Assembly (NCBI RefSeq): GCF_004339245.1
Contig: NZ_SMGG01000003.1
Location: 930,770 to 994,769 of the forward strand
Origin: Seleniivibrio woodruffii
GTDB lineage: Bacteria; Chrysiogenota; Deferribacteres; Deferribacterales; Geovibrionaceae
DNA: 64,000 bases
Reading direction: 5' to 3'
Under the pieces are notes generated by a model. That model saw nothing but the letters and a program-made list of their open reading frames with translations, had not been told where the DNA came from and made no database searches. Positions within the stretch are counted from its first letter, which is position 1; each line of letters opens with the position of its first letter. Made by a program: the position numbers and the translations under genes. This document shows, piece by piece, positions 1 through 64,000 of this stretch.

Positions 1-21
1 TTGACTTCGGGCGGAATAATT

Positions 22-40
22 GATAATGAAAATCATTATC
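22..40. promoter_or_regulatory. Fur box
   Basis: GATAATGAAAATCATTATC matches the 19-bp Fur consensus GATAATGATAATCATTATC at 18 of 19 positions. It lies about 50 bp before the start of the small Cys-rich membrane protein at 93, where a promoter would sit, so iron repression of that gene is likely. The inference rests on sequence match and position only. Confidence 0.88.
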
Positions 41-92
41 GTTTAAATCAGCCTTATGCAATACGCCGGAAGCATTGCGGAGGAGGGGTTTT

Positions 93-281
93 TTGAGTGC
101 TGACGCTCTTATAGTTATTTCAATTGTGATTTCGGTTGTAATATACGTTACCTACTATTTATTTGTCAGAAAATTCTGCCGCTGTGAAGAGGAAAGAACG
201 GAGGCCGACAGACAGAGCATCGAACACGTCTGCTGCGGCAGATGCTATGAGAAACCGGAATCACGGAAAACTTTAAGCTGA
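93..281 (+). CDS. Small Cys-rich single-pass membrane protein, Fur-controlled
   Basis: A 62-residue protein if it starts at TTG 93, which has a strong Shine-Dalgarno (GGAGGAGGGG, 79-88). The longer reading from TTG 75 would run through that ribosome site and is less likely. Residues about 5-28 form one hydrophobic helix (ALIVISIVISVVIYVTYYLF), followed by a short charged tail with five cysteines (FCRC, then CCGRC). Size, topology and the Fur box upstream resemble the FeoB-associated Cys-rich membrane proteins, but no feo gene is visible because the window begins here. A role in iron uptake or iron sensing is an inference; sequence similarity to a named family could not be tested. Confidence 0.62.
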   Translation: MSADALIVISIVISVVIYVTYYLFVRKFCRCEEERTEADRQSIEHVCCGRCYEKPESRKTLS

Positions 282-283
282 TG

Positions 284-292
284 TGCTATAAT
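284..292 (+). promoter_or_regulatory. Possible extended -10 promoter for the kinase operon
   Basis: TGCTATAAT at 284-292 is a consensus extended -10 element. Transcription would start near 299, leaving only about 10 nt of leader before the ATG at 310, with GTAGGGG as ribosome site. No good -35 box is seen, which is typical of extended -10 promoters. It would uncouple the kinase operon from the Fur-controlled gene upstream. Confidence 0.4.
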
Positions 293-309
293 GTCGGTAG
301 GGGTGCTAT

Positions 310-1353
310 ATGGCCGACATTACACAACTTATTGTCATGCTCAGATCGGGTCCTGAAAACCCGGATGATTTTACCGCATTTGCCGAAAAGATAATTTCAG
401 AGAGCAATTCAGAAGACTGCATTAAGGCTGTCTGCACGGTTTCGGATACAATGCTGGAACTCAGGCGCAGCAAAGAGCGCATCCGGACTCTTGAGGAAGC
501 TCTGAAAGATGCCGAAAGCAAGAGCTGCGAGCATCTTCTCTCCTCCCGTTCTCTTATGATGCGGCAGGAGAAACTGGCCGCCATAGGTCAGCTGGCCGCA
601 GGGATAGCCCACGAACTTAACAACCCGATAGGATATATATCCGGTAACTTTGAGGCTCTCAGAGGCTACAGCATATCCATCTGGAAATTTCTGAACGATC
701 TTGAGAGCATCGCCTCGGACGACTTCAGAGAAACCGCCGCACAGCTGAAAGCCGGATATAAGATAGATTACATAATGGAGGATTCCGAGGCCATCTTTCT
801 GGAATGTTCGGAGGGATTCCGCAGGATATCCGGAATAGTGAACAATCTGCTCTCATTTGCCCGTCAGGATGTGGGAAGCTTCCGGCCGGGCAACCTGAAC
901 AACAGCATCCGCACAACGGCCGCCATTGCCCACAGCCAGTCAAAGTTCATTGCGAAGATAAAACTGGAGCTTGAAGATATCCCCGATTTCGTTTTCTGCG
1001 CAGGGGAGATAAATCAGGTTCTGCTTAATCTGATTCTCAACTCGGTTCAGTCCATCAAATCCCAGAACAGGAGCGAAGAGGGAACCATAACCATCCAAAC
1101 CCGCATAGAGGGCGATTTCGTCCTATGCACGGTGGAGGATGACGGTCCGGGCATACCGCCGTCGCTGATGAGCAGGATATTCGATCCTTTCTTTACAACA
1201 AAGCCGGTCGGCGAGGGCACAGGGCTGGGACTTAATATATCATACGACATAATTGTGAACAGGCATAAAGGTACTATAGACGCTGAGAGCAGGCCGGGCA
1301 GAACAGTATTCAGCTTCCGGCTTCCTTTCGATCCGGGGGCGGTTCATGGCTGA
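310..1353 (+). CDS. Cytoplasmic sensor histidine kinase
   Basis: Sensor kinase of 347 residues with no membrane segment. Residues 1-50 are an unrecognised helical region, about 50-85 a likely coiled coil, and 85-155 a HisKA dimerisation domain with the H-box GQLAAGIAHELNNP (phospho-acceptor His101). The C-terminal half is the HATPase domain, with N-box NLILNSVQSI, G1 DDGPGIP, the F-box PFFTTKPVGEG and G2 GTGLGLNIS. All catalytic motifs are intact. It overlaps the next gene, a REC-HDOD regulator, by 8 nt, so the two are probably translationally coupled and form a cognate pair. The signal sensed is unknown and is probably cytoplasmic. Confidence 0.93.
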   Translation: MADITQLIVMLRSGPENPDDFTAFAEKIISESNSEDCIKAVCTVSDTMLELRRSKERIRTLEEALKDAESKSCEHLLSSRSLMMRQEKLAAIGQLAAGIAHELNNPIGYISGNFEALRGYSISIWKFLNDLESIASDDFRETAAQLKAGYKIDYIMEDSEAIFLECSEGFRRISGIVNNLLSFARQDVGSFRPGNLNNSIRTTAAIAHSQSKFIAKIKLELEDIPDFVFCAGEINQVLLNLILNSVQSIKSQNRSEEGTITIQTRIEGDFVLCTVEDDGPGIPPSLMSRIFDPFFTTKPVGEGTGLGLNISYDIIVNRHKGTIDAESRPGRTVFSFRLPFDPGAVHG

Positions 1354-2551
1354 AGAAGGAACAATTCTGATTGTTGACGACGAGCAGAACATTTTAAGCT
1401 CCCTTCGCCGCCTTTTTATGTGCCATGACGTTGACGTGCGCACGGCAAACAGTGCCGAGGAGGCACTGGAGATGCTCGCCGAGCGTCCGGCGGAGTTTCT
1501 TCTCTGCGACTACAAGATGCCGGATGTTAACGGGATTCAGCTTCTGGAAAGGGTAAAGACCCTCTATCCGGATATGTTTCGTGCCATTCTCAGCGGATAC
1601 GTCGAGGCGGACACAATAACCTATGCCATAGGCAGGGGCACAGCCATGGCATATTTCAAAAAGCCTTGGACCGACTATGATCTTGCAGGCAAGATTCTGC
1701 ATATAATCAGTACTATGCGCCACATAAAGGACAAAGAGCTTCTGAGGATCTTCGGAACGATAGACAAGCTGCCGGGCATACCGAAGATATATTATGAAAT
1801 AAATGATGCGGTCACCGCCGGGCAGTCAATTGACAGGATAGCCGGAATTATAAAGAGGGATACGTCGCTTACGGCGAAGGTATTGCAGATAGGCAACTCT
1901 GTGTTTTACAGCGGAAAGGGCAGCGCCACTCTGGAACAGGCGATACTTATGATAGGTCTGACCACCATAAAGGATATGGTTCTTATGTATAAGATTTCCG
2001 AAGGATTGGGAGTGTCTGCGTCGGTTGAGAAGGAGCTGGCGAAGATATTTGCCGCCGGGCTGGTGCTGAACAAGGCAATGGAGCACTATCTGGTGCACAG
2101 CGGCGAAAAATACAGCAAGGAGATATCGGGCACTCTGGGGATACTCTCCCGTGTGGGACGGATAATCCTGCTTATCTATCATCCCGAAAGATACTATGAA
2201 ACGGTGAATTTTGCGGAAGGGACGGAGTGCAGCTTTGACGAGGCGGAGAGAGAGCTTGGATATGTCACAGACACGGAAAGGGTCATAACCTGCAGTTTTC
2301 TTGACCTTTACAACATACCTTTCGAAATTCTGGAAATAATTCTCTACAAAGGACAGCCCGAAAAGGTCAGCCCTGAAAACAGGCTGGTTGCGGCGGTCTA
2401 TTCGGCGATGTCCGGTCTGCTTTCCGCAATAGGAAAAGGAACCGAGATCACTGATGATAAACTCGAATCTTTTTCATTCGGAATATTAAGTACAGCAAAA
2501 CTTAAGAACACGGCATATATTATAACTGAGGTCTGGAACATCGGAAAATAA
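1346..2551 (+). CDS. Response regulator with HDOD output domain
   Basis: Protein of 401 residues with a receiver domain at 1-120 (acidic pocket DDE at 11-13, phospho-acceptor Asp55 in LLCDYKMPDVNG, and the conserved Lys in FKKPW near 105). An HDOD domain spans about 140-340 (IPKIYYEINDAV, then DTSLTAKVLQIGNS). HDOD domains are related to HD phosphohydrolases but lack the metal ligands and usually act in signalling through protein contacts. The ATG overlaps the kinase gene by 8 nt. The output target cannot be told from sequence; REC-HDOD proteins often act in motility, stress or c-di-GMP networks. Confidence 0.92.
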   Translation: MAEEGTILIVDDEQNILSSLRRLFMCHDVDVRTANSAEEALEMLAERPAEFLLCDYKMPDVNGIQLLERVKTLYPDMFRAILSGYVEADTITYAIGRGTAMAYFKKPWTDYDLAGKILHIISTMRHIKDKELLRIFGTIDKLPGIPKIYYEINDAVTAGQSIDRIAGIIKRDTSLTAKVLQIGNSVFYSGKGSATLEQAILMIGLTTIKDMVLMYKISEGLGVSASVEKELAKIFAAGLVLNKAMEHYLVHSGEKYSKEISGTLGILSRVGRIILLIYHPERYYETVNFAEGTECSFDEAERELGYVTDTERVITCSFLDLYNIPFEILEIILYKGQPEKVSPENRLVAAVYSAMSGLLSAIGKGTEITDDKLESFSFGILSTAKLKNTAYIITEVWNIGK

Positions 2552-2561
2552 CGGGGGATCA

Positions 2562-3119
2562 ATGTTTAAACTTTCCTATGTGGAGCTGGTGACGGGGATA
2601 AAGGCCGCCCGTCTGTCCGAGCTCATCAAAAAAGGGGTGCTGACCGGAGAGGAGCGTGACGGAGCTATGTTCGTCGACGGAGGCAGTGTGGAAAAATTCC
2701 TCATGGCCGAGGGCAGGTTCATTCCCGACGTGTTCCGCACTAACATAATCAGGGTTCTTGTGGTGGACGACGAACCCAACATGCTGAACGCTCTTAAAAG
2801 GCTTTTCAACAGGTTTCCGCAGATAGTCGTGACCACTGCATCCAACGCCTTTGAAATGGGTCACAGCATGCGGACTGTCATGCCGGATATAATTATTCTG
2901 GATTACAGCATGCCCGGAATGGACGGGCTTGAGATTCTGGAAAACCTGAAGGCCGACGGATATCTGGACAAGGTTCACGTTATAGTCTACACAGGCAAGC
3001 TGCCCGAAGAGATGGAATCTGTTTTCGAGGAGTTTGAGAACGTAAAGGTTCTGGCAAAAAGTGCTGACTTTAAGGAACTGCTTCTGACACTTGAAAAGAT
3101 GGTTAACGAAAAGAACTGA
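2562..3119 (+). CDS. HTH-REC protein: DNA-binding-like domain fused before a receiver
   Basis: A 185-residue protein beginning 10 nt after the REC-HDOD gene. Residues 1-50 (LSYVELVTGIKAARLSELI, then EERDGAMFVDGGSVEKFL) look like a MerR/excisionase-type winged helix. Residues 62-185 are a complete receiver: DDEPN at 69-73, phospho-acceptor Asp114 in IILDYSMPGMDG, and Lys in VLAKSADF. The order is reversed from classic regulators, where the receiver comes first. It is probably a second target of the upstream kinase. The DNA-binding assignment is by pattern only. Confidence 0.85.
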   Translation: MFKLSYVELVTGIKAARLSELIKKGVLTGEERDGAMFVDGGSVEKFLMAEGRFIPDVFRTNIIRVLVVDDEPNMLNALKRLFNRFPQIVVTTASNAFEMGHSMRTVMPDIIILDYSMPGMDGLEILENLKADGYLDKVHVIVYTGKLPEEMESVFEEFENVKVLAKSADFKELLLTLEKMVNEKN

Positions 3120-3177
3120 TAATTATCTGACAATCCGGCGGTATAGTTGAATAAATAACGCTATGAAGGACGCAAAG

Positions 3178-3957
3178 ATGAATCTGACGATGATAGCAAC
3201 CTCACTCTGCGAGAAGATACGCACCAAAGGCATAGAACTGGGCGAGCGCACGAGCCACCTGCCCCTTTCGTTCCGTTTGGGCGAAAACCAGTGGGTGGTG
3301 GTGTTCCGTTTCGGTGTGGTCGCCACTGTGGGGCTGAACGAAAAGGAACGGCAGGATGTTTTTTCAGAGCTTAACCCCTTCATGGAGAACCCCCACGCAG
3401 TCCAGAAATCAGAGGATATCTCAATCGAGATAGGCGAAGGGCTGGACGAGGTGGGCAGCGAACAGGCGAAGATACCATCGCTCAGCCGTGAGCGGGTTCT
3501 TGTCGTGGCGGATATACTGGCAAAAAGCGTTATGCTGGAGCGCTATGAAGCTGTCATGTCTGAGGTGTTCAGCGAGGCTGAGCCTCTGGCCGAAAGACTG
3601 ATGACCGGCCTGAGGGGAAAGGTCAGCTCAAAGGAGCTGAAAAAGACCATCGGGGCGACACTTCTGGTTCAGCAGAACATGATAGGCCGTGTTGAAGTGC
3701 ATGAAAAGCCGGAGGTGCTCTGGGAGCATCCGGAGCTTGAAAAATTCTTTGTCCGCCTTGAGGACGAATACGAGATTAAAGAGCGCAACGATGCTCTGGA
3801 GAAGAAGCTGAGGCTGATAAACACAACGGCGGAGACACAGCTGGGGCTTCTGCACAACAGCCATTCTCTCCGCGTTGAGTGGTATATAGTCATTCTTATC
3901 GTTTTCGAGATACTTCTCACACTTTATGAGATGTTTCTGAAACCGCATTTCAGCTGA
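3178..3957 (+). CDS. RMND1/DUF155 family membrane-anchored protein
   Basis: About 259 residues from ATG 3178, which has AAGGA 7 nt upstream; an in-frame ATG at 3163 has no ribosome site. The C-terminal part has the family signature: FFVRLEDEYEIKERNDALEKK, then LLHNSHSLRVEWYIV and a final hydrophobic helix (IVILIVFEILLTLYEMF), so the protein is probably tail-anchored. Eukaryotic relatives are RMND1 (mitochondrial translation) and yeast Rmd1/Rmd8; the bacterial function is unknown. It follows the two-component genes after about 58 nt and may be in the same transcript. Confidence 0.85.
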   Translation: MNLTMIATSLCEKIRTKGIELGERTSHLPLSFRLGENQWVVVFRFGVVATVGLNEKERQDVFSELNPFMENPHAVQKSEDISIEIGEGLDEVGSEQAKIPSLSRERVLVVADILAKSVMLERYEAVMSEVFSEAEPLAERLMTGLRGKVSSKELKKTIGATLLVQQNMIGRVEVHEKPEVLWEHPELEKFFVRLEDEYEIKERNDALEKKLRLINTTAETQLGLLHNSHSLRVEWYIVILIVFEILLTLYEMFLKPHFS

Positions 3958-3966
3958 AACAACTTT

Positions 3967-4031
3967 GTCATTCTGAATGAAATGAAGAATCTCTCTTAAC
4001 AGAGACCATTCGCCTGTCGTCTCAGGGTGAC
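3967..4031. repeat. Dispersed repeat, family A
   Basis: About 65 bp with inverted ends (GTCATTCTGA ... TCAGGGTGAC) and the internal GAAGAATCTCT motif. It occupies the gap between the convergent DUF155 and emrB-like genes. Other copies lie at 31740, 31867, 41931, 51973 and 53976. Confidence 0.75.
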
Positions 4032-4036
4032 GTTTT

Positions 4037-5590
4037 TCAATCCCCGTGCATCTGGCCGGGTGCCGCAGGTTTTTTTTCATTCTTAAGCAGCAGGACGAAC
4101 GGAAGGCTCACTGCAAAAAGTATAGCCACCAGAAGGAAAACGTGGTTGAACGCCATCATCGCCCCCTGCTTTGTGATCAGCCCGTTAACAGCCTGAATGC
4201 TCATCTGCGATGCCCTTTCCGTGTCGTAGCCCGAAGAATAGAAAAGATTCCCCAGTCCAGACATAAGGTTCTGCGCCGCATCGTTAACAGCGGTTATCTT
4301 TTCCGTCAGATAGCTGTGATAGATCGATTCGTAGCGGGTCAGAAGTGTTGCCGAAAGGGCTATGCCCACCGAGCCGAACACCTGCCGCACAACATTATAA
4401 AGCCCTGACGCATCGGTTATCTTCGATTTATCTATGGTTGACAGCGTTACTGTTGACAGGGCAACGAATATCGCCCCGAACCCGAACCCCTGCCAGACCT
4501 GCGGAAAGAATATATCCCAGTAGCCAACGTCCAGCGACAGGGTGGACAGCTGCCAGAAGCTGAAAGCGTTAATGGCAAGTCCCGCCGCAATAAGCGCCCT
4601 TGCGCCCACAACGCTGTAGAGCCGTCCCACAACGGGCATGAACAGTGCCATGGCAACGCTTCGGGGCATCATCGCCAGACCGGAGTCAAAGGCGGGATAT
4701 CCCAGAAGCTGTTGCAGAAACAGCGGCAGAAGGAACAGCGATGCGAAAAGGCTTATGCCCAGCACCCCGCCCAGAAATGTTCCCGTGCAGAAGGTTCTTT
4801 CCTTCAGAAGCCGGATGTCCACTGCGGGTTTCTCCGCAGTAAGCTCACGCCAGACGAATAATATCATACCTACGACCGCCGTAACTGTGAGAATGCGGAT
4901 GTAGTCTGAGTTGAACCAGTCCTTGGTCTGTCCCTCTTCAAGCATAAGCTGTAGGGAGCCTAGACCCACAACCATGAACAGAAGACCCCAGTAGTCCCAT
5001 CTCTCCTTCTTCCGCTGAAGAAACGGAGGGTCTTCGACATATTTCATGGTGAGCAGTATGTTCACTATGCCCACAGGAAGGTTTATAAAGAATATCCAAG
5101 GCCACGAAAAGTGGTCTGTGAGCCACCCGCCCAGCGTCGGTCCCACAGCGGGCCCCATTACGACGCCCAGACCGAATATGCCCATGGCCAGCCCCTGCTG
5201 TTCAGGCGGATAGTTCTCCCGCAGGATCGCCTGAGAAACGGGGATCAGTGCGCCGCCGCCGATACCCTGCAAAACCCTGAAAAATATCATGGAGTTAAGA
5301 TCCCATGCCAGACCGCACAGAATTGAGGATATGGTGAACAGCACAACGCTGGCCAGATAGAAATTCTTCCGGCCGTATCTGGAGCTTAAAAGCCCGATGA
5401 TGGGCATTATTATGACGTTTGCGAGGATGTATGACGTGGAGACCCACGCAATCTCCTCAACGGACGCACCGAGGTTCCCCCGCATGTAGGGCAGGGCAAC
5501 GTTCACGATGCTGGTGTCCAGTGCGCTTATTACCGCCCCTGTCATGACGGTAATGGTTATCATCAGTGTATTGCGCTGAACTGCGGACAT
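4037..5590 (-). CDS. emrB: DHA2-family MFS drug exporter (EmrB/QacA type)
   Basis: 517 residues with about 14 hydrophobic helices. It carries motif C of drug:proton antiporters (GIFGLGVVMGPAVGPTLGG), the loop-2/3 motif A (GLLSSRYGRKNFYL) and D1-type residues LDTSIVNVALPYM in helix 1. The family exports hydrophobic drugs across the inner membrane by proton antiport, coupled to an EmrA-like adaptor and a TolC-like channel. Both partners are encoded just upstream (1-nt gap to the adaptor), so this is the last gene of the tetR-tolC-emrA-emrB operon. The substrate is unknown. Confidence 0.94.
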   Translation of the reverse strand: MSAVQRNTLMITITVMTGAVISALDTSIVNVALPYMRGNLGASVEEIAWVSTSYILANVIIMPIIGLLSSRYGRKNFYLASVVLFTISSILCGLAWDLNSMIFFRVLQGIGGGALIPVSQAILRENYPPEQQGLAMGIFGLGVVMGPAVGPTLGGWLTDHFSWPWIFFINLPVGIVNILLTMKYVEDPPFLQRKKERWDYWGLLFMVVGLGSLQLMLEEGQTKDWFNSDYIRILTVTAVVGMILFVWRELTAEKPAVDIRLLKERTFCTGTFLGGVLGISLFASLFLLPLFLQQLLGYPAFDSGLAMMPRSVAMALFMPVVGRLYSVVGARALIAAGLAINAFSFWQLSTLSLDVGYWDIFFPQVWQGFGFGAIFVALSTVTLSTIDKSKITDASGLYNVVRQVFGSVGIALSATLLTRYESIYHSYLTEKITAVNDAAQNLMSGLGNLFYSSGYDTERASQMSIQAVNGLITKQGAMMAFNHVFLLVAILFAVSLPFVLLLKNEKKPAAPGQMHGD

Positions 5591-5591
5591 A

Positions 5592-6659
5592 TCATTTAAC
5601 TTTTACGCTGGGCACAACGGAAAGCCCCGGAACGAGCATTCCTGCATCGCCGTCTATGGCGATCTTAACGGGAACCCTCTGAACAACCTTCACAAAGTTG
5701 CCCGTTGCGTTTTCAGCGGGAAGCAGGCTGAAAGCCGAACCTGTGCCGGGCTGGATGCTCTCCACTCGGCCGTTTATTTTCATATCGGGATATGCGTCCG
5801 CCTTTATCTCAACGCTCTGCCCCACACGGATGAGGTTCAGTTGAGTCTCTTTGAAGTTAGCCTCAATCCAGAGCTTGTCCGAACCCACAAGGGATATTAC
5901 AGTCTGACCGGGCTGGACGTATCTGCCCGCTTTAACGTTGTTCTGGCCTATGCGTCCGTTTCGGGGTGCACGGATAACGGTTCTTTCGAGGTCAAGCTCC
6001 GCCGCCCTGACAGCCTGAAGTGCTGACGCCGCCTTGAACTCTGCGGCCTTTCTGTTGGCCTCTATGGTCTTCATGGAGGCCTGAGCTATTCTGACTGCGG
6101 CCTCTGCGGCATTTGCCTGTGAGCCTGTTTCGTCAGCCTTGGCCTTCACTCCGTCATAGAAGTTCTTTGACACCAGATTTTCTGAAACGAGGCGAGCGTA
6201 TCTCTGCTGTTCTTTGTCGGCGAACGCTTTTTCGGTCTGTGCCTTGCCCTGAAGCGACTGCGCCTGACGGACTGATTCCGCCGCCTGAGCGGAGGATGCG
6301 TCTATTGCGGCAATCTGCGCCTGAGCCGCCGCCAGTTCCTCTTTGGCTCTGTTCAGGGCGATGGTGTAGTCCTGATTTTCAAGCTCAAAAAGAACGTCGC
6401 CCTTCTTAACCTGCATGTTGTCCTCTATCAGAACCTTTGCGATGCGCCCCTTCACCTGTGCGGAAACAGGAACCACATCGCCTTTGACAAATGCGTTGTC
6501 GGTTGATTCGTGGTGCATTGCATACACCAGTTTGGGAGTGTAATGTATCAGAAGCACTGCGGCTGTCACCGTTAACACGGCATACATCACCAGCTTCTTC
6601 TTTCTGGCGGGCTTTTCTGCCTGCTCTTTCAGTTTCTTATCGTATTCTTCAGCGTTCAT
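5592..6659 (-). CDS. emrA: HlyD/EmrA-type membrane fusion protein
   Basis: 355 residues. A cytoplasmic N-terminus rich in Lys/Glu is followed by one membrane helix (LVMYAVLTVTAAVLLIHYT, about 23-41), a first biotinyl-lipoyl half (GDVVPVSAQVKGRIAKVLI), a long Ala/Gln-rich helical hairpin (about 105-215), the second lipoyl half (VIRAPRNGRIGQNNVKAG) and a beta-barrel region. This is the periplasmic adaptor joining the MFS pump to the outer-membrane channel. It starts directly after the tolC-like stop. Confidence 0.94.
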   Translation of the reverse strand: MNAEEYDKKLKEQAEKPARKKKLVMYAVLTVTAAVLLIHYTPKLVYAMHHESTDNAFVKGDVVPVSAQVKGRIAKVLIEDNMQVKKGDVLFELENQDYTIALNRAKEELAAAQAQIAAIDASSAQAAESVRQAQSLQGKAQTEKAFADKEQQRYARLVSENLVSKNFYDGVKAKADETGSQANAAEAAVRIAQASMKTIEANRKAAEFKAASALQAVRAAELDLERTVIRAPRNGRIGQNNVKAGRYVQPGQTVISLVGSDKLWIEANFKETQLNLIRVGQSVEIKADAYPDMKINGRVESIQPGTGSAFSLLPAENATGNFVKVVQRVPVKIAIDGDAGMLVPGLSVVPSVKVK

Positions 6660-8135
6660 CTATTCCCCCGCTTTGAAACCGAAACGGTCAAGATTTGTTC
6701 CGGCTGTTCTGTAAAGCTCCGCTTCGCCCTTTCTGTATTCATACAGTGCGTTCACGGAACGGATTCGTGCATCGGTGAGATCCTCCTGAAATTTCAGGAT
6801 ACGGAAGGTGTCCGAAAGACCTTCGTTCAGCTTTTTCATCTCCTGCTCAAGGGTCACGGAGGCTAGCCCCACAAACTCCTGAGCTATCAGGTAGCGGCTT
6901 TTTCCGCTGTCCATTGCGGTCAGTGCGGTGTCGATACCCGATCTGGTGTCGTTCTCCATCTTTTTCAGAGCATAGACCGCTCTCATCTTCTCAGCGGAAA
7001 CGGACGCCGTGCGGGCCTTTGCGCCCCTTGCGCCCAGAGGATAGGATATGCTGAGTCCGACCTTCCACTCAAAGCCGTCCCCTTCGGTCATATCGGTGAG
7101 GGAATCGTGGTAGGTTCCGTCGAAATGGCTGTCGTCCCTTGCGTTTCCGGAAAGGCCTATGACTCCGAGAGTGGCCAGTGCATCAAGCTCCGGCAGTTCC
7201 TGATTTTTGAGATATTTAAGGGTTATATCCTGCTTTTTCAGCTCAACACGCTGTTTTTCAAGGAGCGGGCTGGCATCCAGCGCAGTTTTGTAGAATTGTC
7301 CGCCGTCCGCCTGAATAAAAGCGGACGAAAGCTTTTCGGGTGCTGTGCCGTTCCTGTCCAGCGGGCTGTTTATGAGGTTTTGCAGGTTTATCAGGGCTGT
7401 GTCCGCCGCCGCACGGGCGTTCACTGTCTGCTCACGCCTTCCGGCCAGAGCGGTCTGCGCCTGCTGAACCTCTGTGATGGGGACAATACCTGCGGCAAAG
7501 CGCTTTTTATCATACTCCAGAAGGTTTTTTGCCAGCTCTTCGGAAGTTTTCGAAAGCTCCAGAACATCCGTGGCACGGACATAAGCATAATAAGCTGTTT
7601 CGATGTTGGCTGCCGTTGCAGTCATCTCCGAATATAGCTGATACTGCGCCTGTTTAAAGGTCAGCTCGGCGTTTTTCGTGCCTGTGGCATTGATGTCTTT
7701 GCCGTAGTTTTTCAGGATGGGCTGGATAATATTCATATAAAAGACTGTGCGATATGCGGGATCCAGCTCGTTGTATGAGTTGTTTGTTCCCGTTTTCTGG
7801 GTCTCAAACGAGAATTTGCCCGTCATACCGTTTTTATGGAGCTTCTGTAGCTGTGCGGAACCGTTCAGGGTGCGCTCTTTCAGATAGTCCATGTTATAGG
7901 GCGCATAGTCGGTGGGCTTGTTCGAACCGCCTGCGGAGACAGAGCCTCCGGCCACAGGGTCGAACTTCGCATCCTCGGCGGTGATAAGTTCTTTTTTTGC
8001 TTCCGCCGAGCTTTTTTCGATGAGAATTGAATAATTGTTCTGAAGCCCCAGTGCAATAGCCTCCCTGAGGGTCAGGGTTGCGGCGTTTGCTAGGAGGGGA
8101 ACAGAAAGGATGATGAGGAAAACAAAACGTTTCAT
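6660..8135 (-). CDS. TolC-family outer-membrane efflux channel
   Basis: 491 residues with an N-terminal signal peptide (MKRFVFLIILSVPLLANA) and two long coiled helical repeats typical of the outer-membrane efflux protein family (LTLREAIALGLQNNYSILIE at the mature N-terminus; repeat 2 begins near LKNQELPELDALATLG). Such trimers form a beta-barrel with a periplasmic tunnel. Its ATG overlaps the tetR stop by 4 nt. It probably serves the EmrAB-like pump encoded directly downstream. Confidence 0.92.
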   Translation of the reverse strand: MKRFVFLIILSVPLLANAATLTLREAIALGLQNNYSILIEKSSAEAKKELITAEDAKFDPVAGGSVSAGGSNKPTDYAPYNMDYLKERTLNGSAQLQKLHKNGMTGKFSFETQKTGTNNSYNELDPAYRTVFYMNIIQPILKNYGKDINATGTKNAELTFKQAQYQLYSEMTATAANIETAYYAYVRATDVLELSKTSEELAKNLLEYDKKRFAAGIVPITEVQQAQTALAGRREQTVNARAAADTALINLQNLINSPLDRNGTAPEKLSSAFIQADGGQFYKTALDASPLLEKQRVELKKQDITLKYLKNQELPELDALATLGVIGLSGNARDDSHFDGTYHDSLTDMTEGDGFEWKVGLSISYPLGARGAKARTASVSAEKMRAVYALKKMENDTRSGIDTALTAMDSGKSRYLIAQEFVGLASVTLEQEMKKLNEGLSDTFRILKFQEDLTDARIRSVNALYEYRKGEAELYRTAGTNLDRFGFKAGE

Positions 8136-8716
8136 TTAGAACCTCTGTTGTCCAATGCGGCTCTGCAGAACTGCAGGGTGGTTTTCTCCGCATCGGCGAA
8201 TTCGGTCAGGTTGAGGAGTGTGACCCTTGCCAGCCCCATCATCATGGCTTTGATAAGTTTCGCCGTGCTGTCGGCATCGGTCTCCGGACGGATGGAGCCG
8301 TCCTTTATCCCCTGTTCCAGCACGTTACGGACTATCTTCACGCTGATGTCGCTGTTTGTGCGCATTCTGGTTCTGCGCTCGTCGTCATAGATTATCTGGG
8401 CGGGCATGTCTCTGTGAACGGTGGTGAACTCGGCTCTGTAGTCCTTTGCCAGTCTGAAATGCAGGCGAAGTATCCTTTCCAGAGCATCCATCCCGTTCTC
8501 CGCTTCGTCTGCGGCATGTTCCATGGCTCTAAGGTATTCCCTGATGAGAGTTTCATATATCTCTTTCAGGATCCCCTCTTTGGTGGCGAAGTGGTAAAAA
8601 ATGGTTCCGGTGGCCGTTTCCGCGGCCTCGGCGATCTCCGCCGTACTGGTCTCTATGTAACCCTTTTCGGCAAAAAGCTTTGCCGCCTCTTTGACGATAC
8701 GATCTTTTTTGGTCAA
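8132..8716 (-). CDS. TetR/AcrR-family repressor of the efflux operon
   Basis: 194 residues. The N-terminal HTH is canonical (IVKEAAKLFAEKGYIETSTA, then TGTIFYHFATKEGIL); the rest is the helical ligand-binding domain. The start is TTG at 8716, with GAGGTG just upstream and a near-perfect palindrome 13 nt before it. As first gene of its operon it probably represses itself and the three efflux genes until a pump substrate binds. The inducer is unknown. Confidence 0.93.
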   Translation of the reverse strand: MTKKDRIVKEAAKLFAEKGYIETSTAEIAEAAETATGTIFYHFATKEGILKEIYETLIREYLRAMEHAADEAENGMDALERILRLHFRLAKDYRAEFTTVHRDMPAQIIYDDERRTRMRTNSDISVKIVRNVLEQGIKDGSIRPETDADSTAKLIKAMMMGLARVTLLNLTEFADAEKTTLQFCRAALDNRGSK

Positions 8717-8728
8717 GGCGCACCTCGC

Positions 8729-8746
8729 TGACTGAGTAGTCAGTCA
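8729..8746. promoter_or_regulatory. Probable TetR operator
   Basis: TGACTGA-GTAG-TCAGTCA is an inverted repeat with two perfect 7-bp arms, located 13 nt before the tetR start. The TGACTGACT half-site style is typical of operators of TetR/AcrR efflux repressors. It overlaps the only place a promoter for the operon could lie. Confidence 0.85.
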
Positions 8747-8829
8747 GTATATTAAAAATCAGGATTTCTGCAATAGATAATTTGAATGGAAATGAAATGT
8801 GATGTGAGAAAGTGTAGTCATTCATTCGC

Positions 8830-8938
8830 CATTGCGAGGGCTTAGCCCGTGGCAGTCTTCCACGTATAGATACCCCGGCTGCTTAAGTTATTTCTGTAGT
8901 TGGAAGATTGCTTCACCCTTACAGGGTTTGCAATGACG
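8830..8938. repeat. Dispersed repeat, family B
   Basis: About 109 bp with inverted ends (CATTGCGAGGGC ... GTTTGCAATG) and internal GGCAGTCTTCC / GGAAGATTGCTTC arms. It fills the gap between tetR and the Gly-rich protein gene. Related copies lie at 12943, 13057, 18187 and 52041. Confidence 0.7.
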
Positions 8939-8950
8939 CTTATTCTCATG

Positions 8951-9856
8951 TCACTGAGAACGGCCTCCGTGCCCACCACCGCCTCCGCCATGACCTCCGC
9001 CAGAGCCTCCGCCAGAACCTCCGCCAGAACCTCCGCCAGAGCCGCCACCAGAGCCGCCACCAGAGCCTCCACCAGAACCTCCACCTGAGCCTCCGCCAGA
9101 GCCTCCGCCATGACCGCCGCCTGTGCTTCCGCCGCCTGTGCCGTGTTCACCGCTCATTCCGTGCCCTCCAGAGGACATCCCGGAAACACTGCCGCCTTTT
9201 TCCATATGCTGATGCATGCTCTCTGCCATGGTGTTGCAGTTGCCTGTGTCTGCATTCTGCATAAAGTGGTTTCTGTATTCGCCTATCTGATCCGCCGAAA
9301 GCTTCTGAACCGATCTGGTCGCAACATCCGCCGCCCGCTTCTCGGTAACGCCGTATCTGAGCATATCCCTGTAGAGAGACAATGCCGCCACGGCATATTT
9401 TTCTTTTTCCTGCTCTTTTGCAATATATCCCGCTGTGGTCATAAGCGAGCTTTCCTGTCCGCCCGCCGCCAGTGCATCGGCAGATATATCCGCCGCAGTC
9501 TGGGCGGCCTTGCCTTTCAGACCTGCCTGTTTTGCCACTGCCGCCGCAGTTTCATATCTGGCTCTGACTTTGAGCGCCGCATTTGTCACCGCTCTGGCCG
9601 GAACCTTTTTTGCAACCCCTTCCAGAACCTTTTCCGAAACCTTGGTCGCTGCCATTCCTGTGCTTGTGTTAAGGGCATTCTGAATGGCCGCCGCATCTTC
9701 CCCACTGAACCCGTAGGCTCTTGTACGCTCGGTCAGTTTTGCCGCCAGAGCCTTGTCCGCTCCGTTTTTAAGAGCGGTATTGCCCAGATCATCGTATATA
9801 TCCGCAAAAGCCGACAAAGCCGTCAGCAGAATGGCCATAGTTATCAGAAATCTCAT
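8951..9856 (-). CDS. Exported protein with Gly/Ser repeat tail
   Basis: 301 residues. A signal peptide (MRFLITMAILLTALSAFA) is followed by about 185 residues of Ala-rich helical sequence, a short Met/His-rich stretch (TMAESMHQHMEKGG, then GGHGMSGEHG) and a C-terminal tail of tandem GGGS units ending in HGGGGGGHGG. At DNA level the tail is a roughly 12-bp tandem repeat between about 9000 and 9105, so its length may vary between strains. It begins 1 nt after the lipoprotein stop, making it the last gene of the ECF sigma operon. Function unknown; it may be an extracellular or cell-surface structural or metal-binding protein, possibly exported by the nearby type II system. Confidence 0.82.
   Translation of the reverse strand: MRFLITMAILLTALSAFADIYDDLGNTALKNGADKALAAKLTERTRAYGFSGEDAAAIQNALNTSTGMAATKVSEKVLEGVAKKVPARAVTNAALKVRARYETAAAVAKQAGLKGKAAQTAADISADALAAGGQESSLMTTAGYIAKEQEKEKYAVAALSLYRDMLRYGVTEKRAADVATRSVQKLSADQIGEYRNHFMQNADTGNCNTMAESMHQHMEKGGSVSGMSSGGHGMSGEHGTGGGSTGGGHGGGSGGGSGGGSGGGSGGGSGGGSGGGSGGGSGGGSGGGHGGGGGGHGGRSQ
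9000..9106. repeat. Tandem 12-bp repeat encoding GGGS units
   Basis: Repeats of the unit CCGCCAGAGCCT and close variants, read on the minus strand as Gly-Gly-Ser-Gly. Units differ by single changes, which suggests slippage and unequal exchange. The tract lies inside the Gly-rich protein gene. Confidence 0.85.
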
Positions 9857-9857
9857 C

Positions 9858-10172
9858 TCACTCCTCCTCGTACACGCACAATACGCCGCCGAAATCGTCC
9901 TGCTCCTTCATGGGGCAGTCGGGTACGAATATTTCGCCGTCCTTTTCCAGATAATATGTGAAACGTCTGCTTTCAGGCACGGTCACCGTCCATTTTCCGC
10001 CGTTTTTAACAGCTTCTCTGCGGGTATAGCCGTCTGCGGACGAGTAGAATGCTACGCCCGAAGCGTCCTTCACTCTGAATGTGCCTGTCATAACCGAGTC
10101 TTTAACTGAAAACCCGGCGGCGGCGCATCCGCTTAAAACTGTCAGAAACAGTAAGGCGGAAAAAAATTTCAA
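9858..10172 (-). CDS. Small lipoprotein, divergent Ig-like/glycogen-binding fold
   Basis: 104 residues with a lipoprotein signal (MKFFSALLFLTVLSGC, lipobox LSGC). The mature part ends in DDFGGVLCVYEEE, closely echoing the DDFGGENSVLMVGDN ending of the glycogen-binding-like domain of the adjacent anti-sigma factor, and the preceding strands (GTFRVKD, KWTVTVPES, FTYYLEKDGE) fit the same beta fold. It overlaps the anti-sigma gene by 4 nt. I infer a duplicated sensory domain detached from the membrane helix. Function unknown. Confidence 0.75.
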   Translation of the reverse strand: MKFFSALLFLTVLSGCAAAGFSVKDSVMTGTFRVKDASGVAFYSSADGYTRREAVKNGGKWTVTVPESRRFTYYLEKDGEIFVPDCPMKEQDDFGGVLCVYEEE

Positions 10173-10729
10173 ATATTATCTCCAACCATAAGCACCGAAT
10201 TTTCTCCGCCGAAATCGTCAATCTGTTTTGCAGGTGCGGCGGGATCGGGCATTTTTTTATTCTCATCCACAACATAGTTATAGACGTATTCGCCTTTTTT
10301 AAGGGGCAGGGTTATGTGCCAGTAGCCGTTTCCGACTGGTTTCATGTCGATGCTCTGCCACTGGGAGAAGCTTCCTGTAACGGAAACCTTCTGCGCATCG
10401 GGAACATATACCACAAACCTGTGTTTGTCCACTTCCTCAACCGGGGAGGGTGCAAAAAGAAATACCTTTAATGCCACAGCCAGCGAGGCCGCCAGAGCTG
10501 TGAACGACATAAGGGACGCAGGGGTGACTATCCGTTTTTTTTCCTTTATCTCAGGCACAGGCGGAGCATCGGGCATCATGCCTTCCATAAGCATTTCCGT
10601 GTCCAGCATGTCGAGGGTTTCTGCGCAGAAACTGTCGCTGACATTTATCTCACGCACAAACTCCGCTTTCTCCTCAAGTGTCAGTTCGTTGTCTATGAAC
10701 TGGCTTATAAGCATATCTTTTTCACGCAT
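10169..10729 (-). CDS. Transmembrane anti-sigma factor with periplasmic CBM48/AMPK-type domain
   Basis: 186 residues in three parts. Residues 1-50 form a short helical region (LISQFIDNELTLEEKAEF) like the sigma-binding domain of anti-sigma factors, but without the HxxxCxxC zinc motif. A membrane helix follows at about 72-93 (SFTALAASLAVALKVFLF). Residues about 105-186 form an isoamylase-N/AMPK-type glycogen-binding domain (FVVYVPDAQKVSVTGSFSQW, then YWHITLPLKKGEYVYNYVVD). The gene overlaps the ECF sigma gene by 8 nt, the usual arrangement for a cognate pair. It would hold the sigma factor inactive until the outside domain senses a ligand or envelope state; the ligand may be a glycan, but that is inference. 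Confidence 0.83.
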   Translation of the reverse strand: MREKDMLISQFIDNELTLEEKAEFVREINVSDSFCAETLDMLDTEMLMEGMMPDAPPVPEIKEKKRIVTPASLMSFTALAASLAVALKVFLFAPSPVEEVDKHRFVVYVPDAQKVSVTGSFSQWQSIDMKPVGNGYWHITLPLKKGEYVYNYVVDENKKMPDPAAPAKQIDDFGGENSVLMVGDNI

Positions 10730-11201
10730 CTTTTTCCTCCAGCAGAAGTCTCAGTCTCTGTCTGGCTCTGTGTATCTTAACTTTCACATTGGCAACGGAT
10801 ATGCCCGCCGCCGCCGCTATCTCCTCATATCTGAGACCCTCTGCGCCTGCCATTGAAAGCAGACTTCGTTCGTCGGTGCTCAGGCTGTTCATGGCATCTT
10901 TCAGTCTGTTTTGCGCCTGACGGCATATCAGAATCTTTTCCGGAGTGTTTTCGTCTGCGGGATCAGTTTCGGGCATCTCCGAAAATCTGTTTTTCCGCCT
11001 TCCGTCGAGAAAGATGTTTTTTGCCACTGTGAACAGCAGTGATGGATTTTGCTGATTCGGGTAGTTTTCGGCATAGCGGATAAAGGTATCCTGAAAGATA
11101 TCCTCCGCTTCGTGGGGATTACCCGATAGTTTAATCAGATAAGCAAACAGTTTTTTTCTGTTGTTCTCAAAAAAATCCGTCAGCGCCGTGTTGTGTTTCA
11201 T
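10722..11201 (-). CDS. ECF-type RNA polymerase sigma factor
   Basis: 159 residues, normal for the family. Region 2 contains GNPHEAEDIFQDTFIRYAEN and the -10-binding part VAKNIFLDGRRK; region 4 contains LSTDERSLLSMAGAEGLRYEE and an HTH (IAAAAGISVANVKVKIHRAR). No clear ribosome site precedes the ATG at 11201, but a TATAAT box ends 8 nt before it, so a leaderless transcript is possible. Overlap with the anti-sigma gene indicates coupled expression. Targets probably include its own operon. Confidence 0.94.
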   Translation of the reverse strand: MKHNTALTDFFENNRKKLFAYLIKLSGNPHEAEDIFQDTFIRYAENYPNQQNPSLLFTVAKNIFLDGRRKNRFSEMPETDPADENTPEKILICRQAQNRLKDAMNSLSTDERSLLSMAGAEGLRYEEIAAAAGISVANVKVKIHRARQRLRLLLEEKDA

Positions 11202-11215
11202 ATGTTTATATTATA

Positions 11216-11236
11216 GCGGGGGTTTTGCACCCCCGC
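11216..11236. other. GC-rich hairpin between Gly-rich gene and ECF sigma gene
   Basis: A perfect 8-bp stem (GCGGGGGT / ACCCCCGC) with a 5-nt loop in the 45-nt gap between the Gly/Met-rich gene and the sigma gene. There is no T-run on the leftward strand, so it is not a standard terminator; it could protect the 3' end of the upstream message or attenuate transcription into the sigma gene. Confidence 0.7.
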
Positions 11237-11246
11237 CAAACTTTTC

Positions 11247-11735
11247 TTACTGGACGGGTGTTGTGGTGGTATCCGTAGTTGTGTCTGTTGTTGTGTCTGT
11301 TGTTGAGGGATGGTTCACATCATGGTTTGTCATATTGCCCATTCCTGTTCCGTCCTGAGGATTTGAGCCAGTTCCGTCGCCGAAGCCGCCCATTCCGCCC
11401 ATACCTCCTGAACCGTGACCGCCCATGCCTCCCATTCCGCCGGAGGAACTTCCGCCTGATGAGCCTGAACCTCCGGAAGAACCTGAGCCGCCAGAACCGC
11501 CTGAGCCGCCAGAACCGCCAGACGAGCCTGATCCGCCGCCTGATGAGCCTGAGCCTGACGAACCTGAACCTCCTGATGAACCGGAACCGCCGGACGAACC
11601 GGAAGATGAAGACGAACCGCCGTGGCCGTGGCCTCCCATTCCCCCTGATCCTCCCATTCCGCCTTTACCCGCGAATGCCTGACCTGCCGCCATAACCATA
11701 ACCGCCACTGCTAATACTGCAATAACTTTTTTCAT
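11247..11735 (-). CDS. Exported Gly/Ser-rich protein with Met and His
   Basis: 162 residues, with a clear signal peptide (MKKVIAVLAVAVMVMAAGQAFA) and an excellent ribosome site (AAGGAGA). The mature protein is almost entirely low complexity: GMGG and HGHGG motifs, a long Gly/Ser run, a second block of GMGG motifs, and a Thr-rich end (DTTTDTTTDTTTT). The mature part has eight Met in about 140 residues, all in or near Gly-rich context. It lies first in line with the ECF sigma operon and divergent from msrAB. Function unknown; candidates are a methionine-oxidation sink, a metal binder or an extracellular matrix protein. Confidence 0.8.
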   Translation of the reverse strand: MKKVIAVLAVAVMVMAAGQAFAGKGGMGGSGGMGGHGHGGSSSSSGSSGGSGSSGGSGSSGSGSSGGGSGSSGGSGGSGGSGGSGSSGGSGSSGGSSSGGMGGMGGHGSGGMGGMGGFGDGTGSNPQDGTGMGNMTNHDVNHPSTTDTTTDTTTDTTTTPVQ

Positions 11736-11773
11736 TTGTGTTCTCCTTGTGTTTATTTGGTGTTCATGTCTCC

Positions 11774-11801
11774 ATAACGGGCGAAAAAAGAAAAGGTTAC
11801 A
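11774..11801 (-). promoter_or_regulatory. Possible ECF-type promoter for the Gly/Met-rich gene
   Basis: On the leftward strand TGTAACC (11795-11801) and CCGTTAT (11774-11780) are 14 nt apart and look like the AAC-type -35 and CGT-type -10 of ECF sigma promoters. Transcription would start about 30 nt before the gene at 11735. This is a pattern-based suggestion for autoregulation by the adjacent ECF factor. Confidence 0.35.
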
Positions 11802-11852
11802 AAAATACTGTGATATTTTTTACGGCATCATATCTTATTGTCAGAGGTGCTT

Positions 11853-12899
11853 ATGAAATACTCCAGATATATAATTCCGATGCTTCTGATGTTCACCATG
11901 GCTCCTGCTGCGAATGCGGCGAAATATGAGACCGCAATATTTGCAGGAGGCTGTTTCTGGTGCATGGAGCCGCCGTTCAGCTTTCTGGACGGGGTGAAGG
12001 ACGTTTCCGCAGGCTACACAGGCGGAAAGGTGGAGAATCCGACATATGAGGATGTTTCGGCGGGATACACCGGACATTATGAAGCAGTGCGTATAATCTA
12101 TGATCCCGCAAAAGTGAAATATGAAAAACTGCTTGATATCTTCTGGCGCAACATAGACCCCACCGACGCCGGAGGACAGTTCGCCGACAGGGGAACACAG
12201 TATAAAACTGCGATATTTTACACTACTGCCGCACAGAAAACCGCCGCTGAAAAATCAAAAGATGCTCTGGGCAAATCTGGCAAGTTCAAGGAATCCATAA
12301 AAACCGCCGTTCTGCCTGCCGCAAAGTTTTATCCGGCGGAGAACTATCATCAGGATTATGCTCAAAAGAACAAGACCCACTACGACCGCTACAAGGTAGG
12401 CTCAGGCAGAGCAGGATATCTGAAAAAGACGTGGGGAAAGGAGGAGTCTGTGAACCCTAAATATAAAAAACCTTCGGATGCGGAGCTAAAGAGCAGGCTT
12501 TCGCCCCTTCAGTATAACGTGACACAGAAAGAGGGAACCGAAAGGCCGTTCGACAACGCCTACTGGAACAACCACAAGGACGGCATATACGTTGACGTTG
12601 TGACGGGCGAACCGCTGTTCAGCTCAAAGGATAAGTTCGATTCCGGCACAGGATGGCCGAGCTTTACCAAACCCATAGATAAAAAGATGGTCAAAGAGAA
12701 GGACGATTTCAAACTTCTGGGCAAGCGTACCGAGGTTCGCAGTCTTTACGGAGACTCACATCTGGGGCACGTTTTTGAGGACGGACCGGAGGACAAGGGC
12801 GGAATGCGCTACTGCATAAATTCAGCCGCACTGCGTTTCATTCCGAAAGAGGATATGGAAAAGGAAGGCTACGGAGAATATCTGAAGCTGTTTAAATAG
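11853..12899 (+). CDS. msrAB: Exported methionine sulfoxide reductase A/B fusion
   Basis: 348 residues from ATG 11853, which has AGAGG 5 nt upstream; a TTG at 11838 is less likely because it would bury the signal peptide. [22 protein letters not shown] is a signal peptide, so the enzyme works in the periplasm. The MsrA domain has the catalytic [11 protein letters not shown]; the MsrB domain has [17 protein letters not shown] and catalytic Cys in [11 protein letters not shown], but lacks the CxxC zinc pairs found in many MsrB proteins. The two domains repair S- and R-methionine sulfoxide. It is divergent from the Gly/Met-rich protein and ECF sigma operon. Confidence 0.95.
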
Positions 12900-12942
12900 T
12901 TGGAAATTAAGAATCTCTCCGGAGTGGCGTGAATCGTTATTT

Positions 12943-13106
12943 GTCTTTGCGAACCCGAAGGGTGAAGCAAACTTCCATATACAGAATCTGCCAGAGCGGC
13001 TGGCTGTCAGGACTTGGAAGACTGCTTCACTGCGTTCGCAGTGACGGCGTGCATGCGTCATTGCGAACCTCGCAGAGGTGATGCAATCTCATCTGATGAC
13101 GGCGTG
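12943..13106. repeat. Two dispersed family B repeats
   Basis: Positions 12943-13045 hold an inverted element (GTCTTTGCGAACCC ... GTTCGCAGTGAC) and 13057-13106 a shorter related copy (GTCATTGCGAACC ... GCAATCTCATC). They account for most of the gap between msrAB and gspN, which converge here. Confidence 0.7.
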
Positions 13107-13120
13107 ATATATTTACTCTG

Positions 13121-13828
13121 TCAGTTGAGAACCGGATGCAGGTTATCGATTTTGCCGTTTATCGAGAGGCTCTTTCTCTGTCCTGCCAGTTTGATGGAGC
13201 CGTTCAGAGCCACTTCCGAATCGGGCATATGAATCCTTTTAAGCCTTATTGTGCCCTTCATGTTCAGTTCGTTTCTGTCGTCAGACTTTATACTGTTAAT
13301 GGTGACCCTGCTCTTTGCGCTCTCTATGTCTGCTGAAACGTTTTCAAAGGTCATTTCACCCAGAGGTGTTTCCAGAAGCATTTTGTCTGCCTGAGCCTTT
13401 ATCCGGGAGGAATCGCCTTTGATGTCTATTTTTCCCTGAATTCTCACGTTTCCGTTGAGTGACACGGGTTCCTTTATAAAGTCCAGAGCCCTGCCGCTGG
13501 TGGTGACGTCAAATTCCATAAGGTCTTCGGATATCTCCGCCTCTGCATTGTATATCCCTTTAACGGATACCTTCATGCTTCTGGTGAAGATGGTCATGGG
13601 GGTGTGGCGGAGGGTGAAATCGCCTATCTCTCTGCCGTTGAGCTGAACGTCTTTCAGAGTTGTGCTGAAAATACCGGAATCCGCACCGTCATATTTTATC
13701 TTCATCCCCATGTTCTTTGCCGATTTTGAGACCGTGCTCTCGACAAAGGGACCGAACGGGAAGAACGCCCAGAGTGAGGTTGTGAATACCAGAATGAATA
13801 TGCCGACCGCTATGAGTATTCTGTTCAT
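13121..13828 (-). CDS. gspN: Type II secretion protein N
   Basis: 235 residues: an N-terminal membrane helix (ILIAVGIFILVFTTSLWAFF), then a beta-rich periplasmic domain (TPMTIFTRSMKVSVKGIYNA, later LNGSIKLAGQ) typical of GspN. GspN is an accessory inner-membrane protein of some type II systems. It is the last gene of gspG-H-I-J-K-L-M-N and overlaps gspM by 4 nt. Family assignment relies on both sequence pattern and position. Confidence 0.85.
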   Translation of the reverse strand: MNRILIAVGIFILVFTTSLWAFFPFGPFVESTVSKSAKNMGMKIKYDGADSGIFSTTLKDVQLNGREIGDFTLRHTPMTIFTRSMKVSVKGIYNAEAEISEDLMEFDVTTSGRALDFIKEPVSLNGNVRIQGKIDIKGDSSRIKAQADKMLLETPLGEMTFENVSADIESAKSRVTINSIKSDDRNELNMKGTIRLKRIHMPDSEVALNGSIKLAGQRKSLSINGKIDNLHPVLN

Positions 13829-14313
13829 GATTTCTCGGCTGTTACCACAAGGTTAAGACGCTGGTCGTTGTCGAATCTTTTGCTGATCTTGACAGCGGTG
13901 AGCTTTATGTTCGATCTGCCCTCAAGCATACGGATAAAGCTGACTGCCTCGTCCCCTGTCAGGCTGTCCACCCTGAAAGAGACGGATTCGCCGCCCTTTA
14001 CGTTGATGGGTTTCATATCGCCCAGACGGTTTGAAAGTCCCAGAGTCTCCGCTGATTTTTCAACGAAGGTCAGAAGACCCTCCTCAACCTTGGGAGCCTG
14101 AGTGGGTGTTGTGAGTGTTTTCAGGTAAAGATCAAGCGCAGAGCTGGTTCTTTCCATGGTGTCGTTATATCTTGTTTCGGCATTGACCGTGGCTGAACTG
14201 AAACCTGCGTAAGTCCAGTAGAACGCCAGAAACAATACTCCGGCGACCAGCAGTATCAGGGCAGCCTTGTCCCTGTTCATGTTGATATTAATATTAATGT
14301 TTTTTAAGTTCAC
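13825..14313 (-). CDS. gspM: Type II secretion protein M
   Basis: 162 residues with a short cytoplasmic N-terminus, one membrane helix (ALILLVAGVLFLAFYWTYA) and a periplasmic ferredoxin-like domain (FVEKSAETLGLSNRL, then VSFRVDSLTGDEAVSFIRML). GspM partners GspL in the inner-membrane platform. It overlaps gspL by 4 nt. An oddity is the N-terminal run of alternating Asn and Ile (NINININMN). Confidence 0.88.
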   Translation of the reverse strand: MNLKNINININMNRDKAALILLVAGVLFLAFYWTYAGFSSATVNAETRYNDTMERTSSALDLYLKTLTTPTQAPKVEEGLLTFVEKSAETLGLSNRLGDMKPINVKGGESVSFRVDSLTGDEAVSFIRMLEGRSNIKLTAVKISKRFDNDQRLNLVVTAEKS

Positions 14314-15293
14314 TGCTGAAACCTCAGGGTGAATGTAATGCTGCCTTCCTGCTTTTTGGTGTCGATAAGGTTTATCTCCTTACCGGTCTCCTTTTTTAGC
14401 TGTTTGCGGAAGTCTTCTATGAATGCATAGTCGGAGGTTGTTCCCTCATAGACCACGCTTCCGTTTTTGATGTCAATTGAGGCGGCGGTTATTCTTTCAG
14501 CCTGTGCCCTGCTCACTTTTTCCAGAACAGAAAGCACCGCATAGCTGGCTCCGCCGTCTTTTTCGGCCTTGAACTTCAGTTTGCCGAAGGGGTCTGCATC
14601 GTCCGCAACGCCTGCCTGCTGGTAGATTCTGTTGAGCATCGCCTCGGCTCTGTTCGCTTTGCTGTTGTGGAACTCATAGCGGAACCAGAGTCCGGTTACA
14701 AACAGCGCATAGCACAGAACGAGTGCTATCACGGCGTATTTGTATTCGCCCATGGCCATTGCCGGAGCTTTTACAAAGGGAACAGTGAGTGCTGATGATG
14801 CGGGAACCTGAGTTGGTCTGGGGGAGTTAAGCCCCTGTTTTTCGATGTGGGTCACCAGCCCGTCTTCGGACTGGATGGTGGTTTCGCCGTAGGTGTGAAC
14901 AAATGTGTCCGTTGTGCCGTAGCGGATTGCCATGGGACTTGTTATTTTCCCTGCCTTATCCAGAACGGTTTTCATAGCGGGGTTTTCCATCAGATCGGGT
15001 TTGAATATCCCTATCAGGAAGTTATCGCCCTTTTTCATATATGCGAAATACGCCGTCAGCTCCGCCGGAAACTGGGTGGACAGGTAGTTGCGGATGAACA
15101 TATCCGTCCTTTTTTTCGGCGCCTGCGGGAACTCCATTCCTGTATAAAACAGTGATGAGTCGTCGATGATGAGATTATATCCGGATTTCATCGCCAGAAC
15201 GGACTGGGGCTCAACGGGTGTTTTTGCCGCATCCGTAAGCAGGAAGAAATCGGAACCTCCCGACAGAAAGATCGTGCTAGTAGTAGTCTCCAT
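14310..15293 (-). CDS. gspL: Type II secretion protein L
   Basis: 327 residues. Residues 1-170 form the cytoplasmic actin-like domain that binds the ATPase GspE, followed by a membrane helix at about 190-207 (YAVIALVLCYALFVTGLWF) and a small periplasmic domain. It is somewhat shorter than the usual roughly 400 residues. It overlaps gspK by 17 nt and gspM by 4 nt. Confidence 0.88.
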   Translation of the reverse strand: METTTSTIFLSGGSDFFLLTDAAKTPVEPQSVLAMKSGYNLIIDDSSLFYTGMEFPQAPKKRTDMFIRNYLSTQFPAELTAYFAYMKKGDNFLIGIFKPDLMENPAMKTVLDKAGKITSPMAIRYGTTDTFVHTYGETTIQSEDGLVTHIEKQGLNSPRPTQVPASSALTVPFVKAPAMAMGEYKYAVIALVLCYALFVTGLWFRYEFHNSKANRAEAMLNRIYQQAGVADDADPFGKLKFKAEKDGGASYAVLSVLEKVSRAQAERITAASIDIKNGSVVYEGTTSDYAFIEDFRKQLKKETGKEINLIDTKKQEGSITFTLRFQQ

Positions 15294-16197
15294 CTAAACC
15301 TGCCATAAATCGTATGACCTTAACGTTCTCTCCGTTTTTGCTCACAAGAGCATGGTAAAAACGGGGTACATCGTTTAAGGTTACTTCAACCCTAACATAA
15401 AATAAAGTGCTTTTTACTGAAATATACGGCAGAACCTGCAGGTATACGTCCTGAGGAATGCCGAATTCTGCCTGTATGTTCGAAACGTCTTTTATCTCAT
15501 TTTTTGCTGTATATTCCGTTATCCGCTCTGCATAGTCGCTCAGCTCCGGCAGAAGTGTTTTTATGGTTCCTGCGGAAGCGAAATTGAGGTTTATGCTGTT
15601 TGTGTCGGACTGTGATGTAAAATACTTCTGAAGCTTCAGAAAGTCATCCGGATTTTTTGTGAGTATTCTGAGTTCCTCGAAGGTTTCCAGAGGTGCGTTC
15701 TTTGTCTGGAAGGTGAGGCCTGTGTATTCGTATCCGCCGTTTTCGTTGCCGCCCAGTGTGGTTTCGCCGTCGGAGTCGATATAGTCCTTTATCTCTCCGC
15801 AGGTTATATCGATGATGCTCTCCTCTTCAACCGCCTCTTCGCATGCATCCAGAAAACGCTGACTTTCGTAGCCCTCGCCGTCGATAAGGTTGTTCAGAGG
15901 AATTTTTGAGTTAACCGGACGTACGGATATTGAAACGGTGCCGTAGGGCACTTCTGTTATAGGTATCGACGCCCACGTCTCCTCTTTGGAGTCGTATGAG
16001 TTGTCGTCGTCCTTCATTATCTCTTCCACAGCCGTTATTGCGGACATGGCGAACACGTTGGACTGATTTATATAGAAATCGTCGGTGACGTTTTCGAATC
16101 CCGCCATGCTCTTTTCATAGATATAGATTGCGGTGGCCGCACCGAAAGCTATGAAAATCAGAACGAAGATGAGCACCGAGCCTCTGTTGTTTCTCAT
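15277..16197 (-). CDS. gspK: Type II secretion minor pseudopilin K
   Basis: 306 residues. The prepilin-like N-terminus (RNNRGSVLIFVLIFIAFGAA) lacks the usual Glu at +5, as is normal for GspK. The large soluble domain (NSKIPLNNLI, later FETFEELRILTK-like and SINLNFASAGTIKTLLPEL) fits the family. GspK caps the pseudopilus tip with GspI and GspJ. Confidence 0.9.
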   Translation of the reverse strand: MRNNRGSVLIFVLIFIAFGAATAIYIYEKSMAGFENVTDDFYINQSNVFAMSAITAVEEIMKDDDNSYDSKEETWASIPITEVPYGTVSISVRPVNSKIPLNNLIDGEGYESQRFLDACEEAVEEESIIDITCGEIKDYIDSDGETTLGGNENGGYEYTGLTFQTKNAPLETFEELRILTKNPDDFLKLQKYFTSQSDTNSINLNFASAGTIKTLLPELSDYAERITEYTAKNEIKDVSNIQAEFGIPQDVYLQVLPYISVKSTLFYVRVEVTLNDVPRFYHALVSKNGENVKVIRFMAGLDGDYY

Positions 16198-16847
16198 TAT
16201 TCATCCTCCTGTGCGGGGGTTGTCACCTGTCCGCCGGGGTGAAATGATGATGCCGGGTGCTTAAAGCTGCCTGTTTCCGGCACAGAGGATGAACCGGAGG
16301 CCGCCGCCTCTGAGAGTCCTTTGGCGGTGAATCCGCATCCTGCGACAAATTCAACGGGGGTCTCTTTATATTTGAAAGATACCTTTATGATAACGTCCGT
16401 ACTTGTGGGGTCGTCGGTGAACCTGTAGCCGTTGTGGGACTGAATCTTGAACTCTTTAACATCGGGCAGCAGTTTCAGCTCCCAGTCATAGTTCAGGTCG
16501 GTCTGCTGTTCCCTGCGCACCAGCCATCCGTCGTCGTCCACAAAATATGTAATGTCAACGGGCATGGCTCTGTTCAGCTTTATGCTGTTCAGTGAGGTGA
16601 ACTTGAGCACTGCGTTCTCGCCTGCATTGTTCACCGAAAGGGATTCCTGATAAAGCTGGAGAAGATCCGGCTTGAAAAGCCTGCGGGCGGACATGAGCAG
16701 AACGTTTTTGTCGCCGCTCTTTTCCGCCGCCTCCTTCGAGGCTATGACCGAGTTGAACATGCTGTATACGCCAAGCACGACCACAGAGGATATGGCCAGC
16801 GCAATGAGCATCTCTATGAGGGTGAAACCTCTGTTACTGGGCTTCAT
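16197..16847 (-). CDS. gspJ: Type II secretion minor pseudopilin J
   Basis: 216 residues if it starts at ATG 16847 (MKPSNRGFTLIEMLIALAIS); an upstream start at 16871 would add eight residues. The prepilin cleavage site RG-FTLIE and helix are canonical. The start lies inside the end of gspI, so translation is probably coupled; no separate ribosome site is seen. It ends sharing one base with gspK. Confidence 0.88.
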   Translation of the reverse strand: MKPSNRGFTLIEMLIALAISSVVVLGVYSMFNSVIASKEAAEKSGDKNVLLMSARRLFKPDLLQLYQESLSVNNAGENAVLKFTSLNSIKLNRAMPVDITYFVDDDGWLVRREQQTDLNYDWELKLLPDVKEFKIQSHNGYRFTDDPTSTDVIIKVSFKYKETPVEFVAGCGFTAKGLSEAAASGSSSVPETGSFKHPASSFHPGGQVTTPAQEDE

Positions 16848-17172
16848 AATAGTAATACACCGATTTTGCATCCTTTGCCTCGGCGGTGAGCTTTACCTCG
16901 TCAACGCCGGGATATAGAGATGTGCCCTTTTCTGAGCTGAATTTGATCTCTGTTCCGTCCGCCAGTTCGTTCTCTTCGCTGAAGTTTCTGCCGGGATAGT
17001 TAAGCTCCTCTAGCACACGCAGATATCCGGCCTCGTTAACTGCGGCCTTTCGCACGGAATATTCCGATGCGTTCAGGGAAACGAAGGTGAGGCGGTAGAT
17101 GCCGAGCATACTGAGGGAGAGGATGGCCAGAGCGATAAGAATTTCTATCAGAGTGAAACCTTTCGACGTCAT
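16834..17172 (-). CDS. gspI: Type II secretion minor pseudopilin I
   Basis: 112 residues with prepilin signal [19 protein letters not shown] and the short soluble domain ending VYYYYEAQ. It forms the tip trimer with J and K. It overlaps gspH by 4 nt and gspJ by 14 nt. Confidence 0.9.
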   Translation of the reverse strand: MTSKGFTLIEILIALAILSLSMLGIYRLTFVSLNASEYSVRKAAVNEAGYLRVLEELNYPGRNFSEENELADGTEIKFSSEKGTSLYPGVDEVKLTAEAKDAKSVYYYYEAQ

Positions 17173-17594
17173 TTCATCACCACCGTGTTTATCATGGGAT
17201 AGGAGATGATCTTTTTGTCGTTGTTGAGCTCAAGTTCAAAATCGTCGAAGATTCCGTCCGGATAGAAATAGATGTAGTACTCCACGCCGTTTGTCCGTTT
17301 GCCGTTCACCTCGGCTCTGTCAACAGTGCCTGAAGGGATTTTAACGGTCTTGCCGTCGTAGAGCAGAATAGAGTTCGTGCCCACCGTGCCTTTGATAAAG
17401 ACCTGTCTGTTCAGGGTCTTTGCCGCCTGCATCTGGGATGCTACGATTTCGTTGAAAAAGGCCTCGTCCCCGCCGGCCTTGACGGTTTTATCCGCCAGAG
17501 AGGGCGACAGGGACACAAAGCCGAGACCTATAATTATCATTACAACCAGAAGCTCCACCAGAGTGAAGCCTTTGTTGTCAGTTCTGTTTGTCAT
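17169..17594 (-). CDS. gspH: Type II secretion minor pseudopilin H
   Basis: 141 residues with prepilin signal [19 protein letters not shown] and a GspH-like soluble part ([20 protein letters not shown]). It overlaps gspG by 17 nt. Confidence 0.88.
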
Positions 17595-18012
17595 TAAAGC
17601 TCTTTATATCGGCGTTAACGCCTTCTCCGCCCTCTTTTCTGTCGGCTCCGTAGGAGATTATCTCATAATCCCTGTCCTCGTCGCCGGGGCTTCTGTAGAT
17701 ATAGTCGCCGCCCCACGGATCCTTGGGTATCTCATCCATATATCCGCCCTTTTTGAAGCTGTTGGGCACGGGATCTATCGTTGTCTCTGTAATCAGAGCT
17801 TCAAGTCCCTGTTCTGTGGTGGGGTATATGCTGTTTTCGAGCTTGTATATCTTCAGTGCGGCCTCAATGGCCTTGATGTCGAGATTTGCTTTGGTCATTC
17901 TTGCTTCGTCCGGTTTGTCCAGCAGTTTGGGAACGAGCAGAGTTCCCAGAATACCGAGGATGACAAGCACCACCAGTATCTCGATGATAGTGAAGCCCTT
18001 GCTGTTTCTCAT
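17578..18012 (-). CDS. gspG: Type II secretion major pseudopilin G
   Basis: 144 residues, starting with ATG after GAGGTG. The signal [19 protein letters not shown] and the domain [20 protein letters not shown] are the hallmarks of GspG; the C-terminal calcium-site region [15 protein letters not shown] is also present. It is the first gene of the leftward gspG-N operon. The prepilin peptidase (GspO) needed to process it is not in the window. Confidence 0.95.
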
Positions 18013-18185
18013 TCTTTCACCTCAATAAAAATTCATCATTCTTCCGCAGTATTATATTTGACAAACCACCCATATTCAATAGATGATTTGTGATGATGCA
18101 TATTAATAGGACAGACACAGGCACTGAGGCTGAAACTGAATGTGGAAGTTCGCCGCGTCGCGGTGCTCCTCGCGAAGACGCTAAA

Positions 18186-18656
18186 ATGTCTTTGCGAGCG
18201 GAGCGAAGCAATCTCCCAAATCTGTCTGGTTCGGGAAGTTGTCTGCCATTAGTAAAGACAGATCTGTATCTGTTTTTGTTTTTTATTTTCTGCGGTTTTT
18301 TCTGGACGGGTCTCAGACTGGCCGACGGACGGATCGAACTGCCGTCATATTATATGCTGTTCGTCCTTTTCATTCTTGCGCCTGTTGCCGAGGAGTTTTT
18401 TTTCAGGGGAACCGTTCAGCACTGTTTGAAAAAAAATATGCAGGCAGAATTTTTCGGAGTGTCGGCGGCAAACGTTATTACCTCGGTTCTGTTCTCTGCG
18501 GTGCATGTGTACGGGTGGGGAAGCTCCCACGGGTTTCTTGTTTTTGCGCCTTCGCTCGCAATGGGAATTTTATATGACAGGACACAGAGAGTTTCCTTTG
18601 CAATCTTGCTCCATAGTATATATAATCTCAATGCAATAGTTGTCCGCAGTCTTTGA
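18186..18656 (+). CDS. CPBP-family intramembrane metalloprotease
   Basis: About 156 residues from ATG 18186. The start is unsure: the first roughly 20 residues come from repeat DNA and no good ribosome site is seen; an in-frame ATG exists as far upstream as 18090. The body has the four core helices of the CAAX/bacteriocin-processing family with all motifs: EEFFFRG (glutamates and Arg), FSAVHVYG (His) and LLHSIYNLNA (His/Asn). These enzymes cleave or process substrates within the membrane. It lies between gspG-N and gspC-F and may be co-transcribed with gspC. Confidence 0.8.
   Translation: MSLRAERSNLPNLSGSGSCLPLVKTDLYLFLFFIFCGFFWTGLRLADGRIELPSYYMLFVLFILAPVAEEFFFRGTVQHCLKKNMQAEFFGVSAANVITSVLFSAVHVYGWGSSHGFLVFAPSLAMGILYDRTQRVSFAILLHSIYNLNAIVVRSL
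18187..18220. repeat. Dispersed repeat, family B (short copy)
   Basis: TGTCTTTGCGAGCGG followed by GAGCGAAGCAATCTC is the common family B half-element. It lies in the gap between the divergent gsp operons and runs into the predicted N-terminus of the CPBP protease gene, so that N-terminus is suspect. Confidence 0.65.
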
Positions 18657-18677
18657 TTGACGGCGAAAAAGGTAGTA

Positions 18678-19541
18678 ATGAAAATCAATTATAGCTACAT
18701 AGCCTATCCTGTTGCGGCAGGAGTGTTTATTGCCTGGGCGGTGACGGGATTTCTGCAGTATATGGCCGCACCCAACGTTTCCCTGAATGCGGGGGACAGA
18801 GGCGCAAAGCTGAACGTCAGCAATGAGCCGAGCACGGAATTCATCATCGAGAAGAATATTTTCAACGCTGAAACCTCATCCGTTAAAGGTACTCTGGATG
18901 CCGTGGGCTTTCAGCCCTCCTATAACCCTGAAGCCGAAGGTCAGGGAGTACCCGCTTCTGATGCCGGCGGTATCAAACTGGTGGGTATCCTGAAAGGAAC
19001 AGGCGAATCGTTTGCAATCCTTAAAAAGCCCGACGGCAATAATATCGTTCTCAGACAGGGATTTGAGAAAGAGGGTATTATGCTGGTGTCTGCCAGGGAA
19101 CTTGAGGTCGAGATCGAGCAGAACGGAAAACGCTCCACTCTGAAACTCGACATAAAAGACCCTATGGCCGGACAGGGCGATAAGAACGCACCCTCCTCAG
19201 CTTCCGCCGCCGACGGTGTCGACAGAAGAAGCATCCCCAGACAGACCGTAATCGAAAAACTTTCAAACATTAACACTGTCATGAAATCAGTTGCCATTAA
19301 CCCTTTCGACAGGGAGGGCAAATTTGTAGGCTATAAACTGAGCCGTATGAAGCCGGATTCGGCTCTGCTTCAGATGGGGCTTCTCCCCGGAGACGTCATA
19401 GTCCGTCTGAACGGCAAGGAACTTAAGAACCCCACGGTGTTCTTCGACACCCTCGCCAACGCAGAGAACCTCAGCGCACTTACGCTGGATCTGGAAAGAC
19501 TTGAAAAGAAAAAGACAATTTATGTGGAGATAAAAGGATGA
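18678..19541 (+). CDS. gspC: Type II secretion protein C
   Basis: 287 residues from ATG 18678; a TTG at 18657 is less likely. One membrane helix (YIAYPVAAGVFIAWAVTGFL) is followed by the HR domain (IIEKNIFNAE, then GIKLVGILKGTGESFAILKK) and a C-terminal PDZ domain (VGYKLSRMKPDSALLQMGLL, then GDVIVRLNGKEL). GspC links the inner platform to the secretin. The gene overlaps gspD by 4 nt. Confidence 0.93.
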   Translation: MKINYSYIAYPVAAGVFIAWAVTGFLQYMAAPNVSLNAGDRGAKLNVSNEPSTEFIIEKNIFNAETSSVKGTLDAVGFQPSYNPEAEGQGVPASDAGGIKLVGILKGTGESFAILKKPDGNNIVLRQGFEKEGIMLVSARELEVEIEQNGKRSTLKLDIKDPMAGQGDKNAPSSASAADGVDRRSIPRQTVIEKLSNINTVMKSVAINPFDREGKFVGYKLSRMKPDSALLQMGLLPGDVIVRLNGKELKNPTVFFDTLANAENLSALTLDLERLEKKKTIYVEIKG

Positions 19542-21370
19542 ACCTGATCAGAAAGTTTGTATTGATTATCCTGCTTTTTACAGTTTCGACAGCTGCCCAT
19601 GCAGGATTTAACGTAAATTTCAGCGATATGGATCTGACGGACTTCGTCACCTTCGTTTCGGAATTCACCAAAAAGAACTTTGTCTATGACAAAACCGCTC
19701 TCAAAGGCAAGGTGAGCATAGACTCGGCAACACAGATCCGTTCATCCGATATTATGGATATCTTCGGCTCAACCCTCCGTGCAAACGGATTCGAGCTTAT
19801 CGACAGGGGTAAATACTTCGAGATCGTCAAGCAGGCTGACTTTATGGATGCCGACGATTCATCCGGCACAGGGGACGACAACGCACTGATAACCACTGTC
19901 ATCCATCCCAAAAACTTTGATGCCAGAGTCCTTGTCAACGCCATGAACAGAATGAAGTCCAAGGGCGGCTATGCGGAAGTCATTAAAAGTATCAACGCCA
20001 TAGTTGTAAGGGACAGAGTTTCCAGAATAGTTAAGATCCGTTCCTTCGTTGATAAGCTCGACCAGAGAGCACAGAACTTCACCATCAGAAGCATAAAAAT
20101 AGAGAACGCTTCCGCCAGCAACGTTGCGGATAAAATGACCAAGCTCTTCGCCGACATGGAGAAGAAAAGCCTTATCGCCACAGACCCCGTTATCGTGGCT
20201 GACGATTATGCGAACATCATCCTTGTCGCTTCACTGGACGGCGACTTTGAGAGAATAAACCTTATAGTTTCCCAGCTTGATACAAAAAGCCCCGGCAGCT
20301 TCAACGCTCCCAGAGTTTTTTATCTTAAAAACGCTAACGCAGAGGACGTTGACAAAGTTCTCAACACCCTCACAGGAACCATCGCTCAGGCGGGAACGGA
20401 CGGCAAGACAGCAACAAGGGTCAAGTCTTCCGTATCTTTTGACAAGGCCACAAACTCCATCATCGTTTTCGGCGATCAGGAGCTTTACGGCAAGGTTGAC
20501 GAACTTATAAAGAAACTGGACGTTCCCAGACGTCAGGTATACGTTGAGGCGCTCATCCTTGAGACCACACTGGACAACGGCAACAAGTTCGGTGTTGAGT
20601 GGCAGGGAACAGTGGGCAACGGCAACACAGCGGGAACCATCGGTTTCGTTAACGACAACAAGCTGCTCAGCTTCGCAAACGGCGATTCAACTGCTCTGGA
20701 TAATGGTTTCAACCTCGGTATCCTCGGTGATGTAATCTCCTACGAGGGCGTAAACTTCCCCAGTATCGGCCTTCTGGTTAACTTTGTTAAAACAGCAAGC
20801 GGGATCAACATCCTTTCCAACCCCCAGATACTCACACTGGACAACGAAGAGGCTGAGGTTTTCGTGGGCGAGAACAGACCCTTCCTCACCAGCACAAAAT
20901 ACGACTCCAACAACAACCCAGTTCAGTCATATGAATATAATGACGTGGGCGTTAAACTGAAAATAGTTCCCCAGATAAACTCTGACGAATCTGTTACCCT
21001 TAAGATCGAGCAGGAAGTGAAAAAAGTTGCGGAAGGCTCTGCCACATCCACATCCCCCATCACCCTGACCCGTTCGACAAAGACCAGAATAAAGCTGAAA
21101 GACGGCTCAATGGTCGTTATCTCCGGTCTGCTTAAGGACGACAGCGACAGAACAGATTCCGCCATCCCCGGACTTTCGAAGATTCCCGTTCTGGGCTGGC
21201 TTTTCAAGAACAGATCGACAAACTTCCAGAAGACGAACATGATGGTGTTTATTTCTGCAAACATCATAAACACTCATGAGGATGCGGAGAGACTCACAGA
21301 GAACAAGCATCAGGAGTCTCTGGATTTCAAAAAACAGATAGATGAAAAAATCAGAAACGAGTTCAAATAA
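19538..21370 (+). CDS. gspD: Type II secretion secretin D
   Basis: 610 residues: signal peptide (MNLIRKFVLIILLFTVSTAAHA), domain N0 (FNVNFSDMDLTDFVTFVSEF), N1-N3 repeats (for example TTVIHPKNFDARVLVNAMNR) and the secretin core (VEALILETTLDNG, SNPQILTLDNEEAEVFVGEN, GLLKDDSDRTDSAIPGLSKI, VLGWLFKN). It forms the outer-membrane exit channel. The C-terminal tail is short, with no obvious pilotin-binding S-domain. It shares one base with gspE. Confidence 0.96.
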   Translation: MNLIRKFVLIILLFTVSTAAHAGFNVNFSDMDLTDFVTFVSEFTKKNFVYDKTALKGKVSIDSATQIRSSDIMDIFGSTLRANGFELIDRGKYFEIVKQADFMDADDSSGTGDDNALITTVIHPKNFDARVLVNAMNRMKSKGGYAEVIKSINAIVVRDRVSRIVKIRSFVDKLDQRAQNFTIRSIKIENASASNVADKMTKLFADMEKKSLIATDPVIVADDYANIILVASLDGDFERINLIVSQLDTKSPGSFNAPRVFYLKNANAEDVDKVLNTLTGTIAQAGTDGKTATRVKSSVSFDKATNSIIVFGDQELYGKVDELIKKLDVPRRQVYVEALILETTLDNGNKFGVEWQGTVGNGNTAGTIGFVNDNKLLSFANGDSTALDNGFNLGILGDVISYEGVNFPSIGLLVNFVKTASGINILSNPQILTLDNEEAEVFVGENRPFLTSTKYDSNNNPVQSYEYNDVGVKLKIVPQINSDESVTLKIEQEVKKVAEGSATSTSPITLTRSTKTRIKLKDGSMVVISGLLKDDSDRTDSAIPGLSKIPVLGWLFKNRSTNFQKTNMMVFISANIINTHEDAERLTENKHQESLDFKKQIDEKIRNEFK

Positions 21371-22815
21371 TGGATTACGCCAGACTTGTTGAGCTTTATC
21401 TGAAATATCCCGACCGCACGGATTTTGCTCCGGAGCGTATCGGCGACAGCGCCATTATGCTCTACAGCGGTGCGGCAGGCCTTGCGAAAGCACGCCACCT
21501 GCTGTTTGTTACCGGAGAGAACCTTGAGGTCGAAGAGGCTGACAACCAGCGTATCTTCGCCGTTCTGGAGGCTCTGGAATCCTCACGTTCAGACGAGTTT
21601 CAGGGCGATATTCAGGATATCGAAGGTGCGGACGACATACTTGCCGCTTCATACGATGATGCACCCATCATCAGACTGGTGAACAGCACCGTAATCAAGG
21701 CCGTTAAATCCGGCGCAAGTGATATCCACTTCGAAGGACTCACAGGCAGATTTGCCGTTCGTTTCCGTATCGACGGCAAGCTCGCCACCATCAGGGAATT
21801 TCCCAAAAGCCTTCAGGAATCAGTCATTGCCCGTATCAAGGTAATGTCAGATCTGGACGTTGCCGAGACCAGAAAATCTCAGGACGGACGTATCAACCTG
21901 CGCATAGGAAGCCGTGACGTTGACATAAGGGTTTCGACAGTCCCATCGGTAACAGGCGAAAAAGCGGTTCTCAGGATTCTGGAAAAATCAAAGACAATGG
22001 TAACCCTCGAAAAGACGGGTATGCCCGAATATATGCTCCCCGATTTCAGAAAGGCCATCAAACGCCCCAACGGAATCATTCTGGTGACAGGACCCACGGG
22101 TTCCGGTAAGACCACGACACTGTACTCGGCGCTTTCAGAAATGATAAGCGACGATACAAACATAATGACCATTGAGGATCCGGTGGAATACCACATGGAG
22201 AAGATCACTCAGGTACAGGTGAACCGTAACGTGGACATCACCTTTGCATCAGCAGTCAGAGCCTTCCTCAGACAGGATCCGGACGTTATCCTCATTGGTG
22301 AGATAAGGGACAAGGAGACAGCATCCGCAGCCGTTCAGGCCGCACTGACAGGTCACCTTGTGCTCTCCACACTGCACACAAACAACGCACCCACGGCCGT
22401 TGCAAGGATGCTGGATATGGACGTTGAGCCGTTCCTGCTCTCCTCCGCACTGGTTACAGTTATCGGTCAGCGTCTGGTGCGCAAGCTGTGCCCCCATTGC
22501 AAAAAACCTGTTCAGACAGAACAGTATGTATACGACTTCTTTGAGCCGGCAGGCCGCCTGCCCGAGATAACCTATGAGCCGGTGGGATGCGACGAGTGCA
22601 TGCATACAGGCTTTACAGGCAGGATAGGTGTGTTTGAAATGGTCAACGTTACCGACGGTATCCGCAGGCTGATAAACTCAAAGGCGGATGCATCGGAAAT
22701 TGCTGCCGAAGCTTTCAAAAGCGGATACAGACCTTTCGTTTACCACGGATATGAGCTTGTGGGCAGCGGAGCAACCTGCGCAGGTGAGATAGTGGCCGTT
22801 ATAGGTGCCAAGTAA
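21370..22815 (+). CDS. gspE: Type II secretion ATPase E
   Basis: 481 residues. An N-terminal domain is followed by the ATPase core: Walker A GPTGSGKTTTLYS, Asp box IMTIEDPVEY, Walker B RQDPDVILIGEIRD, His box LVLSTLHTNNA, and the zinc-binding CPHC ... CDEC pair near the C-terminus. It powers pseudopilus growth from the cytoplasm through GspL and GspF. It is flanked without gaps by gspD and gspF. Confidence 0.96.
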   Translation: MDYARLVELYLKYPDRTDFAPERIGDSAIMLYSGAAGLAKARHLLFVTGENLEVEEADNQRIFAVLEALESSRSDEFQGDIQDIEGADDILAASYDDAPIIRLVNSTVIKAVKSGASDIHFEGLTGRFAVRFRIDGKLATIREFPKSLQESVIARIKVMSDLDVAETRKSQDGRINLRIGSRDVDIRVSTVPSVTGEKAVLRILEKSKTMVTLEKTGMPEYMLPDFRKAIKRPNGIILVTGPTGSGKTTTLYSALSEMISDDTNIMTIEDPVEYHMEKITQVQVNRNVDITFASAVRAFLRQDPDVILIGEIRDKETASAAVQAALTGHLVLSTLHTNNAPTAVARMLDMDVEPFLLSSALVTVIGQRLVRKLCPHCKKPVQTEQYVYDFFEPAGRLPEITYEPVGCDECMHTGFTGRIGVFEMVNVTDGIRRLINSKADASEIAAEAFKSGYRPFVYHGYELVGSGATCAGEIVAVIGAK

Positions 22816-24002
22816 TGCCTGTTTTTTCATACGAGGGAATAGACAAGAAGGGAAAGACCGTCAAAGGCCGTGTTGAGGCATCGGGCAAAAATACCGCTCT
22901 GTCAAAACTTATGGCGGACGGACTGCTCATTTCCACAATAAAGGAAGCAGCTGACAAGCAGTCAAAGTTCTCGTTCTCTTTCAGAAAAAAACCTCTGGCT
23001 GATGTTTTCTTTCAGCTTTCGATACTCCTTTCAAGCGGTATTCAGCTTACCAAAGCTCTGACGGTTACCGCTCAGTCAGTTCACGACAAAAAGATGAAGG
23101 ACGCTCTCTCCGATATGTGCGACAAGGTTTCCGGCGGTAAGAAATTCTCCGACGCCATGGAAGCCCATAAAAAGATTTTCGGCGAGCTGTACGTCCACCT
23201 TATAAGAACTTCCGAAAAGGTGGGCAGACTGGCCACCGTGCTTATGGATATCTCCCGTTTCGAGGAGGACAGGAAGAAGGCAGGCGAAAAGCTCACTGGC
23301 GCAATGATATATCCCACAGTGGTTCTCACCATGGGACTTGGCGTTGTCGGTTTCATGCTTGCTTTCGTTGTTCCGAAACTGGAGAGCATCTTTAAAAGTG
23401 CAGGGGCGGATATTCCCGCTTCAACAAAACTTCTGCTGTTCATGTCCGGCGTGCTCCAGCACTACGGCCTTGTGGTTTTCATGCTTATCCTTGCGGCTGT
23501 TGCCGTATTCTCAAGATATTATGCCATCAAAGGCAAATTCCGCATGTACATAGACCAAAGACTCTACAGGTTTGACGTTGTCAAGGATGTCACGGCCTCA
23601 AGACTCTCCCACGTTCTCAGCTTTCAGCTCAGAGAGGGGCTTCCCCTGGTGGAGGCACTTCGCAACACCGCACCCGGTATCGCAAACGTTTACGTCGGTC
23701 AGGCTATCATGGACATAGCCGAGAGCGTTGCGGCGGGCAGAAAGTTTTCAGAGAGCGTCAGCCAGAGCGGACTTTTCACCGAGCTTTTCGTTGCGGCTGC
23801 GGCCACAGGCGAGAAGAGCGGAAACCTGCCCGACCTGCTTGAGCGTGTAAACGTCTATTACAGCAGAAAGACCGAACAGTTCACCGCCAGATTTGTCTCC
23901 GTGGTGGAGCCTGTGTTCATCATGTTCATCGGTCTCATCGTCGGTTTCATCGTAATCTCTATCATGGAGCCTCTGTTCTCAGTGAACTCCCTGGTGAAAT
24001 AG
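22815..24002 (+). CDS. gspF: Type II secretion inner-membrane protein F
   Basis: 395 residues with two GspF domains (LADVFFQLSILLSSGIQLTK and SRLSHVLSFQLREGLPLVEA) and three membrane helices. It is the polytopic core of the assembly platform. It is the last gene of gspC-D-E-F. Confidence 0.95.
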   Translation: MPVFSYEGIDKKGKTVKGRVEASGKNTALSKLMADGLLISTIKEAADKQSKFSFSFRKKPLADVFFQLSILLSSGIQLTKALTVTAQSVHDKKMKDALSDMCDKVSGGKKFSDAMEAHKKIFGELYVHLIRTSEKVGRLATVLMDISRFEEDRKKAGEKLTGAMIYPTVVLTMGLGVVGFMLAFVVPKLESIFKSAGADIPASTKLLLFMSGVLQHYGLVVFMLILAAVAVFSRYYAIKGKFRMYIDQRLYRFDVVKDVTASRLSHVLSFQLREGLPLVEALRNTAPGIANVYVGQAIMDIAESVAAGRKFSESVSQSGLFTELFVAAAATGEKSGNLPDLLERVNVYYSRKTEQFTARFVSVVEPVFIMFIGLIVGFIVISIMEPLFSVNSLVK

Positions 24003-24015
24003 GTACGTGACTGTT

Positions 24016-24050
24016 GGTCATCCTGAAGCCTTTGCCGAAGGATCTCATTT
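24016..24050. repeat. Dispersed repeat, family A fragment
   Basis: GGTCATCCTGAAGCC followed by CCGAAGGATCTC is a half-copy of the family A repeat. It lies in the 169-nt gap between gspF and lepA, which otherwise must hold the lepA promoter. Confidence 0.55.
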
Positions 24051-24171
24051 AATGCACCATTTCAACATATCCGTATTTTTTGCTTGTCTTTTATGCGGGT
24101 GTTAAGGTATTTTTAACCCGTATGTTTTCAAACGGCGGATACTTCTGCGCCGCTATTCTTCAAGAGGTTAC

Positions 24172-25977
24172 ATGGGAAACGAAAATATCAGAAACTTCAG
24201 TATCATAGCACACATTGACCATGGCAAGTCCACCATAGCCGACAGACTTATCGAATTTACAGCCGCTGTGGATAAACGTCAGATGCGGGACCAGATACTG
24301 GACAGTATGGACATAGAGAGAGAGAGGGGAATCACGGTTAAGGCTCAGACCATAAGGCTGACCTATAAGGCCGACGACGGCAACACTTATATCCTTAATC
24401 TTATCGACACCCCCGGTCACGTTGACTTCACCTATGAGGTGTCGCGAAGCCTTGCCGCCTGCGAGGGCGCACTGCTCGTGGTGGATGCCGCACAGGGTGT
24501 TGAGGCTCAGACGATTGCGAACGCTTACATGGCGGTGGATCAGGAACTCGACCTCGTCCCCGTTCTGAACAAAATAGACCTTCCCAGCGCAGACCCTGAA
24601 AAGGTTACTGCTGAGATAGAGGATATCATAGGCATAGATGCCTCCGAAGCGGTGCTTGCCAGCGCAAAGGAGAATATCGGCACGAAAGAGATCCTTGAGG
24701 CCATTGTAAAAAGGATTCCCTCTCCCACAGGAGATGTTGCGAAGCCCCTTAAGGCGATGATCGTGGATTCGTGGTATGACTCATACCTCGGCGTTGTCAT
24801 CCTTCTGCGTATGGTTGACGGCGAACTGAGGGCAGGGGACAAGATTCAGTTCATGGCCAGCAAGGCGGAGCGCACCGTTGACGCAGTGGGCTATTTTAAC
24901 CCGAAACCTGCGAAAAGTGATGTTCTGAAAGCCGGCGAAGTGGGATTCATGACCGCTTCCATAAAGGACATCCGTGAGATAGATATAGGTGACACCGTCA
25001 CCAACCCTAAGAAACCCACCAGCACCCCGTTCCCCGGGTTCAAAAAGGTCAAGCCAGTTGTCTTCTGCGGGATGTATCCCGTGGATTCGGCGAACTATGA
25101 AGACCTTAGAGATGCACTTGAAAAGCTGTCCCTCAACGACAGCTCAATAACATATGAAGCCGAGTCCTCTGCGGCACTGGGCTTCGGTTTCCGCATCGGT
25201 TTCCTCGGTCTTCTTCACATGGAGATCATTCAGGAGAGGCTTGAGCGTGAGTTCGACCTCGATCTGGTGAGCACCGCTCCCACGGTTGTTTACAGAATAA
25301 CCAAAAGAAACGGCGAGGTGATAGAGATAGACAACCCCGCCGGAATGCCCGACCCCTCGGAGATAGACTTCATCGAGGAACCTGTGATAGCTGCAACTGT
25401 GATCCTGCCGGAAGAATACATCGGCGGTGTCATTCAGCTTCTGATATCACGCAGAGGCGTGCAGAAGAACATTAAGTTCATCAGCAAGACAAGGGCTATT
25501 CTGGAATACACCCTGCCGCTGGGCGAAGTGGTGATGGATTTCTACGATAAGCTGAAATCAGTCTCCAGAGGCTATGCATCTTTCGATTATGAGATGGACG
25601 GCTACGCAAGGGGCGACCTTGTTAAGCTCGACATCCTTCTGAACAAAGACAAGGTTGATGCCCTGTCCATTATCGTACACAAGGATCATGCGTTTTATAA
25701 AGGGCGTGATCTTGCGGATAAACTGAAAGACGTAATACACAGACAGATGTTCGACATCGCCATTCAGGCGGCGATAGGCAACAAAATATTGGCAAGAACG
25801 ACCGTTAAGGCGTATCGCAAGAACGTTACTGCGAAATGCTACGGGGGGGATATTACCCGTAAGAAGAAACTGCTGGAAAAGCAGAAGGCGGGTAAGAAAC
25901 GGATGAAGAGCGTGGGCAATGTGGAGATTCCGCAGGAAGCCTTCCTCGCAGTACTGAAACTCGGTGACGGCAAATGA
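24172..25977 (+). CDS. lepA: Elongation factor 4 (LepA)
   Basis: 601 residues, normal length. GTPase motifs are intact: AHIDHGKST (G1), RGITVKAQT (G2), DTPGHVDF (G3), NKIDLP (G4). The LepA-specific C-terminal domain is present ([20 protein letters not shown]). It acts on stalled or mistranslocated ribosomes. AGAGG precedes the ATG, and the gene overlaps lepB by 4 nt. Confidence 0.98.
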
Positions 25978-26657
25978 GTAAGAGAGACATAAAAGGTTCG
26001 AAAGAAAAGCCGGAAGAGACTGAAGAGTTAAAAACGGCGCAGGCCAAAAAGGATACTTTTTTCGATTCGCTGGTGGTTGCTGTGGTCATAGCGATGCTCA
26101 TAAAAGGGCTTCTGCTCCAGACATATCAGATACCCTCCGAATCAATGGTGGGAACCCTTCTGAAAGGGGACTACATCCTGCTGAACAGGCTTGCGTATAT
26201 TTTTTCCGAGCCTGAGAGAAACGATGTGGTTGTGTTCGAATATCCCCTTGAGCCTTCAAAGGATTTCATTAAAAGGGTGATAGGAACCCCCGGCGATAAG
26301 ATCGAGCTTAAAGACAAGGTGCTCTATGTGAACGGTCAGGCTCAGCCCGAGCCTTTCAAGCAGCTGAACGGGATGATACCCCTTCCTGCGGACATATCGC
26401 CCAAAGACAGCTTTACGCAGATAACAGTGCCCGAAGGCTACTATTTCATGATGGGCGACAACAGGGATAACAGCTATGACAGCCGTTTCTGGGGCTTTGT
26501 TGACGAAGACGCAATAAAGGGCAAAGCTGTGCTCATCTACTGGTCCCTTGAGACACCCGCCTATGATTCCGCATGGGCAAAATTCCCTTTAAGCATGTTC
26601 CGCTTCCTGAACCCCGCCTACGACAGGTTTGAGAGGTTCTTCAAGCCCATCAGATAA
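25974..26657 (+). CDS. lepB: Signal peptidase I
   Basis: 227 residues. A charged N-terminus precedes one membrane helix ([20 protein letters not shown]). Catalytic Ser is in [11 protein letters not shown] and catalytic Lys in [13 protein letters not shown]; the [16 protein letters not shown] signature is present. It removes Sec/Tat signal peptides at the inner membrane. The lepA-lepB pairing is a common operon. Confidence 0.97.
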
Positions 26658-26710
26658 GGGGAATTGATTAAATTGTTATTATATGTAATACTTAGAGAAT
26701 ACAGAACAAG

Positions 26711-27433
26711 GTGAAAACCGTGCAAGCTAAATACGATACGATTCTTTTAAAGTTAAGCGGCGAAGCTCTCATGGGTGACGGAGAGTACGGAATAGACTTC
26801 AACACCGCAAACTTCATAGTCAACGAGATCAAAGAAGTCGTCGAGATGGGCGTCCGTGTGGGCGTGGTCGTCGGCGGCGGCAACATTTTCAGAGGCATTC
26901 AGGGTGCAGCCCGCAACATGGACAGAGTTTCAGCCGACTATATGGGAATGCTGGCAACAGTAATCAACTCCCTCGCCCTTCAGGACGGGCTGGAGAAGAT
27001 AGGCGTGCCCACCCGTGTTCAGACTGCGATCGAGATGCGCCAGATAGCGGAACCTTTTATCCGCCGCCGTGCCATGAGACATCTCGAAAAAAGCCGTGTG
27101 GTGATATTCGCCGCAGGAACAGGAAACCCCTATTTCACAACGGACACAGCCGCAACCCTCAGAGGAACCGAGATCAACGCTCAGGTTATTCTGAAGGCTA
27201 CAAAGGTTGACGGTGTTTACACCGCAGACCCCAAAAAAGACAAGAACGCAGTCAAATTTGAAAAAATATCCTATCTGGACGTTCTCAACAAAGGACTTCA
27301 GGTTATGGATTCAACAGCCATATCAATGTGTATGGACAATAAAATACCGATAATAGTTTTCGACATCTACGGCAAAGGCAACATGAAAAAAGTTGTCATG
27401 GGCGAGAAGATCGGAACAGTAGTGGAGGGATAA
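26711..27433 (+). CDS. pyrH: UMP kinase
   Basis: 240 residues from GTG 26711; GTG 26720, with AAGG at a good distance, is an equally possible start and gives 237 residues. Motifs: [34 protein letters not shown] and the C-terminal substrate region [13 protein letters not shown]. It phosphorylates UMP to UDP. It is followed by frr, as in most bacteria, although rpsB-tsf do not precede it here. Confidence 0.97.
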
Positions 27434-27437
27434 TTTA

Positions 27438-27995
27438 ATGGGCGCAGCAGTTGTTAAAGACATGAAAGACAAGATGGAGAAAACCATCCAGCACTATAAA
27501 GATGAGCTTAAGACCATCCGTACCGGAAGAGCTTCCATCTCTATGTTCGACAACATCAGAGTGGACTACTACGGCACACCCACACCCCTTTCAGGCGTGG
27601 GCACACTCAGCTCACCCGAGCCCAGACTCATTACAGTGGCTCCCTGGGACACTTCGATGATAAACCCCATTGAAAAAGCAATCCAGAACGCAAACATGGG
27701 TTTCAACCCCTCAAACGACGGTAAAATAATCCGTATCCCCGTTCCCCAGCTTACTGAGGAGCGCAGAAAAGACCTTGTAAAACACGTTAAAAAAGTTGCA
27801 GAGGACACAAAAGTAGCCATCCGCAACCTGAGACGCGAGTCCAACGACAGAATCAAAAAACTGGAAAAGGATAAAGAGATATCTGAGGATGACGGCAAAA
27901 AGTTCATCGAACAGATTCAGACAGCCACAGACGATTTCATTAAAAAAGTGGATGTTATCACAGGCGAAAAAGAAAAAGAGATAATGGAGATTTAG
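27438..27995 (+). CDS. frr: Ribosome recycling factor
   Basis: 185 residues, usual length. Starts with ATG 4 nt after pyrH. Features the family pattern KTIRTGRASISMFDNIRVDYYGTP-type N-terminus (recognised in parts), ISPWDxxMI-like APWDTSMINPIEKAI, and the C-terminal helix with ERRKDLVKHVKKVAE. It splits post-termination ribosomes with EF-G. It shares one base with uppS. Confidence 0.98.
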   Translation: MGAAVVKDMKDKMEKTIQHYKDELKTIRTGRASISMFDNIRVDYYGTPTPLSGVGTLSSPEPRLITVAPWDTSMINPIEKAIQNANMGFNPSNDGKIIRIPVPQLTEERRKDLVKHVKKVAEDTKVAIRNLRRESNDRIKKLEKDKEISEDDGKKFIEQIQTATDDFIKKVDVITGEKEKEIMEI

Positions 27996-28720
27996 TGTCT
28001 GACCTAACCATACCAAGACACCTAGCCATAATTATGGACGGCAACGGACGCTGGGCGAAATCCCGTGCCCTGCCGAGGGTGTTCGGACATAAAAAAGGTG
28101 CGGAGGTCGTCAGCGATATAGTCAGGTATTGTGCCGGACTTGGAGTTTCCTATCTCACACTCTATACGTTCTCAATGGAAAACTGGCTTCGTCCCAAGGA
28201 CGAGGTCGGTTTCCTTATGGATCTTCTGGAAAAATATCTTGAGAAAGAACTGGATGTGATGCGTTCAAACGATATCCGTCTGGTCTTTTCCGGCAGGCTG
28301 GAGCTTTTGCCCGAAGGCACCCGCAGAATCGTTGACAGATCTGTGGAGGAGCTTAAGGGTAACAAGGGGATGGTTCTGAATATCGCCCTGAGCTATGGCG
28401 GCCGAAACGAACTTGTGGATGCCGCAAAATGCATGGCGCAGATGGTTAAGGACGGAAAAATTCAGCCGGAGGACATAACTCCGGAGCTTATGGCCGGATG
28501 TCTCTACAATGCCGATATTCCGGATATAGACCTTGTTGTCCGCACCAGCGGAGAACAGCGTATCAGTAACTTTATGCTGTGGCGTGCAGCCTACAGCGAA
28601 TTCTATTTCACAGAGCGTCTCTGGCCGGACTTCTCCAGAGAAGAACTGGACAAGGCCATTGCGGACTTTTCCGGCAGGGTCAGACGTTTCGGAATGACAG
28701 ACGAACAGGTGGGCAAGTGA
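27995..28720 (+). CDS. uppS: Undecaprenyl diphosphate synthase
   Basis: 241 residues from GTG 27995, overlapping the frr stop. Signature motifs: [32 protein letters not shown], and the C-terminal [20 protein letters not shown] region. It makes the C55 lipid carrier for peptidoglycan and LPS sugars. Confidence 0.97.
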
Positions 28721-29517
28721 GCGACAGACAAAAACGAATACTTACATCTCTGGTTGCGATCCCGCCGATAATAGCGTTTATATATCATTTTGATAATATT
28801 GTATTTTTTCTTGCGGTACTGGTTATAATCCTTCTTTCCGCCCGTGAGTTCATCGATATTCTGGAGAACGGCGGCGTAAAAGTTATGCATCTTCCCGCAT
28901 ATGTCGGCGCAATCGGACTGCCCTACGGCATATACACCGCCGACGTGCGGTTCTTCTCCGGCGCACTGCTTATAACGGTGCTTCTGGCCATGACCATAAA
29001 GCTGTTTCAGGACGAACCCCTGAAGGACACTTTCGACAGTGTGGGCGGAACCCTGACAACGGTGCTCTACGCACCCCTTATGTTCTCTTTCATCGTTCTT
29101 CTGCGGAAGATGGACGCCCACGGCGCATATATCTTCTTTCTGATAGTGCTCATCTGGATGAGCGACACCAGCGCCTATTTTGTGGGGTGCAGGTTCGGCC
29201 GCCGCAAGCTCTATGAGGCGATAAGCCCCAAAAAGAGCATTGAGGGCGCAGTTGCGGCATACATCGGCGGAACTGCAGTGGGTGTTGCATACAGCTGGCT
29301 CCTTCTGGATTTCAGCATCTTCCACGGAATTGTCATCAGCGTTCTGGTGGTGACTGCGGGTATAATCGGCGACCTTGTGGAATCTATGTTCAAGCGCAAG
29401 GCCAACGTAAAGGATTCGGGCAGTCTCATCCCCGGTCACGGCGGTATTCTGGACAGGGTGGATTCCCTTCTGTTCGGCGCTCCCGTGCTCTATCTGTATC
29501 TTATATATCTAGTGTAA
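28717..29517 (+). CDS. cdsA: Phosphatidate cytidylyltransferase
   Basis: 266 residues from GTG 28717, which overlaps the uppS stop (GTGA); an open frame extends further upstream but lies wholly inside uppS. Multiple membrane helices are present, with the C-terminal CdsA signature [20 protein letters not shown]. It makes CDP-diacylglycerol for phospholipids. Confidence 0.96.
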
Positions 29518-29520
29518 TCC

Positions 29521-30648
29521 ATGAAAAGAATCGGAATCATCGGCTCAACCGGCTCCATCGGCAGGCAGGCTCTTGATGTTGTGAAACGCAACCCCGGAAA
29601 GTATGAGGTTGTGTTTTTAAGCTGCAACGGAAATCTGGAGCTGATGCGGGAGCAGGGCAGGGAGTGCGCCGCAAAGTATCTCTGTTCAACAGGCCTGAGC
29701 GGAGAGGGTATTCTCTGCGGTGAATCCGAAATTCTGAAAATCCTCGACAGCGAAGCTATTGATATGGTGCTGCTGGCCGCAGTCGGTGCGGCGGGCACTG
29801 TTTATGCATATGAAACGGTCAAAAGGGGCATAACCCTTGCGCTGGCCAACAAGGAATCTATCGTGGCCTCAGGCCGGATACTCTTTGATACGGCGGCAAG
29901 AACGGGGGCAAAAATTCTCCCTGTGGACTCGGAGCATTCAGCTATTTTCCAGTGCCTTCAGGGGCAGGACAAAAACTTCCTCCACAGCGTAACCCTGACC
30001 GCAAGCGGAGGAGCATTCCGCAACACACCAGCAGACGCACTTGACTACGTCACTCTGGAACAGGCTCTCAGACACCCCAACTGGTCAATGGGGAGCAAAA
30101 TAACCATCGACAGCGCAACAATGATGAATAAAGGCCTTGAACTTATTGAGGCCAGATTCCTCTTTGATATTGAACCTTCCATGCTGAGAGTTGTCATACA
30201 TCCTCAGTCGGTTGTTCACTCTTTCGTCTCTTTCAGGGACGGAAGCATGATAGCCCAGATGGGAGAACCGGACATGCGGACACCCATTGCCTATGCAATG
30301 GCTTATCCGGAGCGGACGGAATCCGGCGTTCAGCCGCTTAATCTGGCTCAGGTCGGCGCATTGACCTTTTTTGAGCCGGATATGGAAAAATATCCCTGCC
30401 TGCAGATAGCGGCGGAGGTATTGAAAAAGGACAGCAACGCTCCTATGATAGTGATGAATGCGGCCAACGAGGTCGCAGTTGCGGAGTTTCTGGGCGGCCG
30501 CATAGGCTACACGGCGATACCGGAGGCCATATCGGCAGTGCTCGACAGTTTTATGCCGCAGGAGCCGCAGAACATTGCAGAAGTGCTGGCCGCAGATTCG
30601 GAGGCCAGAGCCGCCGCCGAAAAAGTAATTAAGAGGTTTTACAGATAA
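29521..30648 (+). CDS. dxr: 1-deoxy-D-xylulose-5-phosphate reductoisomerase
   Basis: 375 residues. N-terminal NADPH site GIIGSTGSIGRQALDV; ALANKESIVASG; substrate loop VDSEHSAIFQCL; VTLTASGGAFR; HPNWSMGSKITIDSATMMNK. Second step of the MEP isoprenoid pathway, fitting with uppS in the same operon. It overlaps rseP by one base. Confidence 0.98.
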   Translation: MKRIGIIGSTGSIGRQALDVVKRNPGKYEVVFLSCNGNLELMREQGRECAAKYLCSTGLSGEGILCGESEILKILDSEAIDMVLLAAVGAAGTVYAYETVKRGITLALANKESIVASGRILFDTAARTGAKILPVDSEHSAIFQCLQGQDKNFLHSVTLTASGGAFRNTPADALDYVTLEQALRHPNWSMGSKITIDSATMMNKGLELIEARFLFDIEPSMLRVVIHPQSVVHSFVSFRDGSMIAQMGEPDMRTPIAYAMAYPERTESGVQPLNLAQVGALTFFEPDMEKYPCLQIAAEVLKKDSNAPMIVMNAANEVAVAEFLGGRIGYTAIPEAISAVLDSFMPQEPQNIAEVLAADSEARAAAEKVIKRFYR

Positions 30649-31703
30649 TGGGACTTATTTCAGCCGTATTCCTTCTGGGAGTACTCATTTTCATACACGA
30701 ACTCGGACACTTCCTGCTCGCTAAATACACAGGCGTTCTGGTTGAACGCTTTTCGATAGGCTTCGGTCCCGTGCTTTTCAAATGGAAGCGTGGCGAGACT
30801 GAATACGCACTCTCGGCGATACCCCTTGGCGGATATGTCAAAATGTACGGCGAACAGCCGGACGAAGAGGTTGACGAGACCAAGGCGCACAGAGCTTTCA
30901 ACAACAAGACCGTTTTTCAGCGGTTCCTCATAGTTTTTGCAGGTCCCTTCTTTAACTTTGTTCTTGCCATGATCATCTATGCCGCAATATTCATGCACGG
31001 CACACCCAGATATCTGGCCGAGGTGGGCGGAGTCAGCGAAGGTTCTGCGGCGGCAAAGGCAGGTCTTCTTCAGGGAGATATGATAATCTCCGTTGACGGA
31101 CGCAGTGTTAAATACTGGGAGGACATGAGCGGCTATGTTCAGGGAAGAGCCGGACAACCCGTTCTTCTGGGAATAGACAGAGGCGGCCGACTTATGGAGC
31201 TGACCATCACACCCCAGTCGGTAACAGATAAAAACATCTTCGGCGAAGATGTTAAGGTAGGCCGTATGGGAGTGATCCGCGGTCAGAAGAGCGAGACCGT
31301 GCGTCTTGCCCCCCACGAGGCTGTGGTTGAAGGCGTGACCCAGACATATAATATAAGCGTTATGATGGTTACCGGAGTCGTTAAACTGTTCCAGAAGGTT
31401 GTTCCTGCGGATTCGGTGGGCGGCCCCATCATGATAGTTCAGATGGCAAAAGAGTCGGCCGAGACAGGCCTTGTGGCTTTCTTCGGGTTCATGGCTCTCA
31501 TCAGCATAAACTTAGGTATCCTTAATCTTCTTCCGATTCCCGTCCTTGACGGCGGGCATATCCTGTTTCTCATGGTTGAGGCTGTTACAAGGCGTGCGGT
31601 AAGCATCCGTGTCCGTGAGATAGCCAACATGGCGGGCATGGCTCTGCTTATGGGGCTTATGTTCTTCGCCTTCTACAACGACATCATGAGATTTTTCAAG
31701 TAA
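30648..31703 (+). CDS. rseP: Site-2 protease RseP-type
   Basis: 351 residues with the zinc metalloprotease motif FIHELGHFLLAK in the first membrane helix and LLPIPVLDGGHILF near the C-terminus, with one PDZ domain between (VGGVSEGSAAAKAGLLQGDM). Many proteins of this family have two PDZ domains, so this is the short form. It cleaves membrane-bound anti-sigma factors; the ECF anti-sigma factor at 10169-10729 is a conceivable client. Confidence 0.95.
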   Translation: MGLISAVFLLGVLIFIHELGHFLLAKYTGVLVERFSIGFGPVLFKWKRGETEYALSAIPLGGYVKMYGEQPDEEVDETKAHRAFNNKTVFQRFLIVFAGPFFNFVLAMIIYAAIFMHGTPRYLAEVGGVSEGSAAAKAGLLQGDMIISVDGRSVKYWEDMSGYVQGRAGQPVLLGIDRGGRLMELTITPQSVTDKNIFGEDVKVGRMGVIRGQKSETVRLAPHEAVVEGVTQTYNISVMMVTGVVKLFQKVVPADSVGGPIMIVQMAKESAETGLVAFFGFMALISINLGILNLLPIPVLDGGHILFLMVEAVTRRAVSIRVREIANMAGMALLMGLMFFAFYNDIMRFFK

Positions 31704-31739
31704 GTCAGACATATCAGCCGATCTGAATCCTGTTTTATT

Positions 31740-31794
31740 GTCACTCTGAGCTTGCGAAGAGTCTCTGACTGTGAGATTCTTCGGCTGAAGCCTC
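31740..31794. repeat. Dispersed repeat, family A
   Basis: GTCACTCTGAGC followed by GAAGAGTCTCTG and, after a short spacer, GAGATTCTTCGGC. A degenerate half-copy follows at 31844. It sits between rseP and the first flagellin. Confidence 0.7.
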
Positions 31795-31866
31795 ACTAGA
31801 GCGTTTATCGAAATTATTAACGTATTAGTTGTATGCGTAAAACGTCACCCTGATACCCCCACCTAT

Positions 31867-31930
31867 GTCACCCTGAACGGAGTGAAGGGTCTCTGTTCAA
31901 ACTGAGATGCTTCACTGCGTTCAGCATGAC
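31867..31930. repeat. Dispersed repeat, family A (complete)
   Basis: 64 bp with good inverted ends (GTCACCCTGAACG ... GTTCAGCATGAC) and internal GAAGGGTCTCTG / GAGATGCTTCACT. The 497-nt gap 31704-32200 therefore holds these repeats, then an A/T-rich stretch (about 32000-32115) with no gene, then the flagellin promoter. Confidence 0.75.
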
Positions 31931-32118
31931 AAATTCAACAACTCGCATGGAATGACGTTAAGCCGTTTCCGCTGTCGGATAACTAAAACTCAGGTTTTAG
32001 TCTCTGCCTAAGATTTAATATCGCCGCATTTCAAATTAATCAAAAAAAACTTAAAAATATTTTAATCTTATTTATCAGCATCTTAATTAGAAAACATAAA
32101 AAAATATAAAATTTCCGC

Positions 32119-32146
32119 TAAAGAATCCTTCTGAAAGTGTCGATGA
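32119..32146 (+). promoter_or_regulatory. Probable sigma-28 promoter of first flagellin
   Basis: TAAAGAAT (32119-32126), 12 nt, GTCGATGA (32139-32146), compared with the sigma-28 consensus TAAAGTTT-N11-GCCGATAA. Transcription would begin near 32153, giving a leader of about 48 nt that opens with the GGA-loop hairpin. Confidence 0.6.
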
Positions 32147-32153
32147 GAAAAAT

Positions 32154-32167
32154 GCGCAAGGATGCGC
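32154..32167 (+). promoter_or_regulatory. GGA-loop leader hairpin (probable CsrA site), flagellin 1
   Basis: GCGCA-AGGA-TGCGC forms a perfect 5-bp stem with an AGGA tetraloop and contains CAAGGATG, the core of the CsrA SELEX consensus. It lies 23 nt before the Shine-Dalgarno GGAGG (32191-32195). Equivalent hairpins with different stems precede the other two flagellins. Confidence 0.7.
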
Positions 32168-32200
32168 GTGACCTCTATTGAAACAATCAAGGAGGATAGA

Positions 32201-34582
32201 ATGGCACTCACAGTCTATCAAAACATCATGTCTTTGAACTCGCAAAGACACCTGGGCTCCAGCCAGACAGCGCTGGCAACATCAATCGAAAGGCTCTCAT
32301 CAGGGCTTCGTATCAACCATGCAGCAGACGACGCTTCGGGTCTTGCAATATCTGAGAAATTGAGAGGTCAGATCACCGGTCTTAAACGTGCGGCTATGAA
32401 CGCACAGGACGGTATCTCAATGTTGCAGACGGCAGAAGGCGCACTTGAGGAAGTAAGCTCAATGCTGCAGAGAATGCGTGAGCTCGCAGTACAGGCTTCA
32501 AACGGCGTGTACACTTCAAACGACCGTATTGAAATCCAGAAAGAAGTTGAACAGCTTAAGGGCGAGATCGACAGAATCTCCTCTGCTACAGAGTTCAACA
32601 CCAAAAAACTGCTGAACGGCGACGGAACAGCTCTCTGGTCCGCAAGCTCCAGCAAAATCAAAGCTATAATCAGGGATGAGGTTGACGAAGGCAACTACAG
32701 AATCAACCTTGAAACCATTCCCGGATCAAACGAGATCTACAAAACCGACATCATGACGCTGAAAGACGGCGCAATCGGTTCTGAGATCGTTGACGGAACA
32801 AACGACACAAATATAGGCAGCGTAAACAATGCCAGCCAGCTTGCCTCAACAGGCACAAGCTACTACACAGTCACAGTTGGCGACCTGACTGCCGCACAGA
32901 GTGCGACAATAAGCCTTACCGGCTCATATCTGCAGACAGGATCATCTTTCTCCGTGGCCGCTGCCGGATACAGCAACTCAGCTGCAACGTCTTCCGGTTA
33001 CATTGAAGTTGTTTTCGAAGACAACGTCTCTGCAAACGGAACAACATCCGCTCAGATCAGATATATCGATGCCCTTACAGGCTATATATCCGAGTGGGAA
33101 GAGGTCGACGTTACGGCTCTTAACGGCACAGTGAGCCTTACTGCAGCCGACACGACCAACCTTATGAACTCCGCAGGCCAGTCTCTGGGATTCGATCTCC
33201 AGCTCAGCCTCGGCGTTAACGGTAAAATTCAGAACGGCGACAAAGTTCTGCTCAGCTTCTCCGGAGCGAACGCAGCCCCTGCAGGCAGTGTAGCCTCATC
33301 AGGCGGCGGTACTGTTCAGATTTCCGGCGGCCCCACAGGACAGGCAGGCCCCACTCTGAAGTTTACCTCTCCCTCCTCGCTCACAGCGAAGGACAACGGA
33401 GACAACTTTGTCGATACTCAGGCCAAAACAGTTTACTATGCTAGCATCAACGCTCAGACAGGTAACGTTGACTTTGGTAACATGACAATCAACTTTAAAG
33501 AGAACAACAACGCTACTGAATCAAACGGTGAGACAGTTCTCGGCGACCTCAGCCTCAAGATCAGCGGGTCTGGTGAAGCAGCAGCCACAACCACCAAGCT
33601 CAAAGATATTGCAGTGTTTGAAGATTCCGACGGAAACAACCTCTTCTCAAACAAACAGGAACTGACAGTTTGGGGCAACGGCACATCCGCAGTGATCTAC
33701 CTTGAAGCGGATGACACCATTGCAGACTTTGAAACAAAACTCACAGACGCTATCGTTAACAAACTTGGCATGGGTTCAACCAACAACAACGTTAACAGCC
33801 ACCTTGTGGACTATGTTTCAATCCCCACAACATCAGGCGGAATCCAGTCCGTAGCGGGTACGTTCATAATCCAGACCGCACTCACAGGCGAACAGGGTCA
33901 GGTTGCTTTCTCCGGCGATGAAGAACTCATCAACGGTCTGAGCCTTAACAAGATCCAGTCCGCAGTGAACAACACCACAAAAGTGACCGTATACGATGCC
34001 CACTCAGGCCAGCTTGTCGGAACTGACGAAACAGGCAACGACAGAGTATTCGGAATCATCGGCGGTGTTGAGATCGCTCTCGACTCCAGAGCAGGCGTTA
34101 CAGAGTCATGGGACACCTCTAAGAATCAGGTGATCTTCTCAACAAACTCTGCCGCAGCAAAAGAGGACTATTTCCTCCACATCGTGGACAACTCCACCGA
34201 CCTGCAGATCGGAGCTAACTCCGGTCAGACACTTGCGGTGAGCATTCCCCAGCTCGATGTTACAGGTCTCGGCCTGAACAACATCACTCTGGTTTCTCAG
34301 GACCTTGCGCAGGCCGCAATTCCTGATATCGATGCCGCAATCAGCCAGGTGGTAAGCGTCAGAGCGACTATCGGTGCTCAGGTCAACAGACTGGAACACA
34401 CCATCGCAAACCTGCAGACCGCTGAAGAGAACATGACAGCGGCTGAATCAAGGATCCGCGACCTTGATATGGCAGAAGAGATGTCTACATTTACAAGGTA
34501 TCAGATGCTCGGCCAGGCCGGCGTATCAATGCTGGCACAGGCCAACCAGATACCCCAGATGGCACTTCAGCTCCTTCAGTAA
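32201..34582 (+). CDS. Flagellin (giant, 793 residues)
   Basis: Starts at ATG 32201 after a strong AAGGAGG; an in-frame ATG at 32162 lies in the leader hairpin and is rejected. Conserved D0/D1 ends are present (LSSGLRINHAADDASGLAIS, QDGISMLQTAEGALEEV; C-terminal SRIRDLDMAEEMSTF and MLAQANQIPQMALQLLQ). Between them is a central region of about 500 residues, rich in Ser, Thr, Ala and Gly, so the protein is far longer than the usual 280-500 residues. The centre is clearly related to those of the two downstream flagellins but more diverged. It is followed by a DUF2292 gene. Confidence 0.96.
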   Translation: MALTVYQNIMSLNSQRHLGSSQTALATSIERLSSGLRINHAADDASGLAISEKLRGQITGLKRAAMNAQDGISMLQTAEGALEEVSSMLQRMRELAVQASNGVYTSNDRIEIQKEVEQLKGEIDRISSATEFNTKKLLNGDGTALWSASSSKIKAIIRDEVDEGNYRINLETIPGSNEIYKTDIMTLKDGAIGSEIVDGTNDTNIGSVNNASQLASTGTSYYTVTVGDLTAAQSATISLTGSYLQTGSSFSVAAAGYSNSAATSSGYIEVVFEDNVSANGTTSAQIRYIDALTGYISEWEEVDVTALNGTVSLTAADTTNLMNSAGQSLGFDLQLSLGVNGKIQNGDKVLLSFSGANAAPAGSVASSGGGTVQISGGPTGQAGPTLKFTSPSSLTAKDNGDNFVDTQAKTVYYASINAQTGNVDFGNMTINFKENNNATESNGETVLGDLSLKISGSGEAAATTTKLKDIAVFEDSDGNNLFSNKQELTVWGNGTSAVIYLEADDTIADFETKLTDAIVNKLGMGSTNNNVNSHLVDYVSIPTTSGGIQSVAGTFIIQTALTGEQGQVAFSGDEELINGLSLNKIQSAVNNTTKVTVYDAHSGQLVGTDETGNDRVFGIIGGVEIALDSRAGVTESWDTSKNQVIFSTNSAAAKEDYFLHIVDNSTDLQIGANSGQTLAVSIPQLDVTGLGLNNITLVSQDLAQAAIPDIDAAISQVVSVRATIGAQVNRLEHTIANLQTAEENMTAAESRIRDLDMAEEMSTFTRYQMLGQAGVSMLAQANQIPQMALQLLQ

Positions 34583-34624
34583 GCATGATGCCGCATAAAA
34601 TGTAGTTTTTTGGAGGAAAATACT

Positions 34625-34792
34625 ATGGCTGCAATGACTGTACAGAAAAAAGAAAACAATAAATCTCAGATGGAACAACTTCAGGATATGCTGAAAGAGA
34701 TGTTCCAGACAAACTTCTACGGCTCTGTGGAAGTAAAATTCGAGGCGGGAAGGGTAACCATCATCCGCAAGACAGAGTCTGTGAAGCTGTAA
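34625..34792 (+). CDS. Small DUF2292 (YezD-like) protein
   Basis: 55 residues from ATG 34625, which has a strong TGGAGG at 34611-34616. The first half is polar and helical (SQMEQLQDMLKEMF); the second half GSVEVKFEAGRVTIIRKTES matches the DUF2292 pattern (YGSVEI-x-HDGKV-x-QI-x-KTEKIR). Function unknown for the family. It follows flagellin 1 by 42 nt and precedes a terminator, so it is probably co-expressed with the flagellin. Confidence 0.82.
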   Translation: MAAMTVQKKENNKSQMEQLQDMLKEMFQTNFYGSVEVKFEAGRVTIIRKTESVKL

Positions 34793-34821
34793 TTTACAGA
34801 TAATAAAACGTGTTACGAGGG

Positions 34822-34852
34822 AACGGGCGGCTGGCAGGTCGCCCGTTTTTTT
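34822..34852 (+). terminator. Rho-independent terminator after flagellin 1/DUF2292
   Basis: AACGGGCG (34822-34829) pairs with CGCCCGTT (34840-34847), followed by a T-run to 34852. Confidence 0.9.
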
Positions 34853-34996
34853 ATTGGCGGTGATAATCTGTGCATTTCTGGGTTGTTCTCTTAAAAATAT
34901 TGCTCCATCCTTTGGCAAAGGAGGGTGGGTGGATTTATATTCCTGCCTTCAATTTCCCGCAAATATCTGGTAATATTCTGTCAGAAAGGTGAAACT

Positions 34997-35992
34997 ATGG
35001 ACTTGAAAGGAAAAAGCGTACTTCTGACAGGAGCGTGCGGATTTATCGGGAGCCATCTGGCAGAAAAGCTCGTCCGCAGAGGATGCAGACTCAAGGCGTT
35101 CGTATATTACAACTCGTTCGGCTCAAACGGCTGGCTGGAAGACCTGCCCGCAGAAATACTCTCGGAAATAGAGATTTTCTCCGGCGACATAAGAGACCCC
35201 AACGGTGTGCGAACGGCAATGAAGGGCATGCAGGCAGTATTCCATCTTGCCGCACTGATAGGCATACCCTACAGCTATCACAGCCCCGACTCATATGTCG
35301 ACACCAACATAAAAGGCACTCTGAACGTTCTGCAGTCCGCCCGTGACTTTGAAACGGAAAAAGTACTGGTAACATCCACCTCCGAGGTCTACGGAACGGC
35401 CATATATGCCCCCATTGACGAAAAGCACCCCAGGCAGGGGCAGTCCCCCTATTCAGCAACAAAGATCGGCGCAGACGTGCTGTCGGAGTCCTTTTACCGC
35501 AGTTTCAGCCTGCCCGTCACCATAGTCAGACCCTTTAACACCTTCGGCCCCAGACAGTCCGCAAGGGCTGTTATTCCCACCATAATAACCCAGCTTCTTG
35601 CTGGCAGAAAAGAGGTCAGGCTTGGACTGCTCAGCCCGAAAAGGGATATGGTGTTTGTCGGGGATACGGCGGAAGCCTTCTGCCGGATAGCCGAGTGCGA
35701 GGGCACGGCAGGACGTGAGATAAACATTGCCACAGGGCGTGAGATATCCATAGGTGAGCTTGCGGACAAAATAAAAAACATGATAAATCCTGACGCTTCA
35801 ATAGTTTCTGATGAGAAGAGACTGCGCCCCGAGGCATCGGAGGTCATGAGACTGATGGGCGACAACAGACTTCTGAAAGAGCTGACGGGTTTTGCGCCGT
35901 CAGACGACCTTGAGCAGGGGCTTGCGGCGACAACAGAGTGGTTCCGCAGAAGAGGACTTCAGGGATACAAGACAGATATTTATAATATATAA
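34997..35992 (+). CDS. legB: NAD-dependent sugar 4,6-dehydratase, LegB type
   Basis: 331 residues from ATG 34997 with AAAGGTGA upstream. Extended SDR fold: GACGFIGSH nucleotide motif, YSATK catalytic pair with TSTSEVYG, and the family-specific IRDPNGVRTAMKG, IPYSYHSPDSYVDTNI and RPFNTFGPRQSARAVIPT segments. These match LegB enzymes that convert GDP-GlcNAc in legionaminic acid synthesis, where legionaminic acid decorates flagellin. Its closeness to ptmE and three flagellin genes supports this. Other legionaminic genes (legC, legI, legF) are not in the window. Confidence 0.85.
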   Translation: MDLKGKSVLLTGACGFIGSHLAEKLVRRGCRLKAFVYYNSFGSNGWLEDLPAEILSEIEIFSGDIRDPNGVRTAMKGMQAVFHLAALIGIPYSYHSPDSYVDTNIKGTLNVLQSARDFETEKVLVTSTSEVYGTAIYAPIDEKHPRQGQSPYSATKIGADVLSESFYRSFSLPVTIVRPFNTFGPRQSARAVIPTIITQLLAGRKEVRLGLLSPKRDMVFVGDTAEAFCRIAECEGTAGREINIATGREISIGELADKIKNMINPDASIVSDEKRLRPEASEVMRLMGDNRLLKELTGFAPSDDLEQGLAATTEWFRRRGLQGYKTDIYNI

Positions 35993-36002
35993 GGCAGTTA
36001 GA

Positions 36003-36803
36003 ATGAAAATCGTAACCTTTAATGTAAACAGTATCCGTACCAGATTACACCAGATAGAAAAACTGATAGAGAATCATAATCCCGATATAATCGGTCTGCA
36101 GGAGACCAAGGTTCAGGATCATGAGTTCCCCGTTAAAGAAATAGAGGCATTCGGATATCATGTGGAGTTTGCCGGACAGAAGACACACTATGGTGTCGCT
36201 GTTATGTCAAAGGCTGTTCCCAAGCAGGTTCAGAAGAATTTTCCCGATGATCCGGATGATGCCCAGAAACGCATGCTCATGTGTGCATATGATGGGTTTG
36301 TGTTTGTAAACGGCTATTTCCCGCAGGGGGAGAGCAGAGACCATGCTGTAAAATTTCCTGCCAAGGCAAAGTTTTATGCGGATATGTCAAACTATTTGAA
36401 TAACTGTGCGGCGCAAGGCACTGATGTAGTCCTTGTGGGTGATATGAACATAGCCCCCACCGATTTCGACATAGGCATCGGCGAGCAGAACGCAAAAAGA
36501 TGGCTGAAAGAGGGGAAGACCAGCTTTCTGCCGGAAGAGCGTGAGTGGTTCGAAAAGATGTGCGGATGCGGGCTTAAAGACGTTTACAGACAGATCCACC
36601 CCGAAAGCAGGGAGTTTTTCAGCTGGTTCGACTACAGAAGCAAAGGATTTGAGGCTGAGCCCAAAAGGGGACTGAGGATAGACCACATCCTTGCCACTGA
36701 CGGACTTGCATCAAAATGCGTTGCCGCAGGAATAGATTACGAGGTTCGAGGGATGGAAAGACCGTCCGACCATGCACCCGTTTGGGCGGAGTTTAAGCTC
36801 TGA
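36003..36803 (+). CDS. xthA: Exodeoxyribonuclease III
   Basis: 266 residues from ATG 36003. Motifs of the ExoIII/AP endonuclease family: KIVTFNVNSIRTRL, IIGLQETKV, LVGDMNIAP, GLRIDHILAT, SDHAPVWAEF, containing the metal and catalytic Glu, Asp, Asn and His residues. It repairs abasic sites and 3' blocks in DNA. It begins 10 nt after legB and converges on the transglutaminase-like gene with a 1-nt gap. Confidence 0.97.
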   Translation: MKIVTFNVNSIRTRLHQIEKLIENHNPDIIGLQETKVQDHEFPVKEIEAFGYHVEFAGQKTHYGVAVMSKAVPKQVQKNFPDDPDDAQKRMLMCAYDGFVFVNGYFPQGESRDHAVKFPAKAKFYADMSNYLNNCAAQGTDVVLVGDMNIAPTDFDIGIGEQNAKRWLKEGKTSFLPEEREWFEKMCGCGLKDVYRQIHPESREFFSWFDYRSKGFEAEPKRGLRIDHILATDGLASKCVAAGIDYEVRGMERPSDHAPVWAEFKL

Positions 36804-36804
36804 T

Positions 36805-37773
36805 CTATTTTTTTCTGCTCACCAGATTTGAATAGATGAAATAGCCGGGCAGAACCACGTTGGTTCCGATACACAGGCCGACCCACACCAGCATGAAGGT
36901 CACGACTATTTTCCGCATGTGGGTGATGTTCTCTGTGTCGGTTATAAGATGCGCCCAGTGGGGTTTTATCTCACGATAGGGTGCGAAGGTGAATACGAAT
37001 TTAGGCTTGAGGGGTGTTATGGCCTCTTTTTTCAGAATTGCGAATATATTGTTTCCCATCAGAGTGTAAACAGAGGCGAAATGCTCCCTGTCGGCAAAAT
37101 AGGGGTGTGCTTTTTCCGAAGTGTCATAGAACGGGTGGTTTTCAAGTCCCGCAGGTTCCAGTCTGATATGTTTTCCCCTGCTTATTCTGTCGGCCATCTG
37201 CAGAAACGACATGGGCTGATCCTTATCATCGAATGCAACTGCCGCATGGTAGGGATCGACATAGAACCATTTTTTGCCGTCAAAAACCTCAACGGCATAG
37301 TTTTCGTCGTTCTTCACCAGTCGGGTGTCAAGCCCTGTGTAGCCGGCCAGAACGGAGAAAACCTCCGCAAAGTCCTTTGTACAGCCCTTTCTCTTTCCGG
37401 TGAGCATTATCTTTTCGGTTATGCTCTTGCCGTTCAGGCAGATTCCGTCTCCGGCACGTCCCATCATTTTTATTATCATTCCGCTGCGCTCAACTGGCGG
37501 GATTGCGGAAATGTTTGTCAGTCTCTGTCTTTTTATGTTTGTTTCGGAGAATATCTGTGCATATCCCTCCTGAATATCAGTTTCGGTGTCCCTTCTGAAA
37601 GAATCTCCCAGAAGCTCCGGCGAAAAGGTCATGTATCCGGCTGAGACCTTTTTGGAGTAGAAAACATCCTCAAGAACGGCAAGTATCCCGTCAGATTTCA
37701 TAGAGTAGACCAGCGCAACCGCCAGTATGATATTAAGCATAAAAAATGAGGTGATAAACTTTTCAAATTTCAT
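36805..37773 (-). CDS. Membrane protein with degenerate transglutaminase-like domain
   Basis: 322 residues with one N-terminal helix (FFMLNIILAVALVYSM) and one near the C-terminus (IVVTFMLVWVGLCIGTNVVL); the loop between them is probably periplasmic. The centre resembles the transglutaminase-like core: GCTKDFAEVFSVLAGYTGL holds the Cys, and VEVFDGKKWFYVDPY the Asp, but the catalytic His of the usual HAWVEV is Asn (NYAVEV). It may therefore be inactive or have a different chemistry. No close named family recognised. It lies between xthA and ptmE, on the opposite strand to both. Confidence 0.72.
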   Translation of the reverse strand: MKFEKFITSFFMLNIILAVALVYSMKSDGILAVLEDVFYSKKVSAGYMTFSPELLGDSFRRDTETDIQEGYAQIFSETNIKRQRLTNISAIPPVERSGMIIKMMGRAGDGICLNGKSITEKIMLTGKRKGCTKDFAEVFSVLAGYTGLDTRLVKNDENYAVEVFDGKKWFYVDPYHAAVAFDDKDQPMSFLQMADRISRGKHIRLEPAGLENHPFYDTSEKAHPYFADREHFASVYTLMGNNIFAILKKEAITPLKPKFVFTFAPYREIKPHWAHLITDTENITHMRKIVVTFMLVWVGLCIGTNVVLPGYFIYSNLVSRKK

Positions 37774-37891
37774 AGACTCTCCGTATCAGCTGCATTATAA
37801 AACAGTTCGTGCGGTTTTACAAATGACTTTATGTTTAATGTTTTTATCCGATTATGAAAGCATTGTTACCTGATATACGGCGGTGTGGAAA

Positions 37892-38965
37892 ATGACAAAA
37901 AATGACATATATATCAGCCCCGAAATTGAGATCAAGGAAGCTCTGCGCAAGCTGGACATGTCCGCCAGAAAGGTTCTTCTGGTGGTTGACGGCGAAAGGC
38001 GGCTTCTGGGGGCGCTGACGGACGGAGATATCCGCAGGAGCATTCTGGCGGGAAAAGATCTGAAAGAGAGCATCTCGGGCATCTATAATCAGAAACCCAG
38101 ATACATTTCCGTGGATGATTTTTCATTCGATAAGATAAAAAGCATAATGCTTGCCCACAGGGTCGAGCTTCTTCCGGTGGTGGAGGAAGATATGACCGTG
38201 GCTGACTACATCACATGGGACAAGGTTTTTGCCGAGAGGAAAGAGGAGGAGGGCACAGACGAGCTTAAAAACTGTCCGCTGGTTGTTATGGCGGGCGGAA
38301 AGGGAACCCGTCTGGAACCTTTTACGAAGATTCTGCCCAAGCCGCTGATACCCATCGGTGAAAAGCCCATAATTCAGGTCATAGTTGATAAGTTCGCAGA
38401 GAGGGGAGCGTCAAAGTTCTTCTTCGTTGTGAACTACAAGGGCGAGATGATCCAGTCATATTTCCACCATCTGGCGGAGCAGTACGACATTGAATATCTC
38501 TGGGAGAAGGATTTTTTCGGAACAGCAGGCGGCCTTAAAATGATGGCGGAGCATGTTGACGGGGATTTCTTCGTGTCCAACTGCGATGTGATAATCAAAG
38601 CGAAGTATGAGCATATCCTGAAGCTCCACAGGGAGAACGATGCCGTTCTTACGGTGGTTTCCGCAATCCAGCACTACAGAATACCCTACGGTGTGGTTCA
38701 GTTTAAAAAGGGCGGCGACGTTACGGGCATAGAAGAGAAGCCGGAGTTCACTTTTACAGTGAACACAGGGCTTTATGTGCTCAGCAGGCGTGCTCTTGAC
38801 TATATAAAAGATAACGAATATCTGGACATGACAACCCTTATCGACAGAATAATCAGCAGCGGTCAGCGGGTTTTCACCTACCCTGTGAACGAGAACGAAT
38901 ATATCGATATCGGTCAGTGGGAAGAGTATAAAAAATCTGTGGGGAAACTGAAAGTTTTGGACTAA
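37892..38965 (+). CDS. ptmE: CBS-domain sugar nucleotidyltransferase, PtmE type
   Basis: 357 residues from ATG 37892; a GTG at 37883 would add three. Residues 1-115 form a CBS pair (LVVDGERRLLGALTDGDIRR, then LAHRVELLPVVEED). Residues 130-357 form the nucleotidyltransferase (VVMAGGKGTRLEPFTKILPK, then DFFVSNCDVIIKAKYEHIL). This architecture is that of PtmE, the GlcN-1-phosphate guanylyltransferase of the Campylobacter legionaminic acid pathway, which provides the GDP-sugar upstream of LegB. A related hexose-1-phosphate nucleotidyltransferase is the alternative. Confidence 0.83.
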   Translation: MTKNDIYISPEIEIKEALRKLDMSARKVLLVVDGERRLLGALTDGDIRRSILAGKDLKESISGIYNQKPRYISVDDFSFDKIKSIMLAHRVELLPVVEEDMTVADYITWDKVFAERKEEEGTDELKNCPLVVMAGGKGTRLEPFTKILPKPLIPIGEKPIIQVIVDKFAERGASKFFFVVNYKGEMIQSYFHHLAEQYDIEYLWEKDFFGTAGGLKMMAEHVDGDFFVSNCDVIIKAKYEHILKLHRENDAVLTVVSAIQHYRIPYGVVQFKKGGDVTGIEEKPEFTFTVNTGLYVLSRRALDYIKDNEYLDMTTLIDRIISSGQRVFTYPVNENEYIDIGQWEEYKKSVGKLKVLD

Positions 38966-39003
38966 GGCTGTGAAAAAACCACCAGAAGTGGTACACTGCT
39001 TAT

Positions 39004-40878
39004 ATGAGACAACCCCTTAACCCTGACCTGGCGCAAAACCTGAAACATACCCTGACAACATGCTCGGAGTGGCTTGTTAAGCGGGTGATGTATTACCTTA
39101 AGGCGCAGGGTTACGACGTTTACCTGCCCGACAGCGACAAATGGCTCTCAAACGCACTCTATCAGCTTAATGAACCTGTTCTTGAAACACCCACCGCATA
39201 TTTCGGCATTCCGGAGCTTCACCCACATGCGGATTTTTCATGCGATCCATATGCCCAGTTCGGCATGAGTCAGGCACGGCTTTTCATGCGCCGGAAGCTG
39301 GACGTTGTTGTTTTTATGGGCATTTTCAAATATATCCGTCAGTCATATGAAGATCTTATAAGTTCCAGATGCACCTCCGAGGAGGAGTGCAGGCTCTGCC
39401 GCTCCTTCATGAAGCGATATTTCGACCACGTCGAGCTGGGATTTATGAATGAATACCGTGAATCAATAACAAGAACAAAAGTTGAAACCATTCCATACAG
39501 GATAGTCGCCGACAAGGGCGGCTGTCCATGTGCTATCTTCTCTCCGGAGGGAACCTGCGTTTATGCAAACAGTGCTTCCGCACGCTTTATGGACACAGAA
39601 GGGATGCTCGATATCCTCAGCCGTGAGAGCAGTGCATTTTTCCAGAGCGGCAGACAGAACAGCGTGTATGCCTTTGCGCTCAGCGGCAGAGTGTACGTCG
39701 CCGAGTTCACGCTGCTGATAAAGGAGAGCGACAGATTTTCCGGTGCACTGGCAGTTCTCCGGGATGAGACCGAAAAGCGCAACGCAAAAGAGATTCTGGA
39801 GGAGAGCGAGTCCTTCCGCTCGGCTCTTATGGACGGAATAGCCGGAGCAGCTCTGGTTCTGAACATGGAGAGTCTCTCCATTGAAGACTACAACAAAAAG
39901 GCGGCGGAGCTTCTGCCTTTTCTGACAGGTGCGGAGGATGCTCTGGAGCCTGTTTTCCATGACGATTGCGGCTCGAAGCCCATGGGACTTTTCGAACTGG
40001 CGGAGATGACAGGCAGCAACGAAGAGAGGCTGATGGAGACCCACGGAGGCATGATGCCCATCCGTGTTTTCAGTGTTGAGGTCTGGCTTCGCAACCAGAG
40101 GCACAGGCTATTGCTGATGTTCGACATAACCCGTGAGAAGATGCTTGAGCGCAAGCTGGGACACGTTCAGCACTTGCAGTCGGTGGGCGAACTGGCTCTG
40201 GGACTGCCCATCCGCATGAGCAAAACCTCAGCGGAGATAACCGGAACTCTGAAATCGGCCATTCAGGCACTTAAAGACTGTCCGAACAGGTGCGGTGCCA
40301 TAGCAACAAACGATCTGCTCCCACATGTGGTCGATGCTGAAAACTGCCTGAACGATCTGACTGCTCTGTTGGATGCCCTTGCGTCCATAACCCGTTCCGA
40401 CAGCATGGAAAAGGAATTTATCAACATAGATGAGACAGTTAAGAGCTGCGTGCTTCTCACCAGAGACAAGTGGGAGGCATATTGCGAAATGGAGCTTAAT
40501 CTGGCGAAACAGCAGTGCGCCGTGCGCTGTTATCCCGACGAAATGGGGCAGCTGGTGCTGAACCTGCTGATGAACGCCGCCTACGCAGTCCGCAAAAAAG
40601 CGGAGGCCGACGGCGAAAAGGGAAAAATATCCGTTTCCACCAGATACACCGCCGATTTCTTCGAACTCAGGATATCAGATACGGGTATCGGTATCAAAAA
40701 GCACGACTTCAAACGTGTTTTCGATGCGGGATTTTCCACAATGGCCGTGGGCATGGGAACAGGCCACGGACTTTCCACAGTGTACGACATCGTTGTGAAC
40801 AGATACAAGGGAACCATAGAGTTCAAAAGTCAGGAGGGAGTGGGAACCGAGTTCACCGTCCGCCTGCCTCTCAGATGA
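39004..40878 (+). CDS. PAS-containing kinase-like protein lacking the phospho-acceptor His
   Basis: 624 residues, no membrane helix. Residues 1-160 are a helical domain with a Cys pair (EEECRLCRSF), faintly like RsbRD-type sensor domains. About 165-260 and 265-380 look like two PAS domains. At the HisKA position the sequence QHLQSVGELALGLPIRMSKT aligns with the usual EKLAAIGQLAAGIAHELNNP, but the acceptor His is Ile and the following Glu is Arg. The ATPase domain is intact (LVLNLLMNAAYAV, ISDTGIGIK, GTGHGLSTVYDIV). It probably binds ATP but cannot autophosphorylate in the normal way. It converges without a gap on the diguanylate cyclase gene. Confidence 0.85.
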   Translation: MRQPLNPDLAQNLKHTLTTCSEWLVKRVMYYLKAQGYDVYLPDSDKWLSNALYQLNEPVLETPTAYFGIPELHPHADFSCDPYAQFGMSQARLFMRRKLDVVVFMGIFKYIRQSYEDLISSRCTSEEECRLCRSFMKRYFDHVELGFMNEYRESITRTKVETIPYRIVADKGGCPCAIFSPEGTCVYANSASARFMDTEGMLDILSRESSAFFQSGRQNSVYAFALSGRVYVAEFTLLIKESDRFSGALAVLRDETEKRNAKEILEESESFRSALMDGIAGAALVLNMESLSIEDYNKKAAELLPFLTGAEDALEPVFHDDCGSKPMGLFELAEMTGSNEERLMETHGGMMPIRVFSVEVWLRNQRHRLLLMFDITREKMLERKLGHVQHLQSVGELALGLPIRMSKTSAEITGTLKSAIQALKDCPNRCGAIATNDLLPHVVDAENCLNDLTALLDALASITRSDSMEKEFINIDETVKSCVLLTRDKWEAYCEMELNLAKQQCAVRCYPDEMGQLVLNLLMNAAYAVRKKAEADGEKGKISVSTRYTADFFELRISDTGIGIKKHDFKRVFDAGFSTMAVGMGTGHGLSTVYDIVVNRYKGTIEFKSQEGVGTEFTVRLPLR

Positions 40879-41820
40879 TCATATCCTGAAAAACTGCATT
40901 CCGTGCCCGCCACGCTTTTTTACATCATAAATGCCGTTATCGGCTGTTTTGATTATCTTTCTTATCTGTTCGGTTATCGTGTCCCTGTCGTTTATGTCCG
41001 CAGAAACGGCGGAAATGCTGAGAGTTGTTCCGTAGCGTTCCGATGCCAGATAGGTCTCCTCCAGTCGGCTGGCGACCCTTCTTGCGGCGGATGCGTCCGC
41101 CTGCGGCAGTATTATTCCGAATTCGTCTCCGCCGAAACGGAAAGGGATGTCTCTGCCGTTTCTGATGATCTCTTTCATAACTGATGCCAGCTGTTTCAGC
41201 ACCCGGTCGCCGATGTCGTGACCGTGGGTGTCGTTCACCTGTTTGAACTTATCGCAGTCCACAAGGATAAGTGTCAGTATCTGGCCGCTTTGCACTGCGT
41301 TTTTTGCTTCTGCCTGAAACACACGGTCGAAGTATCTGCGGTTGTAAAGTCCCGTCAGCGGATCTTTTTCGGCCAGTTCCTTCATAAGGTTCGCTTCGGA
41401 GCGGGTCTCGTTCAGATTTGTTACAAGCATGCGGTTCTGGCCTCTGACAACTCTTGCCAGAGATTCCAGACTGCGCAGAACCTGCATCAGATAGTTCTCT
41501 TCGTCCTGATCCTTTTGTATTGGCAGAACGAAGTGAGTGTCGTAATATCCGTCCTTGATGCGTTCGGAAAACTGATGGATTTTCAGCAGAGTGTTCTTAA
41601 AGAGCAGGTATTCCAGAAGATTTGTTATTGACTTAGACGAGAGAAGAACGAATATGGGGATCAGGAGCAGGCCGTTTGCCTTTGGTTCGACTATTTCGTG
41701 TTCGTATAAAAGGATTATGCTGAACATGGGGATTACGCTCAGGATAAGGATAACGGCGAAGAGCTGAAGCCTGATCCTGTAGTTGACCTTTATTACTGCG
41801 GAAGATGCCGGACTTTCCAT
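40879..41820 (-). CDS. Membrane-bound diguanylate cyclase (GGDEF)
   Basis: 313 residues from ATG 41820. The open frame continues to 41892, but that extension would be read through a Fur box, so the downstream ATG is preferred. Two membrane helices (LFAVILILSVIPMFSIILL and GLLLIPIFVLLSSKSI) are followed by a helical linker and a C-terminal GGDEF domain (DPLTGLYNRRYFDRVFQ, RFGGDEFGIILP). No canonical RxxD inhibitory site is seen at the usual distance. It makes c-di-GMP, which commonly switches cells from swimming to surface life; its position next to flagellin genes fits. Confidence 0.93.
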   Translation of the reverse strand: MESPASSAVIKVNYRIRLQLFAVILILSVIPMFSIILLYEHEIVEPKANGLLLIPIFVLLSSKSITNLLEYLLFKNTLLKIHQFSERIKDGYYDTHFVLPIQKDQDEENYLMQVLRSLESLARVVRGQNRMLVTNLNETRSEANLMKELAEKDPLTGLYNRRYFDRVFQAEAKNAVQSGQILTLILVDCDKFKQVNDTHGHDIGDRVLKQLASVMKEIIRNGRDIPFRFGGDEFGIILPQADASAARRVASRLEETYLASERYGTTLSISAVSADINDRDTITEQIRKIIKTADNGIYDVKKRGGHGMQFFRI

Positions 41821-41852
41821 TTGAATCACCTGTAATAAACTTGCGGAAATAT

Positions 41853-41871
41853 GATAATGATAGTCATTATC
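41853..41871. promoter_or_regulatory. Fur box before the diguanylate cyclase
   Basis: GATAATGATAGTCATTATC matches the Fur consensus at 18 of 19 positions and lies 33 bp before the preferred cyclase start. Iron-dependent repression of the cyclase is inferred. The nearest gene on the other side, flagellin 2, starts 475 bp away. Confidence 0.88.
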
Positions 41872-41930
41872 AATAAATGATGTGAATGTCAATGATTATC
41901 TGAAAGACCTGTTCATCCCCCTGGGGCACC

Positions 41931-41994
41931 GTCACCATGAGGCGCATGCCGAAGAATCCCATTGCAAGTGATTCTTCATTGCATTCAGAATGAC
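41931..41994. repeat. Dispersed repeat, family A
   Basis: 64 bp with ends GTCACCATGAGG ... GTTCAGAATGAC-like (CATTCAGAATGAC) and internal GAAGAATCC / GATTCTTC arms. The gap 41821-42345 holds the Fur box, this repeat, an A/T-rich stretch, the promoter and RNA element at 42058-42169, and the flagellin leader. Confidence 0.7.
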
Positions 41995-42057
41995 AGGACA
42001 TAAGCACCTGCAAACAAACGACATTAATCTTTTCTTTAAAAAAATTAAAATTTCCTA

Positions 42058-42085
42058 TTAAGTTTTGATTCAGCCATGACGATAC
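42058..42085 (+). promoter_or_regulatory. Probable sigma-28 promoter upstream of flagellin 2
   Basis: TTAAGTTT (42058-42065), 12 nt, GACGATAC (42078-42085), compared with TAAAGTTT-N11-GCCGATAA. The same pair with an 11-nt spacer precedes flagellin 3. It is about 260 nt before the flagellin start, and an intrinsic terminator lies in between. Confidence 0.65.
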
Positions 42086-42091
42086 TAACAT

Positions 42092-42169
42092 CACAACAGA
42101 AGAATATGAAAAAAGGTACTGAAACAATCAGACCGATGACTGTAGGAAATACAGCGTCGGTCTTTTTTT
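42092..42169 (+). ncRNA. Short sigma-28 transcript or attenuated leader before flagellin 2
   Basis: From the expected start to the T-run is about 78 nt. It contains the block GGTACTGAAACAATCAGACC, nearly identical in the copy before flagellin 3, and ends in hairpin 42130-42163: AGACCGATGACTGTA pairs with TACAGCGTCGGTCT (one bulge) around the loop GGAAA, then a T-run. It is either a small RNA or a leader whose terminator controls read-through into the flagellin. The GGA at the loop apex suggests CsrA binding. Confidence 0.55.
42130..42169 (+). terminator. Intrinsic terminator/attenuator with GGAAA loop
   Basis: A stem of about 14 bp with a single bulge and a 5-nt loop GGAAA, followed by seven T. 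It lies between the sigma-28 promoter and flagellin 2, about 176 nt before its start, so it must be passed or bypassed for flagellin expression. Confidence 0.8.
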
Positions 42170-42304
42170 GTTTTCAGCCTGACTAAAGGGGTGGCATTCT
42201 CTAAGAAGGATTGTCAAAAACACAGCACATAACAGGAACTAGAGTCAGGACGACTCTGAAACGACACACAGTTTAATAATATTTTTTTGCCATTGTACAC
42301 ACCA

Positions 42305-42320
42305 CCGGCACGGATGCCGG
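42305..42320 (+). promoter_or_regulatory. GGA-loop leader hairpin (probable CsrA site), flagellin 2
   Basis: CCGGCA-CGGA-TGCCGG: a perfect 6-bp stem and a CGGA tetraloop, 13 nt before the Shine-Dalgarno GGAGG (42334-42338). It shares the core GCA-NGGA-TGC with the other two flagellin leaders. Confidence 0.75.
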
Positions 42321-42345
42321 GGTCAGATTACACGGAGGTAATATC

Positions 42346-44739
42346 ATGGCACTTACAGTTTACACAAACGTAAACTCTATCATGGCGCAGAGTTACGTAA
42401 ATCAGACAAGCAACAACATCTCAAAAAACCTTGAAAAACTTTCATCCGGTCTCAGAATAAACAGCGCAGCAGACGACGCATCTGGTCTTGCTATTTCTGA
42501 GAAACTTCGCGGACAGATCTCCGGTCTCAAAAGAGCATCCATGAACGCCCAGGACGGTATCTCTATGCTTCAGACTGCTGAAGGCGGTCTTGCTACCATT
42601 CAGTCTATGACACAGAGAATGAGAGAGCTGGCTGTTCAGGCGGCCAACGGCGTTTACACTTCAAACGACCGTGCGGAGATCCAGAAAGAGGTTGACCAGC
42701 TGAAAGCTGAGATCGATCGTGTGGCTTCATCCACAGAGTTCAACACCAAAAAACTCCTTAACGGAAACGCCACAGCCCTTTGGTCTACAGACAAGACATC
42801 TGCTATCGATGTTGTTGTGAAAGGCAAAGTTGCGGAAGGCAACTATAACCTCGATATTGATGTAACTGCCGGTAAAAACTATGTCTACAAATCAGACGTT
42901 ATGACACTTAACGAGTCCTCAATCGGCGGCGAGATCGTTGAAGACGGCGCAGCAGGCGACAACGACTCAAACGTTCTGTCTGTAACAGACATCAAAACCA
43001 TGGCCACATCAGGAACAAGCTACTACACAGTTAATGTGGGCGACGTTTCTGCCAACACATCTGCAACTATGACAGTCACAGGCACCTTCCAGCAGGCAGG
43101 TTCCTCGTTCTCAGTTGCATCTGCGGCCACTGTTTCAACTGCAACTTCATCCGGCTACGTCGAAGTTAAATTCGATCAGGATGTAACAGCAGGCGCAACC
43201 GCAATCTCTGCTAAAATAAGATTCATCAACGCCAAAACAGGCACAGTGGGCGACTGGGTAACAGTCACTGCATCTGCAACTGGCGGCACTATCAGCATAT
43301 CTTCAGCTGACACAGCGGCTCTGACAGACACAGCCGGCGGCACTCTGGGATTCGACATGAGCCTCAGCCTCGGCGTTAACGGCAAGATCCAGTCAGGCGA
43401 TAAAGTCCTTCTGGCTCAGTCAGGCAGTGTTACAACTGCGGACAGCATCGCATCATCAGGCGGCGGTACAATCAAGATATCTGACGGCCCCGCAGGACAG
43501 TCAGGCCCCACAATCAACTTTACAACTGCAAGCTCTCTGACCAAGAAAGATAACGGCGACAACATCGTAGATGCTAACAACGTAACAGTTTACTACGCAT
43601 CCATCGACAGCAGTACCGGCAACATTGACCTTGGTTCAATGAGCATCAACTTTAAAGAAGGCAGCAACGCTACAGATGCCAACGGTCTCACCAAGACCGA
43701 CTCCTTCAACCTTGAAGTGAGAGGCGGCGGAGATGTTGCGACCTCAACAACAAAACTCAGAGACATCGCTTTGTTCACAACTGACGACGGACGCAACCTG
43801 TTCGACCAGACTCAGGAACTGACGATCTTCGGCAACGGTTCATCAAAAACCATCTATCTGGAAGGCGATGACACAATAGCTGACTTCGAGAACAAACTCT
43901 CTGAAGCAATCAAGTCAATAGGAATGGGTGCGGACAGCTCAACCAGCGACACAGTTTCCGATGTTAACAACAACCTCGTTAACTACGTTACTCTTGCAAA
44001 AGATAACTCTAACGAAGCTGTTCAGGGAACTTTCGTAATCCAGACTGCGAAACTTGGCGAAGACAGCAAACTGTCATTCGTTGGCGATGAGAACCTCATC
44101 AACGCTCTGTCCCTTGCAAAAATTCAGGACGGAACAAACAGCGAACTGAACGTGACCGTTACTGACGCTCACACAGGCAAAACCATCGGTTCCGACAAGG
44201 TCAACGACTATAAACTGAAAGACGTTATCGCAGGCCTTGAAGTGAAAGTGGACAGCGCAGTCGGCCTCGACATCTCCTGGGACGACATAAGCAAAACAAT
44301 GACTTTCACCGGAAGCTCAGACAGCGTTAAACTCCACGTTGTCGATAACACAACAGAGCTTCAGATAGGTGCCAACGAAGGTCAGACCATCAACACAAGC
44401 GTTGCTCAGGCGGACACAAACGCCCTCGGCCTTGCAGATGTTCTGATGGTAGATCAGGAGAGCGCACAGTCGGCTATCACCAAGATAGACAACGCTCTGA
44501 ACAACATATCAAGCGCAAGAGCCACTCTGGGTGCTCAGATCAACAGACTTGAGTACACAATCTCCGGCCTTGATACCACAAGAGAGAACCTGACAGCTTC
44601 CGAGTCCAGAATCCGTGACCTGGATATGGCTGCTGAAATGTCAGACTTCACTAAGAACCAGATACTCAGCCAGGCCGGTGTGGCAATGATTTCTCAGGCC
44701 AACGCACAGGCTCAGCTGGCAATGCAGCTTCTCGGATAA
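42346..44739 (+). CDS. Flagellin (giant, 797 residues)
   Basis: Canonical flagellin ends (SSGLRINSAADDASGLAISE at the N-side; RIRDLDMAAEMSDFTKNQIL and AQLAMQLLG at the C-side) enclose a central insertion of more than 450 residues rich in Thr, Ser, Ala and Asp. It is nearly identical in length and very similar throughout to the next gene, with which it forms a tandem duplication that includes the upstream RNA element. The strong GGAGG at 42334 and the GGA-loop hairpin indicate high, regulated translation. Such long surface-exposed Ser/Thr regions are typical glycosylation targets. Confidence 0.97.
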   Translation: MALTVYTNVNSIMAQSYVNQTSNNISKNLEKLSSGLRINSAADDASGLAISEKLRGQISGLKRASMNAQDGISMLQTAEGGLATIQSMTQRMRELAVQAANGVYTSNDRAEIQKEVDQLKAEIDRVASSTEFNTKKLLNGNATALWSTDKTSAIDVVVKGKVAEGNYNLDIDVTAGKNYVYKSDVMTLNESSIGGEIVEDGAAGDNDSNVLSVTDIKTMATSGTSYYTVNVGDVSANTSATMTVTGTFQQAGSSFSVASAATVSTATSSGYVEVKFDQDVTAGATAISAKIRFINAKTGTVGDWVTVTASATGGTISISSADTAALTDTAGGTLGFDMSLSLGVNGKIQSGDKVLLAQSGSVTTADSIASSGGGTIKISDGPAGQSGPTINFTTASSLTKKDNGDNIVDANNVTVYYASIDSSTGNIDLGSMSINFKEGSNATDANGLTKTDSFNLEVRGGGDVATSTTKLRDIALFTTDDGRNLFDQTQELTIFGNGSSKTIYLEGDDTIADFENKLSEAIKSIGMGADSSTSDTVSDVNNNLVNYVTLAKDNSNEAVQGTFVIQTAKLGEDSKLSFVGDENLINALSLAKIQDGTNSELNVTVTDAHTGKTIGSDKVNDYKLKDVIAGLEVKVDSAVGLDISWDDISKTMTFTGSSDSVKLHVVDNTTELQIGANEGQTINTSVAQADTNALGLADVLMVDQESAQSAITKIDNALNNISSARATLGAQINRLEYTISGLDTTRENLTASESRIRDLDMAAEMSDFTKNQILSQAGVAMISQANAQAQLAMQLLG

Positions 44740-44760
44740 GAGAAGGCCCAAAGGAAACTA

Positions 44761-44789
44761 AGCGGGCCCTAAAAAGCCCGCTTTTTTTT
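44761..44789 (+). terminator. Terminator of flagellin 2
   Basis: AGCGGGC (44761-44767) pairs with GCCCGCT (44776-44782), followed by a T-run to 44789, 21 nt after the stop codon. Confidence 0.93.
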
Positions 44790-44801
44790 ATCCATATTAT
44801 C

Positions 44802-44828
44802 TTAAGTTTTTAGAAATTATGACGATAC
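44802..44828 (+). promoter_or_regulatory. Probable sigma-28 promoter upstream of flagellin 3
   Basis: TTAAGTTT (44802-44809), 11 nt, GACGATAC (44821-44828), just after the flagellin 2 terminator. It uses the same boxes as the element before flagellin 2 and has the exact consensus spacer. The 336-nt gap 44740-45075 is fully used: terminator, this promoter, the RNA element, a 125-nt stretch without recognised features, and the leader hairpin. Confidence 0.68.
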
Positions 44829-44834
44829 TAAGAA

Positions 44835-44906
44835 TATAAAAAATAAGAATAGGTACTGAAATAATCAGACCGATGCTCGTTGGATAAACGTCATCGGTCT
44901 TTTTTT
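44835..44906 (+). ncRNA. Short sigma-28 transcript or attenuated leader before flagellin 3
   Basis: Second copy of the element before flagellin 2, about 72 nt from the expected start. GGTACTGAAATAATCAGACC is conserved. The terminal hairpin pairs AGACCGATG (44867-44875) with CATCGGTCT (44892-44900); an inner stem CGTT/AACG closes the loop GGATA. The T-run ends at 44906. Stem and loop sequences differ from copy 1, yet the structure and the apical GGA are kept, which argues for an RNA-level function. Confidence 0.55.
44867..44906 (+). terminator. Intrinsic terminator/attenuator with GGATA loop
   Basis: A perfect 9-bp outer stem, a short internal loop, a 4-bp inner stem and a GGATA loop, followed by a T-run. 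It lies 170 nt before the flagellin 3 start. Confidence 0.82.
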
Positions 44907-45031
44907 ATCCACAGTTCCTGCGGGGGTGTTTCACTTTTCGAGTGTTTTATTATCGGTTTCCTAAAAGGACAAAAGAGCAGCAATGCTCTGCAAAAACAAC
45001 AGTTTTTTAGCTATTGCCATCATCCAAGCCC

Positions 45032-45047
45032 CCGGCATGGATGCCGG
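45032..45047 (+). promoter_or_regulatory. GGA-loop leader hairpin (probable CsrA site), flagellin 3
   Basis: CCGGCA-TGGA-TGCCGG: a perfect 6-bp stem and a TGGA tetraloop, 16 nt before the Shine-Dalgarno GGAGG (45064-45068). The loop base before GGA differs in each of the three flagellin genes, while GGA and stem pairing are kept. Confidence 0.75.
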
Positions 45048-45075
45048 AGGTAATTAATTACACGGAGGTAATATC

Positions 45076-47469
45076 ATGGCACTTACAGTTTACACAAACG
45101 TAAACTCCCTTATGGCGCAGAGTTACGTAAACCAGACAAGCAGCAACATCTCAAAAAACCTTGAGAAACTGTCGTCAGGCCTCAGAATAAACAGCGCAGC
45201 CGATGACGCATCGGGTCTTGCTATTTCTGAGAAACTCCGCGGACAGATATCCGGCCTTAAAAGAGCATCTTCAAACGCTCAGGACGGTATCTCCATGCTC
45301 CAGACAGCAGAAGGCGGTCTGGCAACTATTCAGTCAATGACTCAGAGAATGAGAGAACTGGCTGTTCAGGCATCTAACGGCGTTTACACTTCAAACGACC
45401 GTGCAGAGATCCAGAAAGAGGTTGATCAGCTGAAAGAAGAGATCGACCGTGTTGCTTCTTCAACCGAATTCAACACAAAAAAGCTCCTTAACGGAAACGC
45501 TACTGCTCTGTGGTCAACAGACAAGACATCCTCTATAGATGTTGTTGTAAAAGGTCAGGTTGCTGAAGGTAACTACAACCTTAACGTTGACGTTACTGCG
45601 GGCAAGAACAACGTTTACAAGTCAGACGTTATGACTCTTAACTCTGATGCAGTGGGCGGCGAGATCGTTGAAGACGGCGCAGCAGGCGACAACGATTCAA
45701 ACGTTCTGTCTGTAACAGACATCAAAACAATGGCTACTTCAGGTACAAGCTATTACACAGTTAACGTGGGCGACGTATCTGCAAACACATCTGCAACTAT
45801 GACAGTGACAGGTTCCTTCCAGCAGGCAGGTTCCTCATTCTCAGTTGCAACAGCAGCCACTGTTTCCACTGCAACTTCATCCGGCTACGTCGAAGTTAAA
45901 TTCGATCAGGATGTAACAGCAGGCGCAACTGCAATTTCTGCAAAAGTCAGATTCATCAACGCCAAAACAGGCGATGTGGGCGACTGGGTAACCGTTACAG
46001 CTTCTGCAACAGGCAGCACTATCAGCATATCTTCTGCTGACACAGCAGCTCTGACAGACACAGCCGGCGGCACACTTGGATTCGACATGACCATCAGCCT
46101 CGGCGTTAACGGCAAGATCCAGTCAGGCGACAAGGTTCTTCTTGCTCAGACAGGTAACGTTACAACCGCTGACAGCATCGCATCATCAGGCGGCGGTACA
46201 ATCAAGATATCTGACGGCCCCGCAGGACAGGCAGGCCCCACAATCAACTTCACAACCGCAAGCTCGCTGACCAAAAAGGATAACGGTGACAGCGTTGTAG
46301 ACACTAACAACGTAACAGTTTACTACGCATCCATCAACAGCGACACAGGTAACATTGATGTGGGTTCTATGACCCTTAACTTTAAAGAAAAGAGCAACGC
46401 AACCGACGCAAACGGTCAGACAACTACCGACTCCTTCAACCTTGAAGTGAGAGGCGGCGGCGACGTTGCAACATCCAGCACCAAGCTGAGAGACATCGCT
46501 CTGTTCACAACTGACGACGGACGCAATCTTTTCGACCAGACTCAGGAACTGACTGTTTTCGGTAACGGTTCATCAAAAACCATCTATCTGGAAGGCGATG
46601 ACACAGTTTCCGATTTTGAAAACAAAATGACAGAAGCTATCAAGTCTCTGGGCATGGGCGCAACAAGCAGCAACAGCGAAACAGTTTCCGATGTTAACAA
46701 CAACCTCGTGAACTATGTAACCAATGAAACTGACAACTCGAACGAAGCTCTGAAAGGTACTTTCGTAATCCAGACAGCAAAACTGGGCGATGACAGCAAA
46801 CTGTCATTCGTAGGCGACGAGAACCTTATCAACGCTCTGTCTCTGGTTCAGATTCAGAAAGGTGAGAACAGCGAACTGAACATCACCGTTACAGACGCTC
46901 ACACAGGCAAAACAATCGGTTCTGACAAAGTCAACGACTATAAACTGAAAGACGTTATCGCAGGCGTTGAGGTTAAAGTTGACAGCGCTGTCGGTCTTGA
47001 CATTTCCTGGAATGACACAGACAAGAAGATGACTTTCACCGGCAGTACTGAAGATATCAAACTTCACGTTGTTGACAACTCAACACAGCTTCAGATAGGC
47101 GCAAACGAAGGTCAGACCATCACAACAAACATCTCTCAGGCCGACACCAAGGCGCTTGGCCTCTCAGATGTGCTTATGGTAGATCAGGAAAGCGCACAGA
47201 AATCTATCACAACGATAGATTCAGCTCTGAACAAGATCTCCAGTGCAAGAGCGACAATCGGTGCTCAGATCAACAGACTTGAGTACACCATCACCGGTCT
47301 TGACACTACAAGAGAAAACCTGACAGCTTCCGAATCCAGAATCCGTGATCTGGACATGGCTTCAGAAATGTCAGATTTCACTAAGAACCAGATCCTCAGC
47401 CAGGCTGGCGTAGCTATGATTTCTCAGGCTAACGCTCAGGCTCAGATGGCTCTTCAGGTTCTTGGCTAA
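45076..47469 (+). CDS. Flagellin (giant, 797 residues)
   Basis: Same length and architecture as flagellin 2, with conserved ends (SSGLRINSAADDASGLAISE; RIRDLDMASEMSDFTKNQIL; AQMALQVLG) and a highly similar centre. Differences are scattered conservative substitutions, and codon choice also differs, so the duplication is not very recent. It has its own promoter element, leader hairpin and terminator, so it can be expressed independently. Confidence 0.97.
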   Translation: MALTVYTNVNSLMAQSYVNQTSSNISKNLEKLSSGLRINSAADDASGLAISEKLRGQISGLKRASSNAQDGISMLQTAEGGLATIQSMTQRMRELAVQASNGVYTSNDRAEIQKEVDQLKEEIDRVASSTEFNTKKLLNGNATALWSTDKTSSIDVVVKGQVAEGNYNLNVDVTAGKNNVYKSDVMTLNSDAVGGEIVEDGAAGDNDSNVLSVTDIKTMATSGTSYYTVNVGDVSANTSATMTVTGSFQQAGSSFSVATAATVSTATSSGYVEVKFDQDVTAGATAISAKVRFINAKTGDVGDWVTVTASATGSTISISSADTAALTDTAGGTLGFDMTISLGVNGKIQSGDKVLLAQTGNVTTADSIASSGGGTIKISDGPAGQAGPTINFTTASSLTKKDNGDSVVDTNNVTVYYASINSDTGNIDVGSMTLNFKEKSNATDANGQTTTDSFNLEVRGGGDVATSSTKLRDIALFTTDDGRNLFDQTQELTVFGNGSSKTIYLEGDDTVSDFENKMTEAIKSLGMGATSSNSETVSDVNNNLVNYVTNETDNSNEALKGTFVIQTAKLGDDSKLSFVGDENLINALSLVQIQKGENSELNITVTDAHTGKTIGSDKVNDYKLKDVIAGVEVKVDSAVGLDISWNDTDKKMTFTGSTEDIKLHVVDNSTQLQIGANEGQTITTNISQADTKALGLSDVLMVDQESAQKSITTIDSALNKISSARATIGAQINRLEYTITGLDTTRENLTASESRIRDLDMASEMSDFTKNQILSQAGVAMISQANAQAQMALQVLG

Positions 47470-47492
47470 GAGCTAAAACAGTTCCAAATATA

Positions 47493-47520
47493 AAAGCGGG
47501 CTTTCGGGCCCGCTTTTTTT
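47493..47520 (+). terminator. Terminator of flagellin 3
   Basis: AAAGCGGGC (47493-47501) pairs with GCCCGCTTT (47508-47516), followed by more T to 47520. A degenerate family A repeat lies between it and the end of the spoT-like gene (about 47600-47630). Confidence 0.93.
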
Positions 47521-47639
47521 ATGTCACGCTATTCGGCAATTAATTAAGAGTGGATTCATACAGTCTTCGGCCAGTGAGTGTAACGATGAGTTCATGATTG
47601 AGATCCTTCGGCTTTAGCCTCAGGATGAAGGTTTCAAAG

Positions 47640-49796
47640 TTAATTAGCAGTATTTACTTCGCGTAATCCGTCTATCGTTTTAATTTTTCGGATCACGCTC
47701 TCCAGCTCGCTCTTGTTGCGAACCTCTATGCTGAAATCCTGAGATGACAGTCCGTCCTTGTCCCTTCTGGATGAAAGCTCAAGGATGTTAAGCCCCATCT
47801 CTTTCAGCACGGTCGTAAGCGCACTGAGCACGCCGGGCTTATCCACGATGGAGGTATGTATTCTGACGGGCATCTTGTAGCTTTTTCGGGCATCCCACTG
47901 CACGTCCACCAGTCGTTCCTCGCTGAATGCTGAGTTTTTCAGGTTGTTGCAGTCCACTCGGTGGACAACGATACCCCGTCCACGGCTGATGTAGCCAACA
48001 ACGTCGTCACCGGGCAGAGGCGTACAGCATTTTGCTATCTTAACCATCACATCATCAATACCCTGTATGATGAAGGGGGTGTTAGTCTTTTTACCGGAAT
48101 CTTTTGAAGGCGCTTTCTGAAGATCTTCAAGGCGCTGGGGTGTCGTGGGTTCGGTGAACACATGGAGCACCTGTTTCGGAGACACACGGCCGAAGCCGAC
48201 GGAAAGATAGATATCCTCCTCGTCCCTCAGCTTGAAGCGTTCTATTATCTTCTTTACGTTGTCAGGCTTATTGAATATCTCACGGACATCAAGCCCTGCG
48301 TTGGTAAACTCTTTATCCATCAGGTCGAAACCGACGGTGTGTCCCATATCCGTATCTATCTTTCTCAGAGCCGCACGGATACGGTTCTTCGCTTTGCTGG
48401 TTTTAACAAAGTTCAGCCAGTCACGGCTGGGCTTGTGGTCTTCACCGAGAATGATTGAGACCCTGTCGCCGTTTCTCAGCTTATATTTAAGCGGAACGAT
48501 ACGGCCGTCCACCTTTGCACCCTTGCATTTGTTGCCGACGTCGGTATGGATGTTGTATGCAAAATCCACAGGGGTAGAGCCTATGGGCAGTTCCATAACA
48601 TCGCCTTTGGGTGTGAAAACATATATCTGGGTGGGCAGAACGTCCTCTTTCAGAGCTTCAACAAGGTCTTCGGGGCTGTGGAGCTCATGCTGATCCAGAA
48701 GCTGACGGAGCCATGTGAAAGCTTTGTCCTCCTGCGGATCAAAGGGGCGGTTCTCTTTATATTTCCAGTGGGCGGCGATGCCCTCTTCCGCAACCATGTG
48801 CATTTCCTGAGTGCGGATCTGGAACTCAACCGTTATACCTTTCGGACCGATTATTGTGGTGTGCAGAGACTGATAAAGGTTCGCCTTCTGCATTGCGATA
48901 TAGTCTTTGAACCTGTGCTGTATCGGCTTCCACATGTTATGCAGTATACCCATCACCGCATAGCAGGTGGGTATATCGCTGACCAGAACCCTTAGAGCCA
49001 GAAGGTCGTAGATCTCCTCAAAGGAGACCTTTTTCTTTATCATTTTGCTGTAGATTGAGTAAAAGTGCTTGGGTCTGCCGGATACGGACGCATGGATATT
49101 GTGCTTTTCCAACTCGTCTATCACACGTTCCTTTATCTCAGCAAGATACTGCTCCCTCTCGCCCCGTTTCAGCTTAACTTTTTCATAGATATCGTAATAC
49201 GCATCGGGATTAAGAATACGGAAACACATGTCCTCCAGCTCCCATTTTATCCAGGCGATACCCAGCCTGTGAGCCATAGGGGCATAGATGTCCATTGTCT
49301 CCTGAGCTATGCGGCGTTTTTTCTCTTCCGCCAGATAGTCCAGAGTGCGCATATTGTGCAGCCTGTCGGCCAGTTTAATTATAATAACCCTCACGTCCTT
49401 GGACATGGAGACCAGCATTTTGCGGAAGTTTTCCGCCTGCTTCTCCTCTGCGGACTTAAAGACGATCTTTCCTATTTTCGAAACACCCTCAACGATGAAG
49501 GCAACGTCCTCGCCGAACAGTTCCTTTATTTCGTCAAAAGTAGCGTCTGTGTCCTCTATTGTATCGTGGAGCAGGCCGCCTATGACGGTGTCCACGTCCA
49601 TGTTCATCTGCGCAAGGATATACGCTACATTCAGCGGGTGCGAAAGATAAGGCTCGCCGCTTTTTCTCAGCTGGCCTCTATGTTTCTGCGCCGCATAAAT
49701 GTATGCCTTGTGCACACGGTCAAACCCTTCGGCCACACCGTTTGCGGTCAGCATATCCTGTATATCCATCAGGCGGATTACACGATCCCTTGCCAT
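47640..49796 (-). CDS. spoT: Bifunctional (p)ppGpp synthetase/hydrolase
   Basis: 718 residues. HD hydrolase domain with intact HDTIED (GGLLHDTIEDTDATF) and SHPLNVA; synthetase domain with RFKDYIAMQKANLYQSLHT and FQIRTQEMHMVAEEGIAAHW; TGS domain (VFTPKGDVMELPIGSTPVDF); C-terminal ACT domain. Both enzyme centres look functional, as in long RSH proteins. The ATG 49796 follows a perfect GGAGGA and lies 19 nt inside the recJ end. Confidence 0.95.
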   Translation of the reverse strand: MARDRVIRLMDIQDMLTANGVAEGFDRVHKAYIYAAQKHRGQLRKSGEPYLSHPLNVAYILAQMNMDVDTVIGGLLHDTIEDTDATFDEIKELFGEDVAFIVEGVSKIGKIVFKSAEEKQAENFRKMLVSMSKDVRVIIIKLADRLHNMRTLDYLAEEKKRRIAQETMDIYAPMAHRLGIAWIKWELEDMCFRILNPDAYYDIYEKVKLKRGEREQYLAEIKERVIDELEKHNIHASVSGRPKHFYSIYSKMIKKKVSFEEIYDLLALRVLVSDIPTCYAVMGILHNMWKPIQHRFKDYIAMQKANLYQSLHTTIIGPKGITVEFQIRTQEMHMVAEEGIAAHWKYKENRPFDPQEDKAFTWLRQLLDQHELHSPEDLVEALKEDVLPTQIYVFTPKGDVMELPIGSTPVDFAYNIHTDVGNKCKGAKVDGRIVPLKYKLRNGDRVSIILGEDHKPSRDWLNFVKTSKAKNRIRAALRKIDTDMGHTVGFDLMDKEFTNAGLDVREIFNKPDNVKKIIERFKLRDEEDIYLSVGFGRVSPKQVLHVFTEPTTPQRLEDLQKAPSKDSGKKTNTPFIIQGIDDVMVKIAKCCTPLPGDDVVGYISRGRGIVVHRVDCNNLKNSAFSEERLVDVQWDARKSYKMPVRIHTSIVDKPGVLSALTTVLKEMGLNILELSSRRDKDGLSSQDFSIEVRNKSELESVIRKIKTIDGLREVNTAN

Positions 49797-51553
49797 TCTT
49801 CCTCCGCCGGTTTCAGATCTTTCAGCACAAGCTGGATGAAGCGTCCGCCGTAGTATCCGTTCACAACTGGGGTGAACACCACGTCGAAGGCCTCCCTTCC
49901 GGCAACAAGTTTCTCATAACTTTTCATGTTGTATCCGATGCAGTCAAAAGTCCGTCCGTTCTTCTCAAGAAACATCTTAAGATGCATTCCGTCCCTGCCT
50001 ACAAATGTTGCAGGCTGATATTTGCGGACCCCCCGCATGCAGAACACGGGTTCACGGTTTCCCGCCCCGTACGGCTCCATCTTCTCTATCATTCTCATAA
50101 AATCAGAGTTAATATCGTCCGGCTCAATGAATGAGTCAATCTTAAGTTCGGCAACAAAGTCCTCCGCTGTCAGCGAAGAATCCACCGCAGAGTGAAAACG
50201 CCTCTGGAGGTTTGATATCTGCTCTTCGGCTATCTTAAGCCCTGCGGCATATTTGTGACCGCCGAAGGACAGAAGAATGTCCTGAAGCTGTTCCAGCCCC
50301 TTGTAAAGGTCGAAAGAGGGTATGCTACGGCCTGAGCCTTTGCCTACTCCGTCCTCGAATGTCAGCACTATGGCGGGCATGTGGTATTTTTCAACCAGCC
50401 TTGAGGCCACAATGCCTATAACTCCCTGATGCCACTCGGTGGAATAGAGCACCAGACCTTTATATTTTTCATGAAGGCGGTTTTTCTCCACCTTCTTGAA
50501 TGATTCCTCGATTATCTCCTTCTCAATCTCCTGCCTGTCCTTGTTCTCTCTGTCCAGTTCGTCGGCCAGATATTTGGCCTGCGCCCTGTCGGAGGTTATG
50601 AGAAGTCTTAAGCCCTTGTCGGAGTTGCCCAGCCTGCCCACTGCGTTTATGCGGGGAGCAAGTCCGAAGCCGACGTGGGTGGTCGTCACCTTTCCGCCGT
50701 CCACACCGGAAACACGTTTAAGCTCTTTAAGCCCCGCACGGCAGTCCTTTCCTGAAAGTATCTCTAGTCCGTGGCGGACGAAAATTCTGTTTTCCCCTGT
50801 CAGCGGGACAACGTCGGCCACTGTTCCGAGGGTAACAAGGTCGAGATATTTTTTTATGTTCGGCGTTCTGACGCCGAATTTACCCATATCGTTCATCTTC
50901 GAGCGAAGAGCCATGATCACCTTGAACGCAACCCCCACACCTGAAAAACATTTGAAGGGGCTGGTGTCGTCCTCACGCATGGGGTTCACCACTGCGCAGG
51001 CATCCTCAGGGATACGCTCCGAGGGCTGATGATGGTCGGTTATTATAACCTTCATCCCAAGCCTTACGGCATGGGAGACCTCGTTTTCGGCATTTATTCC
51101 GCAGTCTACCGTGACTATTAGCTTAACCCCCGTGGAGGCTATCTCTTCTATGGCCGCAATGTTCAGCCCATAGCCCTCTTCCAGTCTGTTGGGGATGTAG
51201 TACATGACATCCGCACCGACCTCGCTGAGGAAATGATACATCAGTGCGACGGAGGTTACCCCGTCCACATCATAGTCGCCGTATACGCAGATCTTTTCTT
51301 TATTTTCGATGGCAAGAGCGATGTGATCAGCGGCTTTGCCCATGTCTTTAATAAGGAAAGGGGATGTAAGACCTGTCAGAGGGGTTTCGAAATATGCCTG
51401 AAGTGTGCCCGGTTCAACAATTCCACGTTTATATAATACCTCAGTGATGCAGTCCGTCAGATTAAACTGCGCTGACAGTTCTTTGATAAGCAGCTTTTCA
51501 GGCCGCAGATATACCCATTTATATTTTTGGCTCCTGTAGGTGAAACCCGGCAT
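49778..51553 (-). CDS. recJ: Single-strand DNA exonuclease RecJ
   Basis: 591 residues. DHH phosphoesterase motifs: YGDYDVDGVTSVAL, VDCGIN, ITDHHQPSE, VALGTVADVVPL-like (LVTLGTVADVVPL), and the DHHA1 motif SFGGHKYAAGLKIAE. A degrader of 5' single-strand ends in recombination and mismatch repair. Overlaps the spoT gene by 19 nt. Confidence 0.95.
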   Translation of the reverse strand: MPGFTYRSQKYKWVYLRPEKLLIKELSAQFNLTDCITEVLYKRGIVEPGTLQAYFETPLTGLTSPFLIKDMGKAADHIALAIENKEKICVYGDYDVDGVTSVALMYHFLSEVGADVMYYIPNRLEEGYGLNIAAIEEIASTGVKLIVTVDCGINAENEVSHAVRLGMKVIITDHHQPSERIPEDACAVVNPMREDDTSPFKCFSGVGVAFKVIMALRSKMNDMGKFGVRTPNIKKYLDLVTLGTVADVVPLTGENRIFVRHGLEILSGKDCRAGLKELKRVSGVDGGKVTTTHVGFGLAPRINAVGRLGNSDKGLRLLITSDRAQAKYLADELDRENKDRQEIEKEIIEESFKKVEKNRLHEKYKGLVLYSTEWHQGVIGIVASRLVEKYHMPAIVLTFEDGVGKGSGRSIPSFDLYKGLEQLQDILLSFGGHKYAAGLKIAEEQISNLQRRFHSAVDSSLTAEDFVAELKIDSFIEPDDINSDFMRMIEKMEPYGAGNREPVFCMRGVRKYQPATFVGRDGMHLKMFLEKNGRTFDCIGYNMKSYEKLVAGREAFDVVFTPVVNGYYGGRFIQLVLKDLKPAEEEWQGIV

Positions 51554-51649
51554 TTATTCTTCCCTTTCATACTGTCCGCAATCATATATTATTATCCCAA
51601 AACGCTTTTATTGCAAGACAATTCCATGAAAACCGAAGAAAAACGGGTT

Positions 51650-51910
51650 TTAGGGGAGAAATTTTATCGGTTTGACAGGTTTATAGGCTTTTGCAACGGG
51701 AAGTGCCTCCGGCTGAGACATATTCACCTGATCCACAACCATGCTGTTGAGGGGCTGTCCGTCGTTGCTGTAAGCTGTGAGGACGTAGCTGTGTACGCTT
51801 CCGTTGTTGAAAAGATTGACGACAAACCATGACATGACAATGACAAAAGCCACATACCAGTATTTCATGTATCTGCCGCCGAAGTATTGGTTGAATCGTT
51901 TGATGTTCAT
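51650..51910 (-). CDS. Small membrane-anchored hypothetical protein
   Basis: 86 residues from ATG 51910, or 72 from ATG 51868; no strong ribosome site before either. One membrane helix (YWYVAFVIVMSWFVVNLF) precedes a polar, Val/Pro-rich tail (EALPVAKAYKPVKPIKF), probably periplasmic. It resembles no family I know. Located between recJ and the pilin-like gene. Confidence 0.5.
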   Translation of the reverse strand: MNIKRFNQYFGGRYMKYWYVAFVIVMSWFVVNLFNNGSVHSYVLTAYSNDGQPLNSMVVDQVNMSQPEALPVAKAYKPVKPIKFLP

Positions 51911-51972
51911 GAGGGATATATAATCTAAAAGTTATCTTTTGACCAGAGGAAATTTTGCGTGAAGGCCGTATC

Positions 51973-52077
51973 GTCACTCTGAATATCAGCCGCAGACCGA
52001 GTGAGACCCTTCGGCTTTGCCTCAGGGTGACGGTGGTTTTGCGTCATTGCGAGCCGGAGGCGTGGCAATCTCATCAC
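51973..52077. repeat. Family A repeat followed by family B repeat
   Basis: 51973-52031 has family A ends (GTCACTCTGAAT ... CCTCAGGGTGAC); 52041-52077 is a family B half-element (GCGTCATTGCGAGCC ... GGCAATCTCATC). A weak further A-like fragment follows to about 52122. Together they fill the gap between the small protein and the pilin-like gene. Confidence 0.72.
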
Positions 52078-52129
52078 AGTAGTTGCAATAACATTTGGTG
52101 AGCACAGCGAAGAGTCTCTGACAGGGCAT

Positions 52130-52158
52130 AAAAAAAGCGGCCCGTGTGAGCCGCTTTT
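52130..52158 (-). terminator. Terminator of the pilin-like gene
   Basis: On the leftward strand GCGGC (52150-52154) pairs with GCCGC (52137-52141) around an 8-nt loop, flanked by AAAA and seven T (plus-strand A-run 52130-52136). Confidence 0.88.
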
Positions 52159-52181
52159 GATATTAAATATGTGAAGTCTGA

Positions 52182-52751
52182 TTAGTCAAGAGCGATGCAG
52201 ATTGTGCCTGTAGCACCATCTGCTGCAGAGTAAGCTGATGCATCTGTTGTTGCTGCGGTTGCTGCATGTCTGATTTCGCCTGTGGTGCCCACGCCGTCAT
52301 CAAACAGCTTGTCAAGTGATTCAGTATTCTTATCCAGAACTTCGTTGAAGCAAACAAGGTTGTTGTTGGTGAAGTCCATAACGTTAGCGGTTGAAGTACC
52401 TGATGTTGCAGTCATGGAACCGCCGAAAACGTGATCAGGTATATTGTCTGTTGCGCCGGCTGTGTCATAAAGATTTTCGCTTCTGAGTTCCTGCCAGAAG
52501 TTTACGTTATCAGACACTTTATTGTCTCTGTTTGCATCTGTCTGTGCGTCAGTTATATCGCCGGGAGTCTCTCCGGTTCTGTCGAGATATGCAAGATAAG
52601 CTGTCTGAACGTTTTGATAGTCTCTGTAAAGTCTTTTTGTTTTAGCGTTGGTCACAAGTTCCGTTCCTTTAACAACGCCGCCGAGAATAACACCGATAAT
52701 CATAAGTACGATTGCGAGTTCTACGAGAGTAAAACCTTTGCTGTTGGACAT
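52182..52751 (-). CDS. Orphan type IV pilin/pseudopilin-like protein
   Basis: 189 residues. Prepilin signal [20 protein letters not shown] with Glu at +5, then KGTELVTNAKTKRLYRDYQN and a soluble Asp/Thr/Ala-rich domain; two Cys (VCFNEV and TICIAL) could form the C-terminal disulfide loop of pilins. Excellent ribosome site (AGGAGG), its own promoter and a terminator, so it is a single-gene unit. Not linked to pil genes here; it may feed the type II system or a type IV pilus encoded elsewhere. Confidence 0.88.
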   Translation of the reverse strand: MSNSKGFTLVELAIVLMIIGVILGGVVKGTELVTNAKTKRLYRDYQNVQTAYLAYLDRTGETPGDITDAQTDANRDNKVSDNVNFWQELRSENLYDTAGATDNIPDHVFGGSMTATSGTSTANVMDFTNNNLVCFNEVLDKNTESLDKLFDDGVGTTGEIRHAATAATTDASAYSAADGATGTICIALD

Positions 52752-52793
52752 TTTTTCCTCCTAGAGAATATTAATATTAATGCATAAGCATAC

Positions 52794-52822
52794 TATATAT
52801 TTTGTCGAAATCAATATGTAAA
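52794..52822 (-). promoter_or_regulatory. Sigma-70 promoter of the pilin-like gene
   Basis: Leftward TTTACA (52817-52822), 17 nt, TATATA (52794-52799), about 43 nt before the start codon. Good match to sigma-70. Confidence 0.6.
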
Positions 52823-52900
52823 GGCAGTTTAACATAATATTCACAGAAATATCAAATCTCTTTACTGGTAGGGTGAACAAATATATACTATATTTTTATG

Positions 52901-52929
52901 TTGAATACTGTGCGGGGTTGTGTTATAAC
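52901..52929 (+). promoter_or_regulatory. Sigma-70 promoter of rpmE
   Basis: TTGAAT (52901-52906), 17 nt, TATAAC (52924-52929), with an extended TG (TGTTATAAC). Transcription would start near 52936, about 35 nt before rpmE. Confidence 0.68.
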
Positions 52930-52970
52930 CCTTGTTCCGTTATGAAAGATAATTCCTGAGGTAAAGATAG

Positions 52971-53180
52971 ATGAAAAAAGATATCCATCCTAAAGTAAAC
53001 AACGTTGTTTTCAAATGTGCTTGCGGCGCAGAGATCCCTTCAACTTCAACAGTTGCTCCCGAAAAAGCTGTTGTAGCGATCTGCTCTTCATGCCACCCCT
53101 TCTTCACAGGTAAGCAGAAGTTCATCGATACTGCCGGCCGCGTTGAGAAGTTCATGAAGAAATACAACAAAGCAAAATAA
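52971..53180 (+). CDS. rpmE: Ribosomal protein L31, zinc-binding form
   Basis: 69 residues. MKKDIHPK start and the Cys set CAC and CSSCHPF mark the zinc-binding (C+) form of L31, followed by [17 protein letters not shown]. The promoter and GAGG ribosome site precede it. It is probably co-transcribed with thyX, 9 nt downstream. Confidence 0.97.
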
Positions 53181-53189
53181 TTATACTGC

Positions 53190-53921
53190 ATGGAAAACAG
53201 CGGCAATCGCAGGCAAGGGCTTAATGTTAAGCTGATTTCAAAGACAGCCGACGGAGAGCTTGTTTCTGCGTTGGCCGCTAAACTGTGCTATTCTGCGTCC
53301 GACATTGACGGACTGCTGGAAAAGATCAGCGGTCAGGAACAGTCGGACTTCATACATAAGATAGTGTCCATGGGCCACCATTCGGTACTGGAGCACCTGA
53401 ACTTCACATTCGGCGTGGAGGGTGTCTCCCGTGCCCTGACACATCAGCTCGTCCGCCATCGAATCGCAAGCTATTCTCAGAAATCCCAGCGTTATGTTAA
53501 ACACGGAAACGAGTTTGAGTATATCACTCCCCATACCGTTGCGGAAAACCCTGAACTTCTGGCTGAATATGAAAAGGCCATGGCTGAGATAGGCAAGGCA
53601 TATGATGCTCTTCTTAAGGCCGGAGTGCCTGCGGAGGACGCAAGGTATGTTCTGCCCAACGCATGCGAAACCAAAATAATCATCACAATGAACGCAAGGG
53701 AACTTCTCCACTATTTCTCAATCCGCTGTTGCGAGCGTGCGCAGTGGGAGATCCGTGAGATGTCCTTTGAAATGCTGAAACTCTGCCGGAAAGAGGCTCC
53801 CTCCATTTTCGGAGATGCAGGCCCCGGATGTGTCCGTGGTGCTTGCCCCGAAGGCCAGTTCACCTGCGGCAAAGCGAAGGAAATCCGTAAAAAATTTACA
53901 GACATCAAAAACTTTCTTTAG
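53190..53921 (+). CDS. thyX: FAD-dependent thymidylate synthase
   Basis: 243 residues. The ThyX motif RHRIASYSQKSQRY matches RHRxxSxxxxSQR; ECFRG-like ends and HHSVLEHLNFTF fit. It makes dTMP from dUMP with flavin and methylene-THF, replacing ThyA. The start at ATG 53190 has no clear ribosome site, consistent with coupling to rpmE. Confidence 0.95.
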   Translation: MENSGNRRQGLNVKLISKTADGELVSALAAKLCYSASDIDGLLEKISGQEQSDFIHKIVSMGHHSVLEHLNFTFGVEGVSRALTHQLVRHRIASYSQKSQRYVKHGNEFEYITPHTVAENPELLAEYEKAMAEIGKAYDALLKAGVPAEDARYVLPNACETKIIITMNARELLHYFSIRCCERAQWEIREMSFEMLKLCRKEAPSIFGDAGPGCVRGACPEGQFTCGKAKEIRKKFTDIKNFL

Positions 53922-53975
53922 CGTTTTTGTTCTAATATCTTATATTTCAACTAATCTGAATGGATAGAGATGCTC

Positions 53976-54034
53976 GTCACTCTGAGTGTAACGAAGAGTC
54001 TCTGACAGAGATTCTTCACTCCGTTCAGAATGAC
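53976..54034. repeat. Dispersed repeat, family A (complete)
   Basis: 59 bp with nearly perfect inverted ends (GTCACTCTGAGTG ... CGTTCAGAATGAC) and internal GAAGAGTCTCTG / CAGAGATTCTTC. It lies between thyX and the DUF1385 gene. Confidence 0.78.
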
Positions 54035-54099
54035 GGTTGGGAATAACGAATGTAAATCTCCCTTTGTGAAAGGGGAGGCAAAAATGGAGTTAACTAATA

Positions 54100-55002
54100 A
54101 TGTCAAAACCAAACATCGGCGGTCAGGCGGTAATCGAAGGGGTCATGATGCGTGCACCCGAAAGATTCGTCATAGCCGTCCGCAAGAGCGAAAACGAGAT
54201 CGTCCTTAAAAAAGAGGACGTTAAGCTGGACAGAAGCAAAATATTCAAGAAACCCCTCATAAGAGGCCTGATAGCCCTTTATGATTCACTTATCCTCGGC
54301 ATCCGTGCGCTTAATTTCAGTGCATACCATTCAACGGGTGAGGGCGAAGAGCACATGAGCAAGGCCGCCACATTTTTCAGCATGGCGATGGGTATCGGTC
54401 TGGGGCTTCTGCTGTTCATCTATCTGCCCTTGCAGATAACCGAGCTGATGAAGCACCTGCTGCCGAGCCTCCATACTTCGTCTCTGCTGTATAATGCAGT
54501 GGACGGCGTTATCAGGGTGATATTCTTCGTGCTGTATGTGTGGGGGATATCGTTTCTGAAAGACATAAAGAGGGTATTTCAGTACCACGGAGCGGAACAC
54601 AAGGCGATCTATGCCTACGAAGAGGGCGTGGAGCTGAACGTTGAGAACGCCAGAAAGATGAGCCGTTTTCACCCCCGCTGCGGAACCAGCTTCCTTATTA
54701 TATTGATGCTGGTGTGCATACTGACCTTTTCGCTCATTCCCAACGACGCTCACTTCCTTGTTAAGCTGGGCGCAAGACTCTTCTTCATCCCCATCATAGC
54801 GGGTGTAAGCTATGAGATACTTAAGCTCAGCGGAAAGTTCCACAAGAACCCCGTTGTACGTTTTCTGATAATGCCGGGGCTTATGCTCCAGAAGATAACC
54901 ACTCAGGAGCCGGACGACAGCCAGCTCGAAGTGGCTCTCATCTCCATCAGGGCTTCACTTGACATGGAGATACCCACCGAAGGGATAACAATAGTAGACT
55001 GA
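54100..55002 (+). CDS. DUF1385 (YqhQ-like) membrane protein
   Basis: 300 residues with the family signature GGQAVIEGVMMRAPER at the N-terminus, later YHGAEHKAIYAYEEG and SRFHPRCGTSFL, and several membrane helices. Function unknown for the family. It sits 8 nt before prfA, a pairing seen in many bacteria (knowledge of the family). Confidence 0.92.
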   Translation: MSKPNIGGQAVIEGVMMRAPERFVIAVRKSENEIVLKKEDVKLDRSKIFKKPLIRGLIALYDSLILGIRALNFSAYHSTGEGEEHMSKAATFFSMAMGIGLGLLLFIYLPLQITELMKHLLPSLHTSSLLYNAVDGVIRVIFFVLYVWGISFLKDIKRVFQYHGAEHKAIYAYEEGVELNVENARKMSRFHPRCGTSFLIILMLVCILTFSLIPNDAHFLVKLGARLFFIPIIAGVSYEILKLSGKFHKNPVVRFLIMPGLMLQKITTQEPDDSQLEVALISIRASLDMEIPTEGITIVD

Positions 55003-55009
55003 GGAATAC

Positions 55010-56077
55010 ATGTTTGACAAACTGCAGGAAGTAAAAGCAAATTTTGATGAAATGACCAAAAGGCTCACCGATCCGGATGTGATATCCGATCAGGAGCTTT
55101 TCATGAAGACCTCCAAGGATCATGCGGAGATGCGCCCCGTCGTTGAGAAATATGACGAGTATATGGCCGTTAAAAAGTCTCTGGAAGAGGCGAAGGCGAT
55201 CGTTGCGTCGTCCGATGACAAAGACCTTGTTGAGCTTGCGGAAATGGAGCTTGAGGAGAACAAGGACGCTCTGGAGCGCATGGAGGGAGAGCTTAAAAAA
55301 CTCCTGCTGAAAAAAGACCCCTACGATCACAAGAACATCTTCCTTGAGATAAGAGCCGGAACCGGCGGCGACGAGGCCTCCCTGTTTGCGGCGGTGCTTC
55401 TTAAAATGTACTCACGCTATGCCGAGATGAACGGCTGGAAGGTTGAGATAGTTGATTTCAACGACACCGGCGTCGGCGGCTATAAAGAGGTTGTGGCTCT
55501 TATCAAAGGCTACGGCGCATACAGCAAGCTGAAATTTGAGGCCGGAGGTCACAGGGTTCAGCGTGTTCCTGAGACCGAATCGGGCGGACGTATCCACACA
55601 TCCGCATGTACCGTTGCGGTGCTTCCGGAAGCCGAGGATGTTGACGTTCAGATCGAGCAGAAAGACCTGCGTGTGGACGTTTACCGTGCGGGCGGCGCAG
55701 GCGGACAGCACATCAACACCACAGACTCTGCCGTGCGTATGACACACATTCCCACGGGAATAGTGGTCACCTGTCAGGATGAGCGAAGCCAGATCAAAAA
55801 CCGTGAGAAAGCACTGAAACTGCTTAAATCAAGGATTCTTGAAGTTGAGATAGAGAAAAAGAACTCAGAAGAGGCGGCCAGCAGAAAACTTCAGGTGGGT
55901 TCAGGCGACAGAAGCGAACGGATCAGAACATATAACTTTCCCCAGAACAGGGTTACGGATCACCGTATAAAGGAATCCGCCAACCTCGACAGATTTCTGC
56001 TGGGCGAGATGGAAGAGATGATCGACGCTACGATCGCCTTCGATCAGGCGGAAAGGCTCAGAGAATCGGGTCTCTGA
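55010..56077 (+). CDS. prfA: Peptide chain release factor 1
   Basis: 355 residues. GGQ motif in RAGGAGGQHINTTDSAVRM; the stop-codon-reading region has the RF1-type PET-like segment (QRVPETESGGRIHTS), which fits RF1 rather than RF2. Releases peptides at UAA/UAG. Overlaps prmC by one base. Confidence 0.98.
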   Translation: MFDKLQEVKANFDEMTKRLTDPDVISDQELFMKTSKDHAEMRPVVEKYDEYMAVKKSLEEAKAIVASSDDKDLVELAEMELEENKDALERMEGELKKLLLKKDPYDHKNIFLEIRAGTGGDEASLFAAVLLKMYSRYAEMNGWKVEIVDFNDTGVGGYKEVVALIKGYGAYSKLKFEAGGHRVQRVPETESGGRIHTSACTVAVLPEAEDVDVQIEQKDLRVDVYRAGGAGGQHINTTDSAVRMTHIPTGIVVTCQDERSQIKNREKALKLLKSRILEVEIEKKNSEEAASRKLQVGSGDRSERIRTYNFPQNRVTDHRIKESANLDRFLLGEMEEMIDATIAFDQAERLRESGL

Positions 56078-56892
56078 TGAAGCTGGCGGAGTTTATCGGC
56101 TTCGTCCGTGAAAATTATCTGCCCAACAGACACGATGCCCTTGAGCTTGCCTCAAAGGCTTTCGATATCGAATATTCAAAGGTTCCTCTGCATCTGTCGG
56201 ATGATGTGACGGTCTCGGAGGACGTTCAGAAAATGCTGGACAGGCTTGGCGAAGGCGAGCCGCTGGCATATGTCATAAATAACAAATCATTTTACGGTCT
56301 TGATATGTATGTGGACGGGCGGGTGCTGATACCCCGCCCCGAAACGGAACTCATAGTCAGCGAAGCCCTCCGGCACTTTAAGGGATGTCGTAGTCTGAAG
56401 ATACTGGATGTTTGTACGGGGTCGGGGTGCATTCCTGCGGCGATACTGCATGAAATGCCTGACTGGACGGCCGACGTTCTGGATATAAGTGCGGATGCGC
56501 TGGCGGTGGCGGATATCAACCTGAACAGATACGCCGCCGGACGATACCGTCTGATTCAGGGCGATGCCCTGCGTCTGACAGAATATGTATGCGAAAAGTA
56601 TGATATAATAACCTGTAACCCGCCCTACCTGACCGAGGAAGAGTGGGAGGCTTCGCCGAAGTCACTGAAATATGAGCCGAAAAACGCTCTGAGTGACGGC
56701 GGCGACGGGCTTTTGTTCTACAAAAAACTATTGGACATGATACCCGATTTATGCCATATAAACGGGGTGGCTCTTTTCGAACTGGGACAGGGTCAGCACG
56801 AGAGTGCAGCGGTTTTGCTTAAACAGAACAACTATAAAAAAATCAAAGATTATCAAGGGATAGAAAGGGTACTTGCTTGGACAAACTTGTAA
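56077..56892 (+). CDS. prmC: Release factor glutamine methyltransferase
   Basis: 271 residues. SAM motif LDVCTGSGCIPAAIL and substrate motif CNPPYLTEEEW (NPPY). Methylates the Gln of the RF GGQ motif, fitting its position after prfA. Overlaps murA by 16 nt. Confidence 0.97.
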   Translation: MKLAEFIGFVRENYLPNRHDALELASKAFDIEYSKVPLHLSDDVTVSEDVQKMLDRLGEGEPLAYVINNKSFYGLDMYVDGRVLIPRPETELIVSEALRHFKGCRSLKILDVCTGSGCIPAAILHEMPDWTADVLDISADALAVADINLNRYAAGRYRLIQGDALRLTEYVCEKYDIITCNPPYLTEEEWEASPKSLKYEPKNALSDGGDGLLFYKKLLDMIPDLCHINGVALFELGQGQHESAAVLLKQNNYKKIKDYQGIERVLAWTNL

Positions 56893-58136
56893 TAGAAGGC
56901 GGCCGTGAACTCAGCGGCACAATACGCATCAGCGGCGCAAAGAATGCCGCACTTCCCATCCTCTCCGCAGTTATTCTGGCAGACGGAGAATACAACATCA
57001 GTGAAGCTCCCGAACTTGTTGACATCGCAACAATGCTGAAACTGCTGAACGAGTTCGGAATATCTTCCGAACGCACAGGCAAGTCGGTTAAAATAAACAG
57101 CCAGTACAACCATGAAGGCTACATAGCTCCCTATGAGCTTGTTAAAACAATGAGAGCCAGCGTGCTTGCTCTGGGGCCGCTTCTGGCCAGAAAGGGCAGG
57201 GCGAAGGTATCTCTGCCGGGCGGATGCGCAATAGGCGAGCGTCCTGTTGACCTCCACCTGAAAGCACTGGAAGCCATGGGCGCAAAGATAGTCGTTGAAC
57301 ACGGCTACATCTATGCGGAATGCCCCAAGCTGAAAGGCGCAATAATCAACTTTGACATAGTAACGGTGACAGGCACCGAAAACATAATGATGGCGGCATG
57401 CCTTGCAGATGGCGAAACTGTTCTGCGCAACGCCGCACAGGAACCCGAGGTTGTTGATCTTGCACGCTTCCTTAAAAAGATGGGCGCAAGGATAACCGGA
57501 GAGGGAACCAGCGAAATCCGCATAATGGGCGTTGAAAAGCTTTACAGCACAGATTACGCCATCATGCCCGACCGTATCGAGGCCGGAACCTTCATCTGCT
57601 GTGTGGGTGCTGCGGGCGGCAGTGTTGAGATAACCAACGTGCCCGTGGACGTTATGCGCACCACTCTGGACAAAATAGCCGAAACAGGCCTCCAGATCGA
57701 CAGAATAAACAGCACCACAATCAGGGTTACAAAAACAAAACCACTTGTTTCCACAGACGTTTCAACAGCTCCCTATCCCGGCTTTCCCACAGACATGCAG
57801 GCGCAGTTCATGAGCCTTATGACAGTGGGCAACGGGTTCTCTGTGGTAACCGAGAACATATTCGAAAACAGATTCATGCACGTTGCCGAGCTTAAGCGTA
57901 TGGGAGCCGACATCAAGCTGAAAGACAAATCAGCAATGATAAGAGGCGTTAAGGGACTCACGGGAGCACCTGTTATGGCTTCCGACCTGCGTGCCAGCGC
58001 CAGCCTTGTTATAGCTGCGCTGATGGCCGACGGCAAAACCGAAATATCAAGACTTTATCACCTCGACAGAGGCTACGAGGACTTTGTCGAAAAACTGAGC
58101 GGGGCCGGAGCCAGCCTTGCAAGGGTTAAGGAATAA
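56877..58136 (+). CDS. murA: UDP-GlcNAc 1-carboxyvinyltransferase
   Basis: 419 residues from TTG 56877. Begins LVIEGGRELSGTIRISGAKN; catalytic Cys in SLPGGCAIGERPVDLH, so fosfomycin-sensitive by family rule; TDMQAQFMSL is present. First committed step of peptidoglycan synthesis. The stop overlaps the hisG ATG. Confidence 0.98.
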   Translation: MDKLVIEGGRELSGTIRISGAKNAALPILSAVILADGEYNISEAPELVDIATMLKLLNEFGISSERTGKSVKINSQYNHEGYIAPYELVKTMRASVLALGPLLARKGRAKVSLPGGCAIGERPVDLHLKALEAMGAKIVVEHGYIYAECPKLKGAIINFDIVTVTGTENIMMAACLADGETVLRNAAQEPEVVDLARFLKKMGARITGEGTSEIRIMGVEKLYSTDYAIMPDRIEAGTFICCVGAAGGSVEITNVPVDVMRTTLDKIAETGLQIDRINSTTIRVTKTKPLVSTDVSTAPYPGFPTDMQAQFMSLMTVGNGFSVVTENIFENRFMHVAELKRMGADIKLKDKSAMIRGVKGLTGAPVMASDLRASASLVIAALMADGKTEISRLYHLDRGYEDFVEKLSGAGASLARVKE

Positions 58137-58768
58137 TGAGAACTGACGACTGCATAAACGTTGCCCTGCCCAAAGGCAGGCTTGCTGAGGATACCGTTGA
58201 GCTTTTCCTTAAAAAAGGGATAACCAGAGAAGGGGTTGTGGATTTCAACTCCCGCATGCTCACCTTCCACGACGAAGTGAACAACATCAAGTTCATGATG
58301 GTTAGAAATATGGACGTCTCCACCTACGTCAAACACGGCGCAGCCGACATCGGCGTTGTGGGCAAGGACATCCTGCTGGAATCCGCCGCAGACGTTTATG
58401 AATACCTCGATCTGGGATTCGGCTATTGCCGTCTCTGTGTTGCCGGACTGAAAGACAGCGACCACTCATATCGCCACGATATGGTGGTGGCAACAAAATA
58501 TCCCTCCCTCACAAAGAACTTTTTTGCGGGAAAGGGTGTCTTTGTTGAGACAATAAAACTTTACGGTTCAATAGAGCTCTCGCCCATAGTCGGGCTTTCG
58601 GATTTCATTGTCGACCTTGTGTCCACAGGCCAGACCCTTAAAAAGAACGGTCTGGTGGAGGTTGAAACAATGCTGGAATCCACCGCACGCCTCATAGGCA
58701 ACAAGAGCATGGCGAAAGTGAAGTATCAGAGAATCAGGGAAATACTGGAAGTTGTGGAGTCGGCATGA
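58136..58768 (+). CDS. hisG: ATP phosphoribosyltransferase, short form
   Basis: 210 residues, beginning INVALPKGRLAEDTVELF; PRPP-binding VDLVSTGQTLKKNGL. The short form needs a HisZ regulatory subunit, not present here. First step of histidine synthesis. It is embedded, with overlaps, between murA and bamA, outside any his operon. Confidence 0.96.
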   Translation: MRTDDCINVALPKGRLAEDTVELFLKKGITREGVVDFNSRMLTFHDEVNNIKFMMVRNMDVSTYVKHGAADIGVVGKDILLESAADVYEYLDLGFGYCRLCVAGLKDSDHSYRHDMVVATKYPSLTKNFFAGKGVFVETIKLYGSIELSPIVGLSDFIVDLVSTGQTLKKNGLVEVETMLESTARLIGNKSMAKVKYQRIREILEVVESA

Positions 58769-61011
58769 AAACAAATTTTTTTTTTATTGCGTTAATAACT
58801 CTTTTTTCATTTAACGCACTTGCAGCCACCATTGACTCTGTGGAGATAAAAGGAAACCGCAGGGTACCCACCGCTACTATTCAAAAATACACAGTTAAAG
58901 AGGGCACCGAGTTCGATCTGGGCGCAGTGGACAGAAGCATAAAGTCTCTGTTCGCATCCGGTCTGGTGACTGATGCCGCAGTGGACATGAAGGTTGACGA
59001 GGACAGGCTGGTGCTTGTTTATCAGATATCCGAAAAGCCCTATGTGAACAGTGTCTATTTCAACGGTAACTCCGAAATAAAGACCAGAATTCTCGAAGAG
59101 ACTGTAAACCCCATGGCGGGACAGCTTCTGGACAGCAAAAAGGTTGAGACCAACCTTGCCCTGATTCAGGAAAAATATGCCGACGAGAAGTTCTATACCG
59201 CAAAGATAAATGTTGAGGTTGAGGACAGAAACGACAACTCGGTTGACATTGTCTACAGCATTGACGAAGGCGTTCAGGCCAAGATATATGACATCAAGAT
59301 CGTCGGAAATAAATATTTCTCCAAAAAGCAGATACTTAAATCCATCGAAACAAGCAAAAAAGGCTTCTGGTCATGGCTTTCCGGTTCCGGCAAGCTGAAA
59401 AAGACCGAACTGCGCACCGACCTTGAAAAGATAAAGGCAATATACCTCAAAGAGGGCTTTGCCAAGGTTCAGGTGGGCGAACCTGACATAGTTATCTCTG
59501 ACGATAAGAAAAAAATATACATCACATTAAAGATAAACGAAGGCATAAGATATAAGGTTGCAAATATTGAGTTTTCCGGGTATGAGCATGCCACGCTGGA
59601 TGAGCTGAAGAAGTCAGTCTCCCTTAAGACAGGCGACTGGTTCAACGTTGAAATGTTCCAGAACGACATCAAATCAGTGACGTCGGTTTTCACCCAGAAA
59701 GGCTTTGCCTATGCCAACGTTGACCCCGACACATCAATGAAGGACGATGCCGCAACAATCGACATTAAGTTCGGCGTCGAAGAGAACCATCTGGTATACA
59801 TCAACAGGATCAACATCAGAGGAAACACGAAATCCAGAGACAACGTTATCAGACGTGAGTTTGATATTGTCGAAGGACAGCTTTACAACAGTGCACTCAT
59901 TTCAGATTCCAAACGCCACCTTGAGTTCCTCGATTTCTTCGATCAGGTAAGGGTTGCGGAAACCAGAGTGGCCGAGGATCAGATCGACCTCGACGTTGAC
60001 GTTAACGACAAAATGACAGGAATGTTCAGCCTTGCGGCGGGCTATTCCAGTGTGGATAAACTGATAGGTACGGTGTCCGTTACACAGAAGAACCTTTTCG
60101 GCAAGGGCTATGAACTGACCACCAAGGGCGAGTTCTCAAGCTCCAGAGCTGACTACACCATCAGCTTTGTAAACCCCTGGCTGTTCGACAGACCCTACAG
60201 CTTCAGCCTCGACCTGTTCAAAACCAACAGGGAATACGACGACTACGACAAGAAGTCAAAAGGTTTCGCTATTGGACTGGGGCACCAGCTCATCAAGCGC
60301 AAGCTCTACGGCAGCGTTAGATTCAGATATGAAGAGAACGAAATTGCCAACATAGAGGACTATGCAGCCGACATAATCAAGGCGCAGGAGGGCGAGTCCA
60401 AGATAATAAGCCTTACCCCCTCACTGAAATGGTCCACAACCAACCACCCCTATCTGCCCACAAAAGGTAACCAGAGCACTCTGTTCCTGAAACTGGCAGG
60501 CGGCCCCATGGGCGGTGACTATACCTTCGGAAAGCTGGGTATGGAAACATCCCAGTATGTGACCCTTTTCTGGAAAGTCGTTCTGATGGCGCATCTTGAA
60601 GGCGGATACATCCAGATGTTCGACGGCAAGGACGCACCCATTGCAGAACGCTACAGACTGGGCGGTATGTACAGCATCAGAGGCTATGAATACGGCGACA
60701 TCTCCCCCGCGGACGACGACGGAAACAAGTTCGGCGGTACTAAGTTCATCCAGAACAACTTCGAGCTTATCTTCCCCGTAATTCCCAGTGCGCAGATAAT
60801 GGGCGTTGTGTTCTTCGATCAGGGACAGGCGTATGACTCAGACGAAGCGTTCTTCAAGCGTGACCTTGTAAGGTCATACGGTGCAGGCTTCCGCTGGTAC
60901 AGCCCCATCGGCCCGCTCAGATTTGAGTACGGACAGCCTATTAACCCCGATTCCTCTGAGGGACTTTCGAACAAAGGCAGATGGGAGTTTTCCATCGGCG
61001 GTATGATATAA
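58765..61011 (+). CDS. bamA: Outer-membrane assembly factor BamA
   Basis: 748 residues with a signal peptide (FFFIALITLFSFNALA), five POTRA domains (first begins IDSVEIKGNRRVPTATI) and a C-terminal 16-strand barrel containing the conserved loop motif RYRLGGMYSIRGYEYGD and final WEFSIGGMI. It inserts outer-membrane proteins, such as the TolC-like channel and secretin. Overlaps hisG by 4 nt; skp follows. Confidence 0.97.
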   Translation: MKTNFFFIALITLFSFNALAATIDSVEIKGNRRVPTATIQKYTVKEGTEFDLGAVDRSIKSLFASGLVTDAAVDMKVDEDRLVLVYQISEKPYVNSVYFNGNSEIKTRILEETVNPMAGQLLDSKKVETNLALIQEKYADEKFYTAKINVEVEDRNDNSVDIVYSIDEGVQAKIYDIKIVGNKYFSKKQILKSIETSKKGFWSWLSGSGKLKKTELRTDLEKIKAIYLKEGFAKVQVGEPDIVISDDKKKIYITLKINEGIRYKVANIEFSGYEHATLDELKKSVSLKTGDWFNVEMFQNDIKSVTSVFTQKGFAYANVDPDTSMKDDAATIDIKFGVEENHLVYINRINIRGNTKSRDNVIRREFDIVEGQLYNSALISDSKRHLEFLDFFDQVRVAETRVAEDQIDLDVDVNDKMTGMFSLAAGYSSVDKLIGTVSVTQKNLFGKGYELTTKGEFSSSRADYTISFVNPWLFDRPYSFSLDLFKTNREYDDYDKKSKGFAIGLGHQLIKRKLYGSVRFRYEENEIANIEDYAADIIKAQEGESKIISLTPSLKWSTTNHPYLPTKGNQSTLFLKLAGGPMGGDYTFGKLGMETSQYVTLFWKVVLMAHLEGGYIQMFDGKDAPIAERYRLGGMYSIRGYEYGDISPADDDGNKFGGTKFIQNNFELIFPVIPSAQIMGVVFFDQGQAYDSDEAFFKRDLVRSYGAGFRWYSPIGPLRFEYGQPINPDSSEGLSNKGRWEFSIGGMI

Positions 61012-61044
61012 GTTGATAATATCCAATAGGAGGATTTTTATATT

Positions 61045-61563
61045 ATGAGAACAAAACTTTTCTTTCTTTTGCTGATAATGGCGGTCTTCTCCGCATCGGC
61101 ATATGCAAAAATCGGTGTTCTGGATTTCCAGAAAGTTCTGAAAGAATCTGACGGCGGAAAAGATGTAACGGGTAAACTTCAGGCCAAGGCCGATGAATAC
61201 GATAAAAAACTGTCCGCTCTGAACGAAGCAATCAAAAAGAACCAGCAGGAATATGCCGCTAAGGAAAACGTGGCAAACGAAGACTACAAAGAGAAAAAGA
61301 GAGCTGAAATTCAGCGCCAGATAAGAGACTTCAACCAGAACAAGGACGACTATGCGAAAGAGCTTAAAAGACTGGAAATGAGATATCTTAAAACCATTCA
61401 GGACGACGTTCTGAAGATAATCTCCTCTCTGGGTCAGGAGCTTGACACCGAGATAATCCTTGAGCAGAACACTTCCGGTGTTCTTTACCTCAGCCCCAAG
61501 GTTGACATAACAGACGTTGTTATCCAGAGATACAACACAGTATTCAAACAGCAGAAAAAATAA
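61045..61563 (+). CDS. skp: Periplasmic chaperone Skp/OmpH
   Basis: 172 residues with a signal peptide (MRTKLFFLLLIMAVFSASAYA), the N-terminal strand KIGVLDFQKVLKESDGGK, a long Lys/Gln/Glu coiled-coil arm and the closing TDVVIQRYN strand. Holds unfolded outer-membrane proteins for BamA. Good AGGAGG ribosome site. Overlaps lpxD by one base. Confidence 0.93.
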   Translation: MRTKLFFLLLIMAVFSASAYAKIGVLDFQKVLKESDGGKDVTGKLQAKADEYDKKLSALNEAIKKNQQEYAAKENVANEDYKEKKRAEIQRQIRDFNQNKDDYAKELKRLEMRYLKTIQDDVLKIISSLGQELDTEIILEQNTSGVLYLSPKVDITDVVIQRYNTVFKQQKK

Positions 61564-62573
61564 TGAAAGCGTCTGTTCTTGCTGAAAAGACAGGCGGAAT
61601 ACTTCACGGGGCAGACACAGAGATTCTCTGTGTCTGTTCTTTTGAGGACATAAAAGCGGGAGCTCTGGTTCCTCTTCTTGTGAAGGATCTTCCGGAGGGC
61701 ATTTTCGAATCCCCCGCCGCCGCATTTCTGGTCAAGACCGGAACGGAAACCGTCAGCGGAAAGACTTTCATCTCCGCAGACGACCCCGAAATGGCTCTTG
61801 TTGCCGCTCTGAACGCAATCTATCCCGTTCAGCGCAAATCAGGCATTCACCCCAAAGCACATGTTGCCGAATCCGCCGTGATAGGCGAAAACGTTTTCAT
61901 CGATGCCTTTGCATACATAGGCGAGAACGTGCGCATCGGCAATAACTGCGTTATCCGTGCGAACGTGACCATCGCCGACGGCGTTGTCATGGGCGACGAC
62001 TGCGACATCCACCCCAACGTAAGCATCTATTCAGGCTCAAAACTGGGCAGCAGGGTGCTCCTGCTCTCCGGTGCCGTTATCGGTGCCGACGGATTCGGAT
62101 TCTACCAGCGTGGCGGAAAGAACGTAAAAATTCCCCACGTGGGCGGAGTTCTGCTGGGTGACGACGTTGAGATAGGTGCAAACAGCTGTGTTGACAGAGG
62201 TAAGTTCTCCGACACTGTCATAGGCGAAGGCACGAAGATAGACAATCAATGTATGGTGGGGCACAACTGTGTGCTCGGCAAAGGCTGTGTCATGGCAGGG
62301 CAGGCGGCTCTGGCAGGCAGCACGACGCTGGGCGACTATGTTATCATGGGCGCACGCTCAGGCGCAGCAGACCACCTGAATATATGCTCAAAGACAATGC
62401 TTGCCGGACAGTGCGGGGTGATCTCCGACATCGACAAGCCCGGAATATACGCAGGATTCCCCCACACATCCAGAAAAGGCTGGCTGCGTGAGGTTCTGCT
62501 TCTGCGCGGACTTCCCGACACAATTAAGAGGATTGAAGAGATTGAGAGGAAACTGAACAATGATGGACATTAG
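61563..62573 (+). CDS. lpxD: UDP-3-O-acylglucosamine N-acyltransferase
   Basis: 336 residues. N-terminal uridine-binding domain, then left-handed beta-helix hexapeptide repeats ([20 protein letters not shown]), catalytic His in [14 protein letters not shown], and a C-terminal helix. Third step of lipid A synthesis. Overlaps fabZ by 14 nt. Confidence 0.97.
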
Positions 62574-62991
62574 AGAAATAATGAAAAAACTCCCCCACAG
62601 ATACCCTTTTCTGCTTGTTGACAGGGTTCTGGAGATGGACAGCGAAAGTATAACCGCTATCAAGAACGTAACAATGAACGAACCCTTCTTTCAGGGACAT
62701 TTCCCTTCATACCCCGTTATGCCCGGCGTGCTCATCGTCGAGGCTATGGCGCAGGTTGCGGGAATACATACCATTTCAACCGCTGAGGAGGTTCCGGAGA
62801 ACGCTCTCTTCTTCTTCATGGGTGTTGACGGCGTAAAATTCCGCAAACAGGTTGTTCCCGGCGATCAGCTTGTTATGAAAATAAAAGTTCTTAAAAAGAA
62901 AAAAGACCTCGTAAAGGTCAAGGGCGAAGCTTTTGTTGACGGCCAGCTTGCATGTGAAGGCGAACTGACAGCAATAATGAGAGCCGGCTAG
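62560..62991 (+). CDS. fabZ: 3-hydroxyacyl-ACP dehydratase FabZ
   Basis: 143 residues. Family motifs [15 protein letters not shown] (catalytic His) and [20 protein letters not shown] (catalytic Glu region). Supplies acyl chains for phospholipid and lipid A, fitting its lpx neighbours. Confidence 0.98.
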
Positions 62992-62994
62992 AGA

Positions 62995-63120
62995 GATCCG
63001 GTCACAGCGAAGGCCGTAGGCCTGCGGCAGTCTCATCCGATGGGAATGTCAGAATACAAATCTCCCTTAACCCCCTTTTAACTGAAGGGGAAATATGATG
63101 AAGATACTCAGGAGTCGGTT
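62995..63120. other. Gap between fabZ and lpxA
   Basis: 130 nt with a degenerate family B-like piece (about 63000-63040, GGTCACAGCGAAGGCC ... GGCAGTCTCATC) inserted in an otherwise tight operon. No terminator was recognised, so transcription probably continues into lpxA. Confidence 0.45.
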
Positions 63121-63894
63121 ATGATTCATAAGGATGCGATAGTACACCCCAGTGCGCAGATCGCTGACAGTGCCGTAATTGAAAAGGGCGCTTTCATCGG
63201 TAAAAACTGCGTTATCGGTGAGAACGTTATAGTCGGCTACAACGCTGTTGTTGAACGTGACACTGTTGTCGGCGACGGAACAAGGGTCTGCATGAACGCC
63301 CATATCGGCGGCGACCCTCAGGACTACAGCTTTAAAGGCGAAGACACAAAACTGATAATCGGGAAGAACTGTCTTTTCCGTGAGTTCAGCACAGTGCACA
63401 GAGCCTCAACAAAAGAGGACGTGTGGGAGACTGTTGTAGGCGATAACTGCTTCATCATGTCATACGCACACGTTGCCCACGACTGCAAGCTCGCAAACAA
63501 CGTGACCATGACCAGCTTTTCAGCACTCGGCGGTCACTGCCGTGTGGGTTCGTTTGTAAACATGGGCGGATTCGCCGCAGCGCACCAGTTCGTGCGTATC
63601 GGCTCCGGCTGTATGATAGGCGGAAAAGCAACCCTGCTTAAGGACGCACCCCCTTTCTGTATGCTTGCGGGAACACCTGCTGAGCTTGAAGGGCTTAACA
63701 GTGTCGGTCTTAAGAGAAGAGGGATCGGACCTGAGGTCAGAATGGAGCTGAAGCGTGCTCTTTCCATTTATATGGATCTGACTGTTAAACTTGTCGATCT
63801 GCCCGAAGAACTGTCGTTCCTGCATCCCTATCCTGAGGTGCTGGAGTTCATCGACTTCATCAAAGACAGCAAGAGAAGTTTTGTAAGGGGCTGA
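63121..63894 (+). CDS. lpxA: UDP-GlcNAc acyltransferase
   Basis: 257 residues. Hexapeptide-repeat beta-helix (IHKDAIVHPSAQIADSAVIE), GGDPQDYSFKGE, catalytic His in YAHVAHDCKLANN, and the helical C-terminus. First step of lipid A synthesis. Confidence 0.98.
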   Translation: MIHKDAIVHPSAQIADSAVIEKGAFIGKNCVIGENVIVGYNAVVERDTVVGDGTRVCMNAHIGGDPQDYSFKGEDTKLIIGKNCLFREFSTVHRASTKEDVWETVVGDNCFIMSYAHVAHDCKLANNVTMTSFSALGGHCRVGSFVNMGGFAAAHQFVRIGSGCMIGGKATLLKDAPPFCMLAGTPAELEGLNSVGLKRRGIGPEVRMELKRALSIYMDLTVKLVDLPEELSFLHPYPEVLEFIDFIKDSKRSFVRG

Positions 63895-63896
63895 TT

Positions 63897-64000
63897 TTGA
63901 AAGTTGCCGTCGTAGCAGGATATGGTGTCCTGCCCAAGCTTGCCGCAGAAAATCTGCTTAAAAAGGGACACAGCGTTCTCGTTGTTGCTCTGGATGAAGC
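63897..64000 (+). CDS. lpxI: LpxI-like UDP-2,3-diacylglucosamine hydrolase, start only
   Basis: Begins TTG 63897 with AAGGGG 8 nt upstream and runs off the window end; the first 34 residues start MKVAVVAGYGVLPKLAAENL. The N-terminus and its place after lpxA match LpxI (DUF1009), the alternative to LpxH in lipid A synthesis. Confidence 0.82.
   Translation, partial: MKVAVVAGYGVLPKLAAENLLKKGHSVLVVALDE

Follow-up and report, generated by a model that had tools for sequence, protein, structure and literature searches.

A near-perfect Fur box lies on the core promoter of a gene for a predicted membrane diguanylate cyclase in Seleniivibrio woodruffii, and comparison with the orthologues strongly supports it as a genuine Fur site. 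We consider it very likely that the box serves as a Fur operator and that iron scarcity would raise the amount of the cyclase and hence of c-di-GMP. What can be seen directly in the DNA is the box, a fixed promoter geometry, their conservation, sister sites on iron genes and an intact GGDEF motif. Unless a locus or contig is named, coordinates refer to the window, the whole stretch of 64,000 nucleotides that was analysed, which corresponds to C3:930770-994769 of its genome, G000.

The Fur box and the cyclase promoter

The original prediction had placed a near-consensus Fur box shortly upstream of a GGDEF gene, and such a box is present. The palindrome GATAATGATAGTCATTATC occupies 41853-41871 (minus strand, as the gene; read on the plus strand) and in a consensus scan agrees at 18 of 19 positions, with one mismatch, with what we take to be the 19-bp Fur consensus. 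The gap to the preferred start is indeed short; counted from the box edge to the ATG at 41820 it is 32 bp, not the 33 bp claimed. The end coordinate first given, 41871, takes in the box, and the coding sequence itself is 40879-41820.

A 19-bp palindrome of this quality near a promoter goes beyond chance. With up to three mismatches allowed, the window contains four strand-matches at two places (41853-41871 and 22-40), and the chance expectation there, from 100 shuffles, is 0.01 for all matches at this threshold. The whole 2.9-Mb genome contains 14 distinct places at the same threshold, while a reversed-pattern control gave 0 forward and 2 reverse matches; at up to two mismatches the control gave 0 in all five genus genomes.

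A -35 element, TTGACA (41887-41892, minus strand), stands exactly 15 nt ahead of the box and is identical in three orthologues; with this hexamer at a fixed distance, the box therefore overlies the -10 region of the cyclase promoter, as one would expect for a site of repression. The likely -10 element is GATAAT (41866-41871, minus strand), the best match and itself within the box, and transcription would start near 41859 on the minus strand. Against this assignment counts the spacing, since GATAAT lies 15 nt from TTGACA where 17 is usual, and one orthologue has GATATT instead. In the genome of the window, TTGACA-like hexamers (at least 5/6) occur at the 15-nt offset in 3 of 28 box contexts, that is, 14 sites in both orientations, with 0.13 expected per offset for uniform bases; the 15-nt offset is found also before the gene of a small Cys-rich protein and before exbB (TTGACT). 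At an offset of 9 nt, six bp closer, such hexamers occur in 4 of 28 contexts, a group noticed after the fact. The cyclase promoter also holds a 5/6 hexamer at 9 nt, TTCACA, and this is the one chosen by a promoter scan.

Clear orthologues of the cyclase, with proteins 70% identical, were found in three of the four other genus genomes (G009, G010 and G011); the fourth, G008, is without one. The proposed check of conservation came out in favour of the box, which is retained before all three orthologues (18, 18 and 17 of 19), a comparison that rests on few genes (n = 3). TTGACA is perfect and exactly 15 nt before the box in the window and in all three, while the spacer between them has diverged. 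Of the 50 phylum genomes searched with the N-terminal 150 aa, 4 have the N-terminal half, the own genome included, and the remaining 46 gave no orthologue. A scan of genome contigs with an exact peptide pattern, a method that reaches close relatives only, returned three loci.

A search of 38000-48000 for known RNA elements near the cyclase gene gave no Rfam match up to E 0.5. A dispersed repeat lies at 41930-42012, 38-120 bp upstream of the cyclase -35 element; it has 25 matches in the genome, itself included, and may mark how the cyclase unit arrived at this locus.

Fur boxes elsewhere in the genome

Open frames were read around all 14 box places, and Pfam was run for the main ones. Six of the 14 boxes are at genes of iron metabolism or its regulation as follows: two before feoA-feoB, and one each between a TonB-receptor gene and a divergent gene, before a flavodoxin gene, before fur, and between exbB and the fecCD genes. 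The others are before the cyclase gene, before the small Cys-rich membrane protein gene with a kinase (window 22-40), after a FeoA-domain gene and before a class V aminotransferase gene, one box each, with four more inside reading frames that are probably there by chance. The same motif is thus carried by iron-uptake genes in a genome that encodes four Fur-family proteins, one of which has a box at its own gene. From the co-regulated genes we infer that the protein that binds is Fur. The search also brought to light much of a Fur regulon in the genus. In seven other genomes of the family, no Fur box was seen before other GGDEF genes among the 26 loci read, a check in which some listed sites of G001 and G003 had no locus.

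The second box of the window (22-40) has TTGACT 15 nt ahead and heads a run of genes at 22-3119 for the small Cys-rich membrane protein, a histidine kinase, a receiver-HDOD protein and a receiver protein, apparently an iron-controlled signalling operon. The small protein, which had no Pfam match, presumably resembles FeoB-associated proteins, and a box with the small protein and/or the kinase recurs in relatives. Small proteins of one kind, MKVSVVGGL..., have Fur boxes before them in another genus of the family (L096, L111 and L113); we take these proteins to be similar to DUF2325, and they are a possible further Fur target.

The box that directly follows the FeoA-domain gene (L004:1290-1519, minus strand; G000:C3 about 453620-453847) is itself succeeded by about 115 nt of conserved intergenic sequence, in which a GC-rich closing stem is invariant and the core reads GTCAACCCRACGCTAA. 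The same element occurs at L052, L057, L058, L059 and L121, the distance from box to core is 84 bp both in the own genome and in G001, which belongs to another genus, and the core is present in 6 of 50 phylum genomes. The element had no Rfam match up to E 1 in the four loci searched, and RNAalifold gave an energy of -34.2 with an unfavourable covariation term of +1.3. It is possibly a Fur-controlled small RNA.

The cyclase and its neighbourhood

The cyclase gene (40879-41820, minus strand; ATG at 41820, stop ending at 40879) encodes 313 aa. The hydropathy profile has two hydrophobic N-terminal stretches, at about residues 14-44 and 50-69, connected by a short loop, and a helical linker leads to a C-terminal GGDEF domain (residues 151-305; Pfam 1.4e-36). 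The GGDEF motif at 230-234 is intact and invariant in four of four orthologues, and the profile of the protein matches the DosC, WspR and PleD chains, so that we regard it as a predicted diguanylate cyclase that would make c-di-GMP. At the position of the optional inhibitory site (I-site) the sequences read NGRD, NGRD, SGRD and SGRD, with NGRD in the window protein, instead of RxxD; many active diguanylate cyclases are without an RxxD inhibitory site. Pfam recognised no sensor domain in the cyclase and no HAMP domain. The linker is mostly helical in a low-confidence prediction, and modelling gave a poor structure over the N-terminal half (mean pLDDT 63.6, pTM 0.50), for which reason we claim nothing from the HAMP-like look of the linker. 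Because the protein has two membrane stretches, a short loop and no recognised sensor domain, its main input is probably its own amount, as set by Fur.

Around the cyclase, gene order has changed within the genus. In the window the gene lies tail to tail with a kinase gene (39004-40878), their stop codons abutting without a spacer at 40876-40881. The kinase is found in all five genus genomes; no cyclase was seen beside it in the four relatives, where some contigs end near the kinase. At L015, L016 and L017 the cyclase is instead tail to tail with a LysR-type gene, beyond which comes a permease gene, names that we assign by presumed likeness (LysR, YeiH-like permease); two of the relatives likewise have no spacer between cyclase and LysR gene. 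In the genome of the window that LysR gene lies elsewhere (contig C9), without a cyclase. On the other side of the cyclase stand two tandem flagellin genes in divergent orientation (42346-44739 and 45076-47469), which are nearly alike, encode 797 aa each and have a very long central region.

Iron control, its alternatives and known systems

With ample iron, Fur-Fe2+ would occupy the -10 region and block RNA polymerase; when iron is scarce, Fur would depart and the TTGACA promoter would fire, more of the membrane cyclase would be made and c-di-GMP would go up. Fur binding, the direction of regulation, the activity of the enzyme and the rise in c-di-GMP are the steps that we infer from the DNA. 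In other bacteria the usual consequence of c-di-GMP is a shift between swimming and surface life, with less swimming as it rises. The original prediction that iron starvation raises the cyclase is supported as regards transcription, for which the conserved box with TTGACA and the sister boxes on iron genes argue, but not in what it drew from the flagellin genes.

That the flagellin genes are functional partners of the cyclase, with the site coordinating both, would fit the divergent flagellin start at 42346, 526 bp from the cyclase start, and nearness had been offered as evidence for a swimming-to-surface switch. We find such a partnership very improbable. In the three orthologous loci the neighbours are LysR and YeiH-like permease genes, with no flagellin among the open frames shown, and beside the kinase kept in five of five genomes no cyclase was seen in the four relatives. 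Promoter and gene thus stay paired in altered surroundings, the nearness is particular to this genome, and we rejected it as a functional clue. Equally hard to credit is a true protein of 337 aa, or one with the 28-30-codon N-terminal extension of the relatives, which would place the box inside or just before the coding sequence. As predicted, a longer frame, from TTG 41892, does stay open and would be translated through the box, and in the relatives an in-frame TTG occurs 28-30 codons ahead of the aligned ATG. However, the TTG of the window forms the first half of the conserved TTGACA; ATG 41820 is preceded by a likely ribosome-binding site of its own, AGGTGA (41826-41831, minus strand; read by eye), and it aligns with the Met of the relatives. 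Between L016 and L017 the 28 codons of the extension comprise 17 identical, 3 synonymous and 8 non-synonymous ones, against 191, 101 and 19 of 311 in the main protein, so that coding constraint is not visible there. Taken together, these points bear out ATG 41820 as the start and led us to rule out the longer start codon; in the relatives, moreover, the TTG of the extension is downstream of the box, which leaves the box upstream of both possible starts.

The box might also be bound mainly by another member of the Fur family, PerR- or Zur-like, and the cyclase would then answer to peroxide or zinc and not to iron. The genome has four such genes, and the binding sites of Fur-family proteins resemble one another; still, the presence of the same 19-bp motif at feoAB, the TonB-receptor gene, exbB/fecCD, flavodoxin and fur makes this improbable. 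Less remote, though we hold it unlikely, is that Fur binds but regulates weakly, independently of iron or as an activator, and that c-di-GMP is unaffected, buffered by the many GGDEF proteins: the cyclase query has 27 matches in its own genome, itself included, and Fur control of cdgD in Vibrio cholerae is, in the available part of the report, independent of iron (PMC7641913). Given that example, an iron response need not follow automatically. Against it, the box sits on the core promoter at a constant distance from the -35 element in four of four orthologues, as expected for repression, and we retain repression by Fur-Fe2+ as the preferred reading. Going beyond it, we suggest only tentatively, and with some doubt, that this is a genus-restricted, sensor-less cyclase with Fur as its sole input, that promoter, operator and gene were relocated as a unit, and that iron starvation leads to surface behaviour. 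If this were true, the deep-branching anaerobic Deferribacterota would gain a direct connection between iron starvation and surface behaviour, and whether these bacteria attach might depend on their iron supply.

Regulation of cyclase genes by Fur is already known as a kind, and it is the lineage that is new in the literature searched: among the open-access matches listed, none concerned this gene or Fur with c-di-GMP in Seleniivibrio or Deferribacterota. In Yersinia pestis the diguanylate cyclase gene hmsT is directly repressed by Fur, and loss of fur raises c-di-GMP and biofilm, according to the text available (PMC3528687). The likeness is a diguanylate cyclase gene under Fur, which in our case is predicted from sequence; unlike hmsT, with its two footprinted sites 283-244 and 102-71 bp upstream, the gene described here has a single near-perfect box on the core promoter, and it belongs to a different phylum (PMC3528687). 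The GGDEF gene cdgD of V. cholerae, again of another phylum, is repressed by Fur as judged by EMSA and footprint, and is likewise a GGDEF gene under Fur, but the excerpt available describes an iron-independent effect (PMC7641913), where our case is a prediction of iron control. Similar in its companions is gdp of Desulfovibrio, a GGDEF gene for which Fur boxes have been predicted in two species; the predicted regulon likewise takes in feoAB, flavodoxin and an HD-domain gene, a set much like the present one. In the part of that report at hand, gdp is a prediction only, with two overlapping boxes shifted by 6 bp, and it comes from delta-proteobacteria as opposed to Deferribacterota (PMC545781). 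To these the cyclase of S. woodruffii adds a case from outside Proteobacteria in which iron control over c-di-GMP is predicted with good support.

Follow-up and report, generated by a model that had tools for sequence, protein, structure and literature searches.

The window, a stretch of 64,000 nucleotides of the Seleniivibrio woodruffii genome, contains two tandem genes for major flagellins and a further flagellin gene of a class referred to here as SD-type (Shine-Dalgarno-type; Table 1). Flagellin 1 is followed by a terminator of its own, which sets the tandem genes apart as two transcription units. An earlier note on this DNA had described a sigma-28-like promoter, a conserved block and a terminator in front of both genes, and all of these elements were located upstream of the start codons (ATG 42346 and 45076).

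Table 1. Flagellin genes and predicted control elements in the window
Feature	Sequence	Position	Strand	Basis
Sigma-28-type promoter, SD-type flagellin	TAAAGAAT-N12-GTCGATGA	32119..32146	+	sequence
CsrA-type hairpin, SD-type flagellin	GCGC-AAGGAU-GCGC	32154..32167	+	
SD-type H1	CCUCU-A-UUGA-AACAA-UCAA-G-GAGG	32172..32195	+	model R2
SD-type flagellin	MALTVYQNIMSLNSQRHLGS...	32201..34582	+	Flagellin_N match (G000:C3:962970), N-terminal signature
Sigma-28-type promoter, flagellin 1	-35 TTAAGTTT, N12, -10 GACGATAC	42058-42065, 42078-42085	+	
H1 hairpin (antiterminator-type), flagellin 1 leader	GGUACUGAAACAAUCAGACC	42115..42134	+	MFE fold, covariation
H2 intrinsic terminator + T7 run, flagellin 1 leader		42130..42169	+	fold, homologue comparison
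CsrA-type hairpin SL1, flagellin 1	CCGGC-ACGGAU-GCCGG	42305..42320	+	
CsrA-type hairpin SL2 over SD, flagellin 1	ATTAC-ACGGAG-GTAAT	42327..42342	+	
Major flagellin 1, 797 aa		42346..44739	+	Pfam Flagellin_N + Flagellin_C
Terminator of flagellin 1		44760..44789	+	sequence
Sigma-28-type promoter, flagellin 2	TTAAGTTT, N11, GACGATAC	44802-44809, 44821-44828	+	
H1 hairpin, flagellin 2 leader	GGUACUGAAAUAAUCAGACC	44852..44871	+	covariance search, fold, covariation
H2 intrinsic terminator + T7 run, flagellin 2 leader		44867..44906	+	fold, homologue comparison
CsrA-type hairpin SL1, flagellin 2		45032-45047	+	
CsrA-type hairpin SL2 over SD, flagellin 2		45057-45072	+	
Major flagellin 2, 797 aa		45076..47469	+	Pfam Flagellin_N + Flagellin_C

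The sigma factor FliA is encoded in the genome, and the promoters of flagellins 1 and 2 scored 14.1 and 14.6, respectively, with a position-weight matrix trained on promoters of SD-type flagellins. Nearly every homologous unit of block and terminator also has an upstream sigma-28 site, with scores mostly of 10–17. Sites between terminator and ATG scored like shuffles with the sigma-28 matrix, and the position-weight scan bore out the previous statement that the terminator-to-gene interval is free of sigma-28 sites. Both leaders fold far better than shuffled sequences (z = -5.2 for copy 1 and -3.3 for copy 2). The terminator H2 consists of a hairpin (42130–42163 and 44867–44900) and a T7 run (42163–42169 and 44900–44906); as noted before, its two versions are unlike in sequence, with the pairing kept in both.

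Structure, conservation and distribution of hairpin H1

The conserved 20-nt block is itself a hairpin, H1, of the form GGU-A-CUGA-RANAA-UCAG-R-CC; for the 20-mer of flagellin 1 the minimum free energy structure is the predicted hairpin (-5.3 kcal/mol). On its own, H1 is weak (-3.3 to -5.3 kcal/mol). Among 46 distinct copies from the Deferribacterales, all 322 base-pair cells were paired (322/322), and compensatory changes with both sides altered occurred in five of the seven pairs. Covariation of these copies amounted to 0.577, as compared to 0.265 in shuffles (0/500), and fell to 0.15–0.23 when the pairing was slid by one column. The 31 terminator-type copies alone, chosen by sequence similarity with pairing ignored, gave 217/217 paired cells and a covariation of 0.325 versus 0.224 (0/500). 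The unpaired positions A4, A10 and A12 and the loop are conserved, A12 being invariant in 36/36 distinct copies of alignment A2, and conservation of H1 exceeds that of H2. Rfam yielded nothing above the curated threshold; permissive matches, far below threshold, were mostly eukaryotic snoRNA and miRNA noise, and assignment to a known RNA family was rejected.

The exact block occurs twice in the 2.9-Mb genome, as compared to zero occurrences of a reversed control pattern; four relatives have one occurrence apiece, invariably before a flagellin. A genome-wide covariance search retrieved the window copies with E = 5.6e-5 and 8.1e-5, and a third terminator-type copy lies in the same genome outside the window. 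Matches of covariance model R1 at E < 0.01 in this genome were confined to the leaders of its four filament flagellins; an extra copy at C8:37524, within an ftsA-like gene, was attributed to chance. Searches with R1 found no H1 in three flagellin-less Deferribacterales genomes, and the flagellin leaders of genome G015 and probably of G022 are devoid of it. Outside the order, R1 gave matches in 18 of 339 genomes; in the ten of these that were inspected the matches either fell within long open frames or were not near flagellins, and a wider distribution was discounted.

H1 at the terminator and at a Shine-Dalgarno sequence

The last four nucleotides of H1 (positions 17–20; 42131–42134 in the flagellin 1 leader) are the first four of the terminator stem. 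Because they are common to both structures, H1 and the full terminator are mutually exclusive. Positions 17–20 moreover co-vary with the terminator 3' arm (GACC/GGTC, GGCC/GGCC, AGCC/GGCT, GGCT/AGCC). The terminator state is favoured over the H1 state by 4.0 kcal/mol in the flagellin 1 leader, and by 1.3–9.0 kcal/mol in leaders having a terminator, so that a moderate energy of binding would suffice to flip it towards H1. As far as can be read from sequence, a terminator between promoter and gene, together with a conserved hairpin exclusive with it, makes up a putative intrinsic-terminator attenuator.

The spacing from promoter to H1 varies among leaders from about 19 to 110 nt, and the rest of the leader 5' part is not conserved. 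Five leaders (L087, L088, L094, L109, L110) carry two H1-terminator units in series; in three gut-clade leaders (L095, L101, L104) H1 is kept and the T-run is missing. A CTGAAA/TTTCAG pairing flanking the terminator in copies 1 and 2 is lost in many homologues and was discarded, and a consistent start codon was not found for short ORFs 3' of the terminator.

Per genome, one further flagellin has its Shine-Dalgarno sequence covered by a variant of H1, and no terminator is present there. In the window this variant has 24 nt and a lower stem recoded to CCUCU/GGAGG, which covers the Shine-Dalgarno GGAGG. Model R2, built from terminator-type copies only, recovered it as third-best match in the window (E = 0.01) and placed the hairpin at the Shine-Dalgarno sequence in 24/24 SD-type leaders, with E <= 0.035 in 22 of them and E = 2.8 in two. 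On the whole genome, the match reached only E = 0.46 and ranked after the chance match in the ftsA-like gene; that both classes share the hairpin is maintained because its position is fixed in the 24 leaders. The exact SD-form pattern matched 12 Deferribacterota contigs and had one hit in Desulfobacterales, which lies within a coding sequence.

Besides, the majority of leaders in both flagellin classes contain hairpins with AnGGAn hexaloops, and CsrA and FliW are encoded in the genome, csrA adjoining fliW. Judging from their loops, the hairpins at the start codons are predicted CsrA-type elements, which would form an additional layer of control separate from H1. The earlier note had overlooked these canonical hairpins, as well as the third H1 copy, the SD-type variant and the overlap of the block, as a hairpin, with the terminator stem.

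Proposed mechanism, alternatives and relation to known systems

We consider it likely that the major flagellin mRNAs possess a leader attenuator, and that the factor binding H1 also acts on the SD-type flagellin. Sigma-28 RNA polymerase would initiate upstream and transcribe H1 first, then H2. By default, H2 would form and reclaim four nucleotides from H1, and the transcript would end some 80 nt after its first nucleotide. H1 would be held together by a factor acting in trans, most probably a protein that binds RNA and recognizes the bulged A, the RANAA loop and the closing A-U pair; the terminator would then lack its lower four pairs beside the U-run, permitting read-through into the flagellin gene. 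At the second, older flagellin paralogue, factor-bound H1 over the Shine-Dalgarno sequence would block translation. With H1 on a terminator and on a Shine-Dalgarno sequence, one factor would therefore control two flagellin classes oppositely, and CsrA/FliW-type control at the start codon would operate besides. The chances appear evenly balanced for the more far-reaching notion of an order-wide switch between two ancient flagellin classes, in which one dedicated RNA-binding factor frees the major flagellins by antitermination and silences the other class by masking its Shine-Dalgarno sequence; filament composition would then be decided on the RNA, downstream of sigma-28.

Proteins of the FlbT and BglG/SacY types were rejected as the H1 factor, since both are absent from the genome: neither FlbT (the Caulobacter control matched) nor the CAT_RBD domain (PF03123; controls matched in four genomes) gave a match. 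No ANTAR domain was matched in this genome; the control genomes gave none either. Neighbours of the flagellins or of csrA/fliW comprised only known genes, with no RNA-binding candidate besides CsrA.

Alternatively, the leader of about 80 nt might be a sigma-28-dependent sRNA acting in trans, by sponging the H1 factor or by base-pairing, with read-through incidental. Strong promoter and terminator yield a discrete RNA, terminated leaders would share the hairpin with the SD-type mRNA, and sigma-28-dependent sRNAs derived from UTRs are known in E. coli (PMC10578931). However, the variable promoter-H1 distance and the unconserved 5' part do not fit such an RNA, read-through must occur because no other flagellin promoter was found, and an sRNA role alone leaves tandem units per leader and the copy at the Shine-Dalgarno sequence unexplained; we hold this explanation to be unlikely. 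Slightly less probable again is direct sensing of a small molecule or of temperature by H1 with no protein involved. The conserved unpaired adenines and loop would suit a riboswitch or thermosensor, and riboswitch outputs include both terminators and Shine-Dalgarno occlusion, but an aptamer of 20 nt with a single bulge and a loop of 5 nt would be very small, H1 is usually present as a single copy, and no Rfam class matches.

Constitutive attenuation, in which the terminator does no more than reduce flagellin transcription, H1 being a passive component of it, is improbable: terminators are present in the leaders, and partial termination at intrinsic terminators needs no factor, but conservation of H1 above that of the terminator, its invariant unpaired letters and its terminator-free recurrence at a Shine-Dalgarno sequence argue against it. 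The least probable is binding of CsrA to the GGA in the terminator loop, whether this titrates the protein or governs termination. That triplet, although present in both window copies in a genome encoding CsrA and FliW, occurs in the apical loop of only 6/47 homologous terminators; terminator-type H1 contains no GGA, and these leaders have their conserved CsrA-type hairpins at other places. The small RNA titrating CsrA that the earlier note had proposed accordingly fails for the H2 hairpin, the loop GGA being absent from 41/47 homologous terminators, one of which is that of the third copy in this genome; a terminated RNA of about 80 nt is probably still made, with no indication of action through CsrA. 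Its other suggestion, a leader attenuator set by a bound protein, is supported and can be made more specific: the bound element is most likely H1 and not the GGA loop.

Flagellin control is known at the levels of sigma-28/FlgM, CsrA-FliW and sRNA; in Caulobacter, FlbT regulates flagellin mRNA as a protein acting on the 5' leader, unlike the situation in this genome, which lacks FlbT. In a limited literature search, no attenuator with a conserved antiterminator was found for flagellins. In the present case, one small hairpin sits on two output devices, a terminator and a ribosome site, in paralogous genes, and is kept on both across an order with compensatory changes. If the proposed mechanism holds, one factor would control two filament proteins oppositely; H1 itself could serve as bait for fishing out its factor.

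The two predicted hairpins at 42305–42342 and 45032–45072 resemble CsrA-FliW control of flagellin in B. subtilis (hag) and C. jejuni (flaA), where the ribosome-binding site in the 45-nt flaA leader is covered by the second of two ANGGA hairpins (PMC4894983). Unlike H1 and the terminator, which CsrA-FliW does not explain, this type of element is separate and lies downstream. E. coli sRNAs of the flagellar regulon (PMC10578931) similarly include a sigma-28-dependent transcript with a terminator near its start; in the present leaders, by contrast, the terminator is followed by a flagellin and its stem overlaps with the conserved part. Like the ANTAR systems EutV, AmiR and NasR, in which the antiterminator is protein-stabilised, H1 is exclusive with a terminator, and for some ANTAR targets translation has been proposed as the level of action instead (PMC3369931). 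However, ANTAR targets comprise two hairpins with hexaloops bearing A1 and G4, whereas H1 consists of a single hairpin whose loop has 5 nt and lacks the G. The RAT antiterminator of BglG, SacY and LicT, a single stem-loop of 29–30 nt partially overlapping the terminator (PMC3369931; PMC12502629), is likewise matched in that H1 lies upstream of an intrinsic terminator and overlaps its 5' arm, so that the two cannot form together. In contrast to RAT, H1 has 20 nt, or 24 nt in its SD form, and another sequence and loop, occurs in a genome without a CAT_RBD protein, precedes flagellins instead of sugar genes, and is also used at a Shine-Dalgarno sequence.

Two kinds of flagellin leader

The window (G000:C3:930770-994769) is part of a 2.9-Mb genome. 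All features listed by the earlier note, which had described a sigma-28-like promoter, a conserved block and a terminator hairpin before both tandem flagellin genes, were recovered at its coordinates when the sequence was re-read, and both leaders fold far more stably than their shuffled versions (z = -5.2 and -3.3). The 20-nt block GGTACTGAAA-N-AATCAGACC, here termed H1, has two exact matches in the own genome and one in each of four relatives, invariably upstream of a flagellin gene. The leader motif also occurs in named records of close relatives, including Seleniivibrio and Denitrovibrio (order Deferribacterales).

Flagellin N-termini were located in 50 genomes, and the 80 upstream regions retrieved, oriented and read fall into two kinds. 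Terminator-type leaders, frequently several per genome, comprise a sigma-28 site, the 20-nt block, a terminator, a spacer of about 70-300 nt and the flagellin gene. Shine-Dalgarno (SD)-type leaders, one per genome where found, are devoid of a terminator and have the sigma-28 site near the gene. The N-terminal signature SLNxQ is present in 19 of 24 SD-type flagellins and in 2 of 46 terminator-type ones, which suggests that the two classes are old paralogues.

Features of the flagellin leaders in the window
Feature	Flagellin 1 (ATG 42346)	Flagellin 2 (ATG 45076)	SD-type flagellin
H1 or SD-type hairpin	42115-42134	44852-44871	32172-32195
Leader terminator	42130-42169	44867-44906	
CsrA-type AnGGAn hairpin(s)	42305-42342	45032-45072	32154-32167
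Own terminator of the gene	44760-44789		

Two H1-terminator units stand in tandem between promoter and gene in each of the leaders L087, L088, L094, L109 and L110. In L095, L101 and L104 (genomes G023, G029 and G042 of a gut clade), H1 is retained and the next hairpin has no U-run, for which reason the same H1 hairpin perhaps has a different output there; downstream follow an SD and an ORF of 9-10 codons (MRKAIYKIS or similar). The Deferribacterales leader L089 (G015) contains no recognisable H1, which appears lost or strongly diverged in this family. About 25 leaders, far more than among shuffled sequences, carry a perfect or close variant of the SD-like AGGAGGTG after the terminator (for example L053, L058, L061, L063, L064, L066, L069, L077, L079, L082 and L084, and just past the terminator at window position 44906). 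No consistent start codon follows it in these leaders; it is possibly a ribosome-binding mRNA stabiliser or serves very short ORFs. Part of the family has up to three copies of TTCGACGC between terminator and flagellin (L038, L041, L047, L051, L054, L057, L061, L064, L066, L070). The longest ORF of the SD-type flagellin starts at ATG 32162, within the CsrA-type hairpin; the conserved start is ATG 32201. The third flagellin is followed by flaG, with a gene for an MptE-like/Maf-type flagellin glycosyltransferase nearby (L184:4580-6466).

Structure and distribution of H1

H1 pairs 1-20, 2-19, 3-18, 5-17, 6-16, 7-15 and 8-14, with A4 bulged and a loop at 9-13; exactly this hairpin is the minimum-energy fold of the bare 20-mer in both window copies (-5.3 kcal/mol). 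Copies were gathered by similarity to the consensus, pairing playing no part in selection. All 217 cells of the 31 distinct terminator-type copies are paired, with four pairs changed on both sides, as are 252/252 cells when SD-type copies are included. The 46 distinct model-recovered copies, in an alignment fitted to the structure, gave 322/322 paired cells and a covariation of 0.577 versus 0.265 for shuffles, a value which drops to about half when the structure is slid along the alignment. Neither A12 nor the A8-U14 pair varies, and position 4 is A or G. No Rfam family gave a match.

The SD-type leaders end in CCUCU-A-UUGA-AANAA-UCAA-G-GAGG-AU...AUG, a hairpin that agrees with H1 in its upper stem, loop, bulged A and U-R pair 3-18 and whose lower stem is altered so that it pairs with the GGAGG of the Shine-Dalgarno sequence. 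To test the relationship independently, a covariance model, R2, was made from terminator-type copies alone. It ranked the SD-type hairpin third in the 64-kb window (match at 32176-32191, E = 0.01) and matched the SD hairpin in 24/24 SD-type leaders, with E <= 0.035 in 22 of them and E = 2.8 in the other two. Across the whole genome the match reaches only E = 0.46, so the claim of a common hairpin rests on position and repetition.

Model R1, which includes SD-type copies, matched exactly the four filament flagellin leaders of the own genome at E < 0.01; the next-best match (E = 0.076) lies inside an ftsA-looking coding sequence. Matches occurred in 43 of 46 Deferribacterales genomes, or about 40 after discounting G015, where the match falls in coding sequence, G022, with an equally weak score, and G037, whose score equals that of coding matches in its relatives. 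The three negative genomes likewise lack a flagellin match. Beyond the order, R1 found nothing in genomes of the same class and the same phylum; elsewhere 18 genomes had matches, none of them before a flagellin in the ten inspected.

Promoters and CsrA sites

FliA is encoded in the genome. The sigma-28 matrix, derived from SD-type promoters and blunt owing to some poorly chosen training sites, gave scores of mostly 10-17 ahead of H1 in almost every terminator-type leader. From the terminator to the ATG, the best score resembled that of shuffled sequence, in agreement with the earlier reading that no clear promoter lies there. Flagellin 1 has its own terminator, and the one at 44867 is thus not its end. 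Judged from this arrangement, read-through into terminator-type flagellins must happen; the H1-terminator units in series would fit two consecutive gates.

The proposal that the GGA terminator loops titrate CsrA did not hold: an apical-loop GGA occurs in only 6/47 homologous terminators and is missing from the third copy of the own genome, which rules the loop out as a conserved CsrA site. Across the order, most leaders of both classes have an AnGGAn hexaloop hairpin, usually 35-67 nt upstream of the last base of the start codon. A second one lies over the SD in many leaders of the terminator type, an arrangement like the hairpin pair reported for C. jejuni flaA, the second of which covers the ribosome-binding site (PMC4894983). 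In SD-type leaders H1 takes the position of this second CsrA-type hairpin. The csrA and fliW genes adjoin each other.

A proposed H1-dependent switch

H1 positions 17-20 (GRCC) belong at the same time to the base of the terminator stem, on its 5' side. The 3' arm of the terminator covaries with them (GACC/GGTC, GGCC/GGCC, GGCT/AGCC, AGCC/GGCT), hence they are constrained by two partners. When H1 stays folded, a shortened terminator stem remains possible immediately after it, leaving 4 unpaired nt between stem and U-run. Where the full terminator is present, it is more stable than the H1 state by 1.3-9.0 kcal/mol; we infer from these fold energies that H1 needs a factor to stabilise it.

The most likely reading is that a dedicated RNA-binding protein recognises H1. 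In the bound state, H1 would allow transcription of the major flagellins by read-through and would keep the ribosome off the SD-type flagellin mRNA; when free, it would give way to the terminator or leave the SD open, respectively. The main prediction is that the two flagellin classes respond in opposite ways, whichever the direction. As for the factor, neither FlbT nor BglG/SacY proteins are encoded in the genome; the search for an ANTAR domain gave no match, as it did in the control genomes, and no candidate stands out in the gene neighbourhoods examined. The overlap of H1 and terminator corresponds to the geometry described for RAT antiterminators (PMC3369931, PMC12502629).
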